DNA from: Alphaproteobacteria bacterium
GTDB lineage: Bacteria > Pseudomonadota > Alphaproteobacteria > GCA-2731375
Assembly (NCBI GenBank): GCA_016776605.1
Contig: JADHTB010000001.1
Location: forward strand, 248,001-312,000
DNA length: 64,000 bases
Direction of reading: 5' to 3'
Below, piece by piece: positions 1-64,000 of the stretch. The position numbers and the translations under genes were made by a program. Each line of letters starts with the position of its first letter. Position 1 is the stretch's first letter. Below the pieces are notes generated by a model. That model was not told the DNA's origin. It made no database searches and was given only the letters and a program-made list of their open reading frames with translations.

Positions 1-1
1 G

Positions 2-700
2 TTACTGCGCGCCATACAAGAACGAGAAATTGACCGTATCGGCGGCGGGCAGCCTATTAAAATCAATATCCGTTTGATCGCCACGTCCAACCGCGATCTT
101 GTTGAAGCGGTTAAGGACGGCTCATTCCGGGAAGATCTGCTGTTTCGCCTGAATGTGGTCAACCTGCGGGTCCCTTCCTTGCACGAACGGCCCGCTGACA
201 TCGTCTTGTTGGCCAAGCATTTTGCGAAAAAATATGCCGAAGCCAACGGCATGCCCCAACGCCCGGTGGCGGACGAAACGATTGCGCTGCTGGAGTCACT
301 GCCCTGGCCGGGCAATGTGCGGGAACTGGAAAATACAATTCATCGCGCAATTTTGATGGCCAGCGGCACAGAAATCACCACGGATGCCATTATGACGCCC
401 GATGGCCAGTCAACCAAGATCGCTGAAAGGCTTCAAAACACCGGCGTCATTGGTATCAACGGGGCAATCGATGCTGAAAACGACGGCGCCGATCAATCAT
501 CCCGCCTTGTTGGGCGCACGGTAGCGGATGTGGAGCGGGATTTGATTATCGATACTCTGTATCACTGTCTGGGTAACCGCACTCATGCCGCCAACATTCT
601 TGGCATATCAATCCGCACCTTGCGCAACAAACTGAAACTGTACACCGACGATGGGGTGCATGTGCCCGTGCCCGGCGAAACCAGCGGCGCCAGCGTCTAG
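2..700 (+). CDS. flbD: Sigma-54-dependent flagellar regulator FlbD, C-terminal part
   Basis: The reading frame is open from the first bases of the window, so the N-terminal receiver domain and the first part of the AAA+ domain lie upstream. The visible 232 residues hold the end of a sigma-54 activator ATPase, including ATSNRD, FREDLLFRLNVV and the sensor II motif WPGNVRELENT. A Fis-type helix-turn-helix follows near the C-terminus (AANILGISIRTLRNKL). Regulators of this type activate sigma-54 promoters of class II and III flagellar genes, and FlbD is the alphaproteobacterial member usually placed next to flhA. The gene ends 23 bases before flhA, which supports the assignment. NtrC-like relatives are possible on sequence alone, but the neighbourhood favours FlbD. 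Confidence 0.88.
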   Translation, partial: LLRAIQEREIDRIGGGQPIKINIRLIATSNRDLVEAVKDGSFREDLLFRLNVVNLRVPSLHERPADIVLLAKHFAKKYAEANGMPQRPVADETIALLESLPWPGNVRELENTIHRAILMASGTEITTDAIMTPDGQSTKIAERLQNTGVIGINGAIDAENDGADQSSRLVGRTVADVERDLIIDTLYHCLGNRTHAANILGISIRTLRNKLKLYTDDGVHVPVPGETSGASV

Positions 701-723
701 ATTCCAGCAGGACCTTTCAGTAA

Positions 724-2907
724 ATGAGTGATACATCCGGAGATCGCGGCGTTCCCGCCCTGCCGGCGCAGAGCGGCGTAGTCGGGGCCGCCGGCGCTGA
801 CGGCGCCGCCGGCGCCGCGCCCGCGATCGACTTTGGCGCCATGGCGCTAAATGTATTTGCGCGCATGCGTCAGGGCGATATCGCCCTGGCCCTGGGCGTA
901 TCCGCCATCCTGGTGGTCCTGATCCTACCGTTGCCCAGTTGGCTCTTGGATGTGGCCTTGGCTCTATCCATTACTTTTGCCGTGATGATCCTGATGACGT
1001 GCCTCTTCATCGCCCGGCCATTGGAATTCTCGTCATTTCCGACCGTTTTGTTGATCGCGACAATGTTGCGATTATCACTCAATCTGGCGTCGACCCGGCT
1101 GATATTGGCGCATGGCCATGAAGGCACTCATGCCGCCGGCCGGGTTATCGAGGCCTTTGGTAACTTCGTCATGGGGGGCAATTTCGTCATTGGCGTAATC
1201 GTTTTCTCCATCCTGATCATTGTTAATTTTATTGTTATCACCAAGGGTTCCGGCCGCATCGCCGAGGTCGCCGCCCGTTTCAGCCTGGATGCCATGCCAG
1301 GCAAGCAGATGGCCATCGATGCTGATCTATCCGCCGGCCTGATCAACGAGGATGACGCACGCTTGCGCCGCCGAAATCTGGAGGATGAAAGCACCTTCTT
1401 CGGGGCCATGGATGGTGCCGCCAAGTTTGTCCGCGGTGACGCCATCGCCGGTTTGCTGATCACCTTTATCAACATTATCGGCGGCATTATCGTCGGCGTG
1501 GCGCAAAATGATATGAGCTTTGCCGACGCCACCCAGTCCTACACATTGCTGACGGTTGGTGATGGCCTGGTGTCGCAAATTCCGGCCCTGATCGTCTCCA
1601 CCGCATCGGGCCTGCTGGTGTCGAAAGCCGGCGTTGTCGGCTCCACCGACAAGGCGCTGTTCGCGCAATTATCGGGTTACCCCAAAGCCATGGGACTGGT
1701 CAGCTTTCTGTTGCTCTGCCTGTCCTTGTTGCCGGGCCTGCCCTTGCTGCCATTCATGATTTTGTCGATCATCACCGGCACCATCACCTGGCGCTTGATG
1801 CAGCGGAATTCTCTTGCGGAAACCCAGGCGGCCGACGTCGCACAACAGGAAATCGACGATGCGGAACCGATGGAGGAGCCCATTTCCACGGCTCTGGCGA
1901 TTGACGAATTACGCATCGAACTAGGTTATGGCCTGCTTTCCCTGATCAATGATACCCGCGGCCATCGTCTGACCGATCAGATCAAGGCCCTGCGCCGGCA
2001 AATCGCGGGCGATATGGGCTTCATCATGCCATCGGTGCGGATTCTGGATAACATGCAATTACCGGCCAGCATCTACGCCTTGCGGATCAAGGAAGTCGAG
2101 GCCGGCCGGGGCGAATTGCGTCCCGACAAGCTGCTGATCATGGATCCCCAGGGCGGCGCCATCGAGTTGCAGGGCGACGCCACCACCGAGCCGACCTTTG
2201 GCCTGCCGGCCATGTGGGTTGAAGAATCCCTGCGGGAAGAGGCCAGCTTCCGCGGTTATACGGTCGTCGATCCACCGACTGTCATCACGACCCATCTGAC
2301 CGAGGTCATGCGCGAAAACATGTCCGATCTGCTATCCTATGCCGCAACCCAGAGACTGCTTGACGATCTGCCCCACGAACATCACAAGCTGGTCGAGGAT
2401 GTGGTTCCCGCGCAGCTATCGGTGACCGCCGTGCAACGAATTCTGCAACGCCTGCTGTCAGAGCGGATATCGATCCGTGATCTGCCCACCATTCTGGAAG
2501 GCATAGCCGAGGCCGTCGGCTTTACCCAGAATGTGGTGCAAATCGCCGAACATGTGCGCTCCCGTCTGGCGCGCCAGATCAGCCATGCCTCCACCTCCAT
2601 GAATGGCTACATCCCCCTGGTGCCGTTATCGGCGGAATGGGAGCAGAATTTTGCAGAGGCGATTACCGGCAACGGCGATGAAATGCAGCTGGCCATGGCG
2701 CCGACGAAATTACAGGAATTCATCGGCCGCATCCGTGAGGTGTTTGACGAACTGGTGCAGCAGGGAGAACTGCCCGTCCTGTTGACTTCGCCGGCGGCTC
2801 GGCCTTATGTCCGCTCGATCATTGAGCGGGTGCGTCCGAGCACATCGGTGCTATCCCAGAACGAAATTCATCCAAGCGCCAAAATCCGTACCTTGGCACA
2901 GATCTAG
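724..2907 (+). CDS. flhA: Flagellar type III export protein FlhA
   Basis: A 727-residue protein of normal FlhA length. An Ala/Gly-rich cytoplasmic N-terminus of about 50 residues is followed by about eight hydrophobic segments up to roughly residue 355, then a long soluble domain. The conserved FHIPEP-family region is present (LRLSLNLASTRLIL, and ARFSLDAMPGKQMAIDADL between membrane segments). FlhA forms the nonameric ring of the flagellar export gate; its cytoplasmic domain docks chaperone-substrate complexes. It lies between flbD and flhF, with only 15 bases before flhF, as in many polar-flagellated proteobacteria. The N-terminal extension is rich in Gly-Ala and may be disordered. Confidence 0.97.
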   Translation: MSDTSGDRGVPALPAQSGVVGAAGADGAAGAAPAIDFGAMALNVFARMRQGDIALALGVSAILVVLILPLPSWLLDVALALSITFAVMILMTCLFIARPLEFSSFPTVLLIATMLRLSLNLASTRLILAHGHEGTHAAGRVIEAFGNFVMGGNFVIGVIVFSILIIVNFIVITKGSGRIAEVAARFSLDAMPGKQMAIDADLSAGLINEDDARLRRRNLEDESTFFGAMDGAAKFVRGDAIAGLLITFINIIGGIIVGVAQNDMSFADATQSYTLLTVGDGLVSQIPALIVSTASGLLVSKAGVVGSTDKALFAQLSGYPKAMGLVSFLLLCLSLLPGLPLLPFMILSIITGTITWRLMQRNSLAETQAADVAQQEIDDAEPMEEPISTALAIDELRIELGYGLLSLINDTRGHRLTDQIKALRRQIAGDMGFIMPSVRILDNMQLPASIYALRIKEVEAGRGELRPDKLLIMDPQGGAIELQGDATTEPTFGLPAMWVEESLREEASFRGYTVVDPPTVITTHLTEVMRENMSDLLSYAATQRLLDDLPHEHHKLVEDVVPAQLSVTAVQRILQRLLSERISIRDLPTILEGIAEAVGFTQNVVQIAEHVRSRLARQISHASTSMNGYIPLVPLSAEWEQNFAEAITGNGDEMQLAMAPTKLQEFIGRIREVFDELVQQGELPVLLTSPAARPYVRSIIERVRPSTSVLSQNEIHPSAKIRTLAQI

Positions 2908-2922
2908 GAGGCAGCAGCGAAC

Positions 2923-3924
2923 ATGCGTCTTAGAACTTTTTCCGCGCCCTCCATGGCCGAGGCCATGCGGCAAATCCGCGATGCCCTGGGCGACGACGCC
3001 ATCATCGTGTCCAGTCATCAGAGCGAACGGGGCCGTGGTGTGCAGGTTACGGCGGCTGCCGAAAACAATGGTCCTTCGGACGCAACGGAGGAGGAAACCT
3101 TCGCGAACGCCATCCATGACACCGAGAACGAGACGGCATCGCCTGAAGACGACGTTCTATTGCAGTCGCTGATCTATCACGATGTACCCGAAAAATTAGC
3201 CCTAATGCTGGCGAAAATAAGCGCCAAGGCAGGGTTGGACGATACGGTCGAGGCACTGGCGTCCGGCTTGGACCGGTACTTTGAATTCCGCTCCCTTGAG
3301 GATATCAAACGGCCGGTCATGCTGATTGGCCCTCCCGGTGCGGGCAAGACGGTCACCGTGGCGAAATTAGCCACCGCGGCCACCCTGCGTGGCGCGCCGG
3401 CAGCAGTCGTTAGCACGGATACAGTCCGGGCCGGCGCCACGGCGCAGCTCTCGGCCTATACGGACATTCTGCAACAGACCCTGATAACAGTGGATTCGCC
3501 GCAAAGTTTTCACGCCGCCATTCTGAATAACGCCGACGGCCCCATGCTGGTCGATACCCCGGGCACCAATCCTTTCAATGACCAGGAAATGTCCGATCTG
3601 GGTCGCTTTATCGCGGTCGGCAAGGTGGACCCGGTGCTGGTGCTGCCGGCCGGGATCAACGCCCAGAACGCCGCCGACATGGCGGCGGCATATGCCCGAT
3701 TGGGCTGCAAAACCTTGATCGCGACCCAACTTGACGGCGCACGGCGCCTGGGCGCGGTGCTGTCCGCCGCACAGGGCGGCAATTTAGCTTTCAGCGTTGT
3801 CTCGATCTCGTCCTCCATCGCCCAGGGCCTCACGCCCTTGAACCCTATGTCCCTGGCCCGCGTTCTGTTACGCGATCCCGAGGAAAGTCACGCGTATCCC
3901 AAGACCGGAGCAAACCAAGCATGA
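2923..3924 (+). CDS. flhF: Flagellar SRP-type GTPase FlhF
   Basis: A 333-residue SRP-family GTPase with an N-terminal basic region and linker (about 1-85), an N-domain-like helical part and a GTPase domain from about residue 130. The P-loop GPPGAGKTVTVAKLA is clear. Other motifs depart from the textbook form: DTVRAGATAQL for the insertion-box region, DTPGTNPF where DTAGR is usual, and TQLDGARR for TKLD. FlhF marks the pole for flagellar assembly and works with FlhG, whose start codon overlaps its stop (ATGA). A GAGGCAG ribosome-binding stretch precedes the start. Position and P-loop make the identity firm; how active the GTPase is cannot be judged. Confidence 0.92.
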   Translation: MRLRTFSAPSMAEAMRQIRDALGDDAIIVSSHQSERGRGVQVTAAAENNGPSDATEEETFANAIHDTENETASPEDDVLLQSLIYHDVPEKLALMLAKISAKAGLDDTVEALASGLDRYFEFRSLEDIKRPVMLIGPPGAGKTVTVAKLATAATLRGAPAAVVSTDTVRAGATAQLSAYTDILQQTLITVDSPQSFHAAILNNADGPMLVDTPGTNPFNDQEMSDLGRFIAVGKVDPVLVLPAGINAQNAADMAAAYARLGCKTLIATQLDGARRLGAVLSAAQGGNLAFSVVSISSSIAQGLTPLNPMSLARVLLRDPEESHAYPKTGANQA

Positions 3925-4754
3925 ATAACAGCATGCCCGCGACCCCCAAAAAACGCGTCGCCATGCATCCGGCCTCCGCCACGGCCGGGCGTAACGTCAT
4001 CAATATCGCGTCCGGCAAGGGCGGCGTCGGGAAAACCTGGATGGCCGTTACCCTGGCCCATTCCCTGGCACGCCAGGATGAAAAGACCTTGTTGTTCGAT
4101 GCTGATTTCGGCCTGGCCAACGTCGACGTCCAATTGGGCCTGAATGCGGAACAAGACCTTGGCGGCGTCGTCGCGGGGAAAATCGCCATGAGCCAGGCTG
4201 TCACAACGTTTGCCGAAGGCGGTTTCGATATCATCGTCGGCATGTCGGGGTCGGGCCAATTGGCCGATATGGGGCGGGCCCGTCTCAGCGAATTAAAGAG
4301 CGAACTGTGGCAACTGGCGCAGGGTTACGACCGGGTCGTCATCGATCTGGGCGCTGGCCTGGAATCCGCCGTCCGCTCCCTGACACCAAAAGGCGGCATG
4401 ACCCTGGTGGTGGCCACGGACGAGCCCACCTCTCTGACTGACGCCTACGCCTATATCAAGGTTTCCATGCGGGAGAACCCACGCGCCGATATGCGTCTGG
4501 TGATTAATATGGCCGTCGATCAGCGCCAGGGAGAGCGCACCTATGGCGCCCTGGCCAAGGCCTGCCGAACCTTCCTGAACTATACCCCGCCGTTGATGGG
4601 AATTGTGCGGCGGGACGACCGCATTCCCGATGCCATTCGCCGCCAGACGGCCTTTCTATCCCGCCATCCGCAAGCCGATGCAGCCCAGGATCTTGAAGCA
4701 TTGGCGACGGCAATTCGGAACCAGCCCGCCAAAAGCGTTGGAAATCCAGCATGA
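3921..4754 (+). CDS. flhG: MinD-like ATPase FlhG (FleN), flagellar number regulator
   Basis: A 277-residue ParA/MinD-family ATPase. The deviant Walker A motif GKGGVGKTWMAV lies at about residues 32-43, followed by the switch I DADFGLANVD and a Walker B-like RVVIDLGAGL. FlhG proteins limit the number of flagella by countering FlhF and the flagellar master regulator. The start overlaps the flhF stop by four bases, and the stop overlaps the start of the next gene by four bases, so the three are probably translationally coupled. A C-terminal amphipathic helix typical of MinD is not obvious. The alternative, a general MinD, is unlikely given the context. Confidence 0.9.
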   Translation: MNNSMPATPKKRVAMHPASATAGRNVINIASGKGGVGKTWMAVTLAHSLARQDEKTLLFDADFGLANVDVQLGLNAEQDLGGVVAGKIAMSQAVTTFAEGGFDIIVGMSGSGQLADMGRARLSELKSELWQLAQGYDRVVIDLGAGLESAVRSLTPKGGMTLVVATDEPTSLTDAYAYIKVSMRENPRADMRLVINMAVDQRQGERTYGALAKACRTFLNYTPPLMGIVRRDDRIPDAIRRQTAFLSRHPQADAAQDLEALATAIRNQPAKSVGNPA

Positions 4755-5146
4755 GCCCAATAAACGATCACCTGCGCCAGCGGCGCGACTGCTTGCAAAC
4801 CGTCGCCAATCCGGCCACCGACCGCGACCGCGTCTCTATTCTGTCCGGCGAGTTGCCCACCTCCAGCCTGTTAGGCGGCACGCCTATTCACCTTGATCTG
4901 CGCTATATCGCCGATCGGGACATTATCGCCGCCACCGCCCTGGCGCATTATTTTCAGGCCGCCGCGCAGGAACCGTGCGAAACCCTGGAAGCCTATGCGG
5001 ATATGGTTCTGAACGATCTCAATAATGAATTGGTGCCGCGCTGGATATGGCTACGCCTGCAGGGCAATGGCCATCAAGTGATCCAACAGGACCGACAGCC
5101 CGGCTGGAATGATCCGGGCCTGCTGACCACCCTGGATTTTTCCTAA
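4751..5146 (+). CDS. Uncharacterised protein coupled to flhG
   Basis: A 131-residue soluble protein I do not recognise. Its start codon overlaps the flhG stop in ATGA, so it is expected to be made from the flagellar transcript. The first 50 residues are charged and probably flexible. The central part (RYIADRDIIAATALAHYF, about residues 56-73) looks helical, and the C-terminal half is rich in Trp, Leu and Asn (LNDLNNELVPRWIWLRLQG). There is no signal peptide, membrane segment or Cys motif. Strict coupling suggests a small accessory or adaptor in flagellar placement or number control, but this is inference. The gene ends 11 bases before the convergent enoyl-CoA hydratase. Confidence 0.75.
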   Translation: MSPINDHLRQRRDCLQTVANPATDRDRVSILSGELPTSSLLGGTPIHLDLRYIADRDIIAATALAHYFQAAAQEPCETLEAYADMVLNDLNNELVPRWIWLRLQGNGHQVIQQDRQPGWNDPGLLTTLDFS

Positions 5147-5157
5147 GGCTGACGGCC

Positions 5158-5928
5158 TCACCATTTGGGCGGGCGTTTCTCAATGAATGCCGCCAGACCT
5201 TCCCGCGAGTCTTCCGTGGCTACGACATTGCGCATGGTCTCGGCCACGTTTTCGATATCCCGGCGATAATCCTGGTCATTGGCGCGCATATAGGCGTCGC
5301 GCCCCAGCTTCATGACCGTTGGTGATTTTGCAGCCAGTTTCCGTGCAATTTCCCGGGCTTTGTCCATCACCTCGCCATCCGGCACCAGATGGTTGATGAG
5401 GCCCAGATCCTGGGCCTCATCGGCCCCGAAATCATCCCCCGTGAACAGATATTCAAAGGCCCGGTGGCGCCCGGCAATACGCGGCAGGTGCACATAGTGC
5501 AGCGCCGGGATCAGGCCGACGTTGATCTCCGGATAGCCAAAGGTTGCCCCCTGCCCGGCGATGATCATGTTGCAGGACACCGCCACCGTCATGCCGCCCG
5601 CGCGCGCGGCGCCCTGCACGGCGGCGATGGAGGGCTTGCCCAGCCGGTATTGCACATCGTTCAATTCAAAATACAGGCGTTCCAAAAACCCGCGCATGCC
5701 TTCGCCATCCACGCCCTTGACCACCGCCAGATCCAGGCCGGCGCAAAAAACCCCGTCCAGGGCGGATGCGATGATCACCGCACGGACCTCATCGTCGTCC
5801 CGTGCCTGGCCCAGGGCCGCGATGATCTGGTTTACCAGATCCAGGTTCAGGGCATTGACGGGCGGGCGGTTCAAACTGATTTCAGCCACCCGGTCGACAA
5901 CCCGATATTCCAGATGCTCGAAGCTCAT
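5158..5928 (-). CDS. Enoyl-CoA hydratase/isomerase family protein
   Basis: A 256-residue crotonase-fold protein of standard length. The N-terminal strand pattern ISLNRPPVNALN and the oxyanion-hole segment around residues 61-66 (DGVFCAGLDL) are visible, followed by the second oxyanion glycine region near AARAGGMTVAVSC. Family members hydrate or isomerise enoyl-CoA esters. It lies three bases downstream of an acyl-CoA dehydrogenase gene on the same strand, so the two probably act in sequence on one acyl-CoA. The GARAGG segment differs from the GGAxGGG of classical hydratases, and one of the two catalytic glutamates is not evident, so an isomerase or dodecenoyl-CoA isomerase-like role is possible. 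Confidence 0.88.
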   Translation of the reverse strand: MSFEHLEYRVVDRVAEISLNRPPVNALNLDLVNQIIAALGQARDDDEVRAVIIASALDGVFCAGLDLAVVKGVDGEGMRGFLERLYFELNDVQYRLGKPSIAAVQGAARAGGMTVAVSCNMIIAGQGATFGYPEINVGLIPALHYVHLPRIAGRHRAFEYLFTGDDFGADEAQDLGLINHLVPDGEVMDKAREIARKLAAKSPTVMKLGRDAYMRANDQDYRRDIENVAETMRNVVATEDSREGLAAFIEKRPPKW

Positions 5929-5931
5929 TGT

Positions 5932-7068
5932 CTAACCCTTCAAATCGCGCGCGATAATATTGCGTTGAATTTCCGAAGTACCCTCGCCGATCACATAGAC
6001 CAGGGCGTCGCGATGGATACGGCCAACCGAATATTCCCGCATCAGACCGGCGCCGCCATGAATGCGGATGGCCGCCTCGCTGATCCGCACCGCCGCCTCC
6101 GAGGCCATTAGTTTGACCCGTGACGCCGTGGCAATGTCCAAAGTGCCCTGATCGACCCGCCAGGCGCCATAATAGACGTGCCATTTGATCGCTTCGATCT
6201 CGGCCGCCATGTCGGCCAGCTTGTGGGCGATGGCCTGATATTCGATGATCGGTTTGCCGGCCACGATACGATCCTTGGCAAAGGCCAGCGAGGCATCAAA
6301 GGCCGCCCGCGCCATGCCAAGGCAGTTGGCGGACACGCCGACCCGGTTTTCCGACAGGGATTCCAGGATCACCGGATAGGTCCCTTCCCTGCCCCCTAGC
6401 AGGCAGTCATCGGGCACGAAAGCGTCGGTGATATGGATCAGCCCGGTTTCCGAGGCGCGAATGCCTTCCTTGTCCAACGCGGAAATATCGAAGCCGGGGT
6501 TCGGCAATTCGACAATGAACAGGCTGATCGCATCCGGGGTCAGATCCGGGCTGGTGCGAGCGGCAACGGTCAGGAAATCGGCGATGGGTGAATTGGTAAT
6601 GTACAGTTTCGCACCGTTCAGGACATAGCCGCCGTCGACCTTTTCCGCCTTGGTGATCATGGCCCGGATGTTGGAGCCGCCGTCCGGCTCGCTTAACCCG
6701 AAACCGGCAATTTTCCGGCCATTCAGGGCGGGGCGAAAAAATCGTTCTTTTTGTCCTTCGGTTCCGGCCTTCCAGATGGGCCAGATGCCCAGATGGGTAT
6801 GGGCCGACCAGGCGGATGCGAACCCCTGGGAGACGTAACTCATTTCCTCGCGGATAATGCAGTCGGTTATCTTATCGAAACCGGAACCGCCGTCGGCCTC
6901 CGGGTAACGGATACCCAACAGGCCCAATTCAGCCCACTTTGGAAACAATTCGCGGGGGAATGTCTCCGTCTCATCAGCCTCGCGGACCAGGGGGGCGATC
7001 TCGGCTTCAGTGAAACGGCGAATGGTATCGCGAACCTGTTCCTGTTCCGGCGTAAAATTAAAATCCAT
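5932..7068 (-). CDS. Acyl-CoA dehydrogenase
   Basis: A 378-residue FAD flavoenzyme with the usual three-domain architecture. The N-terminal helical domain begins MDFNFTPEQEQVRDTIRRF, the middle beta domain contains GFGLSEPDGGSN (substrate and flavin contacts), and the C-terminal helical domain ends with VGRIHRDALVYVIGEGTSEI, where the Glu of GEGTSE is in the position of the catalytic base of short- and medium-chain enzymes. It introduces the alpha,beta double bond into an acyl-CoA and passes electrons to ETF. The next gene on the strand is the hydratase that would use its product. Chain-length specificity cannot be read from the sequence. Confidence 0.93.
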   Translation of the reverse strand: MDFNFTPEQEQVRDTIRRFTEAEIAPLVREADETETFPRELFPKWAELGLLGIRYPEADGGSGFDKITDCIIREEMSYVSQGFASAWSAHTHLGIWPIWKAGTEGQKERFFRPALNGRKIAGFGLSEPDGGSNIRAMITKAEKVDGGYVLNGAKLYITNSPIADFLTVAARTSPDLTPDAISLFIVELPNPGFDISALDKEGIRASETGLIHITDAFVPDDCLLGGREGTYPVILESLSENRVGVSANCLGMARAAFDASLAFAKDRIVAGKPIIEYQAIAHKLADMAAEIEAIKWHVYYGAWRVDQGTLDIATASRVKLMASEAAVRISEAAIRIHGGAGLMREYSVGRIHRDALVYVIGEGTSEIQRNIIARDLKG

Positions 7069-7171
7069 ATTTTCTATTCCGTTATCCGGGTTCTTTTGCT
7101 TCGCGTCGCTCGAGGCTCATGCAGAGGGGGACGGCGGGTCGGGAAGGAGGAATCGGCCATGCTCAAGGCGC

Positions 7172-8323
7172 TCAACGCCGGGGCAGGATACCCATCTCCT
7201 TGGAGATGATTTGCAGCATGACCTCGTTGGCGCCGGCGCCGATGCTGACCAGTTTCATGTCACGGTAAACCCGGGAGATACGATTTTCCGCCATGTAGCC
7301 CTGGCCGCCCCAGAATTGCAGCAACTGGGCCGGTACTTCGGTGGCCAGAACGCCGATCAGATATTTTGCCATGGAAGCCAGCTTGGTCACGTTGCCGCCC
7401 TCGACATAGGTATCGGTGGCGCGATAGAGCAGTGAGCGAACCCCCTCCAACTGCGCCTGGATCTCCGCCATCTTGTAGTGCATCACCTGGTTGTCCAGGA
7501 TTGGCCGGCCAAAGGCATGACGTTGGCGGGTATATTCGATCGTCTCTTCCAGGGCATCCTCCAGAAAGGTAATGGTACGGGCAACCGCATACAGACGTTC
7601 TTCCTGGAACTGCTCCATCTGATACATGAAGCCCATGTTCTCTTCGCCAACGAGATTACGCTGGGGCACCCGCACCTCGTCAAAATTGATATGTCCGGTG
7701 TCGGAGCAATGCAGGCCAAGTTTTTTCAACTTCTGCTTTGAGATACCTTTGCTGTTCATGGGCACCATGATCAGGGACTTGTTGCGGTGGGGGCCCTTTT
7801 CCTCGCCGGTATTGCACAGCATGCACATCCAATCGGCCTGAATGGAATTGGTGATGAATAACTTGTTGCCGGAAATGACATAATCATCGCCATCCTTGCG
7901 GGCGAATGACCGCACCGAAGAGACGTCCGAGCCGGAACCTTCTTCCGTGACGCCGATACAGCCGATCATTTCACCGGCGATGGCCGGGGCCAGGAATTCC
8001 TGGCGCAATTCGTCGCTGCCATGACGGGCCAGGGCCGGCGTACACATATTGCTCTGCACGCCAATGGCGGTGGAGACTCCCTGGGCCTTGGCATGGCCCA
8101 TTTCCTCGGCGAAAACCACTTCGTAGGAGTAATCCAGGTCCATGCCGCCGAAATCCGCTGGTTTGGAAATGCCCAACAGGCCCGCCTGGCCCATTTTCTT
8201 GCAGACCTCGTGCAAGGGCATCATCTCGGCCTCTTCCCATGCGTCCACGTATGGATTGATCTCATTTTTTACGAAGGTGGCGACCGTACGCCGCAATTCA
8301 ATATGTTCCTGGGTTTCCCGCAT
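7172..8323 (-). CDS. Acyl-CoA dehydrogenase
   Basis: A 383-residue acyl-CoA dehydrogenase, distinct from its neighbour. Conserved parts include GCIGVTEEGSGSDVSSVRSF in the middle domain and the C-terminal RVYRDMKLVSIGAGANEVM. The short/medium-chain catalytic Glu is replaced in the GAGANE segment, as in enzymes whose base sits elsewhere in the fold. The start was set at the second of two ATG codons (8323) because the AGGAG motif sits directly against the first and at good distance from the second. The gene is divergent from the aminotransferase at 8511 and is followed by about 100 bases before the next acyl-CoA dehydrogenase, so the three genes from 8323 to 5158 may form one beta-oxidation transcript. 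Confidence 0.92.
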   Translation of the reverse strand: MRETQEHIELRRTVATFVKNEINPYVDAWEEAEMMPLHEVCKKMGQAGLLGISKPADFGGMDLDYSYEVVFAEEMGHAKAQGVSTAIGVQSNMCTPALARHGSDELRQEFLAPAIAGEMIGCIGVTEEGSGSDVSSVRSFARKDGDDYVISGNKLFITNSIQADWMCMLCNTGEEKGPHRNKSLIMVPMNSKGISKQKLKKLGLHCSDTGHINFDEVRVPQRNLVGEENMGFMYQMEQFQEERLYAVARTITFLEDALEETIEYTRQRHAFGRPILDNQVMHYKMAEIQAQLEGVRSLLYRATDTYVEGGNVTKLASMAKYLIGVLATEVPAQLLQFWGGQGYMAENRISRVYRDMKLVSIGAGANEVMLQIISKEMGILPRR

Positions 8324-8436
8324 CTTCATCTCCTACAAAATCATGGCGCGGCAACGATTGGCCGCATCTTTCGAACCGGCACCGTTTGCTTTTGGCGGCA
8401 TATAACGGCTACGCCCATACTCCCGTCACGCCAATC

Positions 8437-8467
8437 ATTATAGAACCACCGGGACAGTTGCTATACT
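8437..8467. promoter_or_regulatory. Possible divergent -10 elements between 8323 and 8511
   Basis: The 180-base gap between the divergent acyl-CoA dehydrogenase and aminotransferase genes contains TATAAT on the minus strand (8442-8437) and TATACT on the plus strand (8462-8467). Neither has a strong -35 hexamer at the right distance, so these are candidates only, perhaps depending on an activator. Confidence 0.25.
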
Positions 8468-8510
8468 GCTCTATCTGACAGCACAACAAATTGCCAAACG
8501 GAGCACCGTC

Positions 8511-9875
8511 ATGACCACGCCCTCAGGTGACAATAATCCCTCAGCGATGTTTTTCTGGCCGACGCCGGAGCGCCCCGTGGTTGACCGTGGCGAGGGCATC
8601 TACCTGTGGGACCAGGACGGAAAACGCTATATCGACGGCTCTTCCGGGCCGCAAACCGCCAATATCGGCCATGGCAACGTGCGTGTGCGCGAGGCCATGA
8701 TGGCCCAGGCGGAAAAGGTTAGTTACGCCTTTCGCTCTCATTTCCTGAACGAACCGGCGGAATTGCTGGCCAAGGAAATCACCGAAATAACGCCCGCTGG
8801 CTTCGATCAGGTTTTCTTCAGTTCCGGCGGCTCGGAAGCGGTGGAAACCTGCATAAAACTGGCGCGGCAATACGCGGTCTCCATAGGTCAGGCGACCCGC
8901 TACAAGATTATCTCGCGCCTGCCCTCCTACCACGGCACCACCCTGGGCGCCCTCTCCTTGACCGGCGATCCGGGCGGCTTTTCCATCTTCGCGCCGATGA
9001 TGGTCAACCAGCCGAAAATCCCGGCGCCGTTTTGCCGTTATCGCCGGCCCGGCCAGACGGAGGACGAGGCCGCGCTGGAATACGCCAATGCCCTTGCCAG
9101 CGAAATTGAAAATCAGGGGCCGGAAACCATCCTGGCCTTTATCATGGAGCCCATCGGCGGCGCGGCCACCGGCGCCCTGACCGCGCCGGATGTCTATTAT
9201 CATCGTATCCGCGAAATCTGTGACCAATACGGCGTGCTGTTGATCTTCGATGAGGTGATGAGCGGAGCCGGGCGCAGCGGCAAATACCTGGCGGCGGAAC
9301 ATTGGGGGGTCACGGCGGATCTGGTCGCCCTGGCCAAGGGCCTGGCCTCTGGCTACATCCCTCTGGGCGCCTGCCTGACTTCCCGCAAGATCGTCGGCAC
9401 GGTCGAGGATGCGGGCGGCTTCAACCATGGCCACACCTATTCCGCCTCTCCCATCGCCTGCGCCGTGGGCCGGGCCGTTCTGGCCGAACATCTGGACAAT
9501 GATCTGATCGGCAATGCCGCCCGCATGGGCGCGGTTCTAAAGGGCCGGCTGGAAGGGCTGTTGGACGAGTTCGAATTCATTGGCGAGGTGCGCGGGCGCG
9601 GCCTGTTGCTGGGCTTTGATGTGATCGCCGACCGGACCACGGGCCGGCCCCTGCCGCCCGCATTGAACGCCCATATACGCCTGGCCCAGGAGGCCTATGA
9701 CCGGGGCCTGATCATCTATTCCCGGCGCATGATGGGCGGCGTGCGCGGCGACAACTTCCTGGTCTCCCCGCCACTGATCGTCACCGAGGATCAGATCGAT
9801 GAGATCATGGATTTGCTGATCCAGGCCCTGCGCGCCTTTGCCCCCGATGCCCGGGCCGCTATAAAAGCCGGCTGA
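8511..9875 (+). CDS. Class III PLP-dependent aminotransferase
   Basis: A 454-residue fold-type I, class III aminotransferase (omega-amino acid:pyruvate or GABA type). Visible family features are SGGSEAVETCIKLARQY near residue 103, the PLP-binding Asp in LLIFDEVMSGAGRSGK and the Schiff-base Lys in LVALAKGLASGYIPLGA at about residue 280. The C-terminal FLVSPPLIVTEDQIDEI is typical. Enzymes of this class move the terminal amino group of amines or beta-amino acids to pyruvate or 2-oxoglutarate. A 59-base gap separates it from the small monooxygenase gene that follows, probably in the same transcript. The exact amine donor is unknown. Confidence 0.92.
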   Translation: MTTPSGDNNPSAMFFWPTPERPVVDRGEGIYLWDQDGKRYIDGSSGPQTANIGHGNVRVREAMMAQAEKVSYAFRSHFLNEPAELLAKEITEITPAGFDQVFFSSGGSEAVETCIKLARQYAVSIGQATRYKIISRLPSYHGTTLGALSLTGDPGGFSIFAPMMVNQPKIPAPFCRYRRPGQTEDEAALEYANALASEIENQGPETILAFIMEPIGGAATGALTAPDVYYHRIREICDQYGVLLIFDEVMSGAGRSGKYLAAEHWGVTADLVALAKGLASGYIPLGACLTSRKIVGTVEDAGGFNHGHTYSASPIACAVGRAVLAEHLDNDLIGNAARMGAVLKGRLEGLLDEFEFIGEVRGRGLLLGFDVIADRTTGRPLPPALNAHIRLAQEAYDRGLIIYSRRMMGGVRGDNFLVSPPLIVTEDQIDEIMDLLIQALRAFAPDARAAIKAG

Positions 9876-9934
9876 TGGTTTGTCGAAACGACACCGGCGC
9901 AGAAATTATTTAACTCAAACAGGAGAACGCCATC

Positions 9935-10219
9935 ATGCTAGCCGCCATTGCCACCCTTAAAATCAAGGAAGGCTGCGAAGACGATTTTCTGGCCGTCGCC
10001 AAGGAACTGGTCGTCGCCGTCAATGCCAACGAGCCGGGCTGTCAGTTCTATCAGATCTACAAAGGCGACGAGCCCCTGACCTTTGTCTTCATCGAGCGTT
10101 ACGAGAACCAGGCCGCCACCGAAGCGCACCGCGCCTCGGAACATTTCAAAACCATCGGCGCCCGCATGGGCCCCTTCATGGCCGGCCGCCCGGACGTGCT
10201 AAGGCTCAGCGAAGCGTAG
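9935..10219 (+). CDS. Antibiotic biosynthesis monooxygenase (ABM) domain protein
   Basis: A 94-residue protein matching the ferredoxin-like ABM/YgiN fold. It starts IATLKIKEGCEDDFLAVAKE, contains EPGCQFYQIYKGDEP and ends with the family pattern HRASEHFKTIGARMGPFM. Small dimeric ABM proteins include cofactor-independent quinol monooxygenases and haem-degrading enzymes, but most have no known substrate. An AGGAG motif lies nine bases before the ATG. The gene follows the class III aminotransferase and is convergent with a deacetylase gene; a perfect hairpin starts two bases after its stop codon. Confidence 0.88.
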   Translation: MLAAIATLKIKEGCEDDFLAVAKELVVAVNANEPGCQFYQIYKGDEPLTFVFIERYENQAATEAHRASEHFKTIGARMGPFMAGRPDVLRLSEA

Positions 10220-10220
10220 G

Positions 10221-10278
10221 TCTTTATGGGGACACAATACTTATATCAGTAGATATAAGTATTGTGTCCCCATAAAGA
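10221..10278. repeat. Perfect 26-bp inverted repeat between convergent genes
   Basis: Two perfectly complementary 26-base arms (10221-10246 and 10253-10278) enclose the 6-base loop CAGTAG. The arms carry the core TGGGGACACAATACTTAT and are much richer in A/T than the flanking genes. The element lies exactly between the stops of two convergent genes, so it could terminate transcription from both sides. Its perfection also suggests recent arrival as a small mobile palindrome of the REP type; from memory, GTGTCCCC-type palindromes are common near REP-associated tyrosine transposases, but no such transposase is in the window. Confidence 0.85.
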
Positions 10279-10283
10279 ATACC

Positions 10284-11204
10284 TCAGGTCTGCGCCTTGA
10301 ACGCATCCAGGATTTCACCACCCGTGGCGGACCAGACACCGTCGTGGGCAGTGATGTAGGCCAGCGCCTCCTCCAGGGCCTTGATGCGGTAGGCTTGGCC
10401 TGTCACCCAGGGGTTCAGATTGATGGCCATGACGCGGCCGCCCTGGCTGGCGGCTTCGGCGTACAGGCAATCGAACTGATCCTTGAGCTGGTCCACATAC
10501 TCCCGCTCCGTATGACGCAGGGAGATCAGGATTTGCTGATCGTCCAGTTCCATGGTGTGGGGCATGTTGTGGATGCCACCCGCCGTGGTTTCAAAGGCAT
10601 AGGGCATATCGTCGTTGGCCCAGTCGCACAGATATTCGATGCCCTCCGCCGCCACCAGGTCCGGGGTGTTCATGGATTCCGAACGTATGGGCGACAACCA
10701 GCCACGGATCTTTTGGCCCGATAGGCCGCGCAGGCTTTGCAACACACCCTTGATCAGGGCCGCTTCTTCGTCCCGGTCCATCTCGCCATAATGGGGATGG
10801 CCCATGTCCAGGCCGTTGGCGATCAGCTCCCAATCCCGCGCGTTCACCTGCTCCACCAGATAGGGGTAGCGTTCGGCAAGGGCGGAATTGATGGCGACCG
10901 AAGATCTGATGCCCAGTTTATCCAGCACCTTGAAGATGCGGAACACGCCGATGCGGTTGCCGTAGTCGCGCAGGGTATAATTCCAATAATCCGGATAGGG
11001 CCGCGCCATGGCCGCCGGCACGGGGACGGCGGGTTTCATATCCATGGGAAACCATTGCAACTGGGTCACCACCCATAAAGCCACGCGGGCGCCGTTGGGC
11101 CAGATGACGGGGGGGCGTTCGTGCAATTGCGACCAGGTATAGCGGTCGTGATCCATGCCATGGCCGCGCTTGGGGTATTTCAGATAGTCATCGGACAGGG
11201 TCAT
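10284..11204 (-). CDS. Polysaccharide deacetylase family (PuuE/allantoinase-like) hydrolase
   Basis: A 306-residue protein of the NodB-like carbohydrate esterase 4 superfamily, closest in style to PuuE-type allantoinases. The start at 11204 (MTLSDDYLKYPKRG) is two bases after the stop of the upstream homologue; a longer open frame would run through that gene. Features include WPNGARVALWVVTQLQW, RDYGNRIGVFRIFKVLDKLG (a family hallmark) and GWLSPIRSESMNTPDLVAAEG. The classical metal-binding Asp-Asp and His-x3-His are not clearly present, though NGLDMGHPHYG lies where a histidine pair is expected. The substrate is unknown; amide or polyol hydrolysis in a purine- or allantoin-like route is possible. 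Confidence 0.82.
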   Translation of the reverse strand: MTLSDDYLKYPKRGHGMDHDRYTWSQLHERPPVIWPNGARVALWVVTQLQWFPMDMKPAVPVPAAMARPYPDYWNYTLRDYGNRIGVFRIFKVLDKLGIRSSVAINSALAERYPYLVEQVNARDWELIANGLDMGHPHYGEMDRDEEAALIKGVLQSLRGLSGQKIRGWLSPIRSESMNTPDLVAAEGIEYLCDWANDDMPYAFETTAGGIHNMPHTMELDDQQILISLRHTEREYVDQLKDQFDCLYAEAASQGGRVMAINLNPWVTGQAYRIKALEEALAYITAHDGVWSATGGEILDAFKAQT

Positions 11205-11206
11205 GC

Positions 11207-12121
11207 TCAGCGCGCCTCCCTCTTGGCGGCCAGACTGGCGACCACATTGTCGTAATGGTGTTGGTAATAATGTGCGGCGATCTCGCGCCCCGTGGTGACC
11301 CAGACCTTGTCGTGGCCGGTGATATAGTCCAGCACCTCGGCGAAGTTGCCAATGCGGTGGGGCTGGCCAATCAAAAAGGGATGCAGGGGGATGCACATAA
11401 CCTGCCCGTTCTCGGCGCCTTCCTCATACAGCTGATCGAAATTCGCCTTCAGGATATCGCTGTAGTGGCGGCTGCTTTTGCCCATCATGGAAAGCACCAC
11501 GGTATCGTTCATTTCCAACGAATAGGGCACCGAGATCAGCGGCCCGCTTTTGGTATTGACCGGCTGGGGCTGATCGTCGTGGAACAGATCGCAGGTGTAT
11601 TTGACGCCGTATTCAGCCAGCAGCTCCATGGTGTTGGTGGTGTATGACAGGGCCGGCGCCAGCCAACCGTCCACGTTCTGCCCGGTGCAGTCCTTGATGG
11701 TGGCGATCACGTCCTCCATCATGGCCCGTTCCTGGGCCTCGGACATGGTATAGGTATAGCGGGTGTTATAGACGCCGTGGGAAAAGAACTCCCAATCCAG
11801 CTCGTTGCAGGCCGCGATAATTTCCGGGTGGTGCTGACAAAGCGCGACGTTGAGGGAAACACTGCCGCGCACGCCGTATTTCGCCATGGCCTCCATCATG
11901 CGCCAGAAACCGGCCCGGTTGCCATAGTCCCGATGGGAATAGGGCACCACATCCGGGTGCGGCTTGGCCCAGGCCCGGCGGCCGGGATTTATCGGTGGGT
12001 CCAACTCGTAATATTCGATATTCGGCGCCACCCAGAAGGCGACCCTGGCGCCGTTGGGCCAGGTTATTTTTGGACGATCCGCCATGGGCGAATAATCATA
12101 CAGCTCGGGCTCCCGCAGCAT
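11207..12121 (-). CDS. Polysaccharide deacetylase family (PuuE/allantoinase-like) hydrolase
   Basis: A 304-residue paralogue of the next gene downstream, sharing the same frame of motifs: WPNGARVAFWVAPNIEYYEL, SHRDYGNRAGFWRMMEAMAK and GWLAPALSYTTNTMELLAEYG. Here the histidine-containing loop reads FSHGVYNTRYTYTMSE and FHDDQPQP precedes the C-terminal strands. The two genes are separated by two bases and probably arose by duplication; they may form a heteromeric enzyme or handle two related substrates. The cysteine hydrolase upstream at 12828 suggests joint breakdown of a nitrogen-containing amide such as a ureide, but this rests on gene order only. Confidence 0.82.
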   Translation of the reverse strand: MLREPELYDYSPMADRPKITWPNGARVAFWVAPNIEYYELDPPINPGRRAWAKPHPDVVPYSHRDYGNRAGFWRMMEAMAKYGVRGSVSLNVALCQHHPEIIAACNELDWEFFSHGVYNTRYTYTMSEAQERAMMEDVIATIKDCTGQNVDGWLAPALSYTTNTMELLAEYGVKYTCDLFHDDQPQPVNTKSGPLISVPYSLEMNDTVVLSMMGKSSRHYSDILKANFDQLYEEGAENGQVMCIPLHPFLIGQPHRIGNFAEVLDYITGHDKVWVTTGREIAAHYYQHHYDNVVASLAAKREAR

Positions 12122-12150
12122 TTCGGCCTCTCCCTCTAGTCGTTCAATAT

Positions 12151-12828
12151 CTAGTCGTTCAGCATCTGATAGTTTTCCAGGTATTCGATAACCTCCGCCG
12201 CCGGCACCACATCGGCATACTTGATGGCCATGTCATACAGGTTGGCGAAGTGCGGGCTTTCATGTTTATCGGCCACGCATTCCTCCGGCACGATGGTGCG
12301 GAAGCTGCGCGAAAGGCTATCGACTACCGTGGCCCGGACACAGCCCGATGTGGAGCCGCCCGTGACAATCACCGTATCGATGCCATGAAAATTCAAGACC
12401 GAAGGCAAATTGGATTCGTGGAAAGCCGAGGCCATGCGCTTGTTGATGATCACGTCTTTGTCTCGGTCCACATGCAGACGGTCATCGAATTCCGAACGGC
12501 GGGAGCCAACCTTGATGTTCTGCAGGGAATCCGGCGTGTCCGAGCGCGTGCCCCAAATGCCGGCATCCTCGCCCGAGTCCATATAGGCCACATAGGTCCA
12601 GACCACGGGCAGGTTCTTGGAACGCGCCAGATCCGAGATCTCATTGACATAGTCCATCTGCTTCGGATCGGTCTCGTAGGCGGTGGCGAATTCACCAACG
12701 TTCGTGTAGGCCTTTTGCAGATCGATATTGATCACCGCCGCCTTGCGGCCAAAGCCAAAGCGCCGCCGGGTCGGGTTGGCCTTGATCTCTTGGTATAACT
12801 GCCGGGCGCTCTTGTCAGAGGTATCCAT
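12151..12828 (-). CDS. Isochorismatase-like cysteine hydrolase
   Basis: A 225-residue member of the isochorismatase-like hydrolases. The catalytic Asp lies in AAVINIDLQKAY, a Lys is available in DKDVIINKRMASAFHES, and the nucleophile Cys is in the motif GGSTSGCVRATVVDSLSRSF. The pattern resembles N-carbamoylsarcosine amidase and related amidohydrolases. The start at 12828 (MDTSDKS) was preferred over one 39 bases upstream because GGGAGAG is well spaced before it. The last 15 bases of the gene are repeated almost exactly directly after the stop (12136-12150). It is the first gene of a likely operon with the two deacetylase-like genes. Confidence 0.88.
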   Translation of the reverse strand: MDTSDKSARQLYQEIKANPTRRRFGFGRKAAVINIDLQKAYTNVGEFATAYETDPKQMDYVNEISDLARSKNLPVVWTYVAYMDSGEDAGIWGTRSDTPDSLQNIKVGSRRSEFDDRLHVDRDKDVIINKRMASAFHESNLPSVLNFHGIDTVIVTGGSTSGCVRATVVDSLSRSFRTIVPEECVADKHESPHFANLYDMAIKYADVVPAAEVIEYLENYQMLND

Positions 12829-12861
12829 GGCGTCGCTCTCCCATATTACAATCCACAATAA

Positions 12862-12975
12862 CGTCATTCCCGCGAAGGCGGGAATCCATACGGTTCAGTT
12901 AATTTCATTCTGTTCGTTGTCTTGCCTCATTGTCGCTACACGCACATCTGGATTCCCGCCTTCGCGGGAATGACG
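12862..12975. repeat. Pair of inverted 27-bp dRS3-like repeats
   Basis: Two 27-base copies of a repeat (12862-12888 and 12949-12975) lie in opposite orientation with 60 bases between them. Each contains the internal palindrome ATTCCC-N8-GGGAAT, the same pattern as the dRS3 repeat of Neisseria and similar elements in many proteobacteria. The two copies are perfect reverse complements and can form one long stem. They sit between the hydrolase gene start at 12828 and the stop of the gene at 12990, so one arm is only about 35 bases upstream of the hydrolase start and could affect its expression. Confidence 0.85.
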
Positions 12976-12989
12976 ACGAGCTTGTTGCT

Positions 12990-13937
12990 TCAGGGTTGAA
13001 ACCCGATGGCCCCATCATACTTGGCGGCCTCTTCCTCGGGCAAAAATTCCGCCTCTAACGCGCGGATTTCCCCAAACCCGACAAAGCCGTGAAAATCCGC
13101 CAACGGATGCGCCTTATTGGCCGCTTTCAAGCGCTCCTCCAAAGCATTATCCTCTACCTTGAAGGCGCTGTAATAGTCCCACATGGCATTGGCCGCCGCC
13201 CGCATGCCGCCGCCGGGATTGATGACGATGTCCACCCCCAGTTCCTGCAGACCCTCGGACGATATATTGGGCGAAACGCCGGTGCGGTTATAGAGAATGG
13301 CGCCCGGCACCGCCTTGCAAACCCGCTGGATCTCCGCCGCCGACAACAGCCCCTCGGGAAAGCATACATCGGCACCCGCCTCGGCGTAGGCCAGGCAGCG
13401 ATTGATGGCATCTTCCAGGCTGCCGCCCGCGACGCCGCGGGCATCACAGCGCGCGATCAGCACAAAATCCGGGTCAAGCTCGTCGCGCACCCGTGCCGCG
13501 GCCCGGATCTTGCCGGCGGCCTCCTGTATCGAGATCACCTGTTTGCCGGCCACATGGCCACAGCGTTTGGGCGCGATCTGATCCTCCAGATGGATGCCCG
13601 CGACGCCGGACTTGATGAACTCCTCCACCGTGCGCATGACGTTGATAGCATTGCCATAGCCGGTATCCGCATCGCAGATCACCGGCACACTGACGGATGA
13701 GGCAACCTTGCCGGCGACATCCGTCATCTCGGTCAGGGTGGCCAGACCCACATCGGGCCGGCCAACGTGATTGACCGAGACGCCATAGCCCGAAATATAG
13801 ACAGTTGAAAAGCCCGTCCGCTCGATCATCCGTGCGCCCATGGCGTTGAAACAGCCCGGCGCGACGACAATCTCGTCACCGGCCAGCAGTGCGCGCAAAG
13901 CCTTTGCCGCGCCTTGAAAATTGGACATCGCCGTCAC
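12990..13937 (-). CDS. Isocitrate lyase/PEP mutase family enzyme
   Basis: A 315-residue TIM-barrel enzyme of the PEP mutase/isocitrate lyase superfamily. Characteristic parts are FSTVYISGYGVSVNHVGRPD, the metal-binding PVICDADTGYGN, VAGIHLEDQIAPKRCGH and VLIARCDARGVAG. In this superfamily the enzymes cleave or rearrange 2-hydroxy- or 2-oxo-dicarboxylates. The CGH sequence after the Lys-Arg matches lyases such as 2-methylisocitrate lyase (KKCGH), so C-C lysis (methylisocitrate, dimethylmalate or oxaloacetate) is more likely than phosphonate chemistry. A second in-frame ATG lies at 13928. It is transcribed in the same direction as the hydrolase cluster but separated from it by the inverted repeats. 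Confidence 0.88.
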   Translation of the reverse strand: MTAMSNFQGAAKALRALLAGDEIVVAPGCFNAMGARMIERTGFSTVYISGYGVSVNHVGRPDVGLATLTEMTDVAGKVASSVSVPVICDADTGYGNAINVMRTVEEFIKSGVAGIHLEDQIAPKRCGHVAGKQVISIQEAAGKIRAAARVRDELDPDFVLIARCDARGVAGGSLEDAINRCLAYAEAGADVCFPEGLLSAAEIQRVCKAVPGAILYNRTGVSPNISSEGLQELGVDIVINPGGGMRAAANAMWDYYSAFKVEDNALEERLKAANKAHPLADFHGFVGFGEIRALEAEFLPEEEAAKYDGAIGFQP

Positions 13938-14009
13938 CTCTCCGTTGCCGATTTATATGGTTTGATATTACCGCCGAGAGACTAGCCCAGACACAGCCGG
14001 AAACGCAAA

Positions 14010-14031
14010 GGGCCGCCCCAAAGGGCGGCCC
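14010..14031 (-). terminator. Rho-independent terminator of glnA
   Basis: A 9-bp all-GC stem (14010-14018 with 14023-14031) and a 4-base loop lie about 30 bases after the glnA stop. Read on the minus strand the stem is followed by TTTGCGTTT, a weak U-tract. Confidence 0.75.
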
Positions 14032-14063
14032 AAATACGAGCGTTGTCAGATGCGTCGAACGCG

Positions 14064-15473
14064 TCAGACGCTGTAGTACATATCGAACTCGATCGGATGC
14101 GGCGCGTGTTCGAAGGTGTAGACCTCCTGCCACTTCAACTCGATATAGCCATCGATCTGATCGTCCGTGAAGACGCCGCCCTTTTTCAGGAAATCGCGGT
14201 CGGCATCCAGGCTCTCCAGCGCTTCGCGCAACGAACCGCAGACGGTTGGCACTTCGGCCAGTTCCTCGGGCGGCAGGTCATAGAGATCCTTGTCCATGGG
14301 ATCGCCAGGGTGGATTTTGTTCTCGATCCCATCCAGGCCCGCCATCAACATGGCCGAAAAGGCCAAATAAGGATTGGCGCCCGGATCGGGGAAGCGGATT
14401 TCCACCCGCTTGCCATTGGGGCTGGGCGAGAACGGAATGCGGCACGAGGCGGAGCGGTTGCGGGCGGAATAAGCCAACAACACCGGCGCCTCGAAGCCCG
14501 GGATCAACCGCTTATAAGAGTTGGTAAGCGGGTTGGTGAAGGCATTCAGTGCCTTGGCATGCTTCATGATGCCGCCGATGTAGTACAGGCAGGTCTCGGA
14601 TAAATCCGCATAACCCGAACCCGCGAACAGCGGCTTGCCATCCTTCCAGATCGATTGATGCACATGCATGCCGGAACCATTGTCGTTCATCACCGGTTTG
14701 GGCATGAAGGTGGCGGTCTTGCCATAGGAATGGGCCACGTTGTGAACCACATATTTGTAGATCTGCATCTGGTCCGCACAGGTCGTCAGAGGCGCGAACT
14801 TCATGCCCAGTTCGTGCTGGCTGGGGGCAACTTCATGATGATGCTTTTCAGTATCGACACCCATTTCGCGCATCACCGTCAGCATCTCGCTGCGCAGATC
14901 AGCCGCCGAATCCACCGGGGGCACGGGGAAATAACCACCCTTGGCGGCCGGGCGATGGCCAATGTTGCCACCCTCCAGATCGGTGCCGGAATTATACGGC
15001 CCCTCGCCCTCATCAATGGCGTAAAACGTCTCGTTCTGCGAGATCTTGAAGCGCACGTCATCAAAGACGAAGAATTCCGCCTCGGGCCCGAAAAAAGCTG
15101 TATCGCCGGTACCGGAACTTTGCAGATAAGCCTCGGCCCGCAGCGCCGTCGAACGCGGGTCGCGGCTATAAGCTTCGTGGGTTGAAGGTTCCACCACATC
15201 GCAGAACAGCACCAGGGTGGGCTGTGCGAGGAAGGGGTCCATGACCGCCGAGGCGGGATCCGGCATCAGCGCCATGTCGGAATCGTTGATCGCTTTCCAG
15301 CCCGCGATGGACGAGCCATCGAACATGACGCCGTCGGCAAACAGATCCGCGTCAACGAAATGGGAGTCCATGGCAAGATGCTGCCATTTGCCCCGAGGAT
15401 CGGTAAAGCGGAAGTCGACGAATGGGATTTCTTCGTCCTGAATTCTCTTCAGGACGCTTTCGGCAGTGGACAT
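14064..15473 (-). CDS. glnA: Glutamine synthetase type I
   Basis: A 469-residue GSI-beta glutamine synthetase, the normal length. It catalyses ATP-dependent amidation of glutamate in a dodecamer. The N-terminal [15 protein letters not shown], the metal-site segment [26 protein letters not shown] and the C-terminal adenylylation loop DLYDLPPEE (Tyr target of GlnE) are all present, so control by reversible adenylylation is expected. A strong AGGAAGGAA ribosome-binding site precedes the start. glnB lies 83 bases upstream on the same strand, the classical alphaproteobacterial glnBA order, and a GC-rich terminator follows. Confidence 0.98.
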
Positions 15474-15556
15474 GGTTTTTGGTTCCTTCCTGTGTCCGCG
15501 ATTACTTTTCGGTGTTTCCTGTTAGTGGTTCTTTACGGGCAGTGGATAGAGGCGGC

Positions 15557-15961
<405 letters not shown>

Positions 15962-15963
15962 CT

Positions 15964-15979
15964 AGCACAAATCATGCCA
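15964..15979 (-). promoter_or_regulatory. Sigma-54-like (-24/-12) promoter of glnBA
   Basis: On the minus strand the bases read TGGCATGATTTGTGCT. The GG and GC doublets have the exact spacing of the sigma-54 consensus TGGCAC-N5-TTGC, with one departure in the TTGC half. The predicted start of transcription lies near 15953, about 58 bases before the glnB ATG. NtrC-type control of glnB by such a promoter is well known in related bacteria. Confidence 0.6.
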
Positions 15980-16094
15980 ACTTACGCACTTTTTAAGCCA
16001 TTGAATTTAAAGATTTTTTCAATGACCGGACCGCCCCGCCAGGATGCCTGCCTATTCCCTTGTCACTTTGCCCAAAAATTGTGCACGCCAATGA

Positions 16095-17264
16095 TCATTG
16101 CGCCGCCAGTAAGTCCCGGATGCGGCTCATGGCGGCACGAATATTCTCGGTGGAATTGGCGTAGGAAAAGCGCAAATAGCCTTCCCCATTGGCCCCGAAC
16201 GAGGTGCCGGAAATAACCGCGACGCCGGCTTCGTTCAACATCTTTTCCTGCAATACCTGGCTGCTCATGCCCGTACCCTCGATATTGGGAAAGGCGTAAA
16301 AGGCCCCGCCGGGCATAACACAGCGAAATCCGGGGATGGCGTTCAATTCATCCACGATGACCGTGCGCCGCGCATCAAAGGCCTTCATCATCTCGTCCGC
16401 CGCATCCTGGGGACCGCGCAGGGCCTCGACCCCAGCCCACTGGGTTGCCGCATTGACGCAGGAATGGTCGTTGACGCACAGGCGCGTGGCCTGTTCGGCA
16501 CAGGCCGCCGGCCAGATGGCATAGCCCAGGCGCCAACCCGTCATGGCATAGGTCTTGGACCAGCCGTCCAGCAGGATCAGACGGTCCTGGATCGAGGGAT
16601 AGCTCAACAGGCTGATGTGGGGCTGGTTGTCATAGACCATGCGGCTGTAGATTTCGTCGGACAGGATAACCACCTCCGGGTGCCGTTCCAGGCCGGCGAC
16701 AAGCTTGTCCAGCTCCGCCTTTTGCACCACACCGCCAGTGGGATTGGCCGGCGAATTTATGATGATCAGGCGGGTGCGTTCGGTAATTTTCGCCAACACT
16801 TCGTCGGCCGAAAAGGAAAAACCGGTATCTTCGTGCAGGGCGATGGGTACCGGCGTGGCGCCGGAAAAGCGGATCGCCGATTCATAGATGGGGAAACCGG
16901 GGTTGGGATACATGATCTCCGCCCCCGCCTCGCCAAACATCAGGCAAGCGTAAAACATCGTCGGTTTGCCGCCCGGCTGGATCACCACATGATCGGGATT
17001 GATGGCGACGCCGCGATATTTCTGGATGTCGTCGGCGACGGCCTGACGCAATTCCGGGATGCCGTTGGCCGGGGTATAGCCGTGATGGCCGTCGGCCAGG
17101 GCCTTGCGCCCGGCCTCGACAATATTCGCCGGCGTTTGGAAATCGGGCTGCCCGATACCAAGGTTGATGATATCGCGGCCCTGGGCGACCAGCGCATTGG
17201 CCCGGGCCAGGACCTCGAATGCGGTCTCCGTGCCCAGGTGGTTCATTCGATTGGCAAGTTTCAT
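16095..17264 (-). CDS. Class I/II aminotransferase (aspartate aminotransferase-like)
   Basis: A 389-residue PLP enzyme of fold type I, subgroup I gamma. The glycine-rich start of the large domain INLGIGQPDFQTPANI, the PNP-type segment INSPANPTGGVVQKAE, the cofactor Asp-x-x-Tyr SDEIYSRM and the Schiff-base Lys in GWSKTYAMTGWRLGY (about residue 236) are visible, with the conserved Arg in GYLRFSYA near the C-terminus binding the carboxylate. It transfers amino groups between an amino acid and a 2-oxo acid. The gene is upstream of glnB on the same strand but about 200 bases away with a separate promoter between, so shared regulation is not certain. Confidence 0.93.
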   Translation of the reverse strand: MKLANRMNHLGTETAFEVLARANALVAQGRDIINLGIGQPDFQTPANIVEAGRKALADGHHGYTPANGIPELRQAVADDIQKYRGVAINPDHVVIQPGGKPTMFYACLMFGEAGAEIMYPNPGFPIYESAIRFSGATPVPIALHEDTGFSFSADEVLAKITERTRLIIINSPANPTGGVVQKAELDKLVAGLERHPEVVILSDEIYSRMVYDNQPHISLLSYPSIQDRLILLDGWSKTYAMTGWRLGYAIWPAACAEQATRLCVNDHSCVNAATQWAGVEALRGPQDAADEMMKAFDARRTVIVDELNAIPGFRCVMPGGAFYAFPNIEGTGMSSQVLQEKMLNEAGVAVISGTSFGANGEGYLRFSYANSTENIRAAMSRIRDLLAAQ

Positions 17265-17324
17265 GTTCGGGTTATGCCATGCCTGCGCGGCGGCACCAAG
17301 CCCCAGATGTGGCCAAATTGATAT

Positions 17325-18479
17325 CTAATGGGCGGCTTTGTATTCTTTCATGGCTTCCCGCGCGATGACCAGTTGCATGACCTGCGAGGTGCCTTCGAAA
17401 ATGCGCAGCAGGCGGGCATCGCGAAACAGGCGTTCCACCGCCGTTTCCCGCATATAGCCATAGCCGCCGTGCACCTGTACGGCCCGGTCGGCGATGCGCC
17501 AGACGGATTCGGAGGCGAAGTATTTGCTGGCGGCGGCGGCCTTGGTCACGTTTTCGCCCGCGTCCATCTGCCGGGCGGTCTGTTCCACCATGGCCCTGGC
17601 CGCCATATATTCCGCCTCGCTGTCGGCAATCATGCCCTGGATCAACTGAAACTCGGCAATTGCCTTGCCGAATTGCTGGCGTTGCATGGCGTAGGCGGTC
17701 ATTTCCTCCACCAGGCGGCTGGCCAGGCCGACACAGACCGCGCCCATATGAATACGGGCATCGTCCAGCACCTTCATGGCGGTGATGAAGCCCTGGCCCT
17801 CGTTGCCGCCCAACAAGGCATCGCCCGGCACCCGGCAATCAACGAATGTCACATCCGCCGTGGGTGCGCCCAGTTGGCCCATTTTCTCCAACGGCGGATC
17901 TATATGCAGGCCAGGGGTGCCGGCCTCCACCAAAAAAGCCGAAACGCCGGCAGCACTTTTATCGTCCGGATTGGTCCGGGCCATGACCGTGAACAGGCCG
18001 GCGACCGGGGCGTTGGAGATAAAGCGTTTGTTGCCGTTCAGGACATAGTCCGTGCCATCGCGGCGGGCCGAGGTGGACAGGCTTTTCGCGTCGGAGCCGC
18101 TGCCCGGCTCGGTCAGGCAAAAGCTGACGATCAATTCACCAGCCGCGATGGACGGCAGATAGCGCCTTTTTTGCTCTTCCGTGCCGTCGAGCACGATACT
18201 TTTGCCACCTACCCCGTTGGTGGTGCCCACGTAGGAACGATAGGCGGGCGCGGCGCGGCAGAATTCAAAGATCATCCGCACCTCGGCCCATTTGCCCAAG
18301 CCCAGGCCGCCATGCTCGGCGGGAATGGCATAGGCGAATAGACCCATATCCCGCATCAGGCCCAACAGATCATCGGGGATACGGTGTTCCCGGTCGACCT
18401 GGGCCTCCGCCGGGATCAGTTTTTCGTTCACCAGCCGGCGCACGCTGTCCAGCAACGGGGTAATATCGTCTTCGTTCAT
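17325..18479 (-). CDS. Acyl-CoA dehydrogenase
   Basis: A 384-residue acyl-CoA dehydrogenase, the third in the window. It has VSFCLTEPGSGSDAKSLSTS in the middle domain, QVHGGYGYMRETAVERLFRD, and the C-terminal LLRIFEGTSQVMQLVIA with the catalytic Glu of the medium/short-chain type. The start at 18479 (MNEDDITPL) was chosen because AGGAG is well placed nine bases before it; an upstream ATG at 18503 has no such site. The gene stands alone, with a copy of the dispersed structured repeat about 50 bases upstream of its start. Confidence 0.92.
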   Translation of the reverse strand: MNEDDITPLLDSVRRLVNEKLIPAEAQVDREHRIPDDLLGLMRDMGLFAYAIPAEHGGLGLGKWAEVRMIFEFCRAAPAYRSYVGTTNGVGGKSIVLDGTEEQKRRYLPSIAAGELIVSFCLTEPGSGSDAKSLSTSARRDGTDYVLNGNKRFISNAPVAGLFTVMARTNPDDKSAAGVSAFLVEAGTPGLHIDPPLEKMGQLGAPTADVTFVDCRVPGDALLGGNEGQGFITAMKVLDDARIHMGAVCVGLASRLVEEMTAYAMQRQQFGKAIAEFQLIQGMIADSEAEYMAARAMVEQTARQMDAGENVTKAAAASKYFASESVWRIADRAVQVHGGYGYMRETAVERLFRDARLLRIFEGTSQVMQLVIAREAMKEYKAAH

Positions 18480-18528
18480 GCGGTCATTCTCCTTCATCGT
18501 CAATGTGCCTTGCCTTTGCCGCGCCGAC

Positions 18529-18631
18529 TAGAGCAATTTTCAATTAATTGGAGTCGCTCTCGCGACTTAAATGATTGGTTCAATTGCTCTATTTTTAAGA
18601 GTCTGAGCGCATTTTCTTCGAATGCGCTCTA
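18529..18631 (+). repeat. Dispersed structured repeat, copy A1 (plus orientation)
   Basis: A 103-base element bounded by TAGAGC and GCGCTCTA. It can form an outer stem (AGAGCAATT with AATTGCTCT) around an inner hairpin GTCGC-TCTC-GCGAC, followed by a hairpin GAGCGCATT/AATGCGCTC. It is about 90% identical to the copy at 58697-58797 and shares the same three-hairpin plan with the copies at 18978 and 25162. It lies in the leader of the acyl-CoA dehydrogenase gene at 18479. Confidence 0.88.
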
Positions 18632-18683
18632 GGAAAAATTCAAGCTGGTAGAGCTAAAATAGAGCGAGGAAAAGGATGGCGGC

Positions 18684-18785
18684 ATGAAGCCGGCGGTGAA
18701 TCACCCGGTGCGTTTCTGTTTTTGCAAAAAGGACGCGGTTTTGCAGGGCGCGGCGGACCATTTGCGGGCTTTTTTCAATCCCTAA
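18684..18785 (+). CDS. Possible small protein (33 residues)
   Basis: A short frame starts MKPAVNHPVRFCFCKKDAV and ends in ADHLRAFFNP. An AAGGA motif sits seven bases before the ATG, which is the main reason to list it. It has a Cys-Phe-Cys-Lys-Lys segment and a predicted helical end. I recognise no homologue. The frame lies between repeat copy A1 and the tRNA-His promoter in a stretch otherwise without genes, so it could be a chance frame. Confidence 0.3.
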   Translation: MKPAVNHPVRFCFCKKDAVLQGAADHLRAFFNP

Positions 18786-18795
18786 ACGGCGCCGC

Positions 18796-18824
18796 TTGAC
18801 GCCGGCCCGTGGGCGGGTTAATCA
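18796..18824 (+). promoter_or_regulatory. Sigma-70 promoter of tRNA-His
   Basis: TTGACG (18796-18801) and TAATCA (18819-18824) are separated by 17 bases. Transcription would begin near 18831, about 20 bases before the tRNA, with a GC-rich start region as is usual for stable RNA promoters. Confidence 0.55.
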
Positions 18825-18850
18825 GCGGTTCGGCTCCACGATGGGCCTGT

Positions 18851-18928
18851 GGCGGGTGTAGCTCAGTTGGTTAGAGCGCTAGATTGTGGATCTAGAGGTC
18901 GGGGGTTCAATCCCCCTCACTCGCCCCA
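18851..18928 (+). tRNA. tRNA-His (GTG)
   Basis: A full cloverleaf with anticodon GTG at 18886-18888. The acceptor stem pairs 1-7 with 66-72 (including one G-U), the T-loop is TTCAATC and CCA is encoded. An eighth base G at -1 (18851) faces C73, the classical identity pair of tRNA-His. Many alphaproteobacteria have lost this G-1:C73 pair, so its presence here is informative about the lineage. Confidence 0.97.
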
Positions 18929-18977
18929 CTCCCAACCAATTGAAAACGGAAACCTTTTGGACGGCAGCCCATGGCGC

Positions 18978-19080
18978 TAGAGCATTTTCATTCTGAAAAT
19001 GCTCAGATCTTTAGAATTGGAGCAATTTTTCCAATCACTTAGAATCGCTGCGCGATTCTCATTAATTCGGAATTGCTCCA
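18978..19080 (-). repeat. Dispersed structured repeat, copy B1 (minus orientation)
   Basis: A 103-base element about 50 bases after tRNA-His and directly downstream of livF. On the minus strand it has the same order as copy A1: an outer stem GAGCAATT/AATTGCTC, an inner hairpin GAATCGC/GCGATTC and an end hairpin GAGCATTTTC/GAAAATGCTC. The stems differ from A1 in sequence but keep pairing. The end hairpin could also stop the tRNA-His transcript. It is closest to copy B2 at 25162. Confidence 0.88.
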
Positions 19081-19082
19081 GT

Positions 19083-19853
19083 CTACAAGGTCAGGTATTT
19101 GGTCTGAATATCCACGTTGGCGCGCAGCTTGTCCGGTGTGCCGGTGTACTCGATCTTGCCTTTTTCCAGGATGTGGACCCGGTCACTCAGGTAAAGCACG
19201 AATCCGAGGTTCTGTTCGGCCAAGACAATGGAAAGTCCACCCACCTTGAGTTGGTGGATGCGGTCGCGCAATGTCTCCACGATAATCGGCGCCAGACCCT
19301 CCGACGGTTCGTCCAGCAACAGCAGTTTGGGATTGCCCATGAGGCTGCGGGCGATGGTCAGCATCTGCTGCTGACCGCCACTGAGGACACCGCCCTTGCG
19401 GCTTTGGATATCCTTCAGGTCGGGAAACAGCTCGAACACCTGTTCTTCGCTCCAACCATCACGCTTGTCGCCGTCGATGGGTGGCAGCCGCGCGATATCC
19501 AGGTTCTCCCAAACCGTTAGTTCGGGAAAGATACGCCTGTCTTCCGGCACATAACCGATACCCAGCTTGGCCACATGATGCACCGCCATCTTGGTAATAT
19601 CGCGACCCATCCAGCGCACGCTGCCTTCCTGCGGCGGCGCCAGGCCCATGATGCTGCGCATGGTCGTCGTCTTACCGACGCCGTTGCGGCCCACCAGCGC
19701 CACCACTTCACCGGGCTCGACCGTCAACGAGATGCCGAACAGACCCTTGCTCAGGCCATAGGCCGTACGGATGTTGTCAACCATTAAATAGCGCGGCCGG
19801 TGTTCCGGCGCGGGCGTTCGGTGATGCTTTATGGTCTTGCGCCGGGAAACCAT
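19083..19853 (-). CDS. livF: Branched-chain amino acid ABC transporter ATP-binding protein (LivF type)
   Basis: A 256-residue ABC ATPase of the LivF group. Walker A is GRNGVGKTT, the signature is LSGGQQQMLTIARSL, Walker B is LLLLDEPSEGLAP and the H-loop region reads VLAEQNLGF. LivF subunits energise uptake of branched-chain amino acids, amides or urea with LivG, LivH, LivM and a binding protein. None of those partners is in the window, so it is an orphan here. The start at 19853 has an AAGGA motif close by; MVDNIRTAYG at 19784 is the alternative. The gene is divergent from the flavoprotein gene at 19923 and ends next to repeat copy B1. Confidence 0.92.
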   Translation of the reverse strand: MVSRRKTIKHHRTPAPEHRPRYLMVDNIRTAYGLSKGLFGISLTVEPGEVVALVGRNGVGKTTTMRSIMGLAPPQEGSVRWMGRDITKMAVHHVAKLGIGYVPEDRRIFPELTVWENLDIARLPPIDGDKRDGWSEEQVFELFPDLKDIQSRKGGVLSGGQQQMLTIARSLMGNPKLLLLDEPSEGLAPIIVETLRDRIHQLKVGGLSIVLAEQNLGFVLYLSDRVHILEKGKIEYTGTPDKLRANVDIQTKYLTL

Positions 19854-19922
19854 GTATTCCTTAATTCCAACAAGACCGCCGCGCGCATCAAACGGTTAGC
19901 GGAGCGGCAGGGAGGGAGTTAC

Positions 19923-21641
19923 TTGGTCATCGCGGATCCAGACGCATCGGAATCCTATGATGTGATTGTGCTGGGCGCGGGCGCGGGCGGCATGGCCGCC
20001 GCCGTTGTTGCCGCCAACGAAGGCCTCAAAACCCTGGTCATTGAAAAGACCGATTATGTCGGCGGCACCACCGCCCTGTCCGGTGGCATGGTCTGGGTAC
20101 CGAACAACACCAAGATGGCAGCGAGCGGTCTTGCCGATACAGCAGAAGATGCCCAGACCTACCTGGACGCGACCGCGGGCCAAGGGGGGAATAGCGGGGA
20201 TTGTGCGGCATTGCGCCGAACTTTCCTGGCAGAGGCATCAGGGGCCATCGACTATCTGGACCGCAACAGCCACGTCCACCTGGTGCCGCTGGCTTTTTAC
20301 CCGGACTATTATCCAGACAAGCCCGGCGCCACATTGGGTGGACGCGTGATGGAACCAATGGCCCTGGACGCGCGCGAACTGGGCGAGGCTTTCAAGCTGT
20401 TGCGCCCGCCGCTTCCCGAATTCACCCTGTTCGGCGGCATGATGGTGGCGCGCCCGGACATTGTTCATTTCCGGGGTATCTTCCGCTCCCCCGCCTCGGC
20501 CCTGAAAGTCGCCCGGCTAGTCCTTTCCTATGTCATCGACCGCACCAAGTTCCATCGAGGCGCCAATCTGGTGCTGGGCAACGCCCTGGCCGGCCGGCTG
20601 CTGAAATCACTATTGACGCTTAATGTGCCGATCCGGCGAAACACCGTCACCAACCATCTGGTTAAAGAAGGCGACCGTATCGTGGGCGTCGAGATTGCCA
20701 CCCCGTCCGGCCCCTTGGTTATCAAGGCACGGCGCGGTGTGGTTCTGGCCGCTGGTGGTTTCTCCCACGACCCGGACCTGCGGGCCCGTTATCTGCCGGG
20801 GGAAGCCGGCATGCATTCGGCGGCGGCGGTGGGCAACAGCGGCGACGGCGTGAAACTTGCCATGGCCGCGGGCGGTAGTGTACCGGAGGACAATGCCTCC
20901 AACGCCTTTTGGGCGCCCGTATCGCGCTTTACCCGAGCCGATGGCAGTGCCGGCGTTTATCCCCATACCGTGACTGACAGGGGTAAGCCGGGCATGTTGG
21001 CGGTCAATCATGACGGCCGCCGCTTTACCAACGAATCCAATTCGTACCACGAATTCGTGCTGGCAATGTTCCGCAGCCACAATTCCAGCCCGACAATTCC
21101 CTCGCATTTGCTGTGCGACCAGCAGTCGCTTTGGCAATACGGCCTGGGCGCGGTCAAACCGATGGCCCTGCGCCTGGCGCCCTATCTGCGCAGCGGTTAT
21201 CTGATCAAGGCATCGAGCCTGGCGGAACTGGCACAAAAAATCGGCGTCGACCCCGGCCATTTGGCCGAAACCGTGGCGACCTATAACGCCGATGCGCTGC
21301 GTGGCGAGGACACCGCCTTTGGCCGAGGCAGCAACGCCTATCATAAATATGTCGGCGATCCGGCGAACCAGCCCAATCCCTGTATGCGGCCCGTTGCAAG
21401 GCCGCCCTTTTATGCGGTCACGCTTTATCCCGGCGACCTGGGCACGGCGGCCGGCGCGCGAACGGGCCCCAATGGCGAAGTGTTGAGCCAGGATGGCACG
21501 GCCATCCCTGGGCTGTACGCCTGTGGCAACGATATGAACTCGGTCATGGCCGGCAACTATCCCGGCCCCGGCATCACCCTGGGGCCGGCCCTGGTATTCG
21601 GCTATCTTGCAGCCATGCACCTGGTGCGGCAACAACAATAG
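19923..21641 (+). CDS. FAD-dependent oxidoreductase (fumarate reductase/3-ketosteroid dehydrogenase family)
   Basis: A flavoprotein of about 572 residues. The dinucleotide-binding motif VIVLGAGAGGMAAAV is followed by VIEKTDYVGGTTALSGGMVW, and the C-terminus has GLYACGNDMNSVMAGNYPGP followed by ITLGPALVFGY, a signature of the succinate dehydrogenase/fumarate reductase flavoprotein and KstD-like family. I place the start at the TTG at 19923 because GGAGGGAG lies just upstream and it puts the FAD motif near the N-terminus; the frame is open back to 19800, but that would overlap livF. It is followed after nine bases by a cupin gene, with the ThDP enzyme next, so the three are probably co-transcribed. 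Confidence 0.88.
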   Translation: MVIADPDASESYDVIVLGAGAGGMAAAVVAANEGLKTLVIEKTDYVGGTTALSGGMVWVPNNTKMAASGLADTAEDAQTYLDATAGQGGNSGDCAALRRTFLAEASGAIDYLDRNSHVHLVPLAFYPDYYPDKPGATLGGRVMEPMALDARELGEAFKLLRPPLPEFTLFGGMMVARPDIVHFRGIFRSPASALKVARLVLSYVIDRTKFHRGANLVLGNALAGRLLKSLLTLNVPIRRNTVTNHLVKEGDRIVGVEIATPSGPLVIKARRGVVLAAGGFSHDPDLRARYLPGEAGMHSAAAVGNSGDGVKLAMAAGGSVPEDNASNAFWAPVSRFTRADGSAGVYPHTVTDRGKPGMLAVNHDGRRFTNESNSYHEFVLAMFRSHNSSPTIPSHLLCDQQSLWQYGLGAVKPMALRLAPYLRSGYLIKASSLAELAQKIGVDPGHLAETVATYNADALRGEDTAFGRGSNAYHKYVGDPANQPNPCMRPVARPPFYAVTLYPGDLGTAAGARTGPNGEVLSQDGTAIPGLYACGNDMNSVMAGNYPGPGITLGPALVFGYLAAMHLVRQQQ

Positions 21642-21650
21642 GAGAAACCC

Positions 21651-22022
21651 ATGAGCAATAAAAAAGGCAAATCCGGCATCCGCAATATCGCCGAAGTGCC
21701 CTGGCAGCAATTCCCCAACCATTTCGGCGGCGCTCTATCGAAGCCATTGGTCGGGCCGGGCGATACCGACATCAGGTTGATCGACTATCGGATTTCCAGC
21801 TATCAGCCCATGGCCTATGTCGCCGCGCACACCCACAAGATCCAGGAACAGATCTATCATGTGCTGGATGGCGAGGGCCTGATGGAAATCGACGGTAAAA
21901 ATACCGTGGTGCGCCGCCATGATGTGATCCACATTCCACCGGGTATAGAGCATGCCATTGCCAATTCCGGCCTCGTGGACCTGGTCTTTCTGGTCATCAC
22001 TTCCCCTGCATCGGATGATTAA
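21651..22022 (+). CDS. Cupin domain protein
   Basis: A 123-residue single-domain cupin. Both cupin motifs are present: HTHKIQEQIYHVLDGEG with the metal-binding His, His and Glu, and HIPPGIEHAIANSG with the last His. A metal-dependent role (isomerase, dioxygenase or sensor) is likely, but small cupins are too diverse to assign. It lies between the flavoprotein and the ThDP enzyme, nine bases after the first, so it probably serves the same pathway. Confidence 0.88.
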   Translation: MSNKKGKSGIRNIAEVPWQQFPNHFGGALSKPLVGPGDTDIRLIDYRISSYQPMAYVAAHTHKIQEQIYHVLDGEGLMEIDGKNTVVRRHDVIHIPPGIEHAIANSGLVDLVFLVITSPASDD

Positions 22023-22079
22023 CCTAGAACCGTTCCGGGATATTCTGGTCCTGATCATTGTTGGAAATGGAGTTGAGAC

Positions 22080-23849
22080 ATGAAGGGCGGAGAATTGATT
22101 GCCCAGTTCCTGGTGCAGGAAAAAATCCCCTATGTGTTTGGCATTTGCGGACACGGTAATGTCGGCCTGCTGGACGAGCTTTACAACATCCGCGACGAGG
22201 TCAAATTGATCTCGCCGCGCCACGAACAGACCGCGGCGCACATGGCGGATGCTTATTTCAGGATCAAGCACCAGCCGGCGGCGACATTGACCTCGTGCGG
22301 GCCCGGCTCGGCCAATATTGTCATCGGAATGGCCAATGCCCTGGCGGATTCATCCGCCATTCTGGCAATAACCGCGAACGTGCCCACCCAGCAGTTCAAT
22401 CGCGGGCCGTTTCAAGAAATCAATCGCCATTTCGCCGCCGACTTTCCCGCCGTATTGAAGCCGGTGGTCAAACGCAGCTTCCAGCCGACACGGGTTGATA
22501 TGCTGCCCCTGACCCTGCGCCAGGCCATAGAGCTGGCGGTTTCCGGGCGGCCTGGCCCGGTGCAGGTCGACATCCCCTTTAACGTCTTCCAGGAGGAGGC
22601 GGATGTTGAATTGGAACCCTCCGCGCGCTTCAGGACGCGCAAGCGGGCGGGCACCGACCCGGCGGATATAGAACAAGCGCTGGCCATGCTGGGCGCGGCG
22701 GAACGGCCGGCGCTGTTCATCGGCCATGGCGTAACCCTGGCCGAGGCGGCCCCGGAATTGACCGAGCTGGCCGAACGCCTGAACATCCCCGTGATCAGTT
22801 CGCCCAACGGCATGGGCTGCATTCCCATGGCGCATCCACTCTCGCTTGGTTTCATCGGCCGCAACGGCACATTCCCCGCCAATCAATCCGGCCGCAACGC
22901 CGACCTGGTGATTGCCGTTGGCGCCCGTTTCGACGACCGTTCGTCGTCCTCGTGGATTCCCGGTTATTCATGGAACTTCCCGGCCTGCAAGCTTATCCAC
23001 GTTGATATCGACGTTGATGAAATCGGCCGTAACTATATTCCCGATCTGGGCATAACATCGGATGCCGGTAGTTTCCTGCGCCAGATGCTGGGCGCGGTAG
23101 ACGCGGCGGGAACAGAGAAGCCGGCACGAAAAGCCTGGCTGGCCGAAATAGAGGGCTGGCGCGAGGAATGGGCCCGTTTCGTGGCGCCCAATTTCGAAAT
23201 TCGCTCCTCGCCATTACGGCCCGAACAGGTGGTCACCGATATCCGCGCGGTATTACCGGACGACGCCATCATCTCGCTTGATTCGGGCGTCCATCACAAC
23301 TGGTTCATGCAGTTCTGGGAATGCCGTATGCCGCAGACGATGTTGAACGCCTGGGGTTTCTCCGCCATGGGGTTCGGCGTCTCGGGCATCCTGGGGGCCA
23401 AATTGGCGGCGCCCGAGCGGACCTGCGTCGCCATATGCGGCGATGGCGGTTTCACCATGACACCGCATGTCCTTTGCACCGCTGTCGAATACAACATTCC
23501 CTGCATCTGGGTGGTCTGGAACAATTTTGCCTGGGGCGCCATCCGCGACATCCAATATGGCATGTTCGGCGGCCGGGAAATCGGCACCGGCTTTTATCGG
23601 GGCGACAACCAGGAACCTTACAATCCCGACTTTGCAGCCCTTGCCCGTGCCTGTGGCGTGCATGGCGTCACCGTCACCAAGTCGGAGGATTTCAAGGGCG
23701 CCTTGGAACACGCCGTCGCCCTGGGCAAACCGGCATTGATCGACGTCCATGTGGATGCCGAAGTGAAGCCACCCGCGACCGGTACCTGGCAATTACCGCC
23801 AACGCCGTTCGGCGAACCGGCCTTCGGCGGCCCAACGCCGCGCGGCTAA
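22080..23849 (+). CDS. Thiamine diphosphate enzyme of the acetolactate synthase family
   Basis: A 589-residue ThDP-dependent enzyme. The catalytic Glu is in ISPRHEQTAAHMADAY at about residue 50, the central domain has ADLVIAVGARFDDR, and the C-terminal cofactor motif begins AICGDGGFTMTPHVL and ends near WVVWNNFAWGAIRD. Enzymes of this family decarboxylate 2-oxo acids and ligate or release the product (acetolactate synthase, glyoxylate carboligase, sulfoacetaldehyde acetyltransferase, benzoylformate decarboxylase and others). The lack of a small regulatory subunit gene nearby argues for a catabolic member. It follows the flavoprotein and cupin in one likely operon. Confidence 0.9.
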   Translation: MKGGELIAQFLVQEKIPYVFGICGHGNVGLLDELYNIRDEVKLISPRHEQTAAHMADAYFRIKHQPAATLTSCGPGSANIVIGMANALADSSAILAITANVPTQQFNRGPFQEINRHFAADFPAVLKPVVKRSFQPTRVDMLPLTLRQAIELAVSGRPGPVQVDIPFNVFQEEADVELEPSARFRTRKRAGTDPADIEQALAMLGAAERPALFIGHGVTLAEAAPELTELAERLNIPVISSPNGMGCIPMAHPLSLGFIGRNGTFPANQSGRNADLVIAVGARFDDRSSSSWIPGYSWNFPACKLIHVDIDVDEIGRNYIPDLGITSDAGSFLRQMLGAVDAAGTEKPARKAWLAEIEGWREEWARFVAPNFEIRSSPLRPEQVVTDIRAVLPDDAIISLDSGVHHNWFMQFWECRMPQTMLNAWGFSAMGFGVSGILGAKLAAPERTCVAICGDGGFTMTPHVLCTAVEYNIPCIWVVWNNFAWGAIRDIQYGMFGGREIGTGFYRGDNQEPYNPDFAALARACGVHGVTVTKSEDFKGALEHAVALGKPALIDVHVDAEVKPPATGTWQLPPTPFGEPAFGGPTPRG

Positions 23850-23982
23850 TACCAATCAGCGTTGATATCTAGCCGTTTTCGATTTCGAAATACGCAATCC
23901 AGGCCGTGACGGCGGCCCGGCGCCCCTGCGCCGCCCGCGCGGAGCGGTGCGGTTTGGCGCACAAGCGTGAGCGACTAAAGCT

Positions 23983-24014
23983 AGACTTGTTTCGATGAAT
24001 ATCGAAACAGGTCT
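23983..24014 (-). terminator. Hairpin at the end of the epimerase gene
   Basis: Fourteen-base arms with one G-T mismatch and a 4-base loop (AGACTTGTTTCGAT, then GAAT, then its complement). It overlaps the last bases of the epimerase gene on the minus strand. No long U-tract follows, so it may only protect the 3' end. The inner 16 bases also occur, inverted, at 31322-31337. Confidence 0.45.
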
Positions 24015-25122
24015 ACCGGGCGCGGTGGTCCCGATCCAGTCCGGGCTGTTTCGGGTGCGGATAGGGATGGTGAAAATCAGGCGCCACATATTCTATTGCC
24101 GCCAGCTTTTCGCAGGTCTCGCGGTACACAGTGGCAATGGCGTCTTCCAGGCCGTAATTCTCGGCCAGTTTGGCGGCGAATTCCGCGGTCTCCTCGGGCG
24201 GGTTGTCCCGGTACCAATGCACGGTGCGCTCCATCGCCTCGACCGGCGCAACCAAGTCCCGGTAGCCCAGTTCTGATTTCACCTTGTAGAGATCAAACAA
24301 CTGATGGTTCGACGGCCCGTTGAACATCATCAGACCACGCGCCGGATGGGCATAGGCATCCGGCACACCGATAATTTCGATCTCGCTGTCCATGGACCGC
24401 GCCACCACTTCGATCCATTGCGCCATGGTAAACTGCACCTCGTCGCCGCAATCGTAGATTTGCCCGGCAGCGGTATCAGGTTGCCGTGCGGCAAGCAGGA
24501 CGGCGTGGGCGACATTCTCGGAATAACCACGGGTCATCAGGGTCAAACCACCGTCAGGCAGTACGATATAGGGCCGCTTGTCCGTAAAGCGGCGCATGAT
24601 GCTCCAGGCGGTGGGTGTCAACTGCCGGGGACCGTAGACGACAGGATAGCGGAAATGGGTGGCGCTATATTGGCCGTCGGCGTGGCCCTGCATGACGGCT
24701 TCCTCCGCCATCCGGACCAGATAGCCAAAGCGGAATTCCGCCTCGCTCTCTATTTTCGGCGCGCCCTCGGGAAGCGGCACCTGCAAGCCGGCGGGAAACA
24801 GTGCGCCAGGCTGCAACACGCCGCGAAAACAGGGCGCGCCGCCGACCGTAATCAGCCGGTCTGTGTAATCCCCGACAATCTCGGCGATATAACGGATGCG
24901 GCCATAGGTGGCGATGATCAGATCAAAGGAACGGCCCGCCAGCGCCTCGCGCAGGGTTTCGCGAAAATGAGGATCACCGATGATCCGTTCGACCGAACGC
25001 GGGATCTCGTCGCTGTCATGCGTGCCGCGATGCATGATCGATACATCGTAACCTTGCGCGATTAAGCCGTTTACCAAATACGGCCCGGTCGGTCCCGTGC
25101 CGCCAATAACAAGTGCCTTCAA
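24013..25122 (-). CDS. NAD-dependent epimerase/dehydratase family protein
   Basis: A 369-residue extended short-chain dehydrogenase fold. The nucleotide-binding motif ALVIGGTGPTGPYLVNGL is at the N-terminus; the usual YxxxK region appears as SATHFRYPVVYGPRQLTPTAW, where the classical Tyr-x3-Lys is not clear, so it may be an atypical or non-catalytic binder as in NmrA-like proteins. The last 80 residues are acidic and then end in a His/Pro-rich tail. It lies downstream of the methyltransferase gene on the same strand, with repeat copy B2 in between. The substrate is unknown. Confidence 0.82.
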   Translation of the reverse strand: MKALVIGGTGPTGPYLVNGLIAQGYDVSIMHRGTHDSDEIPRSVERIIGDPHFRETLREALAGRSFDLIIATYGRIRYIAEIVGDYTDRLITVGGAPCFRGVLQPGALFPAGLQVPLPEGAPKIESEAEFRFGYLVRMAEEAVMQGHADGQYSATHFRYPVVYGPRQLTPTAWSIMRRFTDKRPYIVLPDGGLTLMTRGYSENVAHAVLLAARQPDTAAGQIYDCGDEVQFTMAQWIEVVARSMDSEIEIIGVPDAYAHPARGLMMFNGPSNHQLFDLYKVKSELGYRDLVAPVEAMERTVHWYRDNPPEETAEFAAKLAENYGLEDAIATVYRETCEKLAAIEYVAPDFHHPYPHPKQPGLDRDHRAR

Positions 25123-25161
25123 AACGCAGTCTCCCCAATGTATCGAATATTGAACACGGCC

Positions 25162-25264
25162 TAGAGCATTTTCATTCTAAAAATGCTCAGATCTTTAGAA
25201 TTAGAGCAACTTTTCCAATCACTTAGAGTAGCTTCACGATTCTCTTTAATTCGGAATTGCTCTA
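25162..25264 (-). repeat. Dispersed structured repeat, copy B2 (minus orientation)
   Basis: A 103-base copy bounded by TAGAGC and GCTCTA. It is about 90% identical to copy B1, but the inner hairpin is partly decayed. The final CTA (25262-25264) supplies the TAG stop codon of the methyltransferase gene, so the insertion defines the end of that protein. Confidence 0.88.
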
Positions 25265-26296
25265 ACCCGGCTTTTGCGCCGTGATCAGTCCCAATTGATG
25301 CGGTGTGAACCAGCGCGAAACGGCATTGACATAGCCGGCCTGGCCAAGGAAATCGCACCACTCGGCACCAGTATTAACCCGCCCCAGATAGCGGCCCCGG
25401 CGCACCCCGGCCAAATTGACGAAGGCAGGGTCCAGGGGGCCGGTTTTGTCGTCCTCCAGCATGTAGTCGACGATCAGCATTTCGCCGCCCGGTTTGAGCG
25501 CATCCAGGCTCCGTCGCAGCACGGCGATGATCTCGTCGGGCATATAGCCCTGCAACGGCGTGATGTAGGACGCCAAATCATGGCCGCCTGGGAATGGCGT
25601 CTCCAGGAAGTTCCCAGGCATGGTATCGATGCGGGCCTGCAGCCCGTGCTTGGCGATAAATTCCTGCGCGATAAGGATCACGTTGGGCTGGTCCATTATC
25701 GTCACCCGCAGCGACGGATTACGCTCGCAGGCGGCGATCGCATAGCAACCCGATCCGCCAGCGATATCCAGCCAGTGGTCAAAGCGGGAAAAATCATATT
25801 CCTTAGCCAGTTTATGGCCCAGACCGATCGACGCCTCGTAACCGGCGACGGTGAAGCGCCGGGCCTCTTCCGGATCCTGCAAATAGTTGAGGTAACTGCG
25901 TTCGTCGCGCCCGTCGCCGTCGGACACGGCTGTCAGATCATCGGCAAGATGGTCCCAATTCGCATAGTCGCGCCGGGTGATATAGGTCAGATAGTCGCCG
26001 AAATAGGTGCGGCCGCCTTTCACCAGATAGCGCTCCACATCGCTCATATTGACGTGGCGGCCATCGACCTCGCGCAGCAAATCCATTGCCTTGCACGCGG
26101 TGAGCAGACGGTCGGCCTTTTCGGCCTCGATCCCCATCGCCGCGCCCAGTTCCGCCGCCGTACCCGCCCCGCCGGCGATATGGCTGAACAGTTCCATTTC
26201 GATCGCCGCCAGCAAAGTCCCGGTTTTCTTAAAAGAAAGCGCGATATCGGTCATCCGCTCGGTCTTCATGCCGAGCGTAAAATCTGCCTTGGCCAT
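25262..26296 (-). CDS. SAM-dependent O-methyltransferase with winged-helix dimerisation domain
   Basis: A 344-residue methyltransferase of the plant/bacteriochlorophyll O-methyltransferase type (methyltransferase_2). An N-terminal winged-helix dimerisation domain (about 1-95) precedes the Rossmann domain with motif I WLDIAGGSGCYAIAACE, the acidic VTIMDQPNV, and the post-motif LKPGGEMLIVDYMLEDD. The start at 26296 is preferred because GGGAGG lies five bases before it. Its stop codon comes from repeat copy B2, so the native C-terminus may have been changed by that insertion. The substrate is probably a hydroxylated small molecule. Confidence 0.86.
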   Translation of the reverse strand: MAKADFTLGMKTERMTDIALSFKKTGTLLAAIEMELFSHIAGGAGTAAELGAAMGIEAEKADRLLTACKAMDLLREVDGRHVNMSDVERYLVKGGRTYFGDYLTYITRRDYANWDHLADDLTAVSDGDGRDERSYLNYLQDPEEARRFTVAGYEASIGLGHKLAKEYDFSRFDHWLDIAGGSGCYAIAACERNPSLRVTIMDQPNVILIAQEFIAKHGLQARIDTMPGNFLETPFPGGHDLASYITPLQGYMPDEIIAVLRRSLDALKPGGEMLIVDYMLEDDKTGPLDPAFVNLAGVRRGRYLGRVNTGAEWCDFLGQAGYVNAVSRWFTPHQLGLITAQKPG

Positions 26297-26599
26297 ATTT
26301 CCTCCCATCACTTAAGCGTACGCGGTGCCACCACGCTGGCCCCTTCTCTCGCCGCGCCAAACCATCTGATATCGAAAACGAGATAACCGCCGGTTCCGAC
26401 ATTGGTTTGTTAAGCGGAGCTTTGGGGAACCTCCTTGGTGAGGTGCCGTTATCCTGGCGGCCAAGCATAACGACAAAGGTACGGCGCGCAAGGCACCAGC
26501 CCGGCTGCGTGGTTTTCCATGTTCACCTGGCGCCAACCGCAGGATATCATAACGGAACAGGAGCAGGGCAGTGGATGCCGATGCAGCATAGGAAATTCC
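26297..26599 (+). other. Gene-free leader with two stacked hairpins
   Basis: This gap between divergent genes contains no convincing frame. On the plus strand two adjacent hairpins can form: ACCTC/GAGGT at 26429-26444, and CGTTAT/ATAACG at 26447-26472 with a smaller inner stem. They lie 130-170 bases before the molybdenum-hydroxylase start at 26600. An RNA element acting on that gene is possible; I cannot name a family. Confidence 0.35.
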
Positions 26600-28927
26600 A
26601 TGAACAAGTTCGGTATCGGCCAGCCGGTCAAACGGTTCGAGGATCGGCGATTGCTGTCCGGCAAGGGCCGCTTCATCAATGATGTCAATCTGGCCGGTCA
26701 GGCCTACGCCGTGGTTGTACGCTCGCCCCACGCCCATGCCCGGATCGTCGCGATAGACTGCGCGGTGGCAAGGACCGCCCCCGGTGTGCTGGCCGTCTAT
26801 ACCGGCGACGACGTGGCCGCCGACGGCCTGGGCACCATGGCGCCCACGGTGCAGCGCAAGCGCCCGGACGGCGGGCCCATGTTTGCCCGCTCCCATCCCG
26901 GTCTGGCCATTGGCTGGGTGCGCTATGTGGGCGACCCGTTTGCCCTGGTGGTCGCCGAAAGCCTGATGCAGGCGAAGGACGCCGCCGAGTTGATCGAGGT
27001 GGAGTATGACGATCTGCCCTCGGTCACCGATACCGCCCAGGCCGCGAAAGGCGAGACGGCGGTGTGGGCGGAATGCCCGGACAATATCTCCAACGTCTTC
27101 GAGACCGGCGACAAGGCAGCGACCGAGGCGGCTTTCGCCAAGGCGGCGCACATCGTCCGCAAACGTTATGTGATAAGCCGTGTGTACGCCAATTTCATGG
27201 AACCGCGCGGCGTCATTGGCAGCTACGACGCGGGCGAGGACCGCTATACCCTTTATGCTGACGTGCAATATCCCCACCGGGTCCGCAATGCGTTGGCCAA
27301 CAAGATATTCAAAATCCCAGAGAACAAAATCCGCGTTATAGCCGGCGATGTGGGGGGCGGCTTTGGCACCAAGGGCTGGCAGTACCCGGAACATCGCCTG
27401 ATGCTGTGGGCGTCAAAGAAACTGGGCCGCCCGGTGAAATGGTCCTGTGAACGGGGAGAGGCCATCCTGGCCGACGAGCATGCCCGCGATAATATCAGCG
27501 AGGCGGAACTGGCACTGGATGGGGACAACCGGATTTTGGCCCTGCGGGTGCGGACCGTGGCCAACGTGGGTGCCTATGTATCCTCCGACCGTAACCTGCT
27601 GGCGACCTTCACCAATGTCTCCACCCTGGTCGGGGTCTATGATATTGCCGCCGCGCATGTGCATGTTTCCTGCGTTATGTCGAACAGCAACGGCACGGCG
27701 CCCTATCGTGGCGCCGGGCGGCCAGAGGCAATCTATGTCATCGAACGGCTGCTCGATGATGCGGCCAGGGAATTGAATATCGACGGAATGGAACTGCGGC
27801 GCCGGAATATCATCTCCACCGACGCCATGCCCTACCGCAATGCCTTTGGCCGGGTCTATGATTGCGGCCAGTTCGATGTGAACATGGAACGGGTATTGCA
27901 GCTGGCCGACCATGACGGCTTCCCGGCACGCCAACACGACGCATTGTCGCGGGGCAAGTTGCGCGGGGTCGGCTTTGCCAATGCCATCGAACGCGCCGCC
28001 TCGCCCGGCCTGGAATTCGCCGAAATCCGTTTCAATCCGTCCGGCAGCGCGATGATCCTGATGGGCAGCAAGAACCAGGGCCAGGGCCATGAAACCATAT
28101 TCCGCCAGATCGCGGCGGAACGCCTCGGCATAGATCCCACCGATATCCAATATATCGATGGCGATACCGACCGGGTCGCCTTTGGCATCGGCACCAATGG
28201 ATCGCGGTCCACCGTCATCGGCGGCTCCGCCCTGTGGCAGGCGGCGGGCAAGATCATCGACAAGGGCACGAAAATCGCCGCGCATTTCATGGAAGCGGAT
28301 GTAGGTGATATCGAATACGCCGACGGCATGTTCAGCGTGGCCGGCACCGATCAAGGCATGAGTTTGCAGGATGTCGCCAAGTCCGCCTTCATGCACGCCA
28401 AGTTGCCCCCCGGTTTGGAAGGCGGCTTGTTCGAAACCGCGACCTTTTCGCCCGACACGGATACCTTTCCCAACGGCGCCCATGTCTGCGAAGTGGAAAT
28501 CGACCAGGACACCGGCGAAGTTACCGTTATGAGCTATGCCGTGGTCGATGATGTGGGCACGGTAATCAACCCCATGGGCCTGAAGGGCCAGATCCATGGC
28601 GGCATCGCCCAGGGTCTGGGCCAGGCGTTAATGGAACAGGTGGTCTACGATCCTGACAGCGGCCAATTGTTGAGCGGTTCCTTCATGGACTACACCATGC
28701 CGCGCGCCGACACGACCTGTTCGATCCAAGTTGAAAGCAATCCGGTGCCGACCAAACAAAACCCGCTTGGCGCCAAGGGCGCGGGCGAGGCCGGCACTGT
28801 TGGCGCCCTGCCGGCTGTCATGAACGCCGTACTGCACGCCCTGGCACCCCTGGGTGTGCGCGAACTGGACATGCCGGCAACCAGCGAACGGGTCTGGCAG
28901 GCTATGCAAAAGGCCAAGGCCACCTGA
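26600..28927 (+). CDS. Xanthine dehydrogenase/CoxL family molybdopterin-binding subunit, lone
   Basis: A 775-residue molybdenum hydroxylase large subunit. The N-terminal GIGQPVKRFEDRRLLSGKGR, VGDVGGGFGTKG-like AGDVGGGFGTKGWQYPEHRL, the active-site loop APYRGAGRPEAIYVIERLL (form II CoxL type, without the Cys of true CO dehydrogenase), GQGHETIFRQIAAERLG, and near the end LGAKGAGEAGTVGALPAV with the catalytic Glu are visible. The start at 26600 has AGGAAA before it; a longer frame begins at 26519. FAD and iron-sulphur partners are not adjacent, so they must come from elsewhere. The SDR gene follows after about 100 bases. Confidence 0.92.
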   Translation: MNKFGIGQPVKRFEDRRLLSGKGRFINDVNLAGQAYAVVVRSPHAHARIVAIDCAVARTAPGVLAVYTGDDVAADGLGTMAPTVQRKRPDGGPMFARSHPGLAIGWVRYVGDPFALVVAESLMQAKDAAELIEVEYDDLPSVTDTAQAAKGETAVWAECPDNISNVFETGDKAATEAAFAKAAHIVRKRYVISRVYANFMEPRGVIGSYDAGEDRYTLYADVQYPHRVRNALANKIFKIPENKIRVIAGDVGGGFGTKGWQYPEHRLMLWASKKLGRPVKWSCERGEAILADEHARDNISEAELALDGDNRILALRVRTVANVGAYVSSDRNLLATFTNVSTLVGVYDIAAAHVHVSCVMSNSNGTAPYRGAGRPEAIYVIERLLDDAARELNIDGMELRRRNIISTDAMPYRNAFGRVYDCGQFDVNMERVLQLADHDGFPARQHDALSRGKLRGVGFANAIERAASPGLEFAEIRFNPSGSAMILMGSKNQGQGHETIFRQIAAERLGIDPTDIQYIDGDTDRVAFGIGTNGSRSTVIGGSALWQAAGKIIDKGTKIAAHFMEADVGDIEYADGMFSVAGTDQGMSLQDVAKSAFMHAKLPPGLEGGLFETATFSPDTDTFPNGAHVCEVEIDQDTGEVTVMSYAVVDDVGTVINPMGLKGQIHGGIAQGLGQALMEQVVYDPDSGQLLSGSFMDYTMPRADTTCSIQVESNPVPTKQNPLGAKGAGEAGTVGALPAVMNAVLHALAPLGVRELDMPATSERVWQAMQKAKAT

Positions 28928-29032
28928 CCATTTCGCGCGGACGGCGGCGCCGGTCATGGTCGGAGACCCCTATTCTCAGGCTTGCTTGATAGGACTATTC
29001 TGGCATTAAATATGAATACAAAGGGGGAGACG

Positions 29033-29815
29033 ATGGCGGGGCGTTTAACGGGACGGCGTGCGGTGGTAACCGGCGGGGCGGCGGGCATTGGCCGGGCCAT
29101 TGCAGCAGCTTATCTGCGCGAAGGCGCCGCGGTGGTCATCGCGGATATTAATGCAGCGGCAGCGGAACAGGCGGCAGGCGAACTTTCGGGCATGGGCGAA
29201 ATTTCCGCCATCGGCTGCGATGTCACCAAATCAGACCAGACCCGCGCCTTGGCGGTGGAGGCCATTCGCCGCCTTGGCAGTGTCAATGTCCTGGTCAACA
29301 ACGCCGGATTAAGCGGCCGGGGCCTGATTACCGAAATCTCCGAAGACACGATTGATGCCCTGTTGGCGGTCAACCTGAAGGGCGTGCTGCTGTGCGCCCA
29401 AGCCTTCGCCCAGGCGATGTATGACGAGGGCAACGCGGTCATGATCAATATGTCATCCCAGGCCGGCAAGCGTGGCTGGCCGGAACTGTCGGTTTACGGC
29501 GCCACCAAGGCAGGCGTGCTGGGCATGAACCGGGCGCTGGCGGTGGAGCTTGCCCCCCGGGTCCGGGTCAATGCGATCTGCCCCGGCTATATCAGTGATG
29601 TGGGCATGGCCTGGCGCGGTTGGGAAGGGCGCAGCAACAACGAAGGCGGCACCGCGGCGGATATCGGCGGCCGCTTCGCGGCGGAAAACATTCCGCTGCA
29701 ACGCCTGCAAAGCGCTGACGATATCGCCAATACCGCCGTCTTCCTGGCCTCCGACGACGCCAGCGAGATCACCGGCGATGCCATCAATGTCGGCGGCGGT
29801 GTCGTCACGGACTAG
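29033..29815 (+). CDS. Short-chain dehydrogenase/reductase
   Basis: A 260-residue classical SDR. The cofactor motif TGGAAGIGRAIAAAYL, the NNAG motif (VLVNNAGLSG), the catalytic Ser in MINMSSQAGK and the active-site YGATKAG are intact, and the C-terminal GDAINVGGGVV is typical. It oxidises or reduces an alcohol/carbonyl with NAD(P). A purine-rich GGGGG motif lies five bases before the ATG at 29033, which is better supported than an upstream start at 28982. It follows the lone molybdenum hydroxylase in the same direction, so oxidation of a hydroxylated product is conceivable. Confidence 0.92.
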   Translation: MAGRLTGRRAVVTGGAAGIGRAIAAAYLREGAAVVIADINAAAAEQAAGELSGMGEISAIGCDVTKSDQTRALAVEAIRRLGSVNVLVNNAGLSGRGLITEISEDTIDALLAVNLKGVLLCAQAFAQAMYDEGNAVMINMSSQAGKRGWPELSVYGATKAGVLGMNRALAVELAPRVRVNAICPGYISDVGMAWRGWEGRSNNEGGTAADIGGRFAAENIPLQRLQSADDIANTAVFLASDDASEITGDAINVGGGVVTD

Positions 29816-29849
29816 AGCAGATCCGGGATATTGCAAATTAACAGAAAAT

Positions 29850-31244
29850 CTATTCCTTGAGCATACGGCGCACAGGGGCGGCGGCGGTAATTTTGCCTTT
29901 GCCGCGATAGGCTTCGTGGTTCTGTTCGATATCGGCCAGTTTGTAGAGGTAGTTGACCATCAAGCCGGCAGCACCCTCCAGGCCGTTGCGGGAGGTATCG
30001 CCCAGCCAATTGATCCGCTCCAACCGCGCACCGTTGGAAAGGTGAAAATTCTCCACCGGGTCCAGGGCACGCTGGCCCCGCTTTTCCGCCAACAGATAGC
30101 GCGCCGCCAGGGGCATCAGCACGGGTCGGATCGCGGCAACAGCCGCCTCGTCCCGGCTCCAGTCACTGCGGGCCAACAGGTTGCGCAGGGCTTCCCGGCC
30201 GCCACCAAGACCCGCCGCTTCAACCAATGCCGCTTCCTGCGCCTGATCCCATGGGGCCGGGCCGTCGGCCGCATAAAAACTTGTCAGCCAGGCGGCAAAA
30301 CCAGGCACCGGTGACAGGGTGGCGAAGGTCTTCAGGTTGGGTAATTCCCGGCGCAATTCGTCAACCACCTGTTTGATCAGGAAGTCGCCGAAGCTGACCT
30401 TGGCCAAACCGGGTTGAGCGTTCGAGATGGAATAGAAAATTGCCGTGTCCGCCTTGCCCGGATCGCCCTCTGGGGCGTGTTCATCCAACAGCACCTGGAC
30501 ATTGTCGGCCATGCCGCTGACCAGGGCGACCTCAACAAAGATCAGGGGTTCGTCGGGCATACGGGGGTGGAAAAAGGCAAAGCAGCGGCGGTCGGAATCC
30601 AGCCGGTTCTTCAAATCATCCCACGAGCGTATTTCATGCACTGCTTCGTATTGCATCAGTTTTTCCAGCACCGCGGCCGGGGACTCCCAGGACATGCGGC
30701 GCAGATTAAGAAAGCCGATATCGAACCAGGATGTCAGCAGCTCGCGCAAATCATCGCCCAGGGCCCGCAAAACCGGTTCCTCACGAACCAGGGACAAAAT
30801 CTCGGCCCGCATATCCACCAAAAATTTGACGCCCTGGGGCAAGGCATTGAACTGGGTCAACAGGGCGACGCGCCGGGGCACCAGGGCGGCGCGCAACTCC
30901 CGCTCGGCCCGGCCACTATCGCCGCTGGCTTCCACCGCTTGCAGGGCAGTAATGGCGGCATCCACGCGGGCCCGGTCGATGCCATAATCCTCGGCCAACA
31001 CGACCAGAAAGCGCCGCCGCCCCTCGGGACCCAGTTGCAAATAAAAATGTCCAAGTTCGGCGGCCCCGGCGCGCGCGGAAACTTCGCCGCCGCGCCGATC
31101 CAGGCAATCCTCGATCCGCTGTTTCAGCTTCTCGACACCGGAATCATTTAGCCCGGCACCGGGTTCATCATCCCCCGAAGTACCAAAAATCGCCCGCCGC
31201 AAGGGCGCGAACGTCCGGTCAAAAAGGCTTTCTCTTTGCAGCAT
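29850..31244 (-). CDS. Malonyl-CoA decarboxylase
   Basis: A 464-residue single-protein malonyl-CoA decarboxylase. The N-terminal helical domain (about 1-190) is followed by the GNAT-like catalytic domain with VHEIRSWDDLKNRLDSDRR, CFAFFHPRMPDEPLIFVEVA, IFYSISNAQPGLAKVSFGDF, and the catalytic Ser-His region TFATLSPVPGFAAWL and FHLSNGARLERINWLGD. It converts malonyl-CoA to acetyl-CoA and CO2. Malonyl-CoA synthetase and a malonate transporter, common partners, are not next to it. The ATG is not preceded by a clear ribosome-binding site. Two identical octamers upstream may be operator sites. Confidence 0.94.
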   Translation of the reverse strand: MLQRESLFDRTFAPLRRAIFGTSGDDEPGAGLNDSGVEKLKQRIEDCLDRRGGEVSARAGAAELGHFYLQLGPEGRRRFLVVLAEDYGIDRARVDAAITALQAVEASGDSGRAERELRAALVPRRVALLTQFNALPQGVKFLVDMRAEILSLVREEPVLRALGDDLRELLTSWFDIGFLNLRRMSWESPAAVLEKLMQYEAVHEIRSWDDLKNRLDSDRRCFAFFHPRMPDEPLIFVEVALVSGMADNVQVLLDEHAPEGDPGKADTAIFYSISNAQPGLAKVSFGDFLIKQVVDELRRELPNLKTFATLSPVPGFAAWLTSFYAADGPAPWDQAQEAALVEAAGLGGGREALRNLLARSDWSRDEAAVAAIRPVLMPLAARYLLAEKRGQRALDPVENFHLSNGARLERINWLGDTSRNGLEGAAGLMVNYLYKLADIEQNHEAYRGKGKITAAAPVRRMLKE

Positions 31245-31258
31245 TTTTAATTCACATA

Positions 31259-31304
31259 TTGTTCAAAACTGATCATGACATGGGAAGCGTTACTATTTGT
31301 TCAA
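31259..31304 (-). promoter_or_regulatory. Two identical octamers upstream of malonyl-CoA decarboxylase
   Basis: TTGTTCAA occurs at 31259-31266 and 31297-31304, 38 bases apart (close to four helical turns), within an A/T-rich gap upstream of the gene starting at 31244. Same-face direct repeats of this kind suggest a regulator site, but no regulator is adjacent. Confidence 0.3.
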
Positions 31305-31385
31305 TTTCACTTTAGACCATTTTCGATATTCATCGAATTGCCGAGCCATGACATTTATGCGTCGGTAAACCACTAACGCTTTTTT

Positions 31386-32861
31386 CTAGGCTGTGTCCGC
31401 ACGCAATGCCGATAATACGGCTGGCAAGGCGTTGGCCAAATCTTCGGCAATCAATCCCGGCCCGAAACATTGTGCCGCCGCACCATGCAGCCAGCAGGCC
31501 GCCGCCGCCGCCTCAAACGCCGGCACGCCCTGTGCCAGCAGACCCGTGCAAAAGCCGGCCAGGACATCACCCGACCCGGCGGTAGCCAAATCAGGCGGCG
31601 CATTGGCATTGATCACGGCCCGGCCATCGGGGGCGGCAATCACCGTATCGGGGCCTTTTAACAGGACCACGGCGCCGCAATCGGCGGCAGCCTGCCGGGT
31701 GCGTTGCAGCTTGTCGCCCGGTCCAGGGAACAGCCGGCTGAATTCACCTTGATGGGGCGTCAGGATGCAATTGCCGTGCAGCTGGCGGAACAGGCTTTTG
31801 CGGGCGGTGGCAAAGGCGGTGATAGCATCGGCGTCCAACACCACGGCCTTGCCCAGATCCAAGGCCGCCAGGACATTCCCGCGCAAGCGCTTGACTCCAC
31901 CCGCACCCAAACCTGCTCCGGGGCCCAGACAAACCGCATTGCGCCGTGGATCCAATAGCAACCGGCGAAATGCCGCGCCGTCGCGCCAGGGATCAATCAT
32001 CACGGCGGTCAGATGCGCGGCGTTCTCGGCCACCGCCGCAAGGGGTGATGCGACGGTCACCAGGCCGGCGCCGACCCGCAGCGCGGCACCGGCGGCCAGA
32101 CGCGCGGCCCCGGTTTTGCCCGGGCCCCCGCTTAACACCACGGCATGGCCACGGCTGTATTTATGCCCCTCTAACGATAGCGGCGGCCAGGACGGCAGCC
32201 AGATAGACGGCTGATTAATCCAGGTCCGTGCTTCGATTTCCGTTAGAACCTGGTCGGGAATGCCGATATCCACCACGCGCAACTCGCCGCACAAGCCCCG
32301 GCCCGGATACAGCAGATGGCCGCTCTTGGGCCGAAAAAAGGTTACGGTCAGGGCCGCCTGGGGGGCAAAGCCCAAGATCTGGCCACTGTCGCCCTGCACG
32401 CCGGACGGCACATCAACCGCGATGATGGGGAGCTTCCGGGCTTGCGCCGCCGCTAAAACCGTCTTTGCCGGTCCTTTCACGGGGCGGGCCAGACCAGCAC
32501 CAAACAGGGCATCAACGACCAGGGCCGCCCCCTCCAGCACGTCACTGCCCAAGGGCGCCACCCGGCCCCGCCAACGCCCGGCCATGATCGCGGCGTCGCC
32601 CCGCAAATCGCCCTTATCGCCCAGCAGGGCCAGAGAAACCTTGGCGCCGGCTTTTTTCAGATGCCGGGCAATGACAAAGCCATCGCCGCCATTATTGCCC
32701 GGACCGCACAGCACCGCCGTGGATTGGGCGCCGAAACGGTCCAGGATTGCCCTGGCAACTTCCCGGCCGGCAGCCTCCATCAATTTTTCGCCACTGATCC
32801 CCGCGGCCATGGCCGCGCTGTCGGCGCCATACATTTGCTGGACTGAAAGCAGTTCCGTCAT
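31386..32861 (-). CDS. nnr: Bifunctional NAD(P)H-hydrate epimerase/ADP-dependent dehydratase
   Basis: A 491-residue fusion for repair of hydrated NAD(P)H. Residues 1 to about 210 are the YjeF N-terminal epimerase domain (AVLCGPGNNGGDGFVIARHL), and about 225-490 the ribokinase-like dehydratase, with ILTPHQGEFSRLFPG, VLLKGPDTVIAAPDG and the anion-hole motif ATAGSGDVLAGFC. The epimerase interconverts R and S forms of NAD(P)HX and the dehydratase restores the S form with ADP. The amidase gene lies 19 bases upstream on the same strand. The start at 32861 has no strong ribosome-binding site but matches the family N-terminus. Confidence 0.96.
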   Translation of the reverse strand: MTELLSVQQMYGADSAAMAAGISGEKLMEAAGREVARAILDRFGAQSTAVLCGPGNNGGDGFVIARHLKKAGAKVSLALLGDKGDLRGDAAIMAGRWRGRVAPLGSDVLEGAALVVDALFGAGLARPVKGPAKTVLAAAQARKLPIIAVDVPSGVQGDSGQILGFAPQAALTVTFFRPKSGHLLYPGRGLCGELRVVDIGIPDQVLTEIEARTWINQPSIWLPSWPPLSLEGHKYSRGHAVVLSGGPGKTGAARLAAGAALRVGAGLVTVASPLAAVAENAAHLTAVMIDPWRDGAAFRRLLLDPRRNAVCLGPGAGLGAGGVKRLRGNVLAALDLGKAVVLDADAITAFATARKSLFRQLHGNCILTPHQGEFSRLFPGPGDKLQRTRQAAADCGAVVLLKGPDTVIAAPDGRAVINANAPPDLATAGSGDVLAGFCTGLLAQGVPAFEAAAAACWLHGAAAQCFGPGLIAEDLANALPAVLSALRADTA

Positions 32862-32880
32862 GGCACAGCTATTTTTCCGG

Positions 32881-34284
32881 TTACAAGTTCGGCCGCCGGT
32901 CCATGGGCCGGGCCGCCTCGAATGCCTTGGCGGCCCGCAACACTAGATCCTCGCGGAAATTATCGGCGACGATTTGCAGACCCACGGGCAAGCCATCCTG
33001 GGTAAAACCGCAGGGGATGGAACAGGCGGGCTGCTGCGCCAGATTGAAGGGATAGGTGAACGGCGTCCAATCGGTCCAGTAGGTATCATCGGGCGCACTG
33101 CCGGGCGGCTGCAACCGCCCCACATCAAATGCCGGCACCGCCAGGGCGGGGGTCAGCAACAAATCGACCTCCTGGAAGAATTTCCGCAGATGCAGGCACA
33201 GGGCGGTCCGCCCTTCCATGGCGCGCATATAATCCAGGATCGATAATTCCTGGCCTTCAGCGACGATTTGCGCCAATTCCGGTTCCAGCTTGGCCTTTTG
33301 CTCGTCCGGCATATGGGCAAAGGCGCCGGCGCTACCGGCCCACCAATGGGTCTTGAAGATCGCCTTGGGATTTTCAAAGCCGGGATCGCGCTGTTCCACC
33401 ACTGCCCCCAATTCGGTGAAGACGGCGGCTGCCTCGGCCACGATGCGGGCGACTTCCGGATCGACCTTGGCATAGCCCAGATCGGGACTGAAGGCGATTT
33501 TCAGCCCGGCGATGCCGTCATCCAGACCCTGGGTATAGTCGATCTTCTGGTATGGCAAAGCAGTATGGTCGCGGTAGTCAGGCTCCGCCAACACGTTCAG
33601 CATCAGGGCCGCATCGGCCACGGTACGGGTCATGGGCCCGACATGGGAGAGGATGCGCATGGCGCTTTCGGGATAGACGGGAACCCGGCCATAGTTTGCC
33701 TTCAGGCCAAACACCCCGGTGAAAGCAGAGGGGATGCGGATTGATCCGCCACCGTCCGAGCCGACGGCCAGCGGTCCCATATCAGCAGCCAAAGCCGCCG
33801 CCGCGCCGCCCGAGGAGCCGCCCGGCGTCTTCGCCAGGTTCCAGGGATTACGGGTAATGCCGCTCAAGGCGCTTTCGGTCAGGCCTTTCCAGCCAACTTC
33901 CGGCGTCGTCGTCTTGCCCAGCAATACCGCGCCGTGTTCCCGCAGGCGGGCAACGGCGGGCCCATCTTCATCCCACGGACCAGCGGGATCGACGGTCAGC
34001 GAGCCTTTCAGGGTCGGCCAGCCCTTGGTCAGCACCAGATCCTTGATGGTGGTCGGTACGCCGTCCACCAGACCCTTTGGCGCGCCTTTAGCCCAACGCG
34101 CCTCGGACTCTCTGGCCGAGGCCATGGCGCCCTCGTCATCGATGATCATGAAGGCATTGATCTTTTCGTTCACGGCATGAATGCGGTCCAGCACGGCCCT
34201 GGTCGCATCGACCGGCGAAAAACGGCCCTGGCGATAGCCCGCGATCAGATCAACCGCACTCATTTGGATCAACTCGTCACTCAT
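32881..34284 (-). CDS. Amidase signature family protein
   Basis: A 467-residue amidase. The Ser-cisSer-Lys triad is recognisable: the Lys in VDGVPTTIKDLVLTKG and the Ser residues in the glycine-rich NLAKTPGGSSGGAAAALA, followed by GSDGGGSIRIPSAFTGVFGL. Members hydrolyse amides, from small amides to peptides or Glu-tRNA. The length and LFGLK-type motif fit a general amidase and not GatA, and no gatB or gatC is adjacent. The start at 34284 was chosen because GGAGGAG is at normal distance. It is upstream of nnr on the same strand, 19 bases apart. Confidence 0.92.
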   Translation of the reverse strand: MSDELIQMSAVDLIAGYRQGRFSPVDATRAVLDRIHAVNEKINAFMIIDDEGAMASARESEARWAKGAPKGLVDGVPTTIKDLVLTKGWPTLKGSLTVDPAGPWDEDGPAVARLREHGAVLLGKTTTPEVGWKGLTESALSGITRNPWNLAKTPGGSSGGAAAALAADMGPLAVGSDGGGSIRIPSAFTGVFGLKANYGRVPVYPESAMRILSHVGPMTRTVADAALMLNVLAEPDYRDHTALPYQKIDYTQGLDDGIAGLKIAFSPDLGYAKVDPEVARIVAEAAAVFTELGAVVEQRDPGFENPKAIFKTHWWAGSAGAFAHMPDEQKAKLEPELAQIVAEGQELSILDYMRAMEGRTALCLHLRKFFQEVDLLLTPALAVPAFDVGRLQPPGSAPDDTYWTDWTPFTYPFNLAQQPACSIPCGFTQDGLPVGLQIVADNFREDLVLRAAKAFEAARPMDRRPNL

Positions 34285-34317
34285 AACATCTCCTCCCACA
34301 TGGTCGTTCTCATATTG

Positions 34318-35256
34318 CTAGCCTTTTGGATCCCAGGCCTTGCTTTGCTCCCGAATACTGTCCATCTGGGCCGAAGACAATAGCCCGCGCAACTTGTCGA
34401 AATGCCATTCCGCCAATTCGGGTTTCTGTACCGCCCCCAACAGCGCCCAAAAAAAGGCCTTCGCCGGATCCGCCGTCAGGCCTTCGCCCAGTAAATACAT
34501 CCGCGACAGCATCAACTGCGCATCAGCGTTGCCCTGATCAGCCGCCTGGCCAAACTGATAGGCTGCCTTCGCCAGATCCTTAGGCACACCATCGCCCCTG
34601 TAGTGGACAAAACCCAGGTTATACTGAGCCTTATCCAGACCGGCCTTCGCCGCCCTGCTGAATAAGGCCGCCGCAGCGGCTGGATTGCGCGGCACACCCT
34701 TGCCGAAATAATACAGATAGCCAAGGTTACGCATGGCCTTAAGGTTGCCCATGTCGGCGGCCCGCCGCAGCAGCCTGGCGCCCTTGTCAAAATTGCGCAC
34801 GACCCCCCGGCCCCTGACATATAGCTGGGCCAGATTACGCATCGCCTTGCCGTTGTTCTGTGCCGCCGCGCGCTGATACCATGCAGCCGCCTGTTCCAGA
34901 TCCCGGGCGATGACCTCGCCTTCCTCCAGATAAATGCCCACCACGCGCTGCGCCTCGGGATGACCCTGCGCCGCCGCTTTCAGAAACCACTGGTAGGCTC
35001 GTTCACGGTCTTGGGCCACGCCCCGGCCCCGGTCATATAGCAATCCCAGCCAATATTGCGCCTCGGCGGAGCCCTGCTCCGCGCTGCTCTTGAAGCCGGG
35101 AAAGGCCTGGCCATAATCACCTTCGCCGTAGGCAAGAAGAGCGGCCGACAGATCTACCGTCTGCGAAGCCGCTGGCGACAGCGGCAGCAACAGCGCCAAG
35201 CAGGCGTATAGCACTAGGGCCGGGCGGCGCCGGAAATGTCGATCATGGGCTAACAT
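34318..35256 (-). CDS. Exported Sel1-like repeat protein
   Basis: A protein of about 312 residues starting MLAHDRHFRRRPALVLYACL, with a hydrophobic segment and an AAS-Q cleavage site near residue 31, so it is probably secreted to the periplasm. About six Sel1-type helical repeats follow (for example YWLGLLYDRGRGVAQDRERA and LGYLYYFGKGVPRNP), each about 36 residues. These repeats form solenoids that bind other proteins; roles range from cell-envelope stress to regulation. An in-frame start at 35346 would add 30 residues before the signal. The gene is divergent from the peptidase gene at 35390. Confidence 0.88.
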   Translation of the reverse strand: MLAHDRHFRRRPALVLYACLALLLPLSPAASQTVDLSAALLAYGEGDYGQAFPGFKSSAEQGSAEAQYWLGLLYDRGRGVAQDRERAYQWFLKAAAQGHPEAQRVVGIYLEEGEVIARDLEQAAAWYQRAAAQNNGKAMRNLAQLYVRGRGVVRNFDKGARLLRRAADMGNLKAMRNLGYLYYFGKGVPRNPAAAAALFSRAAKAGLDKAQYNLGFVHYRGDGVPKDLAKAAYQFGQAADQGNADAQLMLSRMYLLGEGLTADPAKAFFWALLGAVQKPELAEWHFDKLRGLLSSAQMDSIREQSKAWDPKG

Positions 35257-35389
35257 GGCGACACTGTACTGCCCCCGCCCTAGCGCGACAAGCAACGGCC
35301 CGGCGATTGAATGCCGCCGACATGCGGCTTGCCTCCATTCAGCCACTCTGCCAGCCTATGGCGCAGGACAACGATAGGAGGAAACAGCC

Positions 35390-36877
35390 ATGCGCGTGGT
35401 GATTGCCATGATGAAGCACGAAACCAACACCTTTTCACCGGTGCCAACGCCAATTGAGCGTTTTGCGCGGGGCCAGGATATGCCCTTTGAGGGGGACGAG
35501 GTATTGGCCGCCTTCAAGGGCACCGGCAGCGGCATTGGCGCCTTCATTGATCTGGCGGCGGCTGCAGGCGCCGAGATGGTTTTTCCCATAGCCGCCAATG
35601 CCTGGCCGTCGGGCCAGGTGCATGACGATGCCTATCGCTTCATGTCCGACCGAATTTGCGCGGCGGTGGAGGCGGGCTGTGACGCGGTGTTGCTGGATCT
35701 GCATGGCGCCATGGTGACCCAGAGTCTGGAAGATGGCGAAGGCGCCTTGCTGACCCGCCTGCGCGGCATCGCGCCGGAGGTTCCCATCGGCGTTGCCCTG
35801 GACATGCATACCAATATGTATGCCGGCATCGCCGACAACGTCACCGTGCTGGCCGGCTATCAGACCTATCCCCATATCGATACGTACGAAACCGCGGTCC
35901 GGGCCGGGCGTCCGATCTTCGCCATGTTGCGGGGCGAGGCCACGCCAACCCTGGCCTGGGGCAACCGCCCCATGCTGCCCCATGTCATGCGCCAGGGCAC
36001 CGACGATTTTCCCAATAAGGAAATGCAGGATATGACCCGCCGCATGGAGGCCGAGGGCGCCTTGACCGCAACCCTGTTCGTCGGCTTTCCCCATGCCGAT
36101 ATTCACAACGCCGGCCTGTCGGCGGTGGTGGTGACCGACAACGACCCTGGCCTGGCCGAACGATACCGCGACGAGTTGCTGGATTTCGCCTGGAGCAATC
36201 GCGAGGCCATGGTTTACCAGATCGAACCGCTTGCGGAGTCCCTGGCGCGCGCCAGGAAGGTGACCGAAGGCCCGGTTATCTTGCTGGATCACTATGACAA
36301 CGCCGCATCGGGGGGCACCATGGATACCATGACGGTGCTGGGGGGCATTCTGGATGCCGGCCTGGAGAATGTAGCCGCATTCGCCATTTTTGATCCTGGC
36401 GCGGTGGCCGAAATGACCGCCGCGGGCATCGGCGCCCAGGTTACCGTCAATCTGGGCGGCAAGATGGACATGCCGTCGATCAACCGCACCGGTGAACCGC
36501 GCCAGGTGACGGGCCGGGTTAAATTGATTTCCGATGGCCGCTACCACAACAAGGGACCGGCCTCCAAAGGGGTGTTGATGGACATGGGCCCAACCGTGGT
36601 GCTGGATACGGGCAAGGTGGAGATCGTGGTGATCAGCCGGCATCAGGAGCCCAACGATCTGGCCTGCCTGATGTCCCTGGGGATTGATCCGTTCGAAAAA
36701 CGTTATCTGATGCTGAAAAGCCGCATTCACTACCGGGCCGGGTTCCGCGATGTCGCTAAACAGGTGATCGAATGCGCCGGCGTTGGGGTCTGCACCTCGG
36801 ACTATGACATGCTCGATTTTAAAAACGTGCGACGGCCGATTTTCCCGCTGGACAGGATCAACGATCCGAACCCGTGA
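35390..36877 (+). CDS. M81 family metallopeptidase (MlrC-like)
   Basis: A 495-residue protein with the M81 (MlrC) two-domain plan. The N-terminal MKHETNTFSPVPTPIERF and LDLHGAMVTQSLEDGEGALL are family hallmarks, with possible metal ligands in HGAM and ALDMHTNMYAGIADN. The C-terminal part has LLDHYDNAASGGTMDTMTVL and ends near YDMLDFKNVRRPIFPLDRI. MlrC degrades linear microcystin peptides in some sphingomonads, but most relatives probably act on other small amides. A textbook AGGAGG site precedes the start. The next gene begins 37 bases after its stop and is probably co-transcribed. Confidence 0.93.
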   Translation: MRVVIAMMKHETNTFSPVPTPIERFARGQDMPFEGDEVLAAFKGTGSGIGAFIDLAAAAGAEMVFPIAANAWPSGQVHDDAYRFMSDRICAAVEAGCDAVLLDLHGAMVTQSLEDGEGALLTRLRGIAPEVPIGVALDMHTNMYAGIADNVTVLAGYQTYPHIDTYETAVRAGRPIFAMLRGEATPTLAWGNRPMLPHVMRQGTDDFPNKEMQDMTRRMEAEGALTATLFVGFPHADIHNAGLSAVVVTDNDPGLAERYRDELLDFAWSNREAMVYQIEPLAESLARARKVTEGPVILLDHYDNAASGGTMDTMTVLGGILDAGLENVAAFAIFDPGAVAEMTAAGIGAQVTVNLGGKMDMPSINRTGEPRQVTGRVKLISDGRYHNKGPASKGVLMDMGPTVVLDTGKVEIVVISRHQEPNDLACLMSLGIDPFEKRYLMLKSRIHYRAGFRDVAKQVIECAGVGVCTSDYDMLDFKNVRRPIFPLDRINDPNP

Positions 36878-36914
36878 TAGGCTCGGCGCGGCCGCAACGA
36901 AGGGGATGAATGGG

Positions 36915-38084
36915 ATGCAAAACGGACAGGTGGTTTTTACCGGCATGGACCGGGTGATCTTTGGCCAGGCGGCAGCCGGCGCGGTGGCCGGGGAAGCGGA
37001 ACGCCTGGGCGCCGAGCGGGTGTTCTTGCTGGTCAGCGGCACCTTGAACCGGGAGACCGACGCAGTCGAGACAATGGCGGCGGCCCTGGGCCCGCGTTAC
37101 GCCGGGCGCTGGGATCATATGCCGTCGCACTCGCCACGCGAGGCGGTGGTGGACTGCGCCAATGCCGCGCGCGATGCGGGCTGCGATCTGTTGGTCAATT
37201 TTGGCGGCGGCTCGACCACCGATGGCGGCAAGGCCGTGACGATCTGCCTGGAACACAACATCACGGACGCTGATGGACTGGAGCCGTTCCGCACCAGGGT
37301 CGATGAAGACGGCAAACGCGTTCGTCCCGAATACGCCGCGCCCCAGGTCCGCCAGATCGCCGTCCCAACCACCCTGTCGGGGGGCGAATTCAACGCCCGC
37401 GCCGGGATCACCAACACCAAGGAAAAACTGAAACAAAGCTTCATGCATCCCGGCATCATCCCTATTTCGGTGATCCTGGATCCAGCCATCACCGTCCACA
37501 CGCCGGAATGGCTGTGGTTGTCCACCGGTATCCGGGCCGTGGATCATGCGGTAGAGACTTATTGTTCCCTGGACGCCAACGATTATACGGACGGTGCCGC
37601 CCTGCAGGCCCTGCGCCTGTTGAGCGAGGGCCTGCCACGGGTCAAGGCCGATCCCGGCGACCTGGAGGCACGCCTGCAATGCCTGATGGGCGCCTGGATA
37701 TCCATGACCGGCATTGTCACGGGCACCCGCCTGGGTGCCTCGCATGCGATCGGTCATATCCTGGGCGGCACGGCCAATGTGCCCCACGGCTACACCTCCT
37801 GCGTCATGCTGCCATACGTCCTGAATTATAATGCCGCGATCAATTCCAACCGTCAGGCCGCCATTGCCCAGGCCGTGGGCCACCCGGATCAGAGTGCGGC
37901 AGACGCCCTGGACAAATTGATCTCGGGCCTTGGCATGCCCCGTAGCCTGCGCGAAGTTGACATCACGGAAGACCAGCTGCCGCTGCTGGCGAAAAATTGC
38001 ATGCTGGATGACTGGACCTTTTCAAATCCCCGGGAAATACGCTCACCGGACCAGATCATGGAAATTCTACGCGCCGCATTTTAG
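36915..38084 (+). CDS. Iron-containing alcohol dehydrogenase (maleylacetate reductase-like)
   Basis: A 389-residue group III (iron-type) dehydrogenase. The NAD(P) motif LVNFGGGSTTDGGKAV and metal ligands in VDHAVETYCS, ASHAIGHILGG and VPHGYTSCVMLPYVLNYN are visible. The GGGST pattern and length resemble maleylacetate reductases of aromatic catabolism, but other alcohol or hydroxy-acid dehydrogenases cannot be excluded. The start MQNGQVVF at 36915 is chosen because AAGGGG is about nine bases before it; a second ATG nine bases upstream overlaps that site. It follows the M81 peptidase gene and ends before a clear terminator. Confidence 0.9.
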   Translation: MQNGQVVFTGMDRVIFGQAAAGAVAGEAERLGAERVFLLVSGTLNRETDAVETMAAALGPRYAGRWDHMPSHSPREAVVDCANAARDAGCDLLVNFGGGSTTDGGKAVTICLEHNITDADGLEPFRTRVDEDGKRVRPEYAAPQVRQIAVPTTLSGGEFNARAGITNTKEKLKQSFMHPGIIPISVILDPAITVHTPEWLWLSTGIRAVDHAVETYCSLDANDYTDGAALQALRLLSEGLPRVKADPGDLEARLQCLMGAWISMTGIVTGTRLGASHAIGHILGGTANVPHGYTSCVMLPYVLNYNAAINSNRQAAIAQAVGHPDQSAADALDKLISGLGMPRSLREVDITEDQLPLLAKNCMLDDWTFSNPREIRSPDQIMEILRAAF

Positions 38085-38092
38085 GGCTTACA

Positions 38093-38114
38093 CCAGCCAG
38101 CACTGGTTGGTTTT
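38093..38114 (+). terminator. Rho-independent terminator after the alcohol dehydrogenase
   Basis: A 7-bp stem CCAGCCA/TGGTTGG with loop GCAC is followed directly by TTTTAT, eight bases after the stop codon. Confidence 0.8.
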
Positions 38115-38356
38115 ATCAGGCAAAATCGAATCGATTCGGAATCGGGACTCGACTTAGTCTCTCCCTGACCCTGGAAGACGCAAAGCGGGGCGCGCAGGGG
38201 GAAGCTGTATTTTCCATAACCGCCGACATAAGCCGATGATTTGGCAAATCAATTCGACTCCGCCAACAGCCTCTTGTGGATAGCCTGTGCAGTGACTGTG
38301 CATAATTTTCGCAGTTATCCACCGTTTATTGATAGCTATTTTTGTTTTTACCTTGT

Positions 38357-38386
38357 TTGCAAACGCATCATGATCCACCATTTAAT
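38357..38386 (+). promoter_or_regulatory. Candidate promoter of the structured RNA
   Basis: TTGCAA (38357-38362) and TTTAAT (38381-38386) are separated by 18 bases in an A/T-rich stretch that contrasts with the surrounding GC-rich DNA. Transcription would start near 38393, shortly before the first hairpin at 38411. Confidence 0.4.
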
Positions 38387-38392
38387 CAGCGG

Positions 38393-39050
38393 TCACGAAA
38401 GACGAATTTCCGGCCCTCAAAAGCAGGAAGTTTGAAAGCCGGGGCCGCCGCGGGGTGCCGAAACCCTTTGGTTTTAATCAGCTTAGGCTGGTCGAGGCCG
38501 CTGGATACCGCTTTAGGCAACTAAGGTGGATGGCATTTCGGGACCAGTATCCCTCGGCGCGGCCTTCGGGCTGCATCGTTCGGTGAAGGGTCGAATGGCC
38601 GAGGTATCTTCGGATGCCCAGGCCGGTCGGAAGGGGTGGCACGTCTTCGGGCGGGTCGGCCGGACCGGCAAGCCGGTTAAAGCGCCAAAGCGGGTCCGAC
38701 TCGTGGATGTGTTTTGATTGGTGGGCTGGGAAATCGTTGCGATTGGCCTTCGGGCCGGTGGCGGCTGATGGAAAGGTCCAAGCGGTATGGCGTTCGTGGC
38801 GCTTCTCCCTCCGGGGTGAGGCACCTGGATCACCCAACCGTTGGAGTAGCAGGCCTTTGAGCACGGGTCTTTGGGCCGTCGTCTTCGGACGGCGGTTCGG
38901 AAAAACCGGTTTTTGGGTGTCTGGACTCCGAGAACCAGAAGGCTTCGGCCTCAGAGATTTCGGTCTCGCTGGTTCCGAGGCGTCAGGAGTGTCCTTCGGG
39001 GCACGTTGCCAGGACCCCGCGTCCAATGCACCTGACGCCTCTCTTTTTGT
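38393..39050 (+). ncRNA. Candidate large structured non-coding RNA (about 650 nt)
   Basis: No frame here is protein-like, but the plus strand folds almost throughout. Stems in order: CGGCCCT/GGGGCCG (38411/38441); AAACC/GGTTT (38461); GGATAC/GTATCC (38503/38547) enclosing a hairpin with a GCAA loop; CTCGGC/GCCGAG (38553/38598); UUCG hairpins at 38559, 38603 and 38642; GGGTCGG/CCGACTC (38653/38696) around ACCGG-CAAG-CCGGT; UUCG at 38742; GGGTGA/TCACCC (38814/38830) after a UCCG loop; an 8-bp UUCG hairpin at 38876; a three-way junction GAACCAG/CTGGTTC (38932/38969) with two UUCG hairpins; and GAGGCGTCAGG/CCTGACGCCTC (38977/39031) around one more UUCG hairpin. Most of these contain G-U pairs that would be A-C mismatches on the other strand, which fixes the strand. 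I do not recognise RNase P RNA, tmRNA, 6S RNA or an intron. Confidence 0.75.
38977..39050 (+). terminator. Terminal stem and U-tract of the structured RNA
   Basis: An 11-bp perfect stem (38977-38987 with 39031-39041) is followed by TCTTTTTGT. The stem encloses a UUCG hairpin and a GGAC/GTCC hairpin, so it is more elaborate than a simple terminator but should still stop RNA polymerase. Confidence 0.65.
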
Positions 39051-39101
39051 CCGCGAACTGGTTGTCTGCAAACTGGTTGTCTGTCCGCCCGTCGGCCCTG
39101 C

Positions 39102-39731
39102 CTAAAAAATAGGGTTGCGGGTATCGACTAAGATCCGTCCGCCGATGCCGACGAAAACGACACCCGCGGCCCGTTCGATCCAATGCCTTGCCCGTGTAAA
39201 GCGCCGCCGGACCGGCGTTGATGACATAAACACGCTGACAATGGCGTACCAGATCAAGGCGGCGGCAAAGACCAGCCCAATCATCAGCAGCATGAGCCAG
39301 ATGGGCGTTGCCGCCGTCACCGAGGTCGCGAACACCGAAGTGAACAACACAATGGCCTTGGGGTTGGTCAGGGTGACAAAAAACCCGAAGCGAAAGGAAC
39401 CGCGTGTGCCCATACCGTCTCGGCCGGCAATTTCCGGCGCTTCGGATTTCGAAAAGATAAGGCGCAGCCCCAGGTAAATCAGGTACGAGGCGCCCAGCAG
39501 GCGCACTGCCCAGGCCAGCCATTGATACCGCACCAGTACCGCCGACAGGCCCAGCAGGCTCAACGCGGCATAGAGCCCCAGGCAGATGGAAACGCCCAGG
39601 GTGGTCCACAGGCCGGCCCTGATGCCCCTGGTCATCGATGATCGGACGACCGCGACGAAGTCCGGCCCCGGCAGGATAAGTGCTGGAATAAAAATGCCGA
39701 ACACGCTGATTAAAATGAAATGCGCTTCCAT
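39102..39731 (-). CDS. LysE/RhtB family exporter
   Basis: A 209-residue inner-membrane protein with about six hydrophobic segments and the family N-terminus FGIFIPALILPGPDFVAVVR (PGP motif) plus GASYLIYLGLRL. LysE/RhtB proteins export amino acids or related small metabolites. It is the last gene of the long minus-strand run and begins one base after the stop of the metallo-beta-lactamase-fold gene, so it may export a product or toxic intermediate of that pathway. It ends about 50 bases from the 3' end of the convergent structured RNA, with a short tandem repeat in between. Confidence 0.9.
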   Translation of the reverse strand: MEAHFILISVFGIFIPALILPGPDFVAVVRSSMTRGIRAGLWTTLGVSICLGLYAALSLLGLSAVLVRYQWLAWAVRLLGASYLIYLGLRLIFSKSEAPEIAGRDGMGTRGSFRFGFFVTLTNPKAIVLFTSVFATSVTAATPIWLMLLMIGLVFAAALIWYAIVSVFMSSTPVRRRFTRARHWIERAAGVVFVGIGGRILVDTRNPIF

Positions 39732-39732
39732 T

Positions 39733-40614
39733 CTATGTCTGTTCCATCCAGGCGGCCTTGTCGAAATTCACATGGTCGCCAAAGTAATGCACGACGCGGT
39801 CCAGTTTATCCATTTCCTCGATTCGGTAGATGCGTCGTGGCCCCATAATCCGTTCCACGCCCTCGCGGGCATCCACCCAGGCCGTCGCCGTCTGCAGGGT
39901 GCTTTGGCGCTGCAGGACGTCCCAGATATAGTAATGGTGGGGCACCACGATGCGGGGCTGCAGACGCTCGATAATCGCTTCCACATGCACATGCCCCATG
40001 ACGTGCTGCGAGGCATCCACGGGCAACAGGGCGATATCGATATGACCCAGGGCCTTCCAGATATCGTCCGGCGGGTTATGGCGGTTGTCGCCCCAATGGA
40101 CGATACGCATGCCGCCCGTTTCCACCACGATCAGGCAATGATCCCAGGAACGCGGATTATTCGGCGGTTCTATATCCGTGCCGTGAAATTGTTTATGAAA
40201 TTTTTTGAAGTCATAGATGGCGCAGCTTGAATCCACGGCATGTTTGTCGGCCAAGCCATAGACCGTCATATCGCCAAACTTGTACATGCCGATCAGACGG
40301 TCCAACAGCACATGGGCATCCAGGCGGTTAAGGGCATCGTGATCGAAATGTGCATGGGTGGAGACGCCGATATCGACCGCCGTTATTGGGAAATCGCGAA
40401 AATACCAATCCCAGGTGCGCGCCGGATGATTGCGCCAGGGGTCGATCATCACGCTGACCCCCTTGGGCGAGGTAATGCGAAAGGCCGAGCTGCCATAGAA
40501 GGCCAACTCCACCGGCCCATCACGGGCCGGGGAGTGGTCGGCCTGAAGCTCGATCATCCGGTTGTGATTGGAGGTCATTTGCCACACGTTCAGGCCGGTA
40601 TCGATGTCTACCAT
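39733..40614 (-). CDS. Metallo-beta-lactamase fold hydrolase
   Basis: A 293-residue MBL-fold protein. The metal motif appears as STHAHFDHDALNRL (HxHxDH form), with further ligands likely at IVHWGDNRHNPP and IVVPHHYYIWD. The first strands (VELAFYGSSAFRITS, VSVMIDPWRN) resemble the UlaG/YtnP-like branch that opens lactones or cleaves phosphodiesters. A GGGGAGG motif is well placed before the ATG. It lies 25 bases after the RidA gene in the catabolic run, so hydrolysis of a ring-opened or lactone intermediate is a fair guess. Confidence 0.88.
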   Translation of the reverse strand: MVDIDTGLNVWQMTSNHNRMIELQADHSPARDGPVELAFYGSSAFRITSPKGVSVMIDPWRNHPARTWDWYFRDFPITAVDIGVSTHAHFDHDALNRLDAHVLLDRLIGMYKFGDMTVYGLADKHAVDSSCAIYDFKKFHKQFHGTDIEPPNNPRSWDHCLIVVETGGMRIVHWGDNRHNPPDDIWKALGHIDIALLPVDASQHVMGHVHVEAIIERLQPRIVVPHHYYIWDVLQRQSTLQTATAWVDAREGVERIMGPRRIYRIEEMDKLDRVVHYFGDHVNFDKAAWMEQT

Positions 40615-40639
40615 GGCGAGCCTCCCCTTATTTTTAGCC

Positions 40640-41029
40640 TCAGGCTTTGGCGGCCATGGCCTCGATCTCGATCACGATTTCGGGCGCGGCCAGCCCATCC
40701 ACGATCAACAGGGTCGAGGCCGGCAGGGTCGCATCACCGATGACCTTTTTGCGGGCGGCGCGGTAGCCATCGACATGGCGCGGATCGGTAACAAAGACGG
40801 TGAACTTGACCAGATGCTTCTTGGTCATGCCGTTTTCCTTCAGGCAGGCAAGGACGTTGCGGAATGCCTGTTCCGCCTGCTTGCGCGCGCCGTCCTGAAG
40901 CTTGCCCTTGGCATCGATGCCGACCTGGCCGGCGATGACCAGCCATTCCGCGCCTGGCGGTACCTTGACGCTGTGGGAATAGGCGCCCAAGGGTTTATGG
41001 CTGGCTTTGGGATTTACGAACTGGTTCAT
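40640..41029 (-). CDS. RidA/YjgF family protein
   Basis: A 129-residue Rid-family protein. GAYSHSVKVPPGAEWLVIAGQ, QAEQAFRNVLACLKENGM, VKFTVFVTDPRHVDGY and the C-terminal PEIVIEIEAMA fit the trimeric fold. The Arg of canonical RidA that binds the imine carboxylate is not evident near the C-terminus, so it may belong to another Rid subgroup. Such proteins hydrolyse reactive enamines/imines or take part in ring-opening routes of nitrogen heterocycles. The start at 41029 has GGAG nine bases before it; an ATG at 41044 is possible. Position in the catabolic run suggests the second role. Confidence 0.88.
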   Translation of the reverse strand: MNQFVNPKASHKPLGAYSHSVKVPPGAEWLVIAGQVGIDAKGKLQDGARKQAEQAFRNVLACLKENGMTKKHLVKFTVFVTDPRHVDGYRAARKKVIGDATLPASTLLIVDGLAAPEIVIEIEAMAAKA

Positions 41030-41083
41030 AACAACAATCTCCATTTATGTTTTTGTCAGACGTCGTTCTTGAAGCAGCTTATC

Positions 41084-41842
41084 TTACCCCACCGTGCTGT
41101 AACCGCCACTAACGGAAACGATCTGGCCGGTGATCCAACTGGCGCCGCCAGAGGCAAGAAACGCGATGGTCGGGGCAACATCGTCGGGCTGGCCGATCCG
41201 GCCGCTGGGATAATTGCGCACAATCTTGGGCATGTTCTTTTCCAGCCAGGCCTTGTCGCTGTGGCCGGTTTCAACCAGGCCCAGGGCAACCAGGTTGACG
41301 GTGATGCCGTCGCGGCCCAATTCCTTGGCCAGCGACTTGGTCAGCGATATGACGCCGCCACGGGAGGCGGCGGTGATGGCCAGGTTTTTCTCGCCCACGC
41401 GGGCAGAATCCCCGGCAAGAGAAATAATGCGGCCATTGCCCGAAGCCGCCAAATGAGATGCCGCCGCGTGGCAGCAATGGATCACCCCATACAGACCGAC
41501 ATCGATCTGGCTGTGCCAGTCCGCCGGTGTGCTTTCGACAAACCGCTGCGGCTTGACGTAACCGGCATTGTTGACCAGCACGTCCAGACCGCCAAAGTCC
41601 GCCACCACTTGATCGGTCATGGCGCAAACCGCATCGTAATCGGTAACATCGGCGCCATAGGCCCGCGCCTTGCCGCCATTCTGCTCGATCTCGGCCACCA
41701 GGGCCTTGGCTTCCGCCTCCGAGCCGCGATAGTTGATCGCCACGCGGGCGCCTTCATTGGCCAGGGTCAGAACGATTTCCCGCCCCACATCCCGCGCCCC
41801 GCCGGTTACCAGGGCAACTTTACCACTCAATCCCAGATCCAT
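41084..41842 (-). CDS. SDR-fold protein lacking the usual catalytic Tyr and Lys
   Basis: A 252-residue protein with the SDR cofactor motif TGGARDVGREIVLTLANEG, NNAG (VLVNNAGYVKP) and a typical C-terminal GQIVSVSGGYS. At the active site the YxxxK signature is replaced: the aligned segment ITAASRGGVISLTKSL puts Thr157 at the Tyr position and Arg161 at the Lys position. NAD(P) binding may persist, but normal hydride transfer chemistry is doubtful; a binding, scaffolding or different catalytic role is possible. It lies eight bases after the molybdenum hydroxylase large subunit gene in the same run. Sequence quality looks good, with no frameshift. Confidence 0.9.
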   Translation of the reverse strand: MDLGLSGKVALVTGGARDVGREIVLTLANEGARVAINYRGSEAEAKALVAEIEQNGGKARAYGADVTDYDAVCAMTDQVVADFGGLDVLVNNAGYVKPQRFVESTPADWHSQIDVGLYGVIHCCHAAASHLAASGNGRIISLAGDSARVGEKNLAITAASRGGVISLTKSLAKELGRDGITVNLVALGLVETGHSDKAWLEKNMPKIVRNYPSGRIGQPDDVAPTIAFLASGGASWITGQIVSVSGGYSTVG

Positions 41843-41850
41843 GATTTCTC

Positions 41851-44214
41851 CTACTCTTGTTGTTTGCTGATCAGGCGGAACAGGCGTTCCGGCGTGATGG
41901 GCAGTACGTTAATATTGATGCCCAATGGCGCCAGGGCATCGGTAATAGCATTGGCCAGGGCAGCCGGTGCGCCAATGGTACCCCCCTCCCCCATACCGCG
42001 AAAACCGCCGATGTTGTCGGGCAGTTCGGTTTCCAGATGGATCACTTCCATGGAGGGAATTTCCGCCGCCGTCGGCACCACATAATCCATCAGGCTGGCG
42101 GTCAGGATTTGTCCCGCCTCATCATGCACGACCTCTTCCATCAAGGCCGCGCCGATGCCCTGGGCCACGCCGCCATGGACCTGGCCATCGGCGATCAGGG
42201 GATTGATGACACGGCCGCAATCCTCGGCCACCACATAGCGTTGGATGGTCACCTGATAGGTTTCCGGATCGATCTCCACCATGGCCAAATGACTGGCCGG
42301 GCTGGTGGTGCCAAAATAGGGGTCGTACATGCGGGTTGCTTCCAGCTCGATGCCCTCGCGCACATCTTTGGGTAAACGCCCCATCTCGGAATAAACGCCG
42401 CGCGCCAATTCGCGGAAGCTCAGCCCGCGGTCGGTGCCCTTGACGAAAACCCTGCCATTCGCGGCATCGATATCGCCCACGTCGGCCTCCAACAGATGGG
42501 ACGCGGCTTCCAGCACCTTTTCCCGCACCGCCCGCGCGGACATGATCGCCGCCCCGCCCGCCAACACCGTGCTGCGGGAGGCGAAGGTGCCGGTGCCATG
42601 CGCCACCACGGCGCTGTCGCCATGGATAACCGCTACATCCTCGACGCGGACACCCAATTCCTCGGCGATGACCTGGGCCAGGGTGGTTTCCAGGCCCTGG
42701 CCGTGCGAGGCGATGCCGAAATAGGCGGTCACGGCGCCGGTGGAATCGATCCGTATGGTCGCGCTCTCCGTGCCCGTGTTTACCGGCATGCCCGGCGCCA
42801 CGGCGATGCGCGAGCCCAGGCCGGTTAATTCCGCATAGGACGCCAGGCCGATACCGACCCAGCGGCCCGCCGCCCGCGCCTGCGCCTGTTGTTGGCGCAA
42901 GGCTTGATAATCCGCGGCCGCGGCGACGCCGTCGAGGCATTCCATGAAGCCGGCCCGGTCCCAAACGATGCCCGAGGCTGACTTGTAGGGAAACTCCTCG
43001 GCCCGCACCATGTTGCGCCGGCGCATCTCCAACGGGTCCAGGGACAATTTCGCCGCCGCCATGTCCATCAAGCGCTCCATCACGAAGGTGGAGATCGGCC
43101 GGCCAACGCCGCGATAGGCCCCAGTGGGGGTCTTGGAGGTGGCCACGGCACGGGCGCGGGCCCAATAGCTGGGCACCCGATACGGTCCCGGCATGAACGA
43201 CACCACCTGTACCGGCTCGATCGCCGCGGTCCAGGGATAGATGGAATAGGCGCCCACATCACCGATCACCTCGGCACGCAGGCCTAGAATATGGCCCTCG
43301 TCATCGCAGGCCAGTTCCGCCTCGACAATTTCGTCGAAGGCCTGATTGGTGGTCATCAGATCTTCCAGGCGGTCGGACAGCCATTTCACCGGCCGGCCCA
43401 ATTGCCGGGCAACGATGCAGACCAACACTTCTTCCGGATACAACGCGCCCTTGCCGCCAAAGCCACCCCCCACGTCCGGGGCCACGACACGCAGGCGGTT
43501 GCCGGGCAGGTCCAGCATCTCGACCAGGGCATCGCGGACGATACCCGGTATCTGAGAGGTCGAATGCAGGGTCAGGGAACGGCGACCCTGGTCGTATGCG
43601 GCCAGATAACCCCGGTTCTCCATGGCCGTCGGGGTCTTGCGGTGCATCCGAAAGGTATCACCGACGCGGATCGGCGCCGACGCCATGGCCTCGTCCACAT
43701 CGCCACGCATGAAGGTACGGCTGACGATGACGTTGGTGCCCGCATCTTCATGCAGCAACGGACTGCCGGGTTCCGCCATGGCCACTGGGTCAATGGCATT
43801 ACCCAATGCCTGGTAGGTTATGACGATCCGTTCCACCGCGTCTTCCGCCAGATAGCGGTTTTCGGCCACCACGGCGACGACCGACTCGCCCACATAGCGC
43901 ACCTTGTCACGGGCCAGCACCGGCAGTTCGGTTGCGTGATAGTCCGCCATGCGCGAGGTGGCGCGGATCGGCTGCATCAAGCCCTCGATATCCGCCGCCG
44001 CGAAGACCGCCACGACCCCCGGCATCCGGGCCGCATCGGCGCTATCAATGTCAACAATGCGGGCATGGGCATGATCGCTGCGGGCAAAGGCGACATGCAA
44101 TGTACCGGGCAGGTTCAGATCATCGATAAAAGCGCCCTGGCCCGCCAGCAGGCGCGGATCTTCAACCCGCTGCACCCGGGCGCCAATAATTTTTGGCCGG
44201 GCTTCAGCCTCCAT
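41851..44214 (-). CDS. Molybdenum hydroxylase large subunit (xanthine dehydrogenase/CoxL family)
   Basis: A 787-residue molybdopterin subunit. IGARVQRVEDPRLLAGQGAF starts the family homology, with PDVGGGFGGKGALYPEEVLV, the active-site loop GAYRGVGRPISTFVMERLMD, SHGQGLETTLAQVIAEELG and the terminal GFRGMGEGGTIGAPAALANA with the catalytic Glu. The AYRGVGR loop is of the form II type, so CO oxidation is unlikely; hydroxylation of an aromatic, N-heterocyclic or CoA-bound substrate fits. The start at 44214 overlaps the iron-sulphur gene by 11 bases. With 44204 and 44671 it forms a complete L-S-M enzyme. Confidence 0.93.
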   Translation of the reverse strand: MEAEARPKIIGARVQRVEDPRLLAGQGAFIDDLNLPGTLHVAFARSDHAHARIVDIDSADAARMPGVVAVFAAADIEGLMQPIRATSRMADYHATELPVLARDKVRYVGESVVAVVAENRYLAEDAVERIVITYQALGNAIDPVAMAEPGSPLLHEDAGTNVIVSRTFMRGDVDEAMASAPIRVGDTFRMHRKTPTAMENRGYLAAYDQGRRSLTLHSTSQIPGIVRDALVEMLDLPGNRLRVVAPDVGGGFGGKGALYPEEVLVCIVARQLGRPVKWLSDRLEDLMTTNQAFDEIVEAELACDDEGHILGLRAEVIGDVGAYSIYPWTAAIEPVQVVSFMPGPYRVPSYWARARAVATSKTPTGAYRGVGRPISTFVMERLMDMAAAKLSLDPLEMRRRNMVRAEEFPYKSASGIVWDRAGFMECLDGVAAAADYQALRQQQAQARAAGRWVGIGLASYAELTGLGSRIAVAPGMPVNTGTESATIRIDSTGAVTAYFGIASHGQGLETTLAQVIAEELGVRVEDVAVIHGDSAVVAHGTGTFASRSTVLAGGAAIMSARAVREKVLEAASHLLEADVGDIDAANGRVFVKGTDRGLSFRELARGVYSEMGRLPKDVREGIELEATRMYDPYFGTTSPASHLAMVEIDPETYQVTIQRYVVAEDCGRVINPLIADGQVHGGVAQGIGAALMEEVVHDEAGQILTASLMDYVVPTAAEIPSMEVIHLETELPDNIGGFRGMGEGGTIGAPAALANAITDALAPLGININVLPITPERLFRLISKQQE

Positions 44215-44674
44215 TTTCCGCCTCCGCCGCAACCACCGACCGGATCGCCTGCACCACATGTTCATAACCGGTGCAGCGGCAGAGATTTCCCGACAGCCCC
44301 TCGCGGATCTCCGCATCCGTGGCCAGGGGATATTTGCGCAGCAGATCTACCCCGGTCATCAACATGCCCGGCGTGCAAAAGCCGCATTGCAGTGCGTGAT
44401 GTTCCTGAAACGCCTTTTGCAGCGGGTTCAGATTATCAACACTGCCCAAGCCCTCGACGGTTTCGATCTCGCAGCCATCGGCTTGTACCGCGAAGCACAG
44501 GCAGGAACGCACGCTGTTCCCATTCAAGATCACCGTGCAGGCGCCACAAACCCCTTGCTCGCAGCCCACATGGGTGCCGGTCAGGCCCAAGTCGTGGCGC
44601 AGAAAATCCGCCAGCAACAGGCGCGGTTCCACCTCCCGTTCGTAGGCTACGCCATTCACCGTCAGCCGGATCAT
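44204..44674 (-). CDS. Molybdenum hydroxylase iron-sulphur subunit (two [2Fe-2S])
   Basis: A 156-residue CoxS-like subunit. The N-terminal plant-type cluster ligands are in [16 protein letters not shown] plus a later Cys (SCLCFAV), and the second cluster in [12 protein letters not shown] and [13 protein letters not shown]. It relays electrons between the molybdenum site and FAD. It overlaps the FAD subunit gene by four bases (ATGA) and the large subunit gene by eleven, so the three are tightly coupled. Confidence 0.95.
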
Positions 44675-45516
44675 GATGGTGCCGCCGCTCGCTGCCAGGC
44701 CGCCGTCAATGCCCGGCGTGTCAGAACGCCGACCAGATGGCGGCGATAATCAGCCGAGGCATGCAGATCATCGTTGGGCGAGACCGCATCCCGCGCCGCC
44801 GCCGCCGCCGCCGCGATGCTGGCGCGGTCGGTCAAAAGCGCCTCGGCCGCCGACACGCGCAGGGGCGTATCATGGGCCCCGATCACCACGATCCGGGCCT
44901 CGGCAACAGCGTCACCCGACAGACTGACCGTGGCACCCACCGCGGCCAGGGCGAAATCGCCGGAGCGCCGGGCAAATTCCTCGAAGCCCCAGCCGGTCCG
45001 GGGGGTGGGTGCCGGCAACTGGATTTCGGTCAGGATTTCATCGTCGGCCAGAACCGTGCTTAAGGCGCTTTCAAAAAAATCCACCGCCGCAACAGTTCGC
45101 TGGGTGGTCTTTAGTTGCGCATCGAGCAACAGCGCCAGACCGGGCAGTTCCGCCGCCGGGTCGCCATGACACAGGCTGCCTCCGATGGTGCCGCGATTGC
45201 GGATGGCCAGGTGCGCCACATGCGCCATGGCGGCGCGCAACACGGGGAAGCGTTCCTGCACCAGGATGGAGGTTTCCAATGTGTAATGCCGGGTCAGGGC
45301 GCCAATGCGCAGACCGCCGTCATCATCCGCCTCGATAAAGTCCAGGCCGGGGATGCGGTTGATATCGACCAGAAGCGACGGCGCGAGCAGGCGAAAGTTC
45401 AGCATGGGCACCAGGCTCTGCCCACCGGCGATCACCTTCGCCTCCCCATCCGCCAGGGCGGCGACGGCCTGCTCCAGCGAGCGGGGGGCAAGATATTCAA
45501 AGGCCGGCGGCTTCAC
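44671..45516 (-). CDS. Molybdenum hydroxylase FAD subunit (CoxM-like)
   Basis: A 281-residue FAD-binding subunit. Flavin contacts are in EAKVIAGGQSLVPMLNFRL (VCAGGQS-like pattern) and RNRGTIGGSLCHGDPAAELP, the two glycine-rich motifs of the vanillyl-alcohol-oxidase fold in this family. The C-terminal ASADYRRHLVGVLTRRAL is typical of CoxM/CutM. It begins three bases after the enoyl-CoA hydratase gene and overlaps the iron-sulphur gene, so it joins the second hydroxylase to the CoA-processing genes. Confidence 0.94.
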   Translation of the reverse strand: MKPPAFEYLAPRSLEQAVAALADGEAKVIAGGQSLVPMLNFRLLAPSLLVDINRIPGLDFIEADDDGGLRIGALTRHYTLETSILVQERFPVLRAAMAHVAHLAIRNRGTIGGSLCHGDPAAELPGLALLLDAQLKTTQRTVAAVDFFESALSTVLADDEILTEIQLPAPTPRTGWGFEEFARRSGDFALAAVGATVSLSGDAVAEARIVVIGAHDTPLRVSAAEALLTDRASIAAAAAAARDAVSPNDDLHASADYRRHLVGVLTRRALTAAWQRAAAPS

Positions 45517-45519
45517 CGC

Positions 45520-46329
45520 TCAGACGCCCCGGAACTTGGCCTTGCGCTTGCCGTGGAAGGCTTCCACGCCTTCCTTGAAATCCTCCGACATCCGCAGGCG
45601 GCCATAGGCGTTGCCTTCGATTTCAATGCCGGCCTCGACAGTGGTGTTCTGGGCCGCGTTCAACACCCCCTTGATGGTGCGTTGGGCCAGAGGCGAGAAT
45701 TCCCGCAACTCGTCCACGAAGGCATCCACGGTCTCTTCCAGTTTGTCATCGGGGACGCAGTCCAGGACGATGCCCCAATCCTTGGCCTCGGCGCCCGACA
45801 CCCGGCGCGAGCGGAAGGTCATATCCTTGGTGCGTTGAATGCCAATCATATGCAGCAGGCGGATCGAGCCGCCCGAGCCGGGGATCTGGCCGATGCGCTG
45901 TTCCGGCAGGGCAAATTGCGCTGTTTCCGAACAGATGCGAAAATCGCAGGCCAGGGGTAACTCAAAGCCAACGCCAAAGCTGTAGCCGCGAATTTGCGCC
46001 ACCACCGGTTTGTGGCAGCGGGCAGGCGCGGCGATGTTATTGGCCAGTTCCGAGACATGCTCCGGCGAGGCGGCCAGAAAGCCGGCGATGTTGCCGCCGG
46101 AGGAGAAATGCTTGCCCTCGGCCCGCAGCACGATCACGCGGACCCGGTCGTCGTAGTCCAATTCCTCGAACACCAGACGCAACTGATCGCGCTGGGCGAT
46201 CTCTATGACGTTCAGGGGCGGCCGGTCGAGAATGATATCGGCCCGCTCGCGCTCCGGGTCGATTTCCACCCGGAACCCGTCGAGATTATCCAATAATTTG
46301 GCCCGCTGACTTTCAAAGGACGTGGACAT
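45520..46329 (-). CDS. Enoyl-CoA hydratase/isomerase family protein
   Basis: A 269-residue crotonase-fold protein. It has ADIILDRPPLNVIEIAQ, oxyanion-hole residues near EGKHFSSGGNIAGF and the second glycine-rich region SFGVGFELPLACDFRI, followed by EQRIGQIPGSGGSIRL. The order of genes (CoA ligase, this gene, then a molybdenum hydroxylase) recalls ring-reducing or ring-hydrating CoA pathways such as dienoyl-CoA hydratases, so hydration or isomerisation of a cyclic CoA ester is plausible. It is three bases from the next gene. Confidence 0.9.
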   Translation of the reverse strand: MSTSFESQRAKLLDNLDGFRVEIDPERERADIILDRPPLNVIEIAQRDQLRLVFEELDYDDRVRVIVLRAEGKHFSSGGNIAGFLAASPEHVSELANNIAAPARCHKPVVAQIRGYSFGVGFELPLACDFRICSETAQFALPEQRIGQIPGSGGSIRLLHMIGIQRTKDMTFRSRRVSGAEAKDWGIVLDCVPDDKLEETVDAFVDELREFSPLAQRTIKGVLNAAQNTTVEAGIEIEGNAYGRLRMSEDFKEGVEAFHGKRKAKFRGV

Positions 46330-46365
46330 GTTTCTGCTTACTCCCTGGCTACGCTTCTGAATTGC

Positions 46366-47871
46366 TTACGCTTCGATTGTGTAGTCGCCGTTCACCAACA
46401 TGCGGCGGAGGATTTTGCCAACCGGCGATTTTGGTATCTCCCGGATAAAGACATAGCTTCGCGGCCGTTTGAAGGGGGGTAAATCCGATTGCAGGCACCA
46501 GGCATCCAATTCCTCTTCGCCGACCCCATCGCGGCGCACGATAAAGGCGGTGACAACCTGGCCCCAACGGGGATCAGATAACCCGACAACCGCCACCTCG
46601 CCCACGCCTGGGTGCAGGGACAGCACGCTTTCGATTTCGATGGGCAGAATATTTTCACCGCCCGAGATAATCATGTCATCGACCCGGCCCGTGACAAAAA
46701 TATCGCCGTCGCCGTCGCAATAGCCAATATCACCGGTGTAATACCAGCCATCATGCAATGATTTTTCATCCGCATCGGGCCGCTTCCAATAGCCCTCGAA
46801 AGACTCATCGCCATCCAGGGCGGCGATGATCTGGCCCTCTTCCGCGCCGTCCACCAGATCATCCGGGCCGGCGGCATCCAGGGTGATGATGCGGATTTCC
46901 TGGTTGAGGCCCGCCTTGCCGGCGGAACCGGGCTTGGCCGCCGCATTCGGTTCGATGGTGAAGGTATATATTTCCGAGGAACCATAGTGGTTCACGAATA
47001 ATTCCGGCTTGAAAGCCGCATCCAGCGTCTGCAACAGACCATCGGTCATGGCCTGCCCGGCAAAGCCCAGCTTGCGCACCGACGAGGTATCGACGCCGGC
47101 AAAGAACGGCGAGGCCAACAGATCATGATACAGGGTGGGCACCAGATACAGATTGGTGATGCGGTGTTCGAAGATCAGGGACAGCGCTTCCCTGGGATCG
47201 AAGCGGCGCTGACAGACGAAGTGCCCATTGATCAGAACAGAGGCCAGCAGGGATCTGACGCCCATGGTGTGATACAGGGGCATTACCCCCAAAGTCACCT
47301 CGCCACGTCCATATTGGTTCTGCGCCACATGGGCCATGGCGGCGGCGCGCTCGGCCCCCTGTCGGCGCGGCACCCCCTTGCCCCGTCCCGTGGTGCCTGA
47401 GGTATAGAGCATCACCGAAAAGTCCCGCACCGTGGCCCGCGAGACAGCCGGCGCCGGCGCGGCGGCAATCAGCGCGTCCCATTCGCGGTCAACGTCGATA
47501 TTGCTGATCCCGGCGGCGAAAGGCGCGGCGGCGACCAACTCGGCGGTCGCGGCCTCGAACACAATGGCCTTGGCGTCGGCGTCGTTGAGGACATATTCCA
47601 GTTCCTCCGCGCTGGCCCGCCAGTTCAGCGGCGTGATAACCACACCCGCAATCTGCGCCGCCATATGCAAGGTTGCCGCCTCGTAGCGGTTTTGCAGCAC
47701 CGTCACCAGATGATCGCCCTGGCCGAGGCCACGGCCATCCAGCCCCGCGACAGTACGCAGGATATCGTCCTGCCAGGCGCGATAAGTCAGAATTCGGTCG
47801 CCGTCCGAGATCGCCACCGCCTCGGGCATGCGCATGACACTGGCTAGTAAGCTTCTGCCTAGATCGAACAT
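46366..47871 (-). CDS. AMP-binding acyl/aryl-CoA ligase
   Basis: A 501-residue ANL-superfamily adenylate-forming enzyme. The phosphate-binding loop FSVMLYTSGTTGRGKGVPR, NHYGSSEIYTF, GYCDGDGDIFVTGRVDDMI and the C-terminal catalytic Lys in KSPVGKILRRML are all present, so it should be active. It resembles 4-chlorobenzoate or other aryl-CoA ligases more than long-chain acyl-CoA synthetases. The start MFDLGRSLLAS at 47871 is two bases after the stop of the iron-sulphur gene; a longer frame would overlap it. It probably activates the carboxylic acid made by, or fed to, the two molybdenum hydroxylases. Confidence 0.91.
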   Translation of the reverse strand: MFDLGRSLLASVMRMPEAVAISDGDRILTYRAWQDDILRTVAGLDGRGLGQGDHLVTVLQNRYEAATLHMAAQIAGVVITPLNWRASAEELEYVLNDADAKAIVFEAATAELVAAAPFAAGISNIDVDREWDALIAAAPAPAVSRATVRDFSVMLYTSGTTGRGKGVPRRQGAERAAAMAHVAQNQYGRGEVTLGVMPLYHTMGVRSLLASVLINGHFVCQRRFDPREALSLIFEHRITNLYLVPTLYHDLLASPFFAGVDTSSVRKLGFAGQAMTDGLLQTLDAAFKPELFVNHYGSSEIYTFTIEPNAAAKPGSAGKAGLNQEIRIITLDAAGPDDLVDGAEEGQIIAALDGDESFEGYWKRPDADEKSLHDGWYYTGDIGYCDGDGDIFVTGRVDDMIISGGENILPIEIESVLSLHPGVGEVAVVGLSDPRWGQVVTAFIVRRDGVGEEELDAWCLQSDLPPFKRPRSYVFIREIPKSPVGKILRRMLVNGDYTIEA

Positions 47872-47873
47872 CG

Positions 47874-48359
47874 CTAATCTTTTCCAAATACATCCAGGGC
47901 CGCCTGCACGATGCCATGATAGCCGGTGCAGCGGCAAATATGGCCCGAAAGCACGTCGCGAATGCGCGCTTCATCCGCGTCGGGCTCTTCCGCATGCAAC
48001 TGGCTCAGGGACATCAATATACCCGGCGTGCAAAACCCGCATTGCAGGCCGTGATGTTTTTGCATCGCCGCCTGCAGCGCATTCAAGCCGTCCGGCGTCG
48101 CAAGCCCCTCAACCGTCTCAATCGCTTTGCCTTCAACCTGGGCGGCGTACAACAGGCATGCGCGCACCGCCTTGCCATCAACGCGGACGGTACAGGCCCC
48201 GCACGAGCCATGTTCGCAGCCCACATGGGTGCCAAAGGCGCCCAGATGCTGGCGCAGAAAATCGCTCAACAACAGGCGCGGCTCCGCCTCTCTCTCGACC
48301 GCGCGGCCATTCAGGGTAAAGCGCACCGTATGGCGCTTGCCCGCCTCAAGATAACGCAT
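47874..48359 (-). CDS. Molybdenum hydroxylase iron-sulphur subunit (two [2Fe-2S])
   Basis: A 161-residue CoxS-like subunit of the first hydroxylase in the run. Ligands for one cluster are in GCEHGSCGACTVRVDG and a following Cys (ACLLYA), and for the other in [12 protein letters not shown] and HICRCTGYHGIV. It overlaps the FAD subunit gene by 14 bases and is followed two bases later by the CoA ligase. It is clearly diverged from the iron-sulphur subunit at 44204, so the two enzymes are not a recent duplication. Confidence 0.95.
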   Translation of the reverse strand: MRYLEAGKRHTVRFTLNGRAVEREAEPRLLLSDFLRQHLGAFGTHVGCEHGSCGACTVRVDGKAVRACLLYAAQVEGKAIETVEGLATPDGLNALQAAMQKHHGLQCGFCTPGILMSLSQLHAEEPDADEARIRDVLSGHICRCTGYHGIVQAALDVFGKD

Positions 48360-49164
48360 CGCCGACCTCCTCGATCACCCGTCTGCCGATCCGGCGCACC
48401 AATTCGCGGCGATACCGGGCCGTGGCATGCTGGTCGTCGGCACCGCCCAGGGCCCAGGCAAAATCATTCAGAGCAGCATCCGCCACCGGCCAGGTCAGAT
48501 CGATCACGCCGGGCATATCCGCCACGCCGCCAACGCCCAGCCGGATGGCATGTTTATCGCCCACGGCGGCGACGGCAACGATGGCGAAATCCCCGTGCCG
48601 CTGTGCCACTTCATGAAAGGCCGATGCGGTGCCGGCCTGGGCCACTGGAAAACGGGCCGCGACGATCATTTCATCATCCGCGGTCGCCGTGGCCATCATG
48701 CCGGTCTGAAAATCGGCCGCCGCAACAACCCGCCGTCCCCGCTGGCTGCGCAGCACCACCTCACCCCGCAACAGGGCCAGGGCCAGGGGCAGTTCCGAAC
48801 TGGGATCGGCATGGGCCAGGGAACCACAGACGGTGCCCCGCTGCCGGGTCTGATAATGCCCGATCCAGGGCAGCATCCGCGCCAGCAAAGGCTGGCGGAC
48901 CACCAGTTCGGGCCAGCGCAACAGCGCATCCTGGGTGACGGCGGCGCCCACTTCGATGGCGCCATCGACAACGGCGATGGCCTGCAATTCCCGCAGACCG
49001 GCGATATCGATCAGCACGTCCGGCGTGGCCAGACGCATATTCATCATCGCGCCCAGGGATTGCCCGCCGGCGCAGACCCGCGCCCGATCGCCCCGATCCG
49101 CCAGCAAGGCCAGGGCTTCATCCAGATTGTCCGGACAGGCATAGTCAAAGGCGGCGGGCTTCAT
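48346..49164 (-). CDS. Molybdenum hydroxylase FAD subunit (CoxM-like)
   Basis: A 272-residue FAD-binding subunit starting MKPAAFDYACPDNLDEALA at 49164. The flavin motifs are ARVCAGGQSLGAMMNMRL and RQRGTVCGSLAHADPSSELP. Its ATG overlaps the stop of the large subunit gene (ATGA), which fixes the start; the open frame further upstream is a shadow of that gene. The C-terminal YRRELVRRIGRRVIEEV matches the family. Confidence 0.94.
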   Translation of the reverse strand: MKPAAFDYACPDNLDEALALLADRGDRARVCAGGQSLGAMMNMRLATPDVLIDIAGLRELQAIAVVDGAIEVGAAVTQDALLRWPELVVRQPLLARMLPWIGHYQTRQRGTVCGSLAHADPSSELPLALALLRGEVVLRSQRGRRVVAAADFQTGMMATATADDEMIVAARFPVAQAGTASAFHEVAQRHGDFAIVAVAAVGDKHAIRLGVGGVADMPGVIDLTWPVADAALNDFAWALGGADDQHATARYRRELVRRIGRRVIEEVGDALS

Positions 49165-52106
49165 TTGGCCAGCCCCAACCAGGTCAGCAGGCGCGCGAAC
49201 AAGCCGGGTGAAGCGTCCCCATCGCCAGCCTGGCTGACCAGCCGTTTGAAAAATTGATTGATCAGGGCGCGGGCCGCGCCATCCATCATGCGCCCGCCCA
49301 CCGCCGCCACCTTGCCTGAAATAGTGACCGTATAGGTATACGCGACCCTGGTGCCTTCCGGCGTTTCGGATAAGGTGACACGGCCCTCTCCCTGCGAGCG
49401 TCCCAGCGGCCCCGCCGCGCCGCCGATCAGGCGCAGGGCATGGGGTGGATCCAGGTCCTGCAAGGCCACGGTCGCCACGAAACGGCCCTTGACCGGCCCA
49501 ATGCCCAGGGTCACGTCGGCGCGGTAAGCGTTTTCCCCGGTGATCGTCAGGGCGTGGCAGCCGGGAATGACGGCGGCCAGCTTTTCCGCATCCAGCAGAA
49601 TGGCCCAAACGTCCTTGGCCGGGGCCGGGACAATGGTACTGCCCTGCCCCTGCAAGGCATGGCCATCGATGGCCGGTGCCGGGATCTGGGGAACCGTGCT
49701 TGCAGGTTCCTCCCCCAGCATCAATTCCGCCAGACGGGAGCGGGTCAGGGGCAAGCTGGTCAGTTCCCGGCCCAGCGCATCGGACACCGCGTTGGCGATA
49801 CAGACCGGGGTCGACATACAATTGCCTTCACCCAGACCCTTGGCGCCCAGGGGCGTGAAGGGCGAGGGCGATTGATCATGCAGGATGGTCAGTTCGGGAA
49901 TTTCCATGACCGTGGGGGCCAGATAATCCGCCAGGGTGCCGGCCTGAAATCCACCGTCGGGGGCATAGGACAGTTCCTCCAACAGCGCCGCGCCCAGGCC
50001 TTGGGCAAAGCCGCCCCGGATCTGGCCATTGGCCAGCATGGGGTTCAACAGCCGGCCCGCGTCATGCATGGTGACATAGCTGTCGATCCGCACCGCGAAA
50101 GTATCCGGATCGACCTCGACACCGCAGAAATCAAAAATGAAGCCATATGTGCCCGACGAATTGATGCGGTCGCCTTCATCGGGTTCCGCCAGTTCCGGCA
50201 TATTCCAGAACGCGGTTTCGCGCAGGCCGGCGCCCGCCCCGTCGGGAATGGACAGGGGCGACCAATGGGCCTTGGCGGCGGAGCGGCCCAGGGGCAATGA
50301 ATTATCCGGATTGCCCCGGGCAAAAATACGGCCGTTGCCATAGGCGACATCTTCCGGCGGGACGTTTAAGTCCGCCGCCGCGATCAGGCTCAACCGTTCG
50401 CGTAGTTGCATCGCCGCCGTATGGCTGGCACCCGCCACGGCGCCGGCGAAGCGGGAGGAATAATTGCCCGACGCGATGGTCCACGGGTCCTTGGCGGTAT
50501 CATGTTCGGTGGAGACCGCCACCTCCGTCGGGTCCATGCCGAAAACGTCCGCGACCACCTGGGCCAGCACCGTGCGGTGGCCCTGGCCCTGAGGCACCGA
50601 GGATACGGCTACGCTGATCGCGCCCGATGGATCGAATGCCACCGTCGCCGTGGCCAGGGCGCCATTCTTGGGGCCCGAGCGCTCCCGCTGTTCCGGGCTC
50701 AACAAGGTGGTGATATAGCCCATGTTGGAGATCGATGGTTCCACCACCACCGCATAACCAATGCCGTACAAGCGCCCCTCGGCCCTGGCGGCATCGCGGC
50801 GGGCCTGCAATTCCGCCAAGCCGCCTTCGCTGACCGCGCGCTCCATGCTGCGGGCATAATCGCCTGAATCCAACAGGGCGCCCGGCGCCGTGCGATAGGG
50901 CATGGCATCCGTGGGCACCAGATTGCGTCGGCGTAATTCCAACGGATCCAGCCCCAGCTTCGCCGCCGCCTTGTCCAACAGCCGTTCCAGCGGGAAATAG
51001 ATCTGCGGCCCGCCAAAGCCGCGCATCAACCCGGTCGGCGTCTTGTTGGTCACCACCACCCGATTATGAATGGCCAGATTTTCGATGGCGTAGGCACCGG
51101 TCATATTGCCGTGCATGCGATAGATCGTCGCCGGCTCCGGGGCCCGCAAAAACGCGCCGCAATCTTCCAGTTGATCGTAATTAAGGGCCAGGATGCGGCC
51201 CTCCGCATCCAACGCCGCCTTCAGGGTGGTTACCCGGTTGGTCGATGACGTCGCCGCCGTCAGATGTTCCAGGCGGTCTTCCAGCCATTTTACCGGCCGG
51301 CCCACGATCCGGGCCGCGACACCCAGGGCAACCACATAGGGGAAAACCGCCTGTTTCACCCCATAGCTGCCGCCCGAATAAGGGGGTGTTTTCAGGCGCA
51401 GGCGGTTGCCGGGCACTTTCAAGGACCGCGCCATGACGGTGTGCAGGGTGTAGGGGCCCTGAAAATTCGCCGTGATCTCGAAGGCTTCCGAACCCGGATC
51501 ATAATCCGCGATGACGCAGAAGCATTCCATGGGCGTGCAGGAATTGCGCGGGTAATGGTAGGTCGCCTCCACCCGGTGGGCGGCGGTGGCGAAGGCTCCC
51601 TCGGGATCGCCATAGCGGAAGTCGCGCTCGTGCAGGACATTGCCCGCCGTGCCCGGATGCAGTTTCTCGGCAGCCACGGCCATCACCGGATCCATTACCG
51701 GCGTCAGCGGCAGATAATCAACGACGATGGCCTCCAGGGCATCCTCGGCCAGATAGCGGTCCTGGGCCAGAACCATGGCCACCGGTTCGCCGACGTAGCG
51801 GACTCGGTCGATCGCCAGCGCGTATTGCGGCGCGTCCACCTTAACCCCGGTGATGAAGGGCGTGGAGTGCGCCGCCAGTTCGGCCCCCGTTATCACCGCC
51901 AGCACTCCTGGCATGGCCTTCGCTGCCGCGGTATCCACTGCGCGGATTTCGCCATGGGCCAGGGGCGAACGCAGAAAGGCGGCGTGGCAGGCGTGGGGCG
52001 GCGTCGGCAGATCATCAGCGAAACGGGCCAGACCCCGCAACAGGGTCGGATCTTCCACCCGCTGCATGGACCGTCCAACCCAATCGCTGTTCGTCTTGCT
52101 GTTCAC
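49161..52106 (-). CDS. Molybdenum hydroxylase large subunit fused to a CoxG-like domain
   Basis: A 981-residue protein, longer than the usual 760-800. Residues 1 to about 790 are a full large subunit with VGRSMQRVEDPTLLRGLARF, PPYSGGSYGVKQAVFPYVV, the active-site loop GLMRGFGGPQIYFPLERLL (closer to xanthine dehydrogenase RGFGGPQ than to CoxL), PQGQGHRTVLAQVVADVFG and LGAKGLGEGNCMSTPVC. From about residue 815 a START/SRPBCC domain of CoxG type follows (PAPAKDVWAILLDAEKLAAV, ending ALINQFFKRLV). Separate CoxG proteins recruit CO dehydrogenase to the membrane. Translation starts with GTG. It is the first gene of the twelve-gene run. Confidence 0.92.
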   Translation of the reverse strand: MNSKTNSDWVGRSMQRVEDPTLLRGLARFADDLPTPPHACHAAFLRSPLAHGEIRAVDTAAAKAMPGVLAVITGAELAAHSTPFITGVKVDAPQYALAIDRVRYVGEPVAMVLAQDRYLAEDALEAIVVDYLPLTPVMDPVMAVAAEKLHPGTAGNVLHERDFRYGDPEGAFATAAHRVEATYHYPRNSCTPMECFCVIADYDPGSEAFEITANFQGPYTLHTVMARSLKVPGNRLRLKTPPYSGGSYGVKQAVFPYVVALGVAARIVGRPVKWLEDRLEHLTAATSSTNRVTTLKAALDAEGRILALNYDQLEDCGAFLRAPEPATIYRMHGNMTGAYAIENLAIHNRVVVTNKTPTGLMRGFGGPQIYFPLERLLDKAAAKLGLDPLELRRRNLVPTDAMPYRTAPGALLDSGDYARSMERAVSEGGLAELQARRDAARAEGRLYGIGYAVVVEPSISNMGYITTLLSPEQRERSGPKNGALATATVAFDPSGAISVAVSSVPQGQGHRTVLAQVVADVFGMDPTEVAVSTEHDTAKDPWTIASGNYSSRFAGAVAGASHTAAMQLRERLSLIAAADLNVPPEDVAYGNGRIFARGNPDNSLPLGRSAAKAHWSPLSIPDGAGAGLRETAFWNMPELAEPDEGDRINSSGTYGFIFDFCGVEVDPDTFAVRIDSYVTMHDAGRLLNPMLANGQIRGGFAQGLGAALLEELSYAPDGGFQAGTLADYLAPTVMEIPELTILHDQSPSPFTPLGAKGLGEGNCMSTPVCIANAVSDALGRELTSLPLTRSRLAELMLGEEPASTVPQIPAPAIDGHALQGQGSTIVPAPAKDVWAILLDAEKLAAVIPGCHALTITGENAYRADVTLGIGPVKGRFVATVALQDLDPPHALRLIGGAAGPLGRSQGEGRVTLSETPEGTRVAYTYTVTISGKVAAVGGRMMDGAARALINQFFKRLVSQAGDGDASPGLFARLLTWLGLAK

Positions 52107-52164
52107 GCCGCCAAACCTAATCTTGTGGGTTTATCAGTACGCCACATACGGCCAGAAAAGAGAA

Positions 52165-52196
52165 GGCCCGAAGCGATGTTGCCATCACTTCGGGCC
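52165..52196 (-). terminator. Strong hairpin between the hydrolase gene and the hydroxylase operon
   Basis: Arms of 14 bases with one mismatch (52165-52178 with 52183-52196) and loop TTGC. On the minus strand it is followed by TTCTCTTTTCT. It lies 115 bases after the alpha/beta hydrolase stop and 59 bases before the operon start, so it may terminate the first or act as an attenuator in the leader of the second. Confidence 0.6.
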
Positions 52197-52311
52197 CGCC
52201 TTAACGTCTCTTGCCAGATCCCGCGTCCATGCACTGACGGCTAATTTCTTAAGGCGCGTTTCCGCGGCTGTCAACGCCATATTGTGGTCGCGGCACATAT
52301 ACACACAAAAT

Positions 52312-53259
52312 CTAGCGCGCGTCCGCCCGCTGCCAGACATCCAACAAGGCCCGCAACGCGGTTACAAAGGCCAGTGGTTGATCCAATATCAGGTGATGTT
52401 GGGCGGCCGGAATGACCACCATGGGCGCATCCGGCCCCATCAGGCCATTCATATAGCGCGCCATTTCCGCTGTCACCAGGGCGCTGTTCGCCGCATAAAT
52501 CAGGGCGCAACGGCAGTTTGCCGCCGCTAAATTCTCGTTAAACGGTTCAGCGAAGCGCCGCCCAGCCATGGCATTCGTGTCGAATTTCCAGCTCCAGCCG
52601 CCATCCACCGCCTTGACGGAATGGCGGGCGATATATTCGACGATGAAGTCATTGTCGCAGGGTTGCCGCGGGCGCAGGCGAAAACGGGCCACTGCCTCCT
52701 CAAAATCCGGATAAAGGCGGACACTGCCCATTGGATTGGCCCGGCGGCGGCGGTCGTCTTCCTCGCCGGGCGGATAAACCGGCGAATCAGCGATCACCAT
52801 ACCGCCCAGATTTTCGCTATACATAGAGGCATAGCGCATGGACATCAGGCCGCCAAAGCTGTGTCCGACCAGGAAGGTTTTAGCGCCTAACCCGGCGTCA
52901 GCAATCACCGCCTGAATTTCCTCGGCCCGCAGGGTGGCGTTGTAGGCGTCCTTGGGCCGGTCGCCGCTATCCCCCATGCCGGACAGGTCGATGGCCGCTA
53001 CCCGGAAGCCGGCCCGAAAAAAGGGCGCAATATGGCTCCACCAATGGGCGTGCGCCCCGCCGCCATGAACGAACAAAATGCCGCCCGGATCCGTCACGCC
53101 TTCGTCAGGCTGCCAAAGCAGATAATGGATCGAACAGCCATCGACGGTGACCCGTTTTGATTGGCCCTGCTGGGCCACGGCCCAATGAAACCAGTCGGGC
53201 GCCGGCGCCTTGATCGTCAATCGTTGTTCTGCGTCCGTCATCCTGCCGCTCTTCGTCAT
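52312..53259 (-). CDS. Alpha/beta hydrolase
   Basis: A 315-residue alpha/beta hydrolase. The oxyanion segment LFVHGGGAHAHWWSHI, the nucleophile elbow FLVGHSFGGLMSM (Ser in GHSFGG) and a C-terminal His in VVIPAAQHHLILDQP are visible; the acid is probably the Asp in the preceding loop. Members hydrolyse esters, lactones or C-C bonds of ring-cleavage products. An ATG at 53241 is an alternative start. It is upstream of, and in the same direction as, the molybdenum hydroxylase operon, but a strong hairpin separates them. Confidence 0.9.
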   Translation of the reverse strand: MTKSGRMTDAEQRLTIKAPAPDWFHWAVAQQGQSKRVTVDGCSIHYLLWQPDEGVTDPGGILFVHGGGAHAHWWSHIAPFFRAGFRVAAIDLSGMGDSGDRPKDAYNATLRAEEIQAVIADAGLGAKTFLVGHSFGGLMSMRYASMYSENLGGMVIADSPVYPPGEEDDRRRRANPMGSVRLYPDFEEAVARFRLRPRQPCDNDFIVEYIARHSVKAVDGGWSWKFDTNAMAGRRFAEPFNENLAAANCRCALIYAANSALVTAEMARYMNGLMGPDAPMVVIPAAQHHLILDQPLAFVTALRALLDVWQRADAR

Positions 53260-53298
53260 TGCAAATTGCGCCCGTCATATCACATTTGCAGACAGGCC

Positions 53299-53328
53299 TT
53301 GATTACAGCCCGCTTCAAGCCCTAGATT
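53299..53328 (+). promoter_or_regulatory. Candidate promoter of tRNA-Sec
   Basis: TTGATT (53299-53304) and TAGATT (53323-53328) are 18 bases apart. The start of transcription would fall at about 53335-53336, exactly the first base of the tRNA. Confidence 0.45.
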
Positions 53329-53335
53329 AGTAGGT

Positions 53336-53431
53336 GGAAGGGGAACGTATTCCGGTGTTGCGCGCGGGCTTCAAACCCGTTGAGGGGCGTTAGACGTGCC
53401 TGGTGGGTTCGACTCCCACCCTCTTCCGCCA
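53336..53431 (+). tRNA. selC: Selenocysteine tRNA (TCA)
   Basis: A 96-base tRNA with the hallmarks of tRNA-Sec: an 8-bp acceptor stem (GGAAGGGG with CCTCTTCC), anticodon TCA at 53371-53373 in the loop CTTCAAA, a long variable arm (TTGAGGGGCG...CGTGCCTGG), T-loop TTCGACT, discriminator G and encoded CCA. It carries selenocysteine to UGA codons together with SelA, SelB and SelD, none of which is in the window. I found no gene here with an in-frame UGA that would need it. Confidence 0.97.
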
Positions 53432-53519
53432 ATTTCCGTCACTATTATTAGGCTGCCCAACGAACAACGGGCTCTTCGCCATTGCTGGCAAAGAGCCCGC
53501 CGCCCGGGTTTCTAAAGCC

Positions 53520-54707
53520 CTATTGCGGAATTTCGAACAGGCCGGCGGCACCCATACCGGTGCCGACGCACATGGTCACCACGACATATTTGGCGCCCCG
53601 GCGTTTGCCTTCGATCAGGGCATGGCCGGTCAGACGGGCACCGGTCATGCCATAGGGATGGCCAACCGAGATGGAACCGCCATCCACATTCAGCAGATCA
53701 TTGTCGATCCCCAGCTTGTCCCGGCAATACAATACCTGTACCGCGAAGGCCTCGTTCAATTCCCACAGGCCGATGTCATCCACCTTCAGGCCATTGCGTT
53801 CCAGCAGCTTGGGAATGGCGAAAACCGGGCCAATACCCATTTCATCGGGCTCGCAGCCGTGCACCACCAGGCCACGATAGATGCCCATGACGTCCAGGTT
53901 ACGCTTGGCGGCTTCCGCGTCGCTCATCAGGACGCAGGCCGAGGCGCCGTCTGATAGTTGCGAGGCGTTGCCGGCGGTAATATGGCCATCTTCCCGGGTC
54001 ACCGGCTTCAGGCCTTGCAAACCTTCCAGGGTGGTGGACGGGCGGTTGCCTTCATCCCTTTCCAACAGGGTATCCACATAGGTAACCTCGCCACTTTCCT
54101 TGTCGGTCACGGCCATGACCGTGGCCATGGGCACGATCTCGTCGTCAAAACGGCCGGCCTGTTGCGCCGCCGCCGTGCGCATCTGGCTTTGGAAGGCGTA
54201 TTCGTCCTGTACGTCGCGCGAGATGCCGTAACGGTCGGCGACGGTCTGGGCGGTTTTCAACATCGGGTCATAAATCGACGGCAGGTGGCTTTCCAGCCAT
54301 TCGTTAACCCGGAAATAGGTGTTGGCATGATCATTCTGCACCAGGGATATGCTTTCCAGGCCCGCCCCCACGGCAACGGGCACGCCGTCGGTGATGATCC
54401 GCTGGGCGGCGACGGAGATCGCATTCAGGCCCGAAGAACAGGCCCGGCTGACGGTCAGGCCCGAAACATTGACCGGCATCCCCGCCCGCATGGCGGAGCC
54501 ACGGGCCACGTTGCCCCCTGTGCTGCCCTCGGTGCGGCCGACGCCCATGATCACGTCTTCAACCTCGCCCGGATCCACCCCGGCCCGTTCCACGGCATGT
54601 TGGATAACATGGCCACCCATATCGACCGCATGGGTGTTGTTGAAGGCGCCGCGATAGGCCTTGCCGATCGGCGTACGGGCGGTTGAGACGATGACTGCAT
54701 CACGCAT
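53520..54707 (-). CDS. Acetyl-CoA C-acyltransferase (thiolase)
   Basis: A 395-residue thiolase of standard length. The nucleophile Cys is in [19 protein letters not shown] (about residue 90), the His in [20 protein letters not shown] (about 347), and the second Cys in [16 protein letters not shown] (about 377). It cleaves 3-oxoacyl-CoA to acetyl-CoA and a shortened acyl-CoA, or runs in reverse. The degradative fit is favoured by the many acyl-CoA dehydrogenase and hydratase genes nearby. It stands alone between selC and the divergent hydantoinase genes. Confidence 0.96.
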
Positions 54708-54873
54708 GGTGGTTTCTTCCCTGATTTGTCGGTTTCAATATCTTCCTGGACCTGACTATAGCGGCCTTCCGGGGCGCCTGCCAACAGCGGTGTATATCTA
54801 CGTTGTTCACCGATAGCGGACAATCTACACTGCCATCGCCGACGCCCAACATCCCGATGGAGTACCCTGTTCA

Positions 54874-56556
54874 GTGCCTGAAGTAGATCCGATCACCGCC
54901 TCTGTCATCCAGCACCGCCTGGTCGCCATCGCCGAGGAAATGGGCGAGGCCATGTTACGCACCTCGTATTCGCAAATTCTGAATGCCAGCCGGGATTTTT
55001 CCACCGCCATTTGCGGCGACCGGGGCCGTCTGGTGGCCCAGGCGGAGCATATTCCCGTCCATGTTGGCGCGTTGCCCTGGGCAGTGAAGGCGGTGGTCGA
55101 ATTCTTTGAGGATGATATCCATCCCGGCGATGTCTTTTTGTTGAACGACCCTTATTTCGGCGGCAGCCATCTGCCGGATCTAACCGCCTTCGTTCCCGTC
55201 TTCATTGCCGGCCGCCTGTTGTTCTGGACCGTCAACCGGGCCCATCATTCCGATATTGGCGGCGCCACCCACGGCGCCTATAACGCCTCGGCCACGGAAA
55301 TCTGGCAGGAAGGCCTGCGGGTGCCGCCCCTGCGGCTGTATGCGGGTGGCGAGGTACACCAGGACCTGATGCAGATGCTGTCGGCGAACGTCCGCCATCC
55401 ACAGGATTTCCAGGGCGATTTGGCGGCCCAGATCGGCTCTGTTCATCTGGGCGAAAGACGCCTTTTGAAACTGATAGAAGAATTCGGCGCCGATGTGGTT
55501 GAGGCGGCCGTGGAAATCATCCTGGACTCGGCTGAGAAACAAGCCCGCGACGTCATCACCACCTGGAAGGATGGCGTCTATCAGGGCGTTGCCTTGCTGG
55601 ACGATGACGGCCGGGGCAACCAGGATATCGCCATCCGGGCCAAGGTCACCAAGCTGGGCAGCGAACTGGAGATTGACCTGACCGCCTCGGATGACCAGGT
55701 CACCTCTTTCATCAATTCTTCCCATGCCAACATGCAATCGGGCGTGGCCATGGCCCTGGCGTTCCTGTTCGATCCCGAGACACCAAAGAACGCCGGTTCG
55801 CTGCGGCCCGTCACGGTCATCGCCCGGCAGGGCAGCATCGTCTGGGCCAATCCCGGCGCGCCCGTCACCTTGTCTACCAGTCACTGCGCCCAGGAAATCA
55901 TCGAAGCCATCATCAGGGCCCTGGCGCCGGCCTGTCCCGATCGTGTCATGGCCGGCTGGGGGCGGCGTTTCCGCATCGCCATCAAGGGCGAGGATCCGCG
56001 CAACGGCAAGTCCTTCATCTGGCATATGTTCCATGCCCGCCCCGGCGCCGGGGCGTCTTCGGGCGGCGACGGCTGGCACGGAACGGGGGAATGGCATTCC
56101 ACGGGGGGCCTCAAATTCGGCTCCATCGAAGTCGCGGAAAGCCGCTTCCCGCTGTATTTTCGCCGCCACGAGTACCGGCCCGATTCAGGGGGTGACGGCA
56201 AATACACCGGCGGCGCCGGGGTTGATATGGAACTGCAGGTGGAAACCGAGACTGCCTGCCGCGGCAATACCGCCGGCGATGGCGCCCGACACGGCGCCGC
56301 CGGCCTGTTGGGCGGCCAGGACGGCGCCCCGCACCGTTATTTGATGCGGGCGCCGGGACGCCGCCCGAAAGTCCTGAGCACCAAGGAAGAGGGTATCGAC
56401 GTCCCCGCCGGTACTATATTCGAGGTGCATTCGGCGGGCGGCGGCGGCTGGGGCCCACCCGAAGAACGGGATCAGGCCGCCAGGGATTATGACCGTATCA
56501 ACGGTTATACCGCGCGGCGCCGGACCAAACCCACACAGCCAATTGCAAAGACATAG
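54874..56556 (+). CDS. Hydantoinase B/oxoprolinase family protein
   Basis: A 560-residue HyuB-type subunit. The N-terminus PITASVIQHRLVAIAEEMGE, the conserved SRDFSTAICGDRGRLVAQAE, HPGDVFLLNDPYFGGSHLPD and VNRAHHSDIGGATHGAYNAS are diagnostic. HyuA and HyuB act together in ATP-dependent hydrolysis of N-methylhydantoin or 5-oxoproline and in acetone/acetophenone carboxylases. Translation begins with GTG. The C-terminal GGGGWGPPEERDQAA is typical. The HyuA gene follows after 14 bases but is interrupted by a frameshift. Confidence 0.94.
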   Translation: MPEVDPITASVIQHRLVAIAEEMGEAMLRTSYSQILNASRDFSTAICGDRGRLVAQAEHIPVHVGALPWAVKAVVEFFEDDIHPGDVFLLNDPYFGGSHLPDLTAFVPVFIAGRLLFWTVNRAHHSDIGGATHGAYNASATEIWQEGLRVPPLRLYAGGEVHQDLMQMLSANVRHPQDFQGDLAAQIGSVHLGERRLLKLIEEFGADVVEAAVEIILDSAEKQARDVITTWKDGVYQGVALLDDDGRGNQDIAIRAKVTKLGSELEIDLTASDDQVTSFINSSHANMQSGVAMALAFLFDPETPKNAGSLRPVTVIARQGSIVWANPGAPVTLSTSHCAQEIIEAIIRALAPACPDRVMAGWGRRFRIAIKGEDPRNGKSFIWHMFHARPGAGASSGGDGWHGTGEWHSTGGLKFGSIEVAESRFPLYFRRHEYRPDSGGDGKYTGGAGVDMELQVETETACRGNTAGDGARHGAAGLLGGQDGAPHRYLMRAPGRRPKVLSTKEEGIDVPAGTIFEVHSAGGGGWGPPEERDQAARDYDRINGYTARRRTKPTQPIAKT

Positions 56557-56570
56557 GCGGCAAAACAAGT

Positions 56571-58614
56571 ATGTATCGTATAGGTATTGACGTTGGCGGC
56601 ACCTTCACCGATCTGGTTGCAATCGACGATTCCGGCCAAGTCACCCTGGGCAAGGTCCCCTCCACGCCGGCCGATCAGTCCGTGGGCGTCATGGACGGCC
56701 TGACCCAGGTGGCGGCTACCCTGGGACTGGACCTCGCCGCCCTGCTGGCCGGAACCGATCGGATCGTTCACGGCACCACGGTTGCCACCAACGCGCTGTT
56801 GGAGCGCAAGGGCGCCAAGGTCGGGCTGTTGACCACCGAAGGCCACCGTGATGTCCTGGAAATGCGCGAGGGTCTAAAGCCGGAGCGCTATAACCTCAGG
56901 CTGGCGCGGCCGGAGGCGCTGGTGCCCCGGCGGCTATGTCTTGGCGTTAAGGAACGCATCAAGGCCGATGGCCAGATCGCCATAGCGCTTGATGGCGCCT
57001 CGCTGGACAAAGCCATCCGCGTGCTGAAGCGGGAAAAAGTGACCTCGGTCGCGGTCTGTTACCTGCATGCCTACCGCGATGGCCGGCACGAGGAAGCCAC
57101 CCGGGTTGCCCTGGCCAAGGCGCTGCCCAAGGTTCACGTCTGCCTGTCCTCGGAAGTCCTGCCGCAGATCAAGGAATACGAGCGGGTCTCGACCACGGTC
57201 GTAAACGCCTATGTAGCGCCGGTGCTGGCACGTTATTTTTCCCAACTCGAACAATCCCTCGAAGCGGCCGGCTATGGCGGACCGGTACTGATCATTCTTT
57301 CCCATGGCGGTATTGCCCCCATTGCCGAGGCCATCCGCATGGCGGCGGGCACTGTGCTGTCCGGCCCCGCGGGCGGCGTCGCCGGCGCCCGGCATGCCGC
57401 CGAACTGGTTGGCATCAAGGATCTTATTCCCTTCGACATTGGGGGGAACGTCGTCCGATATTTCACTGATCGTCGATGGTCAGGCGACCCTGTCCTCGGA
57501 CCGGCGCATCGCCAACGAACGGATCGCCCTGCCCAGCCTGGATATCGTCACCCTGGGCGCGGGCGGTGGTTCCATCGCGCGGGTGGCCGGCGGCGGCCTG
57601 TTGCAAGTCGGACCGCAAAGCGCCGGCGCCATACCGGGACCGGCCTGTTATGGCAATGGCGGCACGGAACCAACCGTGACCGACGCCTCCATGGTGCTGG
57701 GTTATCTGGACCCGGAGAACTTCCTGGGCGGCAGGGCGCGTCTGGACCTTGGCGCGGCGGAGGCGGCACTGGACCGCCTGGGCACGGACCTGGGCATTGA
57801 TGGCGTCCGCGCGGCCGAGGGCATACACCGCCTCGTCAATACCCAAATGGCCGAAGGCGTCCGTCTGGCGACGGTCCGCCGGGGCGTCGACCCGCGCCGC
57901 TTCGCGCTATTGGCCTTTGGCGGGGCAGCCGGGCTGCACGCCACGGAACTGGCCCGGCAGCTTAACCTGGGCCGCGTTGTGGTGCCCCGCATAGCCTCGG
58001 TTTTGTCGGCCTGGGGCATGCTGGCCACGGAACTGCGGCTGGAAGTGACCCGCACCCATATCGGCGATACCTCGCGCCTGGATATCGCCGCCATAAACGA
58101 CCTGTATGCGGACATGGAGGCGGAGGGCCGGGACCGGCTGAGCAGCTGGTTCGACGGCGCCATCAGTTCCGTCCGCTCCGCCGATATGCGCTATGGCGAA
58201 CAGATATTCGAGATCGATGTGCCCCTGGATCAGATCGATTTCACCTCACCCGACCTGCTGGACCAGATCAAGGCAGCCTTTGAACGCCGCCACGAGGCGC
58301 TCTATACCTACAGCCTGAAAGATCAGGACCCGGTCCTGGTCAACGCCCGGGTCGCCACGGTGGGCGCCCTGCCGGCCCTGCCCCAGGAGCCCTTGGTGGC
58401 AGCCGGTGCGCCCATACCAGCGACCGGTAATCGGCGCATTTATCTTGACGGCTGGCTGGATGCCCCGGTCTATGACTTCGACCGGCTGGCGGCGGGCCAG
58501 ATCATCCCCGGCCCGGCCCTTGTGGTCTCGGAAACCACCAATGTCCTACTGCGCCACGGCGATCAGGCCACCACCACACCCCACGGCTGGCTGGACATCA
58601 AAATTCCCATCTGA
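56571..58614 (+). pseudogene. Hydantoinase A/oxoprolinase family gene with a frameshift at a G6 run
   Basis: The first frame (from 56571) starts MYRIGIDVGGTFTDLVAID with the actin-like ATPase motif and runs correctly to IPFDIGG at about residue 292. It then turns into unrelated sequence, while the family sequence continues in another frame as GGTSSDISLIVDGQATLSSD to a stop at 58612-58614. The change occurs at six Gs (57441-57446); five would restore one frame of about 680 residues, the usual HyuA length. Nothing else is damaged. It may be a sequencing or assembly error, a recent mutation, or a slippery site that allows part of the ribosomes or polymerases to read through. HyuB next to it is intact. 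Confidence 0.88.
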
Positions 58615-58696
58615 TGCATTGAACGGCGCCGGTTTAAGGTAGCGTTAATCATGTTTCGGGTATTGTGCCGTGGCGCCACGACCATCGTCGGCGCCT

Positions 58697-58797
58697 GCGC
58701 GCATTTGAAGAAAATGCGCCCGGACTCTTAAAAATAGAGCAATTGAACCAATTACTTAAGTCGCGAGAGCGACTCCGGTGCATTGAAAATTGCTCTC
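58697..58797 (-). repeat. Dispersed structured repeat, copy A2 (minus orientation)
   Basis: The reverse complement is about 90% identical to copy A1 (18529-18631), with the same order of outer stem, inner GTCGC-TCTC-GCGAC hairpin and end hairpin. It ends about 15 bases before the FkbM methyltransferase start at 58812. Relative to the downstream gene its orientation is the same as that of copy A1 to its gene. An open frame through the repeat (from 58665) is not a reason to extend the protein. Confidence 0.88.
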
Positions 58798-58811
58798 GCG
58801 CGGAGATATCC

Positions 58812-59777
58812 ATGAACGATCTGGGACCGCTGGTCGAGGCCTTTGCCAAAATTGAACCTTGGCGCGGCACTTGCACGGCTGGCTGTGTCGGTAATTTTCT
58901 TGGCGTCATGATCGACCTGGAATTCATCGCACGACATCATCCCTCCAATACCGAGCAGGAAAACGGTGACAGAGAGATGCAGACCTTTATGCCAAAGGTG
59001 GAAGACGGTGAACATTTCCTTGAATTCGCCGCCATACACAAGGCAGTCCACGCGGCGCGGGACCGGTTCGTCATGGTCGAACTGGGTGGCGGTTACGCGG
59101 CCCGGTCCGTGGATACCTACCGGACACTGCAAAAACTGAACCCCATGCCTTGCCAGTTGGTCATTGTCGAGGCGGAACCGACCCATTTCGAATGGGTCAA
59201 GCGGCACCTGAAAGCCAACGGCATCAACCCCCGTGATCATTGGCTGATCAAGGCGGCGGTCAGTGTAAACAGCGATCCAAAATTATTCATGCTGGGTTCC
59301 GGCGTCTATTACAATGGCATCGTAAAGCCGGGGGATATAGCGGCCATCATCGAGGAGATCGTCAAAATAGACAACACCGAACAGGCGTTGCGAAATTTGA
59401 TGACGGCGGGGCGCTGTGGCATGCAAGTTCCCTACGACAGCGCCGCCGGCCGGGACCTGTTTGACTACGAATTTGTCTCCACCATACCGTTGGCGGATAT
59501 TCTAGCGCCTTTACCCCATGTCGATCTGATGGATATCGACATCCAGGGGGCCGAAGATACGGCGATCACGCCGGCAATGGATCTGCTGGACAGCCGCGTG
59601 AAGCGGGTCCACATCGGCACCCACGGCGCCGATATACACCGTGGCCTGTGGGACCTGTTTTTCGAGCACGAATGGGTCTGTGAATTCGACTATCCGCCAT
59701 TCAACAAAAACACCACGCCCTGGGGCGATTTCGAGACCATGGACGGCGTCCTGCACCTGTATAATCCCCGCCTGTAG
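58812..59777 (+). CDS. FkbM family methyltransferase
   Basis: A 321-residue SAM-dependent methyltransferase of the FkbM type. Motif I is RFVMVELGGGYAARSVDTY, an acidic ligand follows in LVIVEAEPTHFEWVKRHL, and the FkbM hallmark is LPHVDLMDIDIQGAEDTAI followed by RVKRVHIGTHGADIH. FkbM enzymes O-methylate sugars, polyketides or surface glycans. The start at 58812 has GGAG close by and excludes translation of the repeat. It has no clear partner genes; the Hsp20 gene follows after about 130 bases. Confidence 0.88.
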   Translation: MNDLGPLVEAFAKIEPWRGTCTAGCVGNFLGVMIDLEFIARHHPSNTEQENGDREMQTFMPKVEDGEHFLEFAAIHKAVHAARDRFVMVELGGGYAARSVDTYRTLQKLNPMPCQLVIVEAEPTHFEWVKRHLKANGINPRDHWLIKAAVSVNSDPKLFMLGSGVYYNGIVKPGDIAAIIEEIVKIDNTEQALRNLMTAGRCGMQVPYDSAAGRDLFDYEFVSTIPLADILAPLPHVDLMDIDIQGAEDTAITPAMDLLDSRVKRVHIGTHGADIHRGLWDLFFEHEWVCEFDYPPFNKNTTPWGDFETMDGVLHLYNPRL

Positions 59778-59909
59778 GCCGACATCAACCATCGATCAAG
59801 TCTGTTCCCGAACCTCAGTTTTGACCTTCATCAAGGTATTGCGGCGGCCCAAGACGGTACTATGTATTTATTGAAGACCGTGTCCCATCGAGATGAAGGG
59901 AGTAGTAAT

Positions 59910-60335
59910 ATGGTTGAGAAATTAGCAACCAGCGGCCAAGGCGGTTGGTGGCCGGATGTGGCGGGGCCGTTGCATGCGCTGGGAGGCAAGATTCACGACT
60001 TCTTCTCACCGCAAGCCGAGGCTGGCGCGACGGACGATGCTTACGAAATCGAGTTGGAAATTCCAGGTGTCGATGAAAACGATATCGAGATTTCCCAGAG
60101 CGGCGATGTGCTCACGGTAAAGGGCGAGAAGCACGCCGCGCGCAAAGCAGAGGGCAAGACCTATTATTTCTCGGAACGGGTCTATGGCGCCTTCCAGCGG
60201 TCTTTCCGTCTACCCGGTGATGTTGATGCCGATGCTATCGTGGCCGTCTGCGAAAACGGCGTCTTGAAATTGAAACTGCCAAAGCGCCCCGGCACGGCGG
60301 AAAAAGTAAGACGGATCGAGATCAAGGCACGTTGA
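59910..60335 (+). CDS. Small heat shock protein Hsp20
   Basis: A 141-residue alpha-crystallin protein. Residues 1-45 are the variable N-terminal arm; the alpha-crystallin domain (about 48-135) shows YEIELEIPGVDENDIEISQ, LTVKGEKHAARKAEGKTYYF, the conserved GAFQRSFRLP and the ENGVLKLKLPK motif (A-x-x-x-n-G-v-L). It holds unfolded proteins for other chaperones. The start at 59910 was preferred because GAAGGGAG lies seven bases before; an upstream ATG at 59862 lacks one. The universal stress protein follows, so both may belong to a stress response. Confidence 0.93.
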   Translation: MVEKLATSGQGGWWPDVAGPLHALGGKIHDFFSPQAEAGATDDAYEIELEIPGVDENDIEISQSGDVLTVKGEKHAARKAEGKTYYFSERVYGAFQRSFRLPGDVDADAIVAVCENGVLKLKLPKRPGTAEKVRRIEIKAR

Positions 60336-60431
60336 TCTCTTGGCTTGCGCGGGATCACACCTTATCCTCCTGATAAGGGGCGTGGTGCCCCGGTGGCAAA
60401 CCAACACGCCGGAAGGGCAAAGGACTGTAAC

Positions 60432-60965
60432 ATGATGAAGACCATACTTGTAGCGACCGACGGCTCCGATCATGCCAAAAAGGCGTTGACACTGGCCAGT
60501 GATCTGGCGGCGAAATATGGTGCGCGCCTAGTCCTGACGCATGTGTTGTTATCCAATGCACGATCGGAAACATTGCGCGCCCTGGCCAGCCGCAGCGGTC
60601 TGTCGAAAAGGCTGCGGGACCTGCTGGATAATTACGAGGCGGACTTTCAGATGGAAGTCGCGGCGGCTGGTGCGGCGGTCGGCTTTGTCTCCGTCCCGCC
60701 GCCACGGGAGCTGGTGGAGACGATTGGCCAGCAGATCATGGAACGGGCCGAAAAAATTGCCGCCAAGGCCGGCGTCAAGAAAGTCGATACGGTCATGGCC
60801 GACGGCGATCCGGCGGACGTCATCCTGGATCTGGCAGCCAGCCACAAGGCAGAGATGATTGTGTTGGGCAGCCGGGGCTTGAGCGACTTCAAGGGTTTGT
60901 TGCTGGGCAGCATTTCGCACAAGGTCAGCGCCCGGGCCGAATGCACCTGCGTTACGGTGAAATAA
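60432..60965 (+). CDS. Universal stress protein
   Basis: A 177-residue UspA-domain protein. It starts MMKTILVATDGSDHAKKAL, and the C-terminal ATP-binding signature is IVLGSRGLSDFKGLLLGSIS followed by HKVSARAECTCVTVK (G-2x-G-9x-G-S pattern). Such proteins bind ATP or AMP and improve survival during stress. AAGGA sits seven bases before the chosen ATG at 60432; a frame from 60345 has no such site. It follows Hsp20 on the same strand by about 95 bases. Confidence 0.93.
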   Translation: MMKTILVATDGSDHAKKALTLASDLAAKYGARLVLTHVLLSNARSETLRALASRSGLSKRLRDLLDNYEADFQMEVAAAGAAVGFVSVPPPRELVETIGQQIMERAEKIAAKAGVKKVDTVMADGDPADVILDLAASHKAEMIVLGSRGLSDFKGLLLGSISHKVSARAECTCVTVK

Positions 60966-61052
60966 GCCCGGCGAAGACGCCCCTTTAGGTATGGGTTTGG
61001 ACTTGGTTTCAGGATTCGGGTTCAGGATGTGGCGGCGTAACCGGGTGGCAAA

Positions 61053-61679
61053 TCACCAGTTCGGAAATTTTTTGCCGGCGGCTTGGTAAGCGGCGACTTT
61101 TTCCACCACATAGGCGCGGAAGTCGGTTTTGTTATAGGCTTGTTCGCGGACGAATTCGAACATCCACAGGAAATGCACCGGGCGCAGATAGCCTGGCATG
61201 CGGGCAACTTCAAATGCCTTCGGAACGTTACCAGCGATGGCGGCGCCATTGTCGGTGATGAATTGGATGGTCGGTGTGAAACGAATTTTCCAATCCTTGG
61301 CCAATTCGCGCTCGGTCTTCATGTTGCCGGCAAAATCCATGACCTCGCGCGAACCCCAGATGTCCATCTGTACGATCTCGAAATTCTGTTTTACGTAGTC
61401 GCGAATCTCCGGTATTGCGAAATTCACCATGTGCATTTCGCGGCAATAGGGGCAGCCTTCCTGCTCCCACAGAATGGCGAAACGCTTTTTCGCTTTTTGG
61501 GTTTCGCTAAAATCGTCGGCGAGTTCGAGGAAACTCTCCAAAAACCAGCTTTGTGAATAGCGGCCCTTGCCTAACTCAAGCGGGGGATAACGCGTCTCCG
61601 CCGCCTGTGACGAGCGGGGCAGGGTCATGCCGGCAAGCCCGCCGAGGAGCGTTCCGCTGAATTGCCGTCTCGTCACCAT
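61053..61679 (-). CDS. soxW: Thioredoxin-like protein of the SoxW type
   Basis: A 208-residue exported thioredoxin-fold protein. The N-terminus MVTRRQFSGTLLGGLAGMTL has a twin-arginine pattern and a cleavage site near SSQA-AE. The active site is LWEQEGCPYCREMHMV (Cys-Pro-Tyr-Cys), and the cis-Pro loop RFTPTIQFI is present. SoxW receives electrons through CcdA/SoxV and keeps a thiol of the thiosulphate-oxidising complex reduced. ccdA and soxB lie about 1 kb further up on the same strand, which supports the name, although an unknown gene on the other strand separates them. Confidence 0.88.
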   Translation of the reverse strand: MVTRRQFSGTLLGGLAGMTLPRSSQAAETRYPPLELGKGRYSQSWFLESFLELADDFSETQKAKKRFAILWEQEGCPYCREMHMVNFAIPEIRDYVKQNFEIVQMDIWGSREVMDFAGNMKTERELAKDWKIRFTPTIQFITDNGAAIAGNVPKAFEVARMPGYLRPVHFLWMFEFVREQAYNKTDFRAYVVEKVAAYQAAGKKFPNW

Positions 61680-61857
61680 AATCAGCCAACTTTCTCACAA
61701 CGGGCCGCCCCGAATAATCGGGCCTCAATTGCCTTAAAGACGGCGCAACCGTAACATAATTAGGGATGCTGGACTATCCCGCCACCGAACACGATTATAT
61801 GATCTGTATCGGTATCGGATAAGACCGGCGCCGACGCTGTTTTAACGGGAAAGGTAG

Positions 61858-62607
61858 ATGGCAATGTATTCCAGGCTCATGCGGGTATGCCTCAACTTTG
61901 TGTTGGCTACCGTCTGCCTTTCTACGTTCACGCCCGTACTGATGGCGGCGCCGATCCATGATTTCAATAAAGCGCTTGGCGATACCATGCGGCACTATCG
62001 TTGGGCGGGCTATTACCTGCACACCGGCAACATTGCCTTGGCACAGCTGGAACTGGATGGTTTTGCCGTCAAGGCCGGCGGATTGTCGGAGCGCTATGCC
62101 CTATCGCCGCCGGGGATCTTTGCCAATGACCCCGATTGGACGTCTGATATCAAATACTTGCCCGTGGCCGCCACGGCGGCATTGGCGGCAAGCGATACAG
62201 GCGATGTCAAAAAAACCGAGTCCCTGTTGGCCCCGGTTCGCACACGAATGGGCAATATGCGGCGGCGCAATGGACTGTTTCTATTCGCGGACTGCATAGA
62301 TGCGGCCAACGGCGCGTTTGACCGGCTTTGGCGCGTTCGCCACCAACCCCCGGATTTCACCAAGCCGGCGCAGGTTGATGAAATGCGCCAGGATCTAGCG
62401 GTAACACTCTATTGGTACCGCCGTTGTCACGCAGAGGCACCGGCAGCGGCCCGCGACAATCAACAATTTCAGCGCTTGATGGAGGATTCCGTGCGCTCCC
62501 TAAGCTTGATATGGGAGGCGGCGCGCAACAAAAACAGCCGGCGGATCATCAACATTTTGCGCGAAGTACGGTCCGCCGACCGCCTGTTATATCTGAATTT
62601 CTATTGA
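61858..62607 (+). CDS. Unknown exported protein within the sox region
   Basis: A 249-residue protein I do not recognise. A signal peptide is likely (MRVCLNFVLATVCLSTF..., cleavage near VLMAA-PI). The mature part begins IHDFNKALGDTMRHYRWAGY, which looks helical, and the rest is mostly helical with two Cys (FLFADCIDAANG and YWYRRCHAEAP). There is no CxxCH haem motif, so it is not a cytochrome c; four-helix or TPR-like folds are possible. It lies between soxW and ccdA on the opposite strand, and its end faces ccdA with 15 bases between stop codons. A link with sulphur oxidation is likely but inferred. Confidence 0.8.
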   Translation: MAMYSRLMRVCLNFVLATVCLSTFTPVLMAAPIHDFNKALGDTMRHYRWAGYYLHTGNIALAQLELDGFAVKAGGLSERYALSPPGIFANDPDWTSDIKYLPVAATAALAASDTGDVKKTESLLAPVRTRMGNMRRRNGLFLFADCIDAANGAFDRLWRVRHQPPDFTKPAQVDEMRQDLAVTLYWYRRCHAEAPAAARDNQQFQRLMEDSVRSLSLIWEAARNKNSRRIINILREVRSADRLLYLNFY

Positions 62608-62622
62608 AGCGGCCGTAGGCGA

Positions 62623-63366
62623 TCAGCCAATCCGGCCCAGGACAGGCACTGCTTCCAACAGCCAATAGGCCAGTGCGGAAAATGTTCCACTTAGGAAAAG
62701 CAAACCGGTCGCCACCAGCAGGGCGCCAATGCCCCGTTCGATCCAAACCATTCGACTGCGAAAACGCACCATCAAGGCCATGAAGGGTTTCATCATCGCC
62801 GCGGCGATCAGAAAAGGCAGGCCAAGACCCAGGGAATAGACGGTGAGGAGACTGACGCCATAACTCACCGAACTCTCACCACCGGCCACCATTAGAATGG
62901 CCGCCAGAACCGGACCCACGCATGGCGTCCAGCCAAAAGCAAAAGCCAGGCCAATCATATAGGCGCCGATCCACCCGGCCGGCCGGTTCGGACCCCGAAA
63001 GCGGACGTCACGGTTCAAGAAGGCAAATTTGAAGACGCCCAGAAAATGCAAACCAAGCAGAATGATAACCACGCCGGCGATCTTGGATAACAGATCGATA
63101 TTGTCCGCCAGCAACTCGCCCAACAGACTTGCGGTCGCCCCCAGGGTGATGAACACGGTGGAGAAGCCAAGCACGAACAGCAGAGCCGTAAACATGACCC
63201 GGCGCCACAGTCTGCGGTCCACCTGCTCATCGCCGGTAATTTGTTCCAGCGAGACGCCGCCTAAAAAACACAGATAGGGCGGCACCAGCGGCAGCACGCA
63301 AGGCGATAGAAAGCTGAGGACACCGGCAGCAAAGGCCCCGGCAAAGGAAACGTCGAACCCGCCCAC
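62623..63366 (-). CDS. ccdA: Cytochrome c biogenesis protein CcdA (SoxV-like)
   Basis: A 247-residue membrane protein with about six hydrophobic segments. The two redox Cys are in VLSFLSPCVLPLVPPYL and FAFGWTPCVGPVLAA, the CcdA/DsbD core. It carries reducing power from cytoplasmic thioredoxin to periplasmic partners such as SoxW. The GTG start shares one base with the soxB stop, so the genes are coupled. Within a sox cluster this protein is usually called SoxV. Confidence 0.94.
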   Translation of the reverse strand: MGGFDVSFAGAFAAGVLSFLSPCVLPLVPPYLCFLGGVSLEQITGDEQVDRRLWRRVMFTALLFVLGFSTVFITLGATASLLGELLADNIDLLSKIAGVVIILLGLHFLGVFKFAFLNRDVRFRGPNRPAGWIGAYMIGLAFAFGWTPCVGPVLAAILMVAGGESSVSYGVSLLTVYSLGLGLPFLIAAAMMKPFMALMVRFRSRMVWIERGIGALLVATGLLFLSGTFSALAYWLLEAVPVLGRIG

Positions 63367-64000
63367 TATTCCGCCACCGTCACGTTATTGTGCCCACCGG
63401 CGGGTATCTGTTTCCTGGCCGCGATATAATCGGTGACCAGGTCATAGATCGCCGGGCCCTCGGCATCGGGATTGACCGAGGCCCAGCCGGCGACGGCGTA
63501 TTCCTTCGATGCTTCGATCCGCGCGCCGGTTTTCAATAATGTCATGCCTGATATGCGCTGGCCGATCGCCTTGTTAATGTCCATGTGGTAACTCATGCCA
63601 CCGACCCGAACCATGTCGCCGCCCTGTTGATAATATGGATCGGGATTGAAAAGATTGTCGGCAACATCCTCCAGCACCTCTTTCAAAAAGGCGCCGGTCA
63701 TATTGTTGCGATAAGCCGTCGGATAGGTGATGGCGGTTTGGCTATAGACATCTTCGACCGTGATCTCCTGGCCCGGCAAAAGGCTCGCCCCCCAGCGAAA
63801 ACCCGGCGAAAGCGCAATTTCCGCGTCCCGGCGTTCCAATAGCGCGTCACAAATCAGATCATCGAAGGTGCCGTTAAGATTGCCCCGGCGGTACAATAGG
63901 CCCTCGGTCTTGCCCAGGACCCTGGTCAATTCCTTTTCATAGGGGGCACGGGTTTTGGCGATCACCGCGGCGATTTCCGGATCCGGCGTAATCGCGTCGG
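63366..64000 (-). CDS. soxB: Thiosulfohydrolase SoxB, C-terminal part
   Basis: The frame is open to the end of the window; 211 residues of the C-terminal end are visible. The 5'-nucleotidase C-terminal domain shows GNLNGTFDDLICDALLER, SLLPGQEITVEDVYSQTA and GGDMVRVGGMSYHMD, with the sequence YPTAYRNNMTG, all matching SoxB. SoxB is the manganese enzyme that hydrolyses sulphate from the SoxYZ-bound thiosulphate in the periplasm. The metal-binding N-terminal domain lies outside the window. ccdA follows with a one-base overlap. Confidence 0.9.
   Translation of the reverse strand, partial: DAITPDPEIAAVIAKTRAPYEKELTRVLGKTEGLLYRRGNLNGTFDDLICDALLERRDAEIALSPGFRWGASLLPGQEITVEDVYSQTAITYPTAYRNNMTGAFLKEVLEDVADNLFNPDPYYQQGGDMVRVGGMSYHMDINKAIGQRISGMTLLKTGARIEASKEYAVAGWASVNPDAEGPAIYDLVTDYIAARKQIPAGGHNNVTVAE

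Follow-up and report, generated by a model that had tools for sequence, protein, structure and literature searches.

A family of structured noncoding RNA genes in Alphaproteobacteria with an upstream DnaA-box array and putative control by the replication initiator

Introduction

The window analyzed here, a stretch of 64,000 nucleotides from an alphaproteobacterial genome, contains a region rich in potential RNA stems, and the question it raises is what kind of gene lies there, how widely that gene is distributed, and what controls it. The initial annotation, made from the letters of the sequence, read the region as a large structured RNA of the plus strand with its own promoter and terminator, and as the best candidate there for an undescribed system. 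The DnaA boxes found upstream of this RNA bring in DnaA, the protein that starts chromosome replication, and with it the alphaproteobacterial cell-cycle circuit, which has so far been described mainly via DnaA, GcrA, CcrM, and CtrA.

Results

A structured RNA of the plus strand

The region is intergenic, as had been claimed in finding no real gene there; it is flanked by an iron-alcohol-dehydrogenase ORF, which ends at 38084, and by a minus-strand ORF of the LysE type (39102-39731). The plus strand of 38385-39052 folds with an energy of -323.7 kcal/mol and a z-score of -4.5 relative to 20 dinucleotide shuffles, none of which folded as well (0/20), whereas the minus strand reached a z-score of only -1.4 in the same test. 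Ten YYCG-capped hairpins of at least 3 bp were counted on the plus strand, eight of which include G-U pairs; mononucleotide shuffles averaged 0.9 such hairpins, and the minus strand had one. Both the abundance of UUCG-type hairpins and the use of their G-U pairs as a sign of plus-strand transcription were thus borne out. The 11-bp closing stem, the three-way junction and the U-tract described by the initial annotation are all present: stem P1 pairs 38977-38987 with 39031-39041, P2 carries a UUCG loop, P3 has a GGAC/GUCC arm, and the U-tract follows. Junction and U-tract together probably form an intrinsic terminator, at which transcription would end. The features of the locus are collected in Table 1.

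Table 1. Features of the RNA gene and its upstream region (positions in the window)
Feature	Position	Strand	Basis
DnaA-box array	38275-38323		sequence; conserved in 11/11 genus members and in other families with the same spacings
Candidate -35 hexamer TTGTTT	38353-38358	+	upstream alignment; TTG retained across the class, ~30 nt 3' of the forward box
RNA, ~660 nt	38388-39048	+	fold z-score, conservation, covariation; both ends inferred
Conserved 5' domain, ~290 nt	38384-38674	+	within the genus, compensatory changes in 27 of 70 consensus pairs
Variable hairpin-rich middle	38675-38966	+	hundreds of nt longer in most relatives
3' three-way junction and U-tract	38977-39048	+	95% identity in several genus members; models R1/R2; covariation

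Among 61 genomes searched, the 11 that belong to the genus all carry the RNA, and a single further match came from another family. Within the genus, its ends are conserved, with about 95% identity over the last 86 nt in several members, and its middle differs by hundreds of nucleotides; the copy in the window is the shortest complete one among the relatives compared. In the 11-sequence genus alignment, the consensus pairs of the 5' domain that changed on both sides (27 of 70) outnumber those in shuffles (12.6), and 95% of the cells are paired vs at most 51% in slid controls. As the structure was derived from the same alignment, the percentage paired leans towards that structure, and more weight goes to the both-sided changes. 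The synteny upstream of the RNA is kept in the genus and lost in another family, indicating that the RNA gene stands alone; neighboring genes differ between families, the iron-alcohol-dehydrogenase gene of the window being replaced in genome G309 by an sdhC-like gene, as read from its sequence.

The same alignment bears on whether the region could encode a protein instead. Overlapping ORFs are not conserved in it, being interrupted by gaps of 1, 2, 9, and 13 nt, and the gaps in the 5' domain are mostly not multiples of three, so that a protein-coding reading was rejected on these non-triplet gaps. An antisense ORF of 197 amino acids (38478-39071, minus strand) overlaps the RNA, and its frame is common to some relatives; since gaps break it in others, this ORF is probably a by-product of the conserved RNA.

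A class-wide family

When alphaproteobacterial genomes were searched with a covariance model of the 3' junction (R1), 35 of 385, belonging to 24 genera, gave a match. A second junction model (R2), built from 35 matches with three antisense matches to the palindromic stem left out, matched 43 of the 389 genomes sampled, in 29 of 254 genera; the genome samples of R1 and R2 overlap, the E-values of both models are rough, and the weakest two or three R2 matches may be due to chance. In a sample of 249 genomes from the phylum, all matches fell in the Alphaproteobacteria apart from a single weak one (27.9 bits), with no DnaA box upstream. A scan of contigs returned mostly chance matches, and we counted only the 14 loci confirmed by R1 at E < 1e-8, the named carriers among these contigs including Rhodospirillaceae, Silicimonas, and Boseongicola MAGs.

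The junction is nearly invariant over 80 nt, including the U-tract. In 34 distinct sequences, compensatory changes on both sides affect 15 of 23 pairs, and 60 cells hold such changes vs 12.3 in shuffles, which ignore shared ancestry, and at most 10 in slid controls, which correct for it; 98.4% of the cells pair, in an alignment fitted to the structure. Homologues thus covary in the junction as well as in the 5' domain. Overall, the RNA is a member of a noncoding RNA gene family that is spread across many families of Alphaproteobacteria. In some genomes (G492, G399, G317, G197, G323, and G021), the RNA gene is present in duplicate or triplicate. No match was found in the phages, plasmids, and viral contigs searched, where the plasmid matches of one search look like chance, and a phage or plasmid origin was rejected on this basis.

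Fixed ends and a variable body

Across the family, the shortest RNAs have a total length of about 170 nt and the longest exceed 1,200 nt. Its body, taken from the forward DnaA box to the junction, spans about 120 to over 900 nt in cases with clear boundaries, a range that leaves out two loci (L078 and L086) with longer values on which we did not rely. In the shortest clear homologue (L072, ~170 nt), two hairpins precede the 3' junction, one at the 5' end and another that bears an internal loop of the GGAA/GGAA type. Between families, the RNA middle cannot be aligned, and a k-mer search there for a core conserved across families found only UUCG- and GCAA-capped stems enriched, so that a common function has to rest on the two ends and the array. 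The RNA can be viewed as a case of fixed ends with a body that grows and shrinks by hairpin modules.

The GGAA/GGAA hairpin is such a module, with a copy number between 1 and about 10 in several families: ten in L074, six or seven in G021, and one or two in several members of the genus. In the bodies of L074, L073, and G021, the copies (6 to 10) stand nearly in tandem; each hairpin is 30 nt long, and GGAA faces GGAA in its 4x4 internal loop of purines. The module is absent (0 copies) from 67 kb of flanking sequence, and none occurs in the window's own short copy. Taken alone, it folds no better than shuffles, and its role as a binding unit can therefore only be inferred; that it binds a protein seems doubtful.

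Hairpin arrays of this kind, similar in sequence and variable in number, resemble those of CsrB and RsmZ, and several families carry many hairpins bearing GGA in loops, as a sponge for CsrA would. The GGA of the present module lies in an internal loop, however, not in a hairpin loop, and csrA (PF02599) was found in none of the six genus genomes tested (0/6) and in 4 of 24 carriers overall. We rejected a CsrA sponge for the genus of the window, in which the six genomes tested have no csrA, and consider its probability for the RNA next to nil.

Comparison with known RNAs

Rfam 15 gave no match on the region, either at the gathering score or at E ≤ 10, and none at the gathering score in 20 homologous loci; the covariance models include those of RNase P, tmRNA, 6S, OLE, ROOL, GOLLD, HEARO, and group I and II introns. 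This agrees with the initial annotation, which had recognized no RNase P, tmRNA, 6S, or intron core. Besides, sequence-string and keyword searches of the literature found no report of the RNA. The family is previously undescribed. Of the three tests run (Rfam, covariation, and conserved protein frames), none went against a structured plus-strand RNA, and this reading is supported. The view of a candidate for an undescribed system held, but the class-wide family, the fixed 3' junction, the variable middle, and the DnaA array had been missed.

A comparison with OLE, GOLLD, and ROOL had also been drawn, which holds for size but not for family identity. They, too, are bacterial RNAs of large size and dense structure whose function is at best partly known, and ROOL and GOLLD form cages (PMC12286853). 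The RNA could accordingly be a large ornate RNA of their kind, acting as an RNA-only multimer or a membrane RNP, with an incidental DnaA array, and its similar size and hairpin density would fit. The known members, however, have a large conserved core, whereas here the ends are conserved and homologues shrink to the short form of L072; there is no Rfam match to any of them, and unlike ROOL and GOLLD, the RNA was not found in the phages and viral contigs searched. We regard this explanation as improbable.

An upstream array of DnaA boxes

The promoter claimed by the initial annotation is weak in a sigma-70 consensus scan, yet a conserved upstream control region does exist at about 38275-38358, 5' of the start that had been assigned. 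In the window, reverse DnaA boxes follow each other with an 11-bp period, TGTGGATAG (38275), TGTG (38286), and TGTGCATAA (38297), and a forward box with one mismatch, TTATCCACC (38315), lies 40 bp after the first of them. The period equals a 9-bp box plus 2 bp, which is a spacing preferred by E. coli DnaA, as in vivo this protein binds mostly box pairs 2 or 3 bp apart (PMC11317965). Every genus member has a conserved upstream block with TGTGGATA or TGTGGAAA, plus TTATCCAC. Other families show the same array layout, followed by a GAAATTT-like stretch and, about 30 nt on, by TTG; in a few Rhodobacteraceae-like families, the array is down to one or two imperfect boxes. No -10 element was confidently identified in the candidate promoter, and the transcription start is placed tentatively near 38388. 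In many loci, a conserved AGAAATTT follows TTATCCACA just 3' of the forward box, outside the DnaA consensus, and is possibly the site of a second protein or an UP-like element.

The association of array and RNA was examined in 39 loci, thinned for near-duplicates, by scanning 1,450 nt upstream of the junction and an equal length downstream. With up to one mismatch allowed, a DnaA box was found upstream in 37 of the 39 vs downstream in 7, and the spacings between reverse and forward boxes peak at 40 (16 cases), 29 (8), and 52 (7), the downstream control giving one pair. The strict pair pattern, searched for exactly, occurs four times in 12 whole genomes, each time at one of these RNA genes (4/4). 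Second and third copies of the RNA gene in one genome carry their own array where this was checked. In the loci examined, the array lies 5' of the RNA and is co-oriented with it.

Discussion

DnaA boxes next to an AT-rich stretch gave the first idea that the locus might be, or be part of, oriC, and its RNA an origin-linked transcript. CcnA, a cell-cycle noncoding RNA of Caulobacter crescentus with a length of 182 nt, does lie in oriC, with CtrA as its presumed driver (PMC8959179). GC skew nevertheless stays negative over the 517-kb contig of the window, where it fluctuates slightly in places but does not shift at the gene, and is positive along 308 kb around the gene in G309; a 204-kb contig of G005, whose skew minimum lies about 30 kb away, was uninformative. 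Moreover, dnaA is on another contig, the neighboring genes differ between families, and some genomes carry the RNA gene twice or three times. An origin was rejected on GC skew and the position of dnaA, and an origin-linked transcript is very unlikely. As an alphaproteobacterial noncoding RNA near DnaA boxes and tied to the cell cycle, CcnA remains the nearest known RNA in setting, but the present family lies away from the origin by GC skew, has its DnaA array upstream of the promoter, and ends in a three-way junction.

In the main rival explanation, the function resides in the array itself, as a locus that titrates or recharges DnaA like datA or DARS of E. coli, with transcription only serving or reporting it. 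In E. coli, DnaA is regulated by non-coding DnaA-box clusters that lie outside oriC (PMC4585315), among them the chromosomal elements datA, DARS1, and DARS2; the present array is such a cluster away from oriC, and it keeps its spacing where the RNA middle does not. On the other hand, datA and DARS are DNA elements without a conserved RNA, whereas this array fronts one that shows RNA-level covariation in its ends and 5' domain. The position and orientation of the array relative to the RNA in the loci examined, and the -35-like TTG at a near-fixed distance from it, also point away from a free-standing DNA element. The covariation speaks against the RNA as a by-product and leaves room for a double role; as the sole explanation, a datA/DARS-like array appears unlikely.

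We favor the reading of a DnaA-controlled noncoding RNA family that is timed by the cell cycle and acts in trans, either as a structured scaffold or by binding protein, and assign to it a probability of roughly 0.62. The gene would consist of three parts: phased DnaA boxes about 30 bp 5' of the -35-like TTG, a variable body, and the conserved 3' junction. Cooperative binding of DnaA along a single face of the helix would control transcription, and the output of RNA would thereby be keyed to the replication cycle. Judged from the sequence, it is quite probable that DnaA binds the array and controls the transcription of the RNA. That the transcript then works in trans, in one of the two roles just named, we consider reasonably likely, and recurring hairpins such as the GGAA/GGAA internal-loop module would be candidates for its binding units. 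On balance, we lean towards a class-wide RNA family under direct DnaA control, linking replication initiation to a trans-acting structured RNA and distinct from oriC, from datA/DARS, and from the families in Rfam.

If this is true, the family would be the first class of RNA coupled to the replication initiator, as far as the present searches show, and it would add an RNA layer to the cell-cycle circuit of DnaA, GcrA, CcrM, and CtrA. With its array, 3' junction, and approximate boundaries defined, the family lends itself readily to testing.

Apart from the RNA gene, the window carries a selenocysteine tRNA (53336-53427, plus strand; Rfam RF01852), and the genome probably makes selenoproteins.
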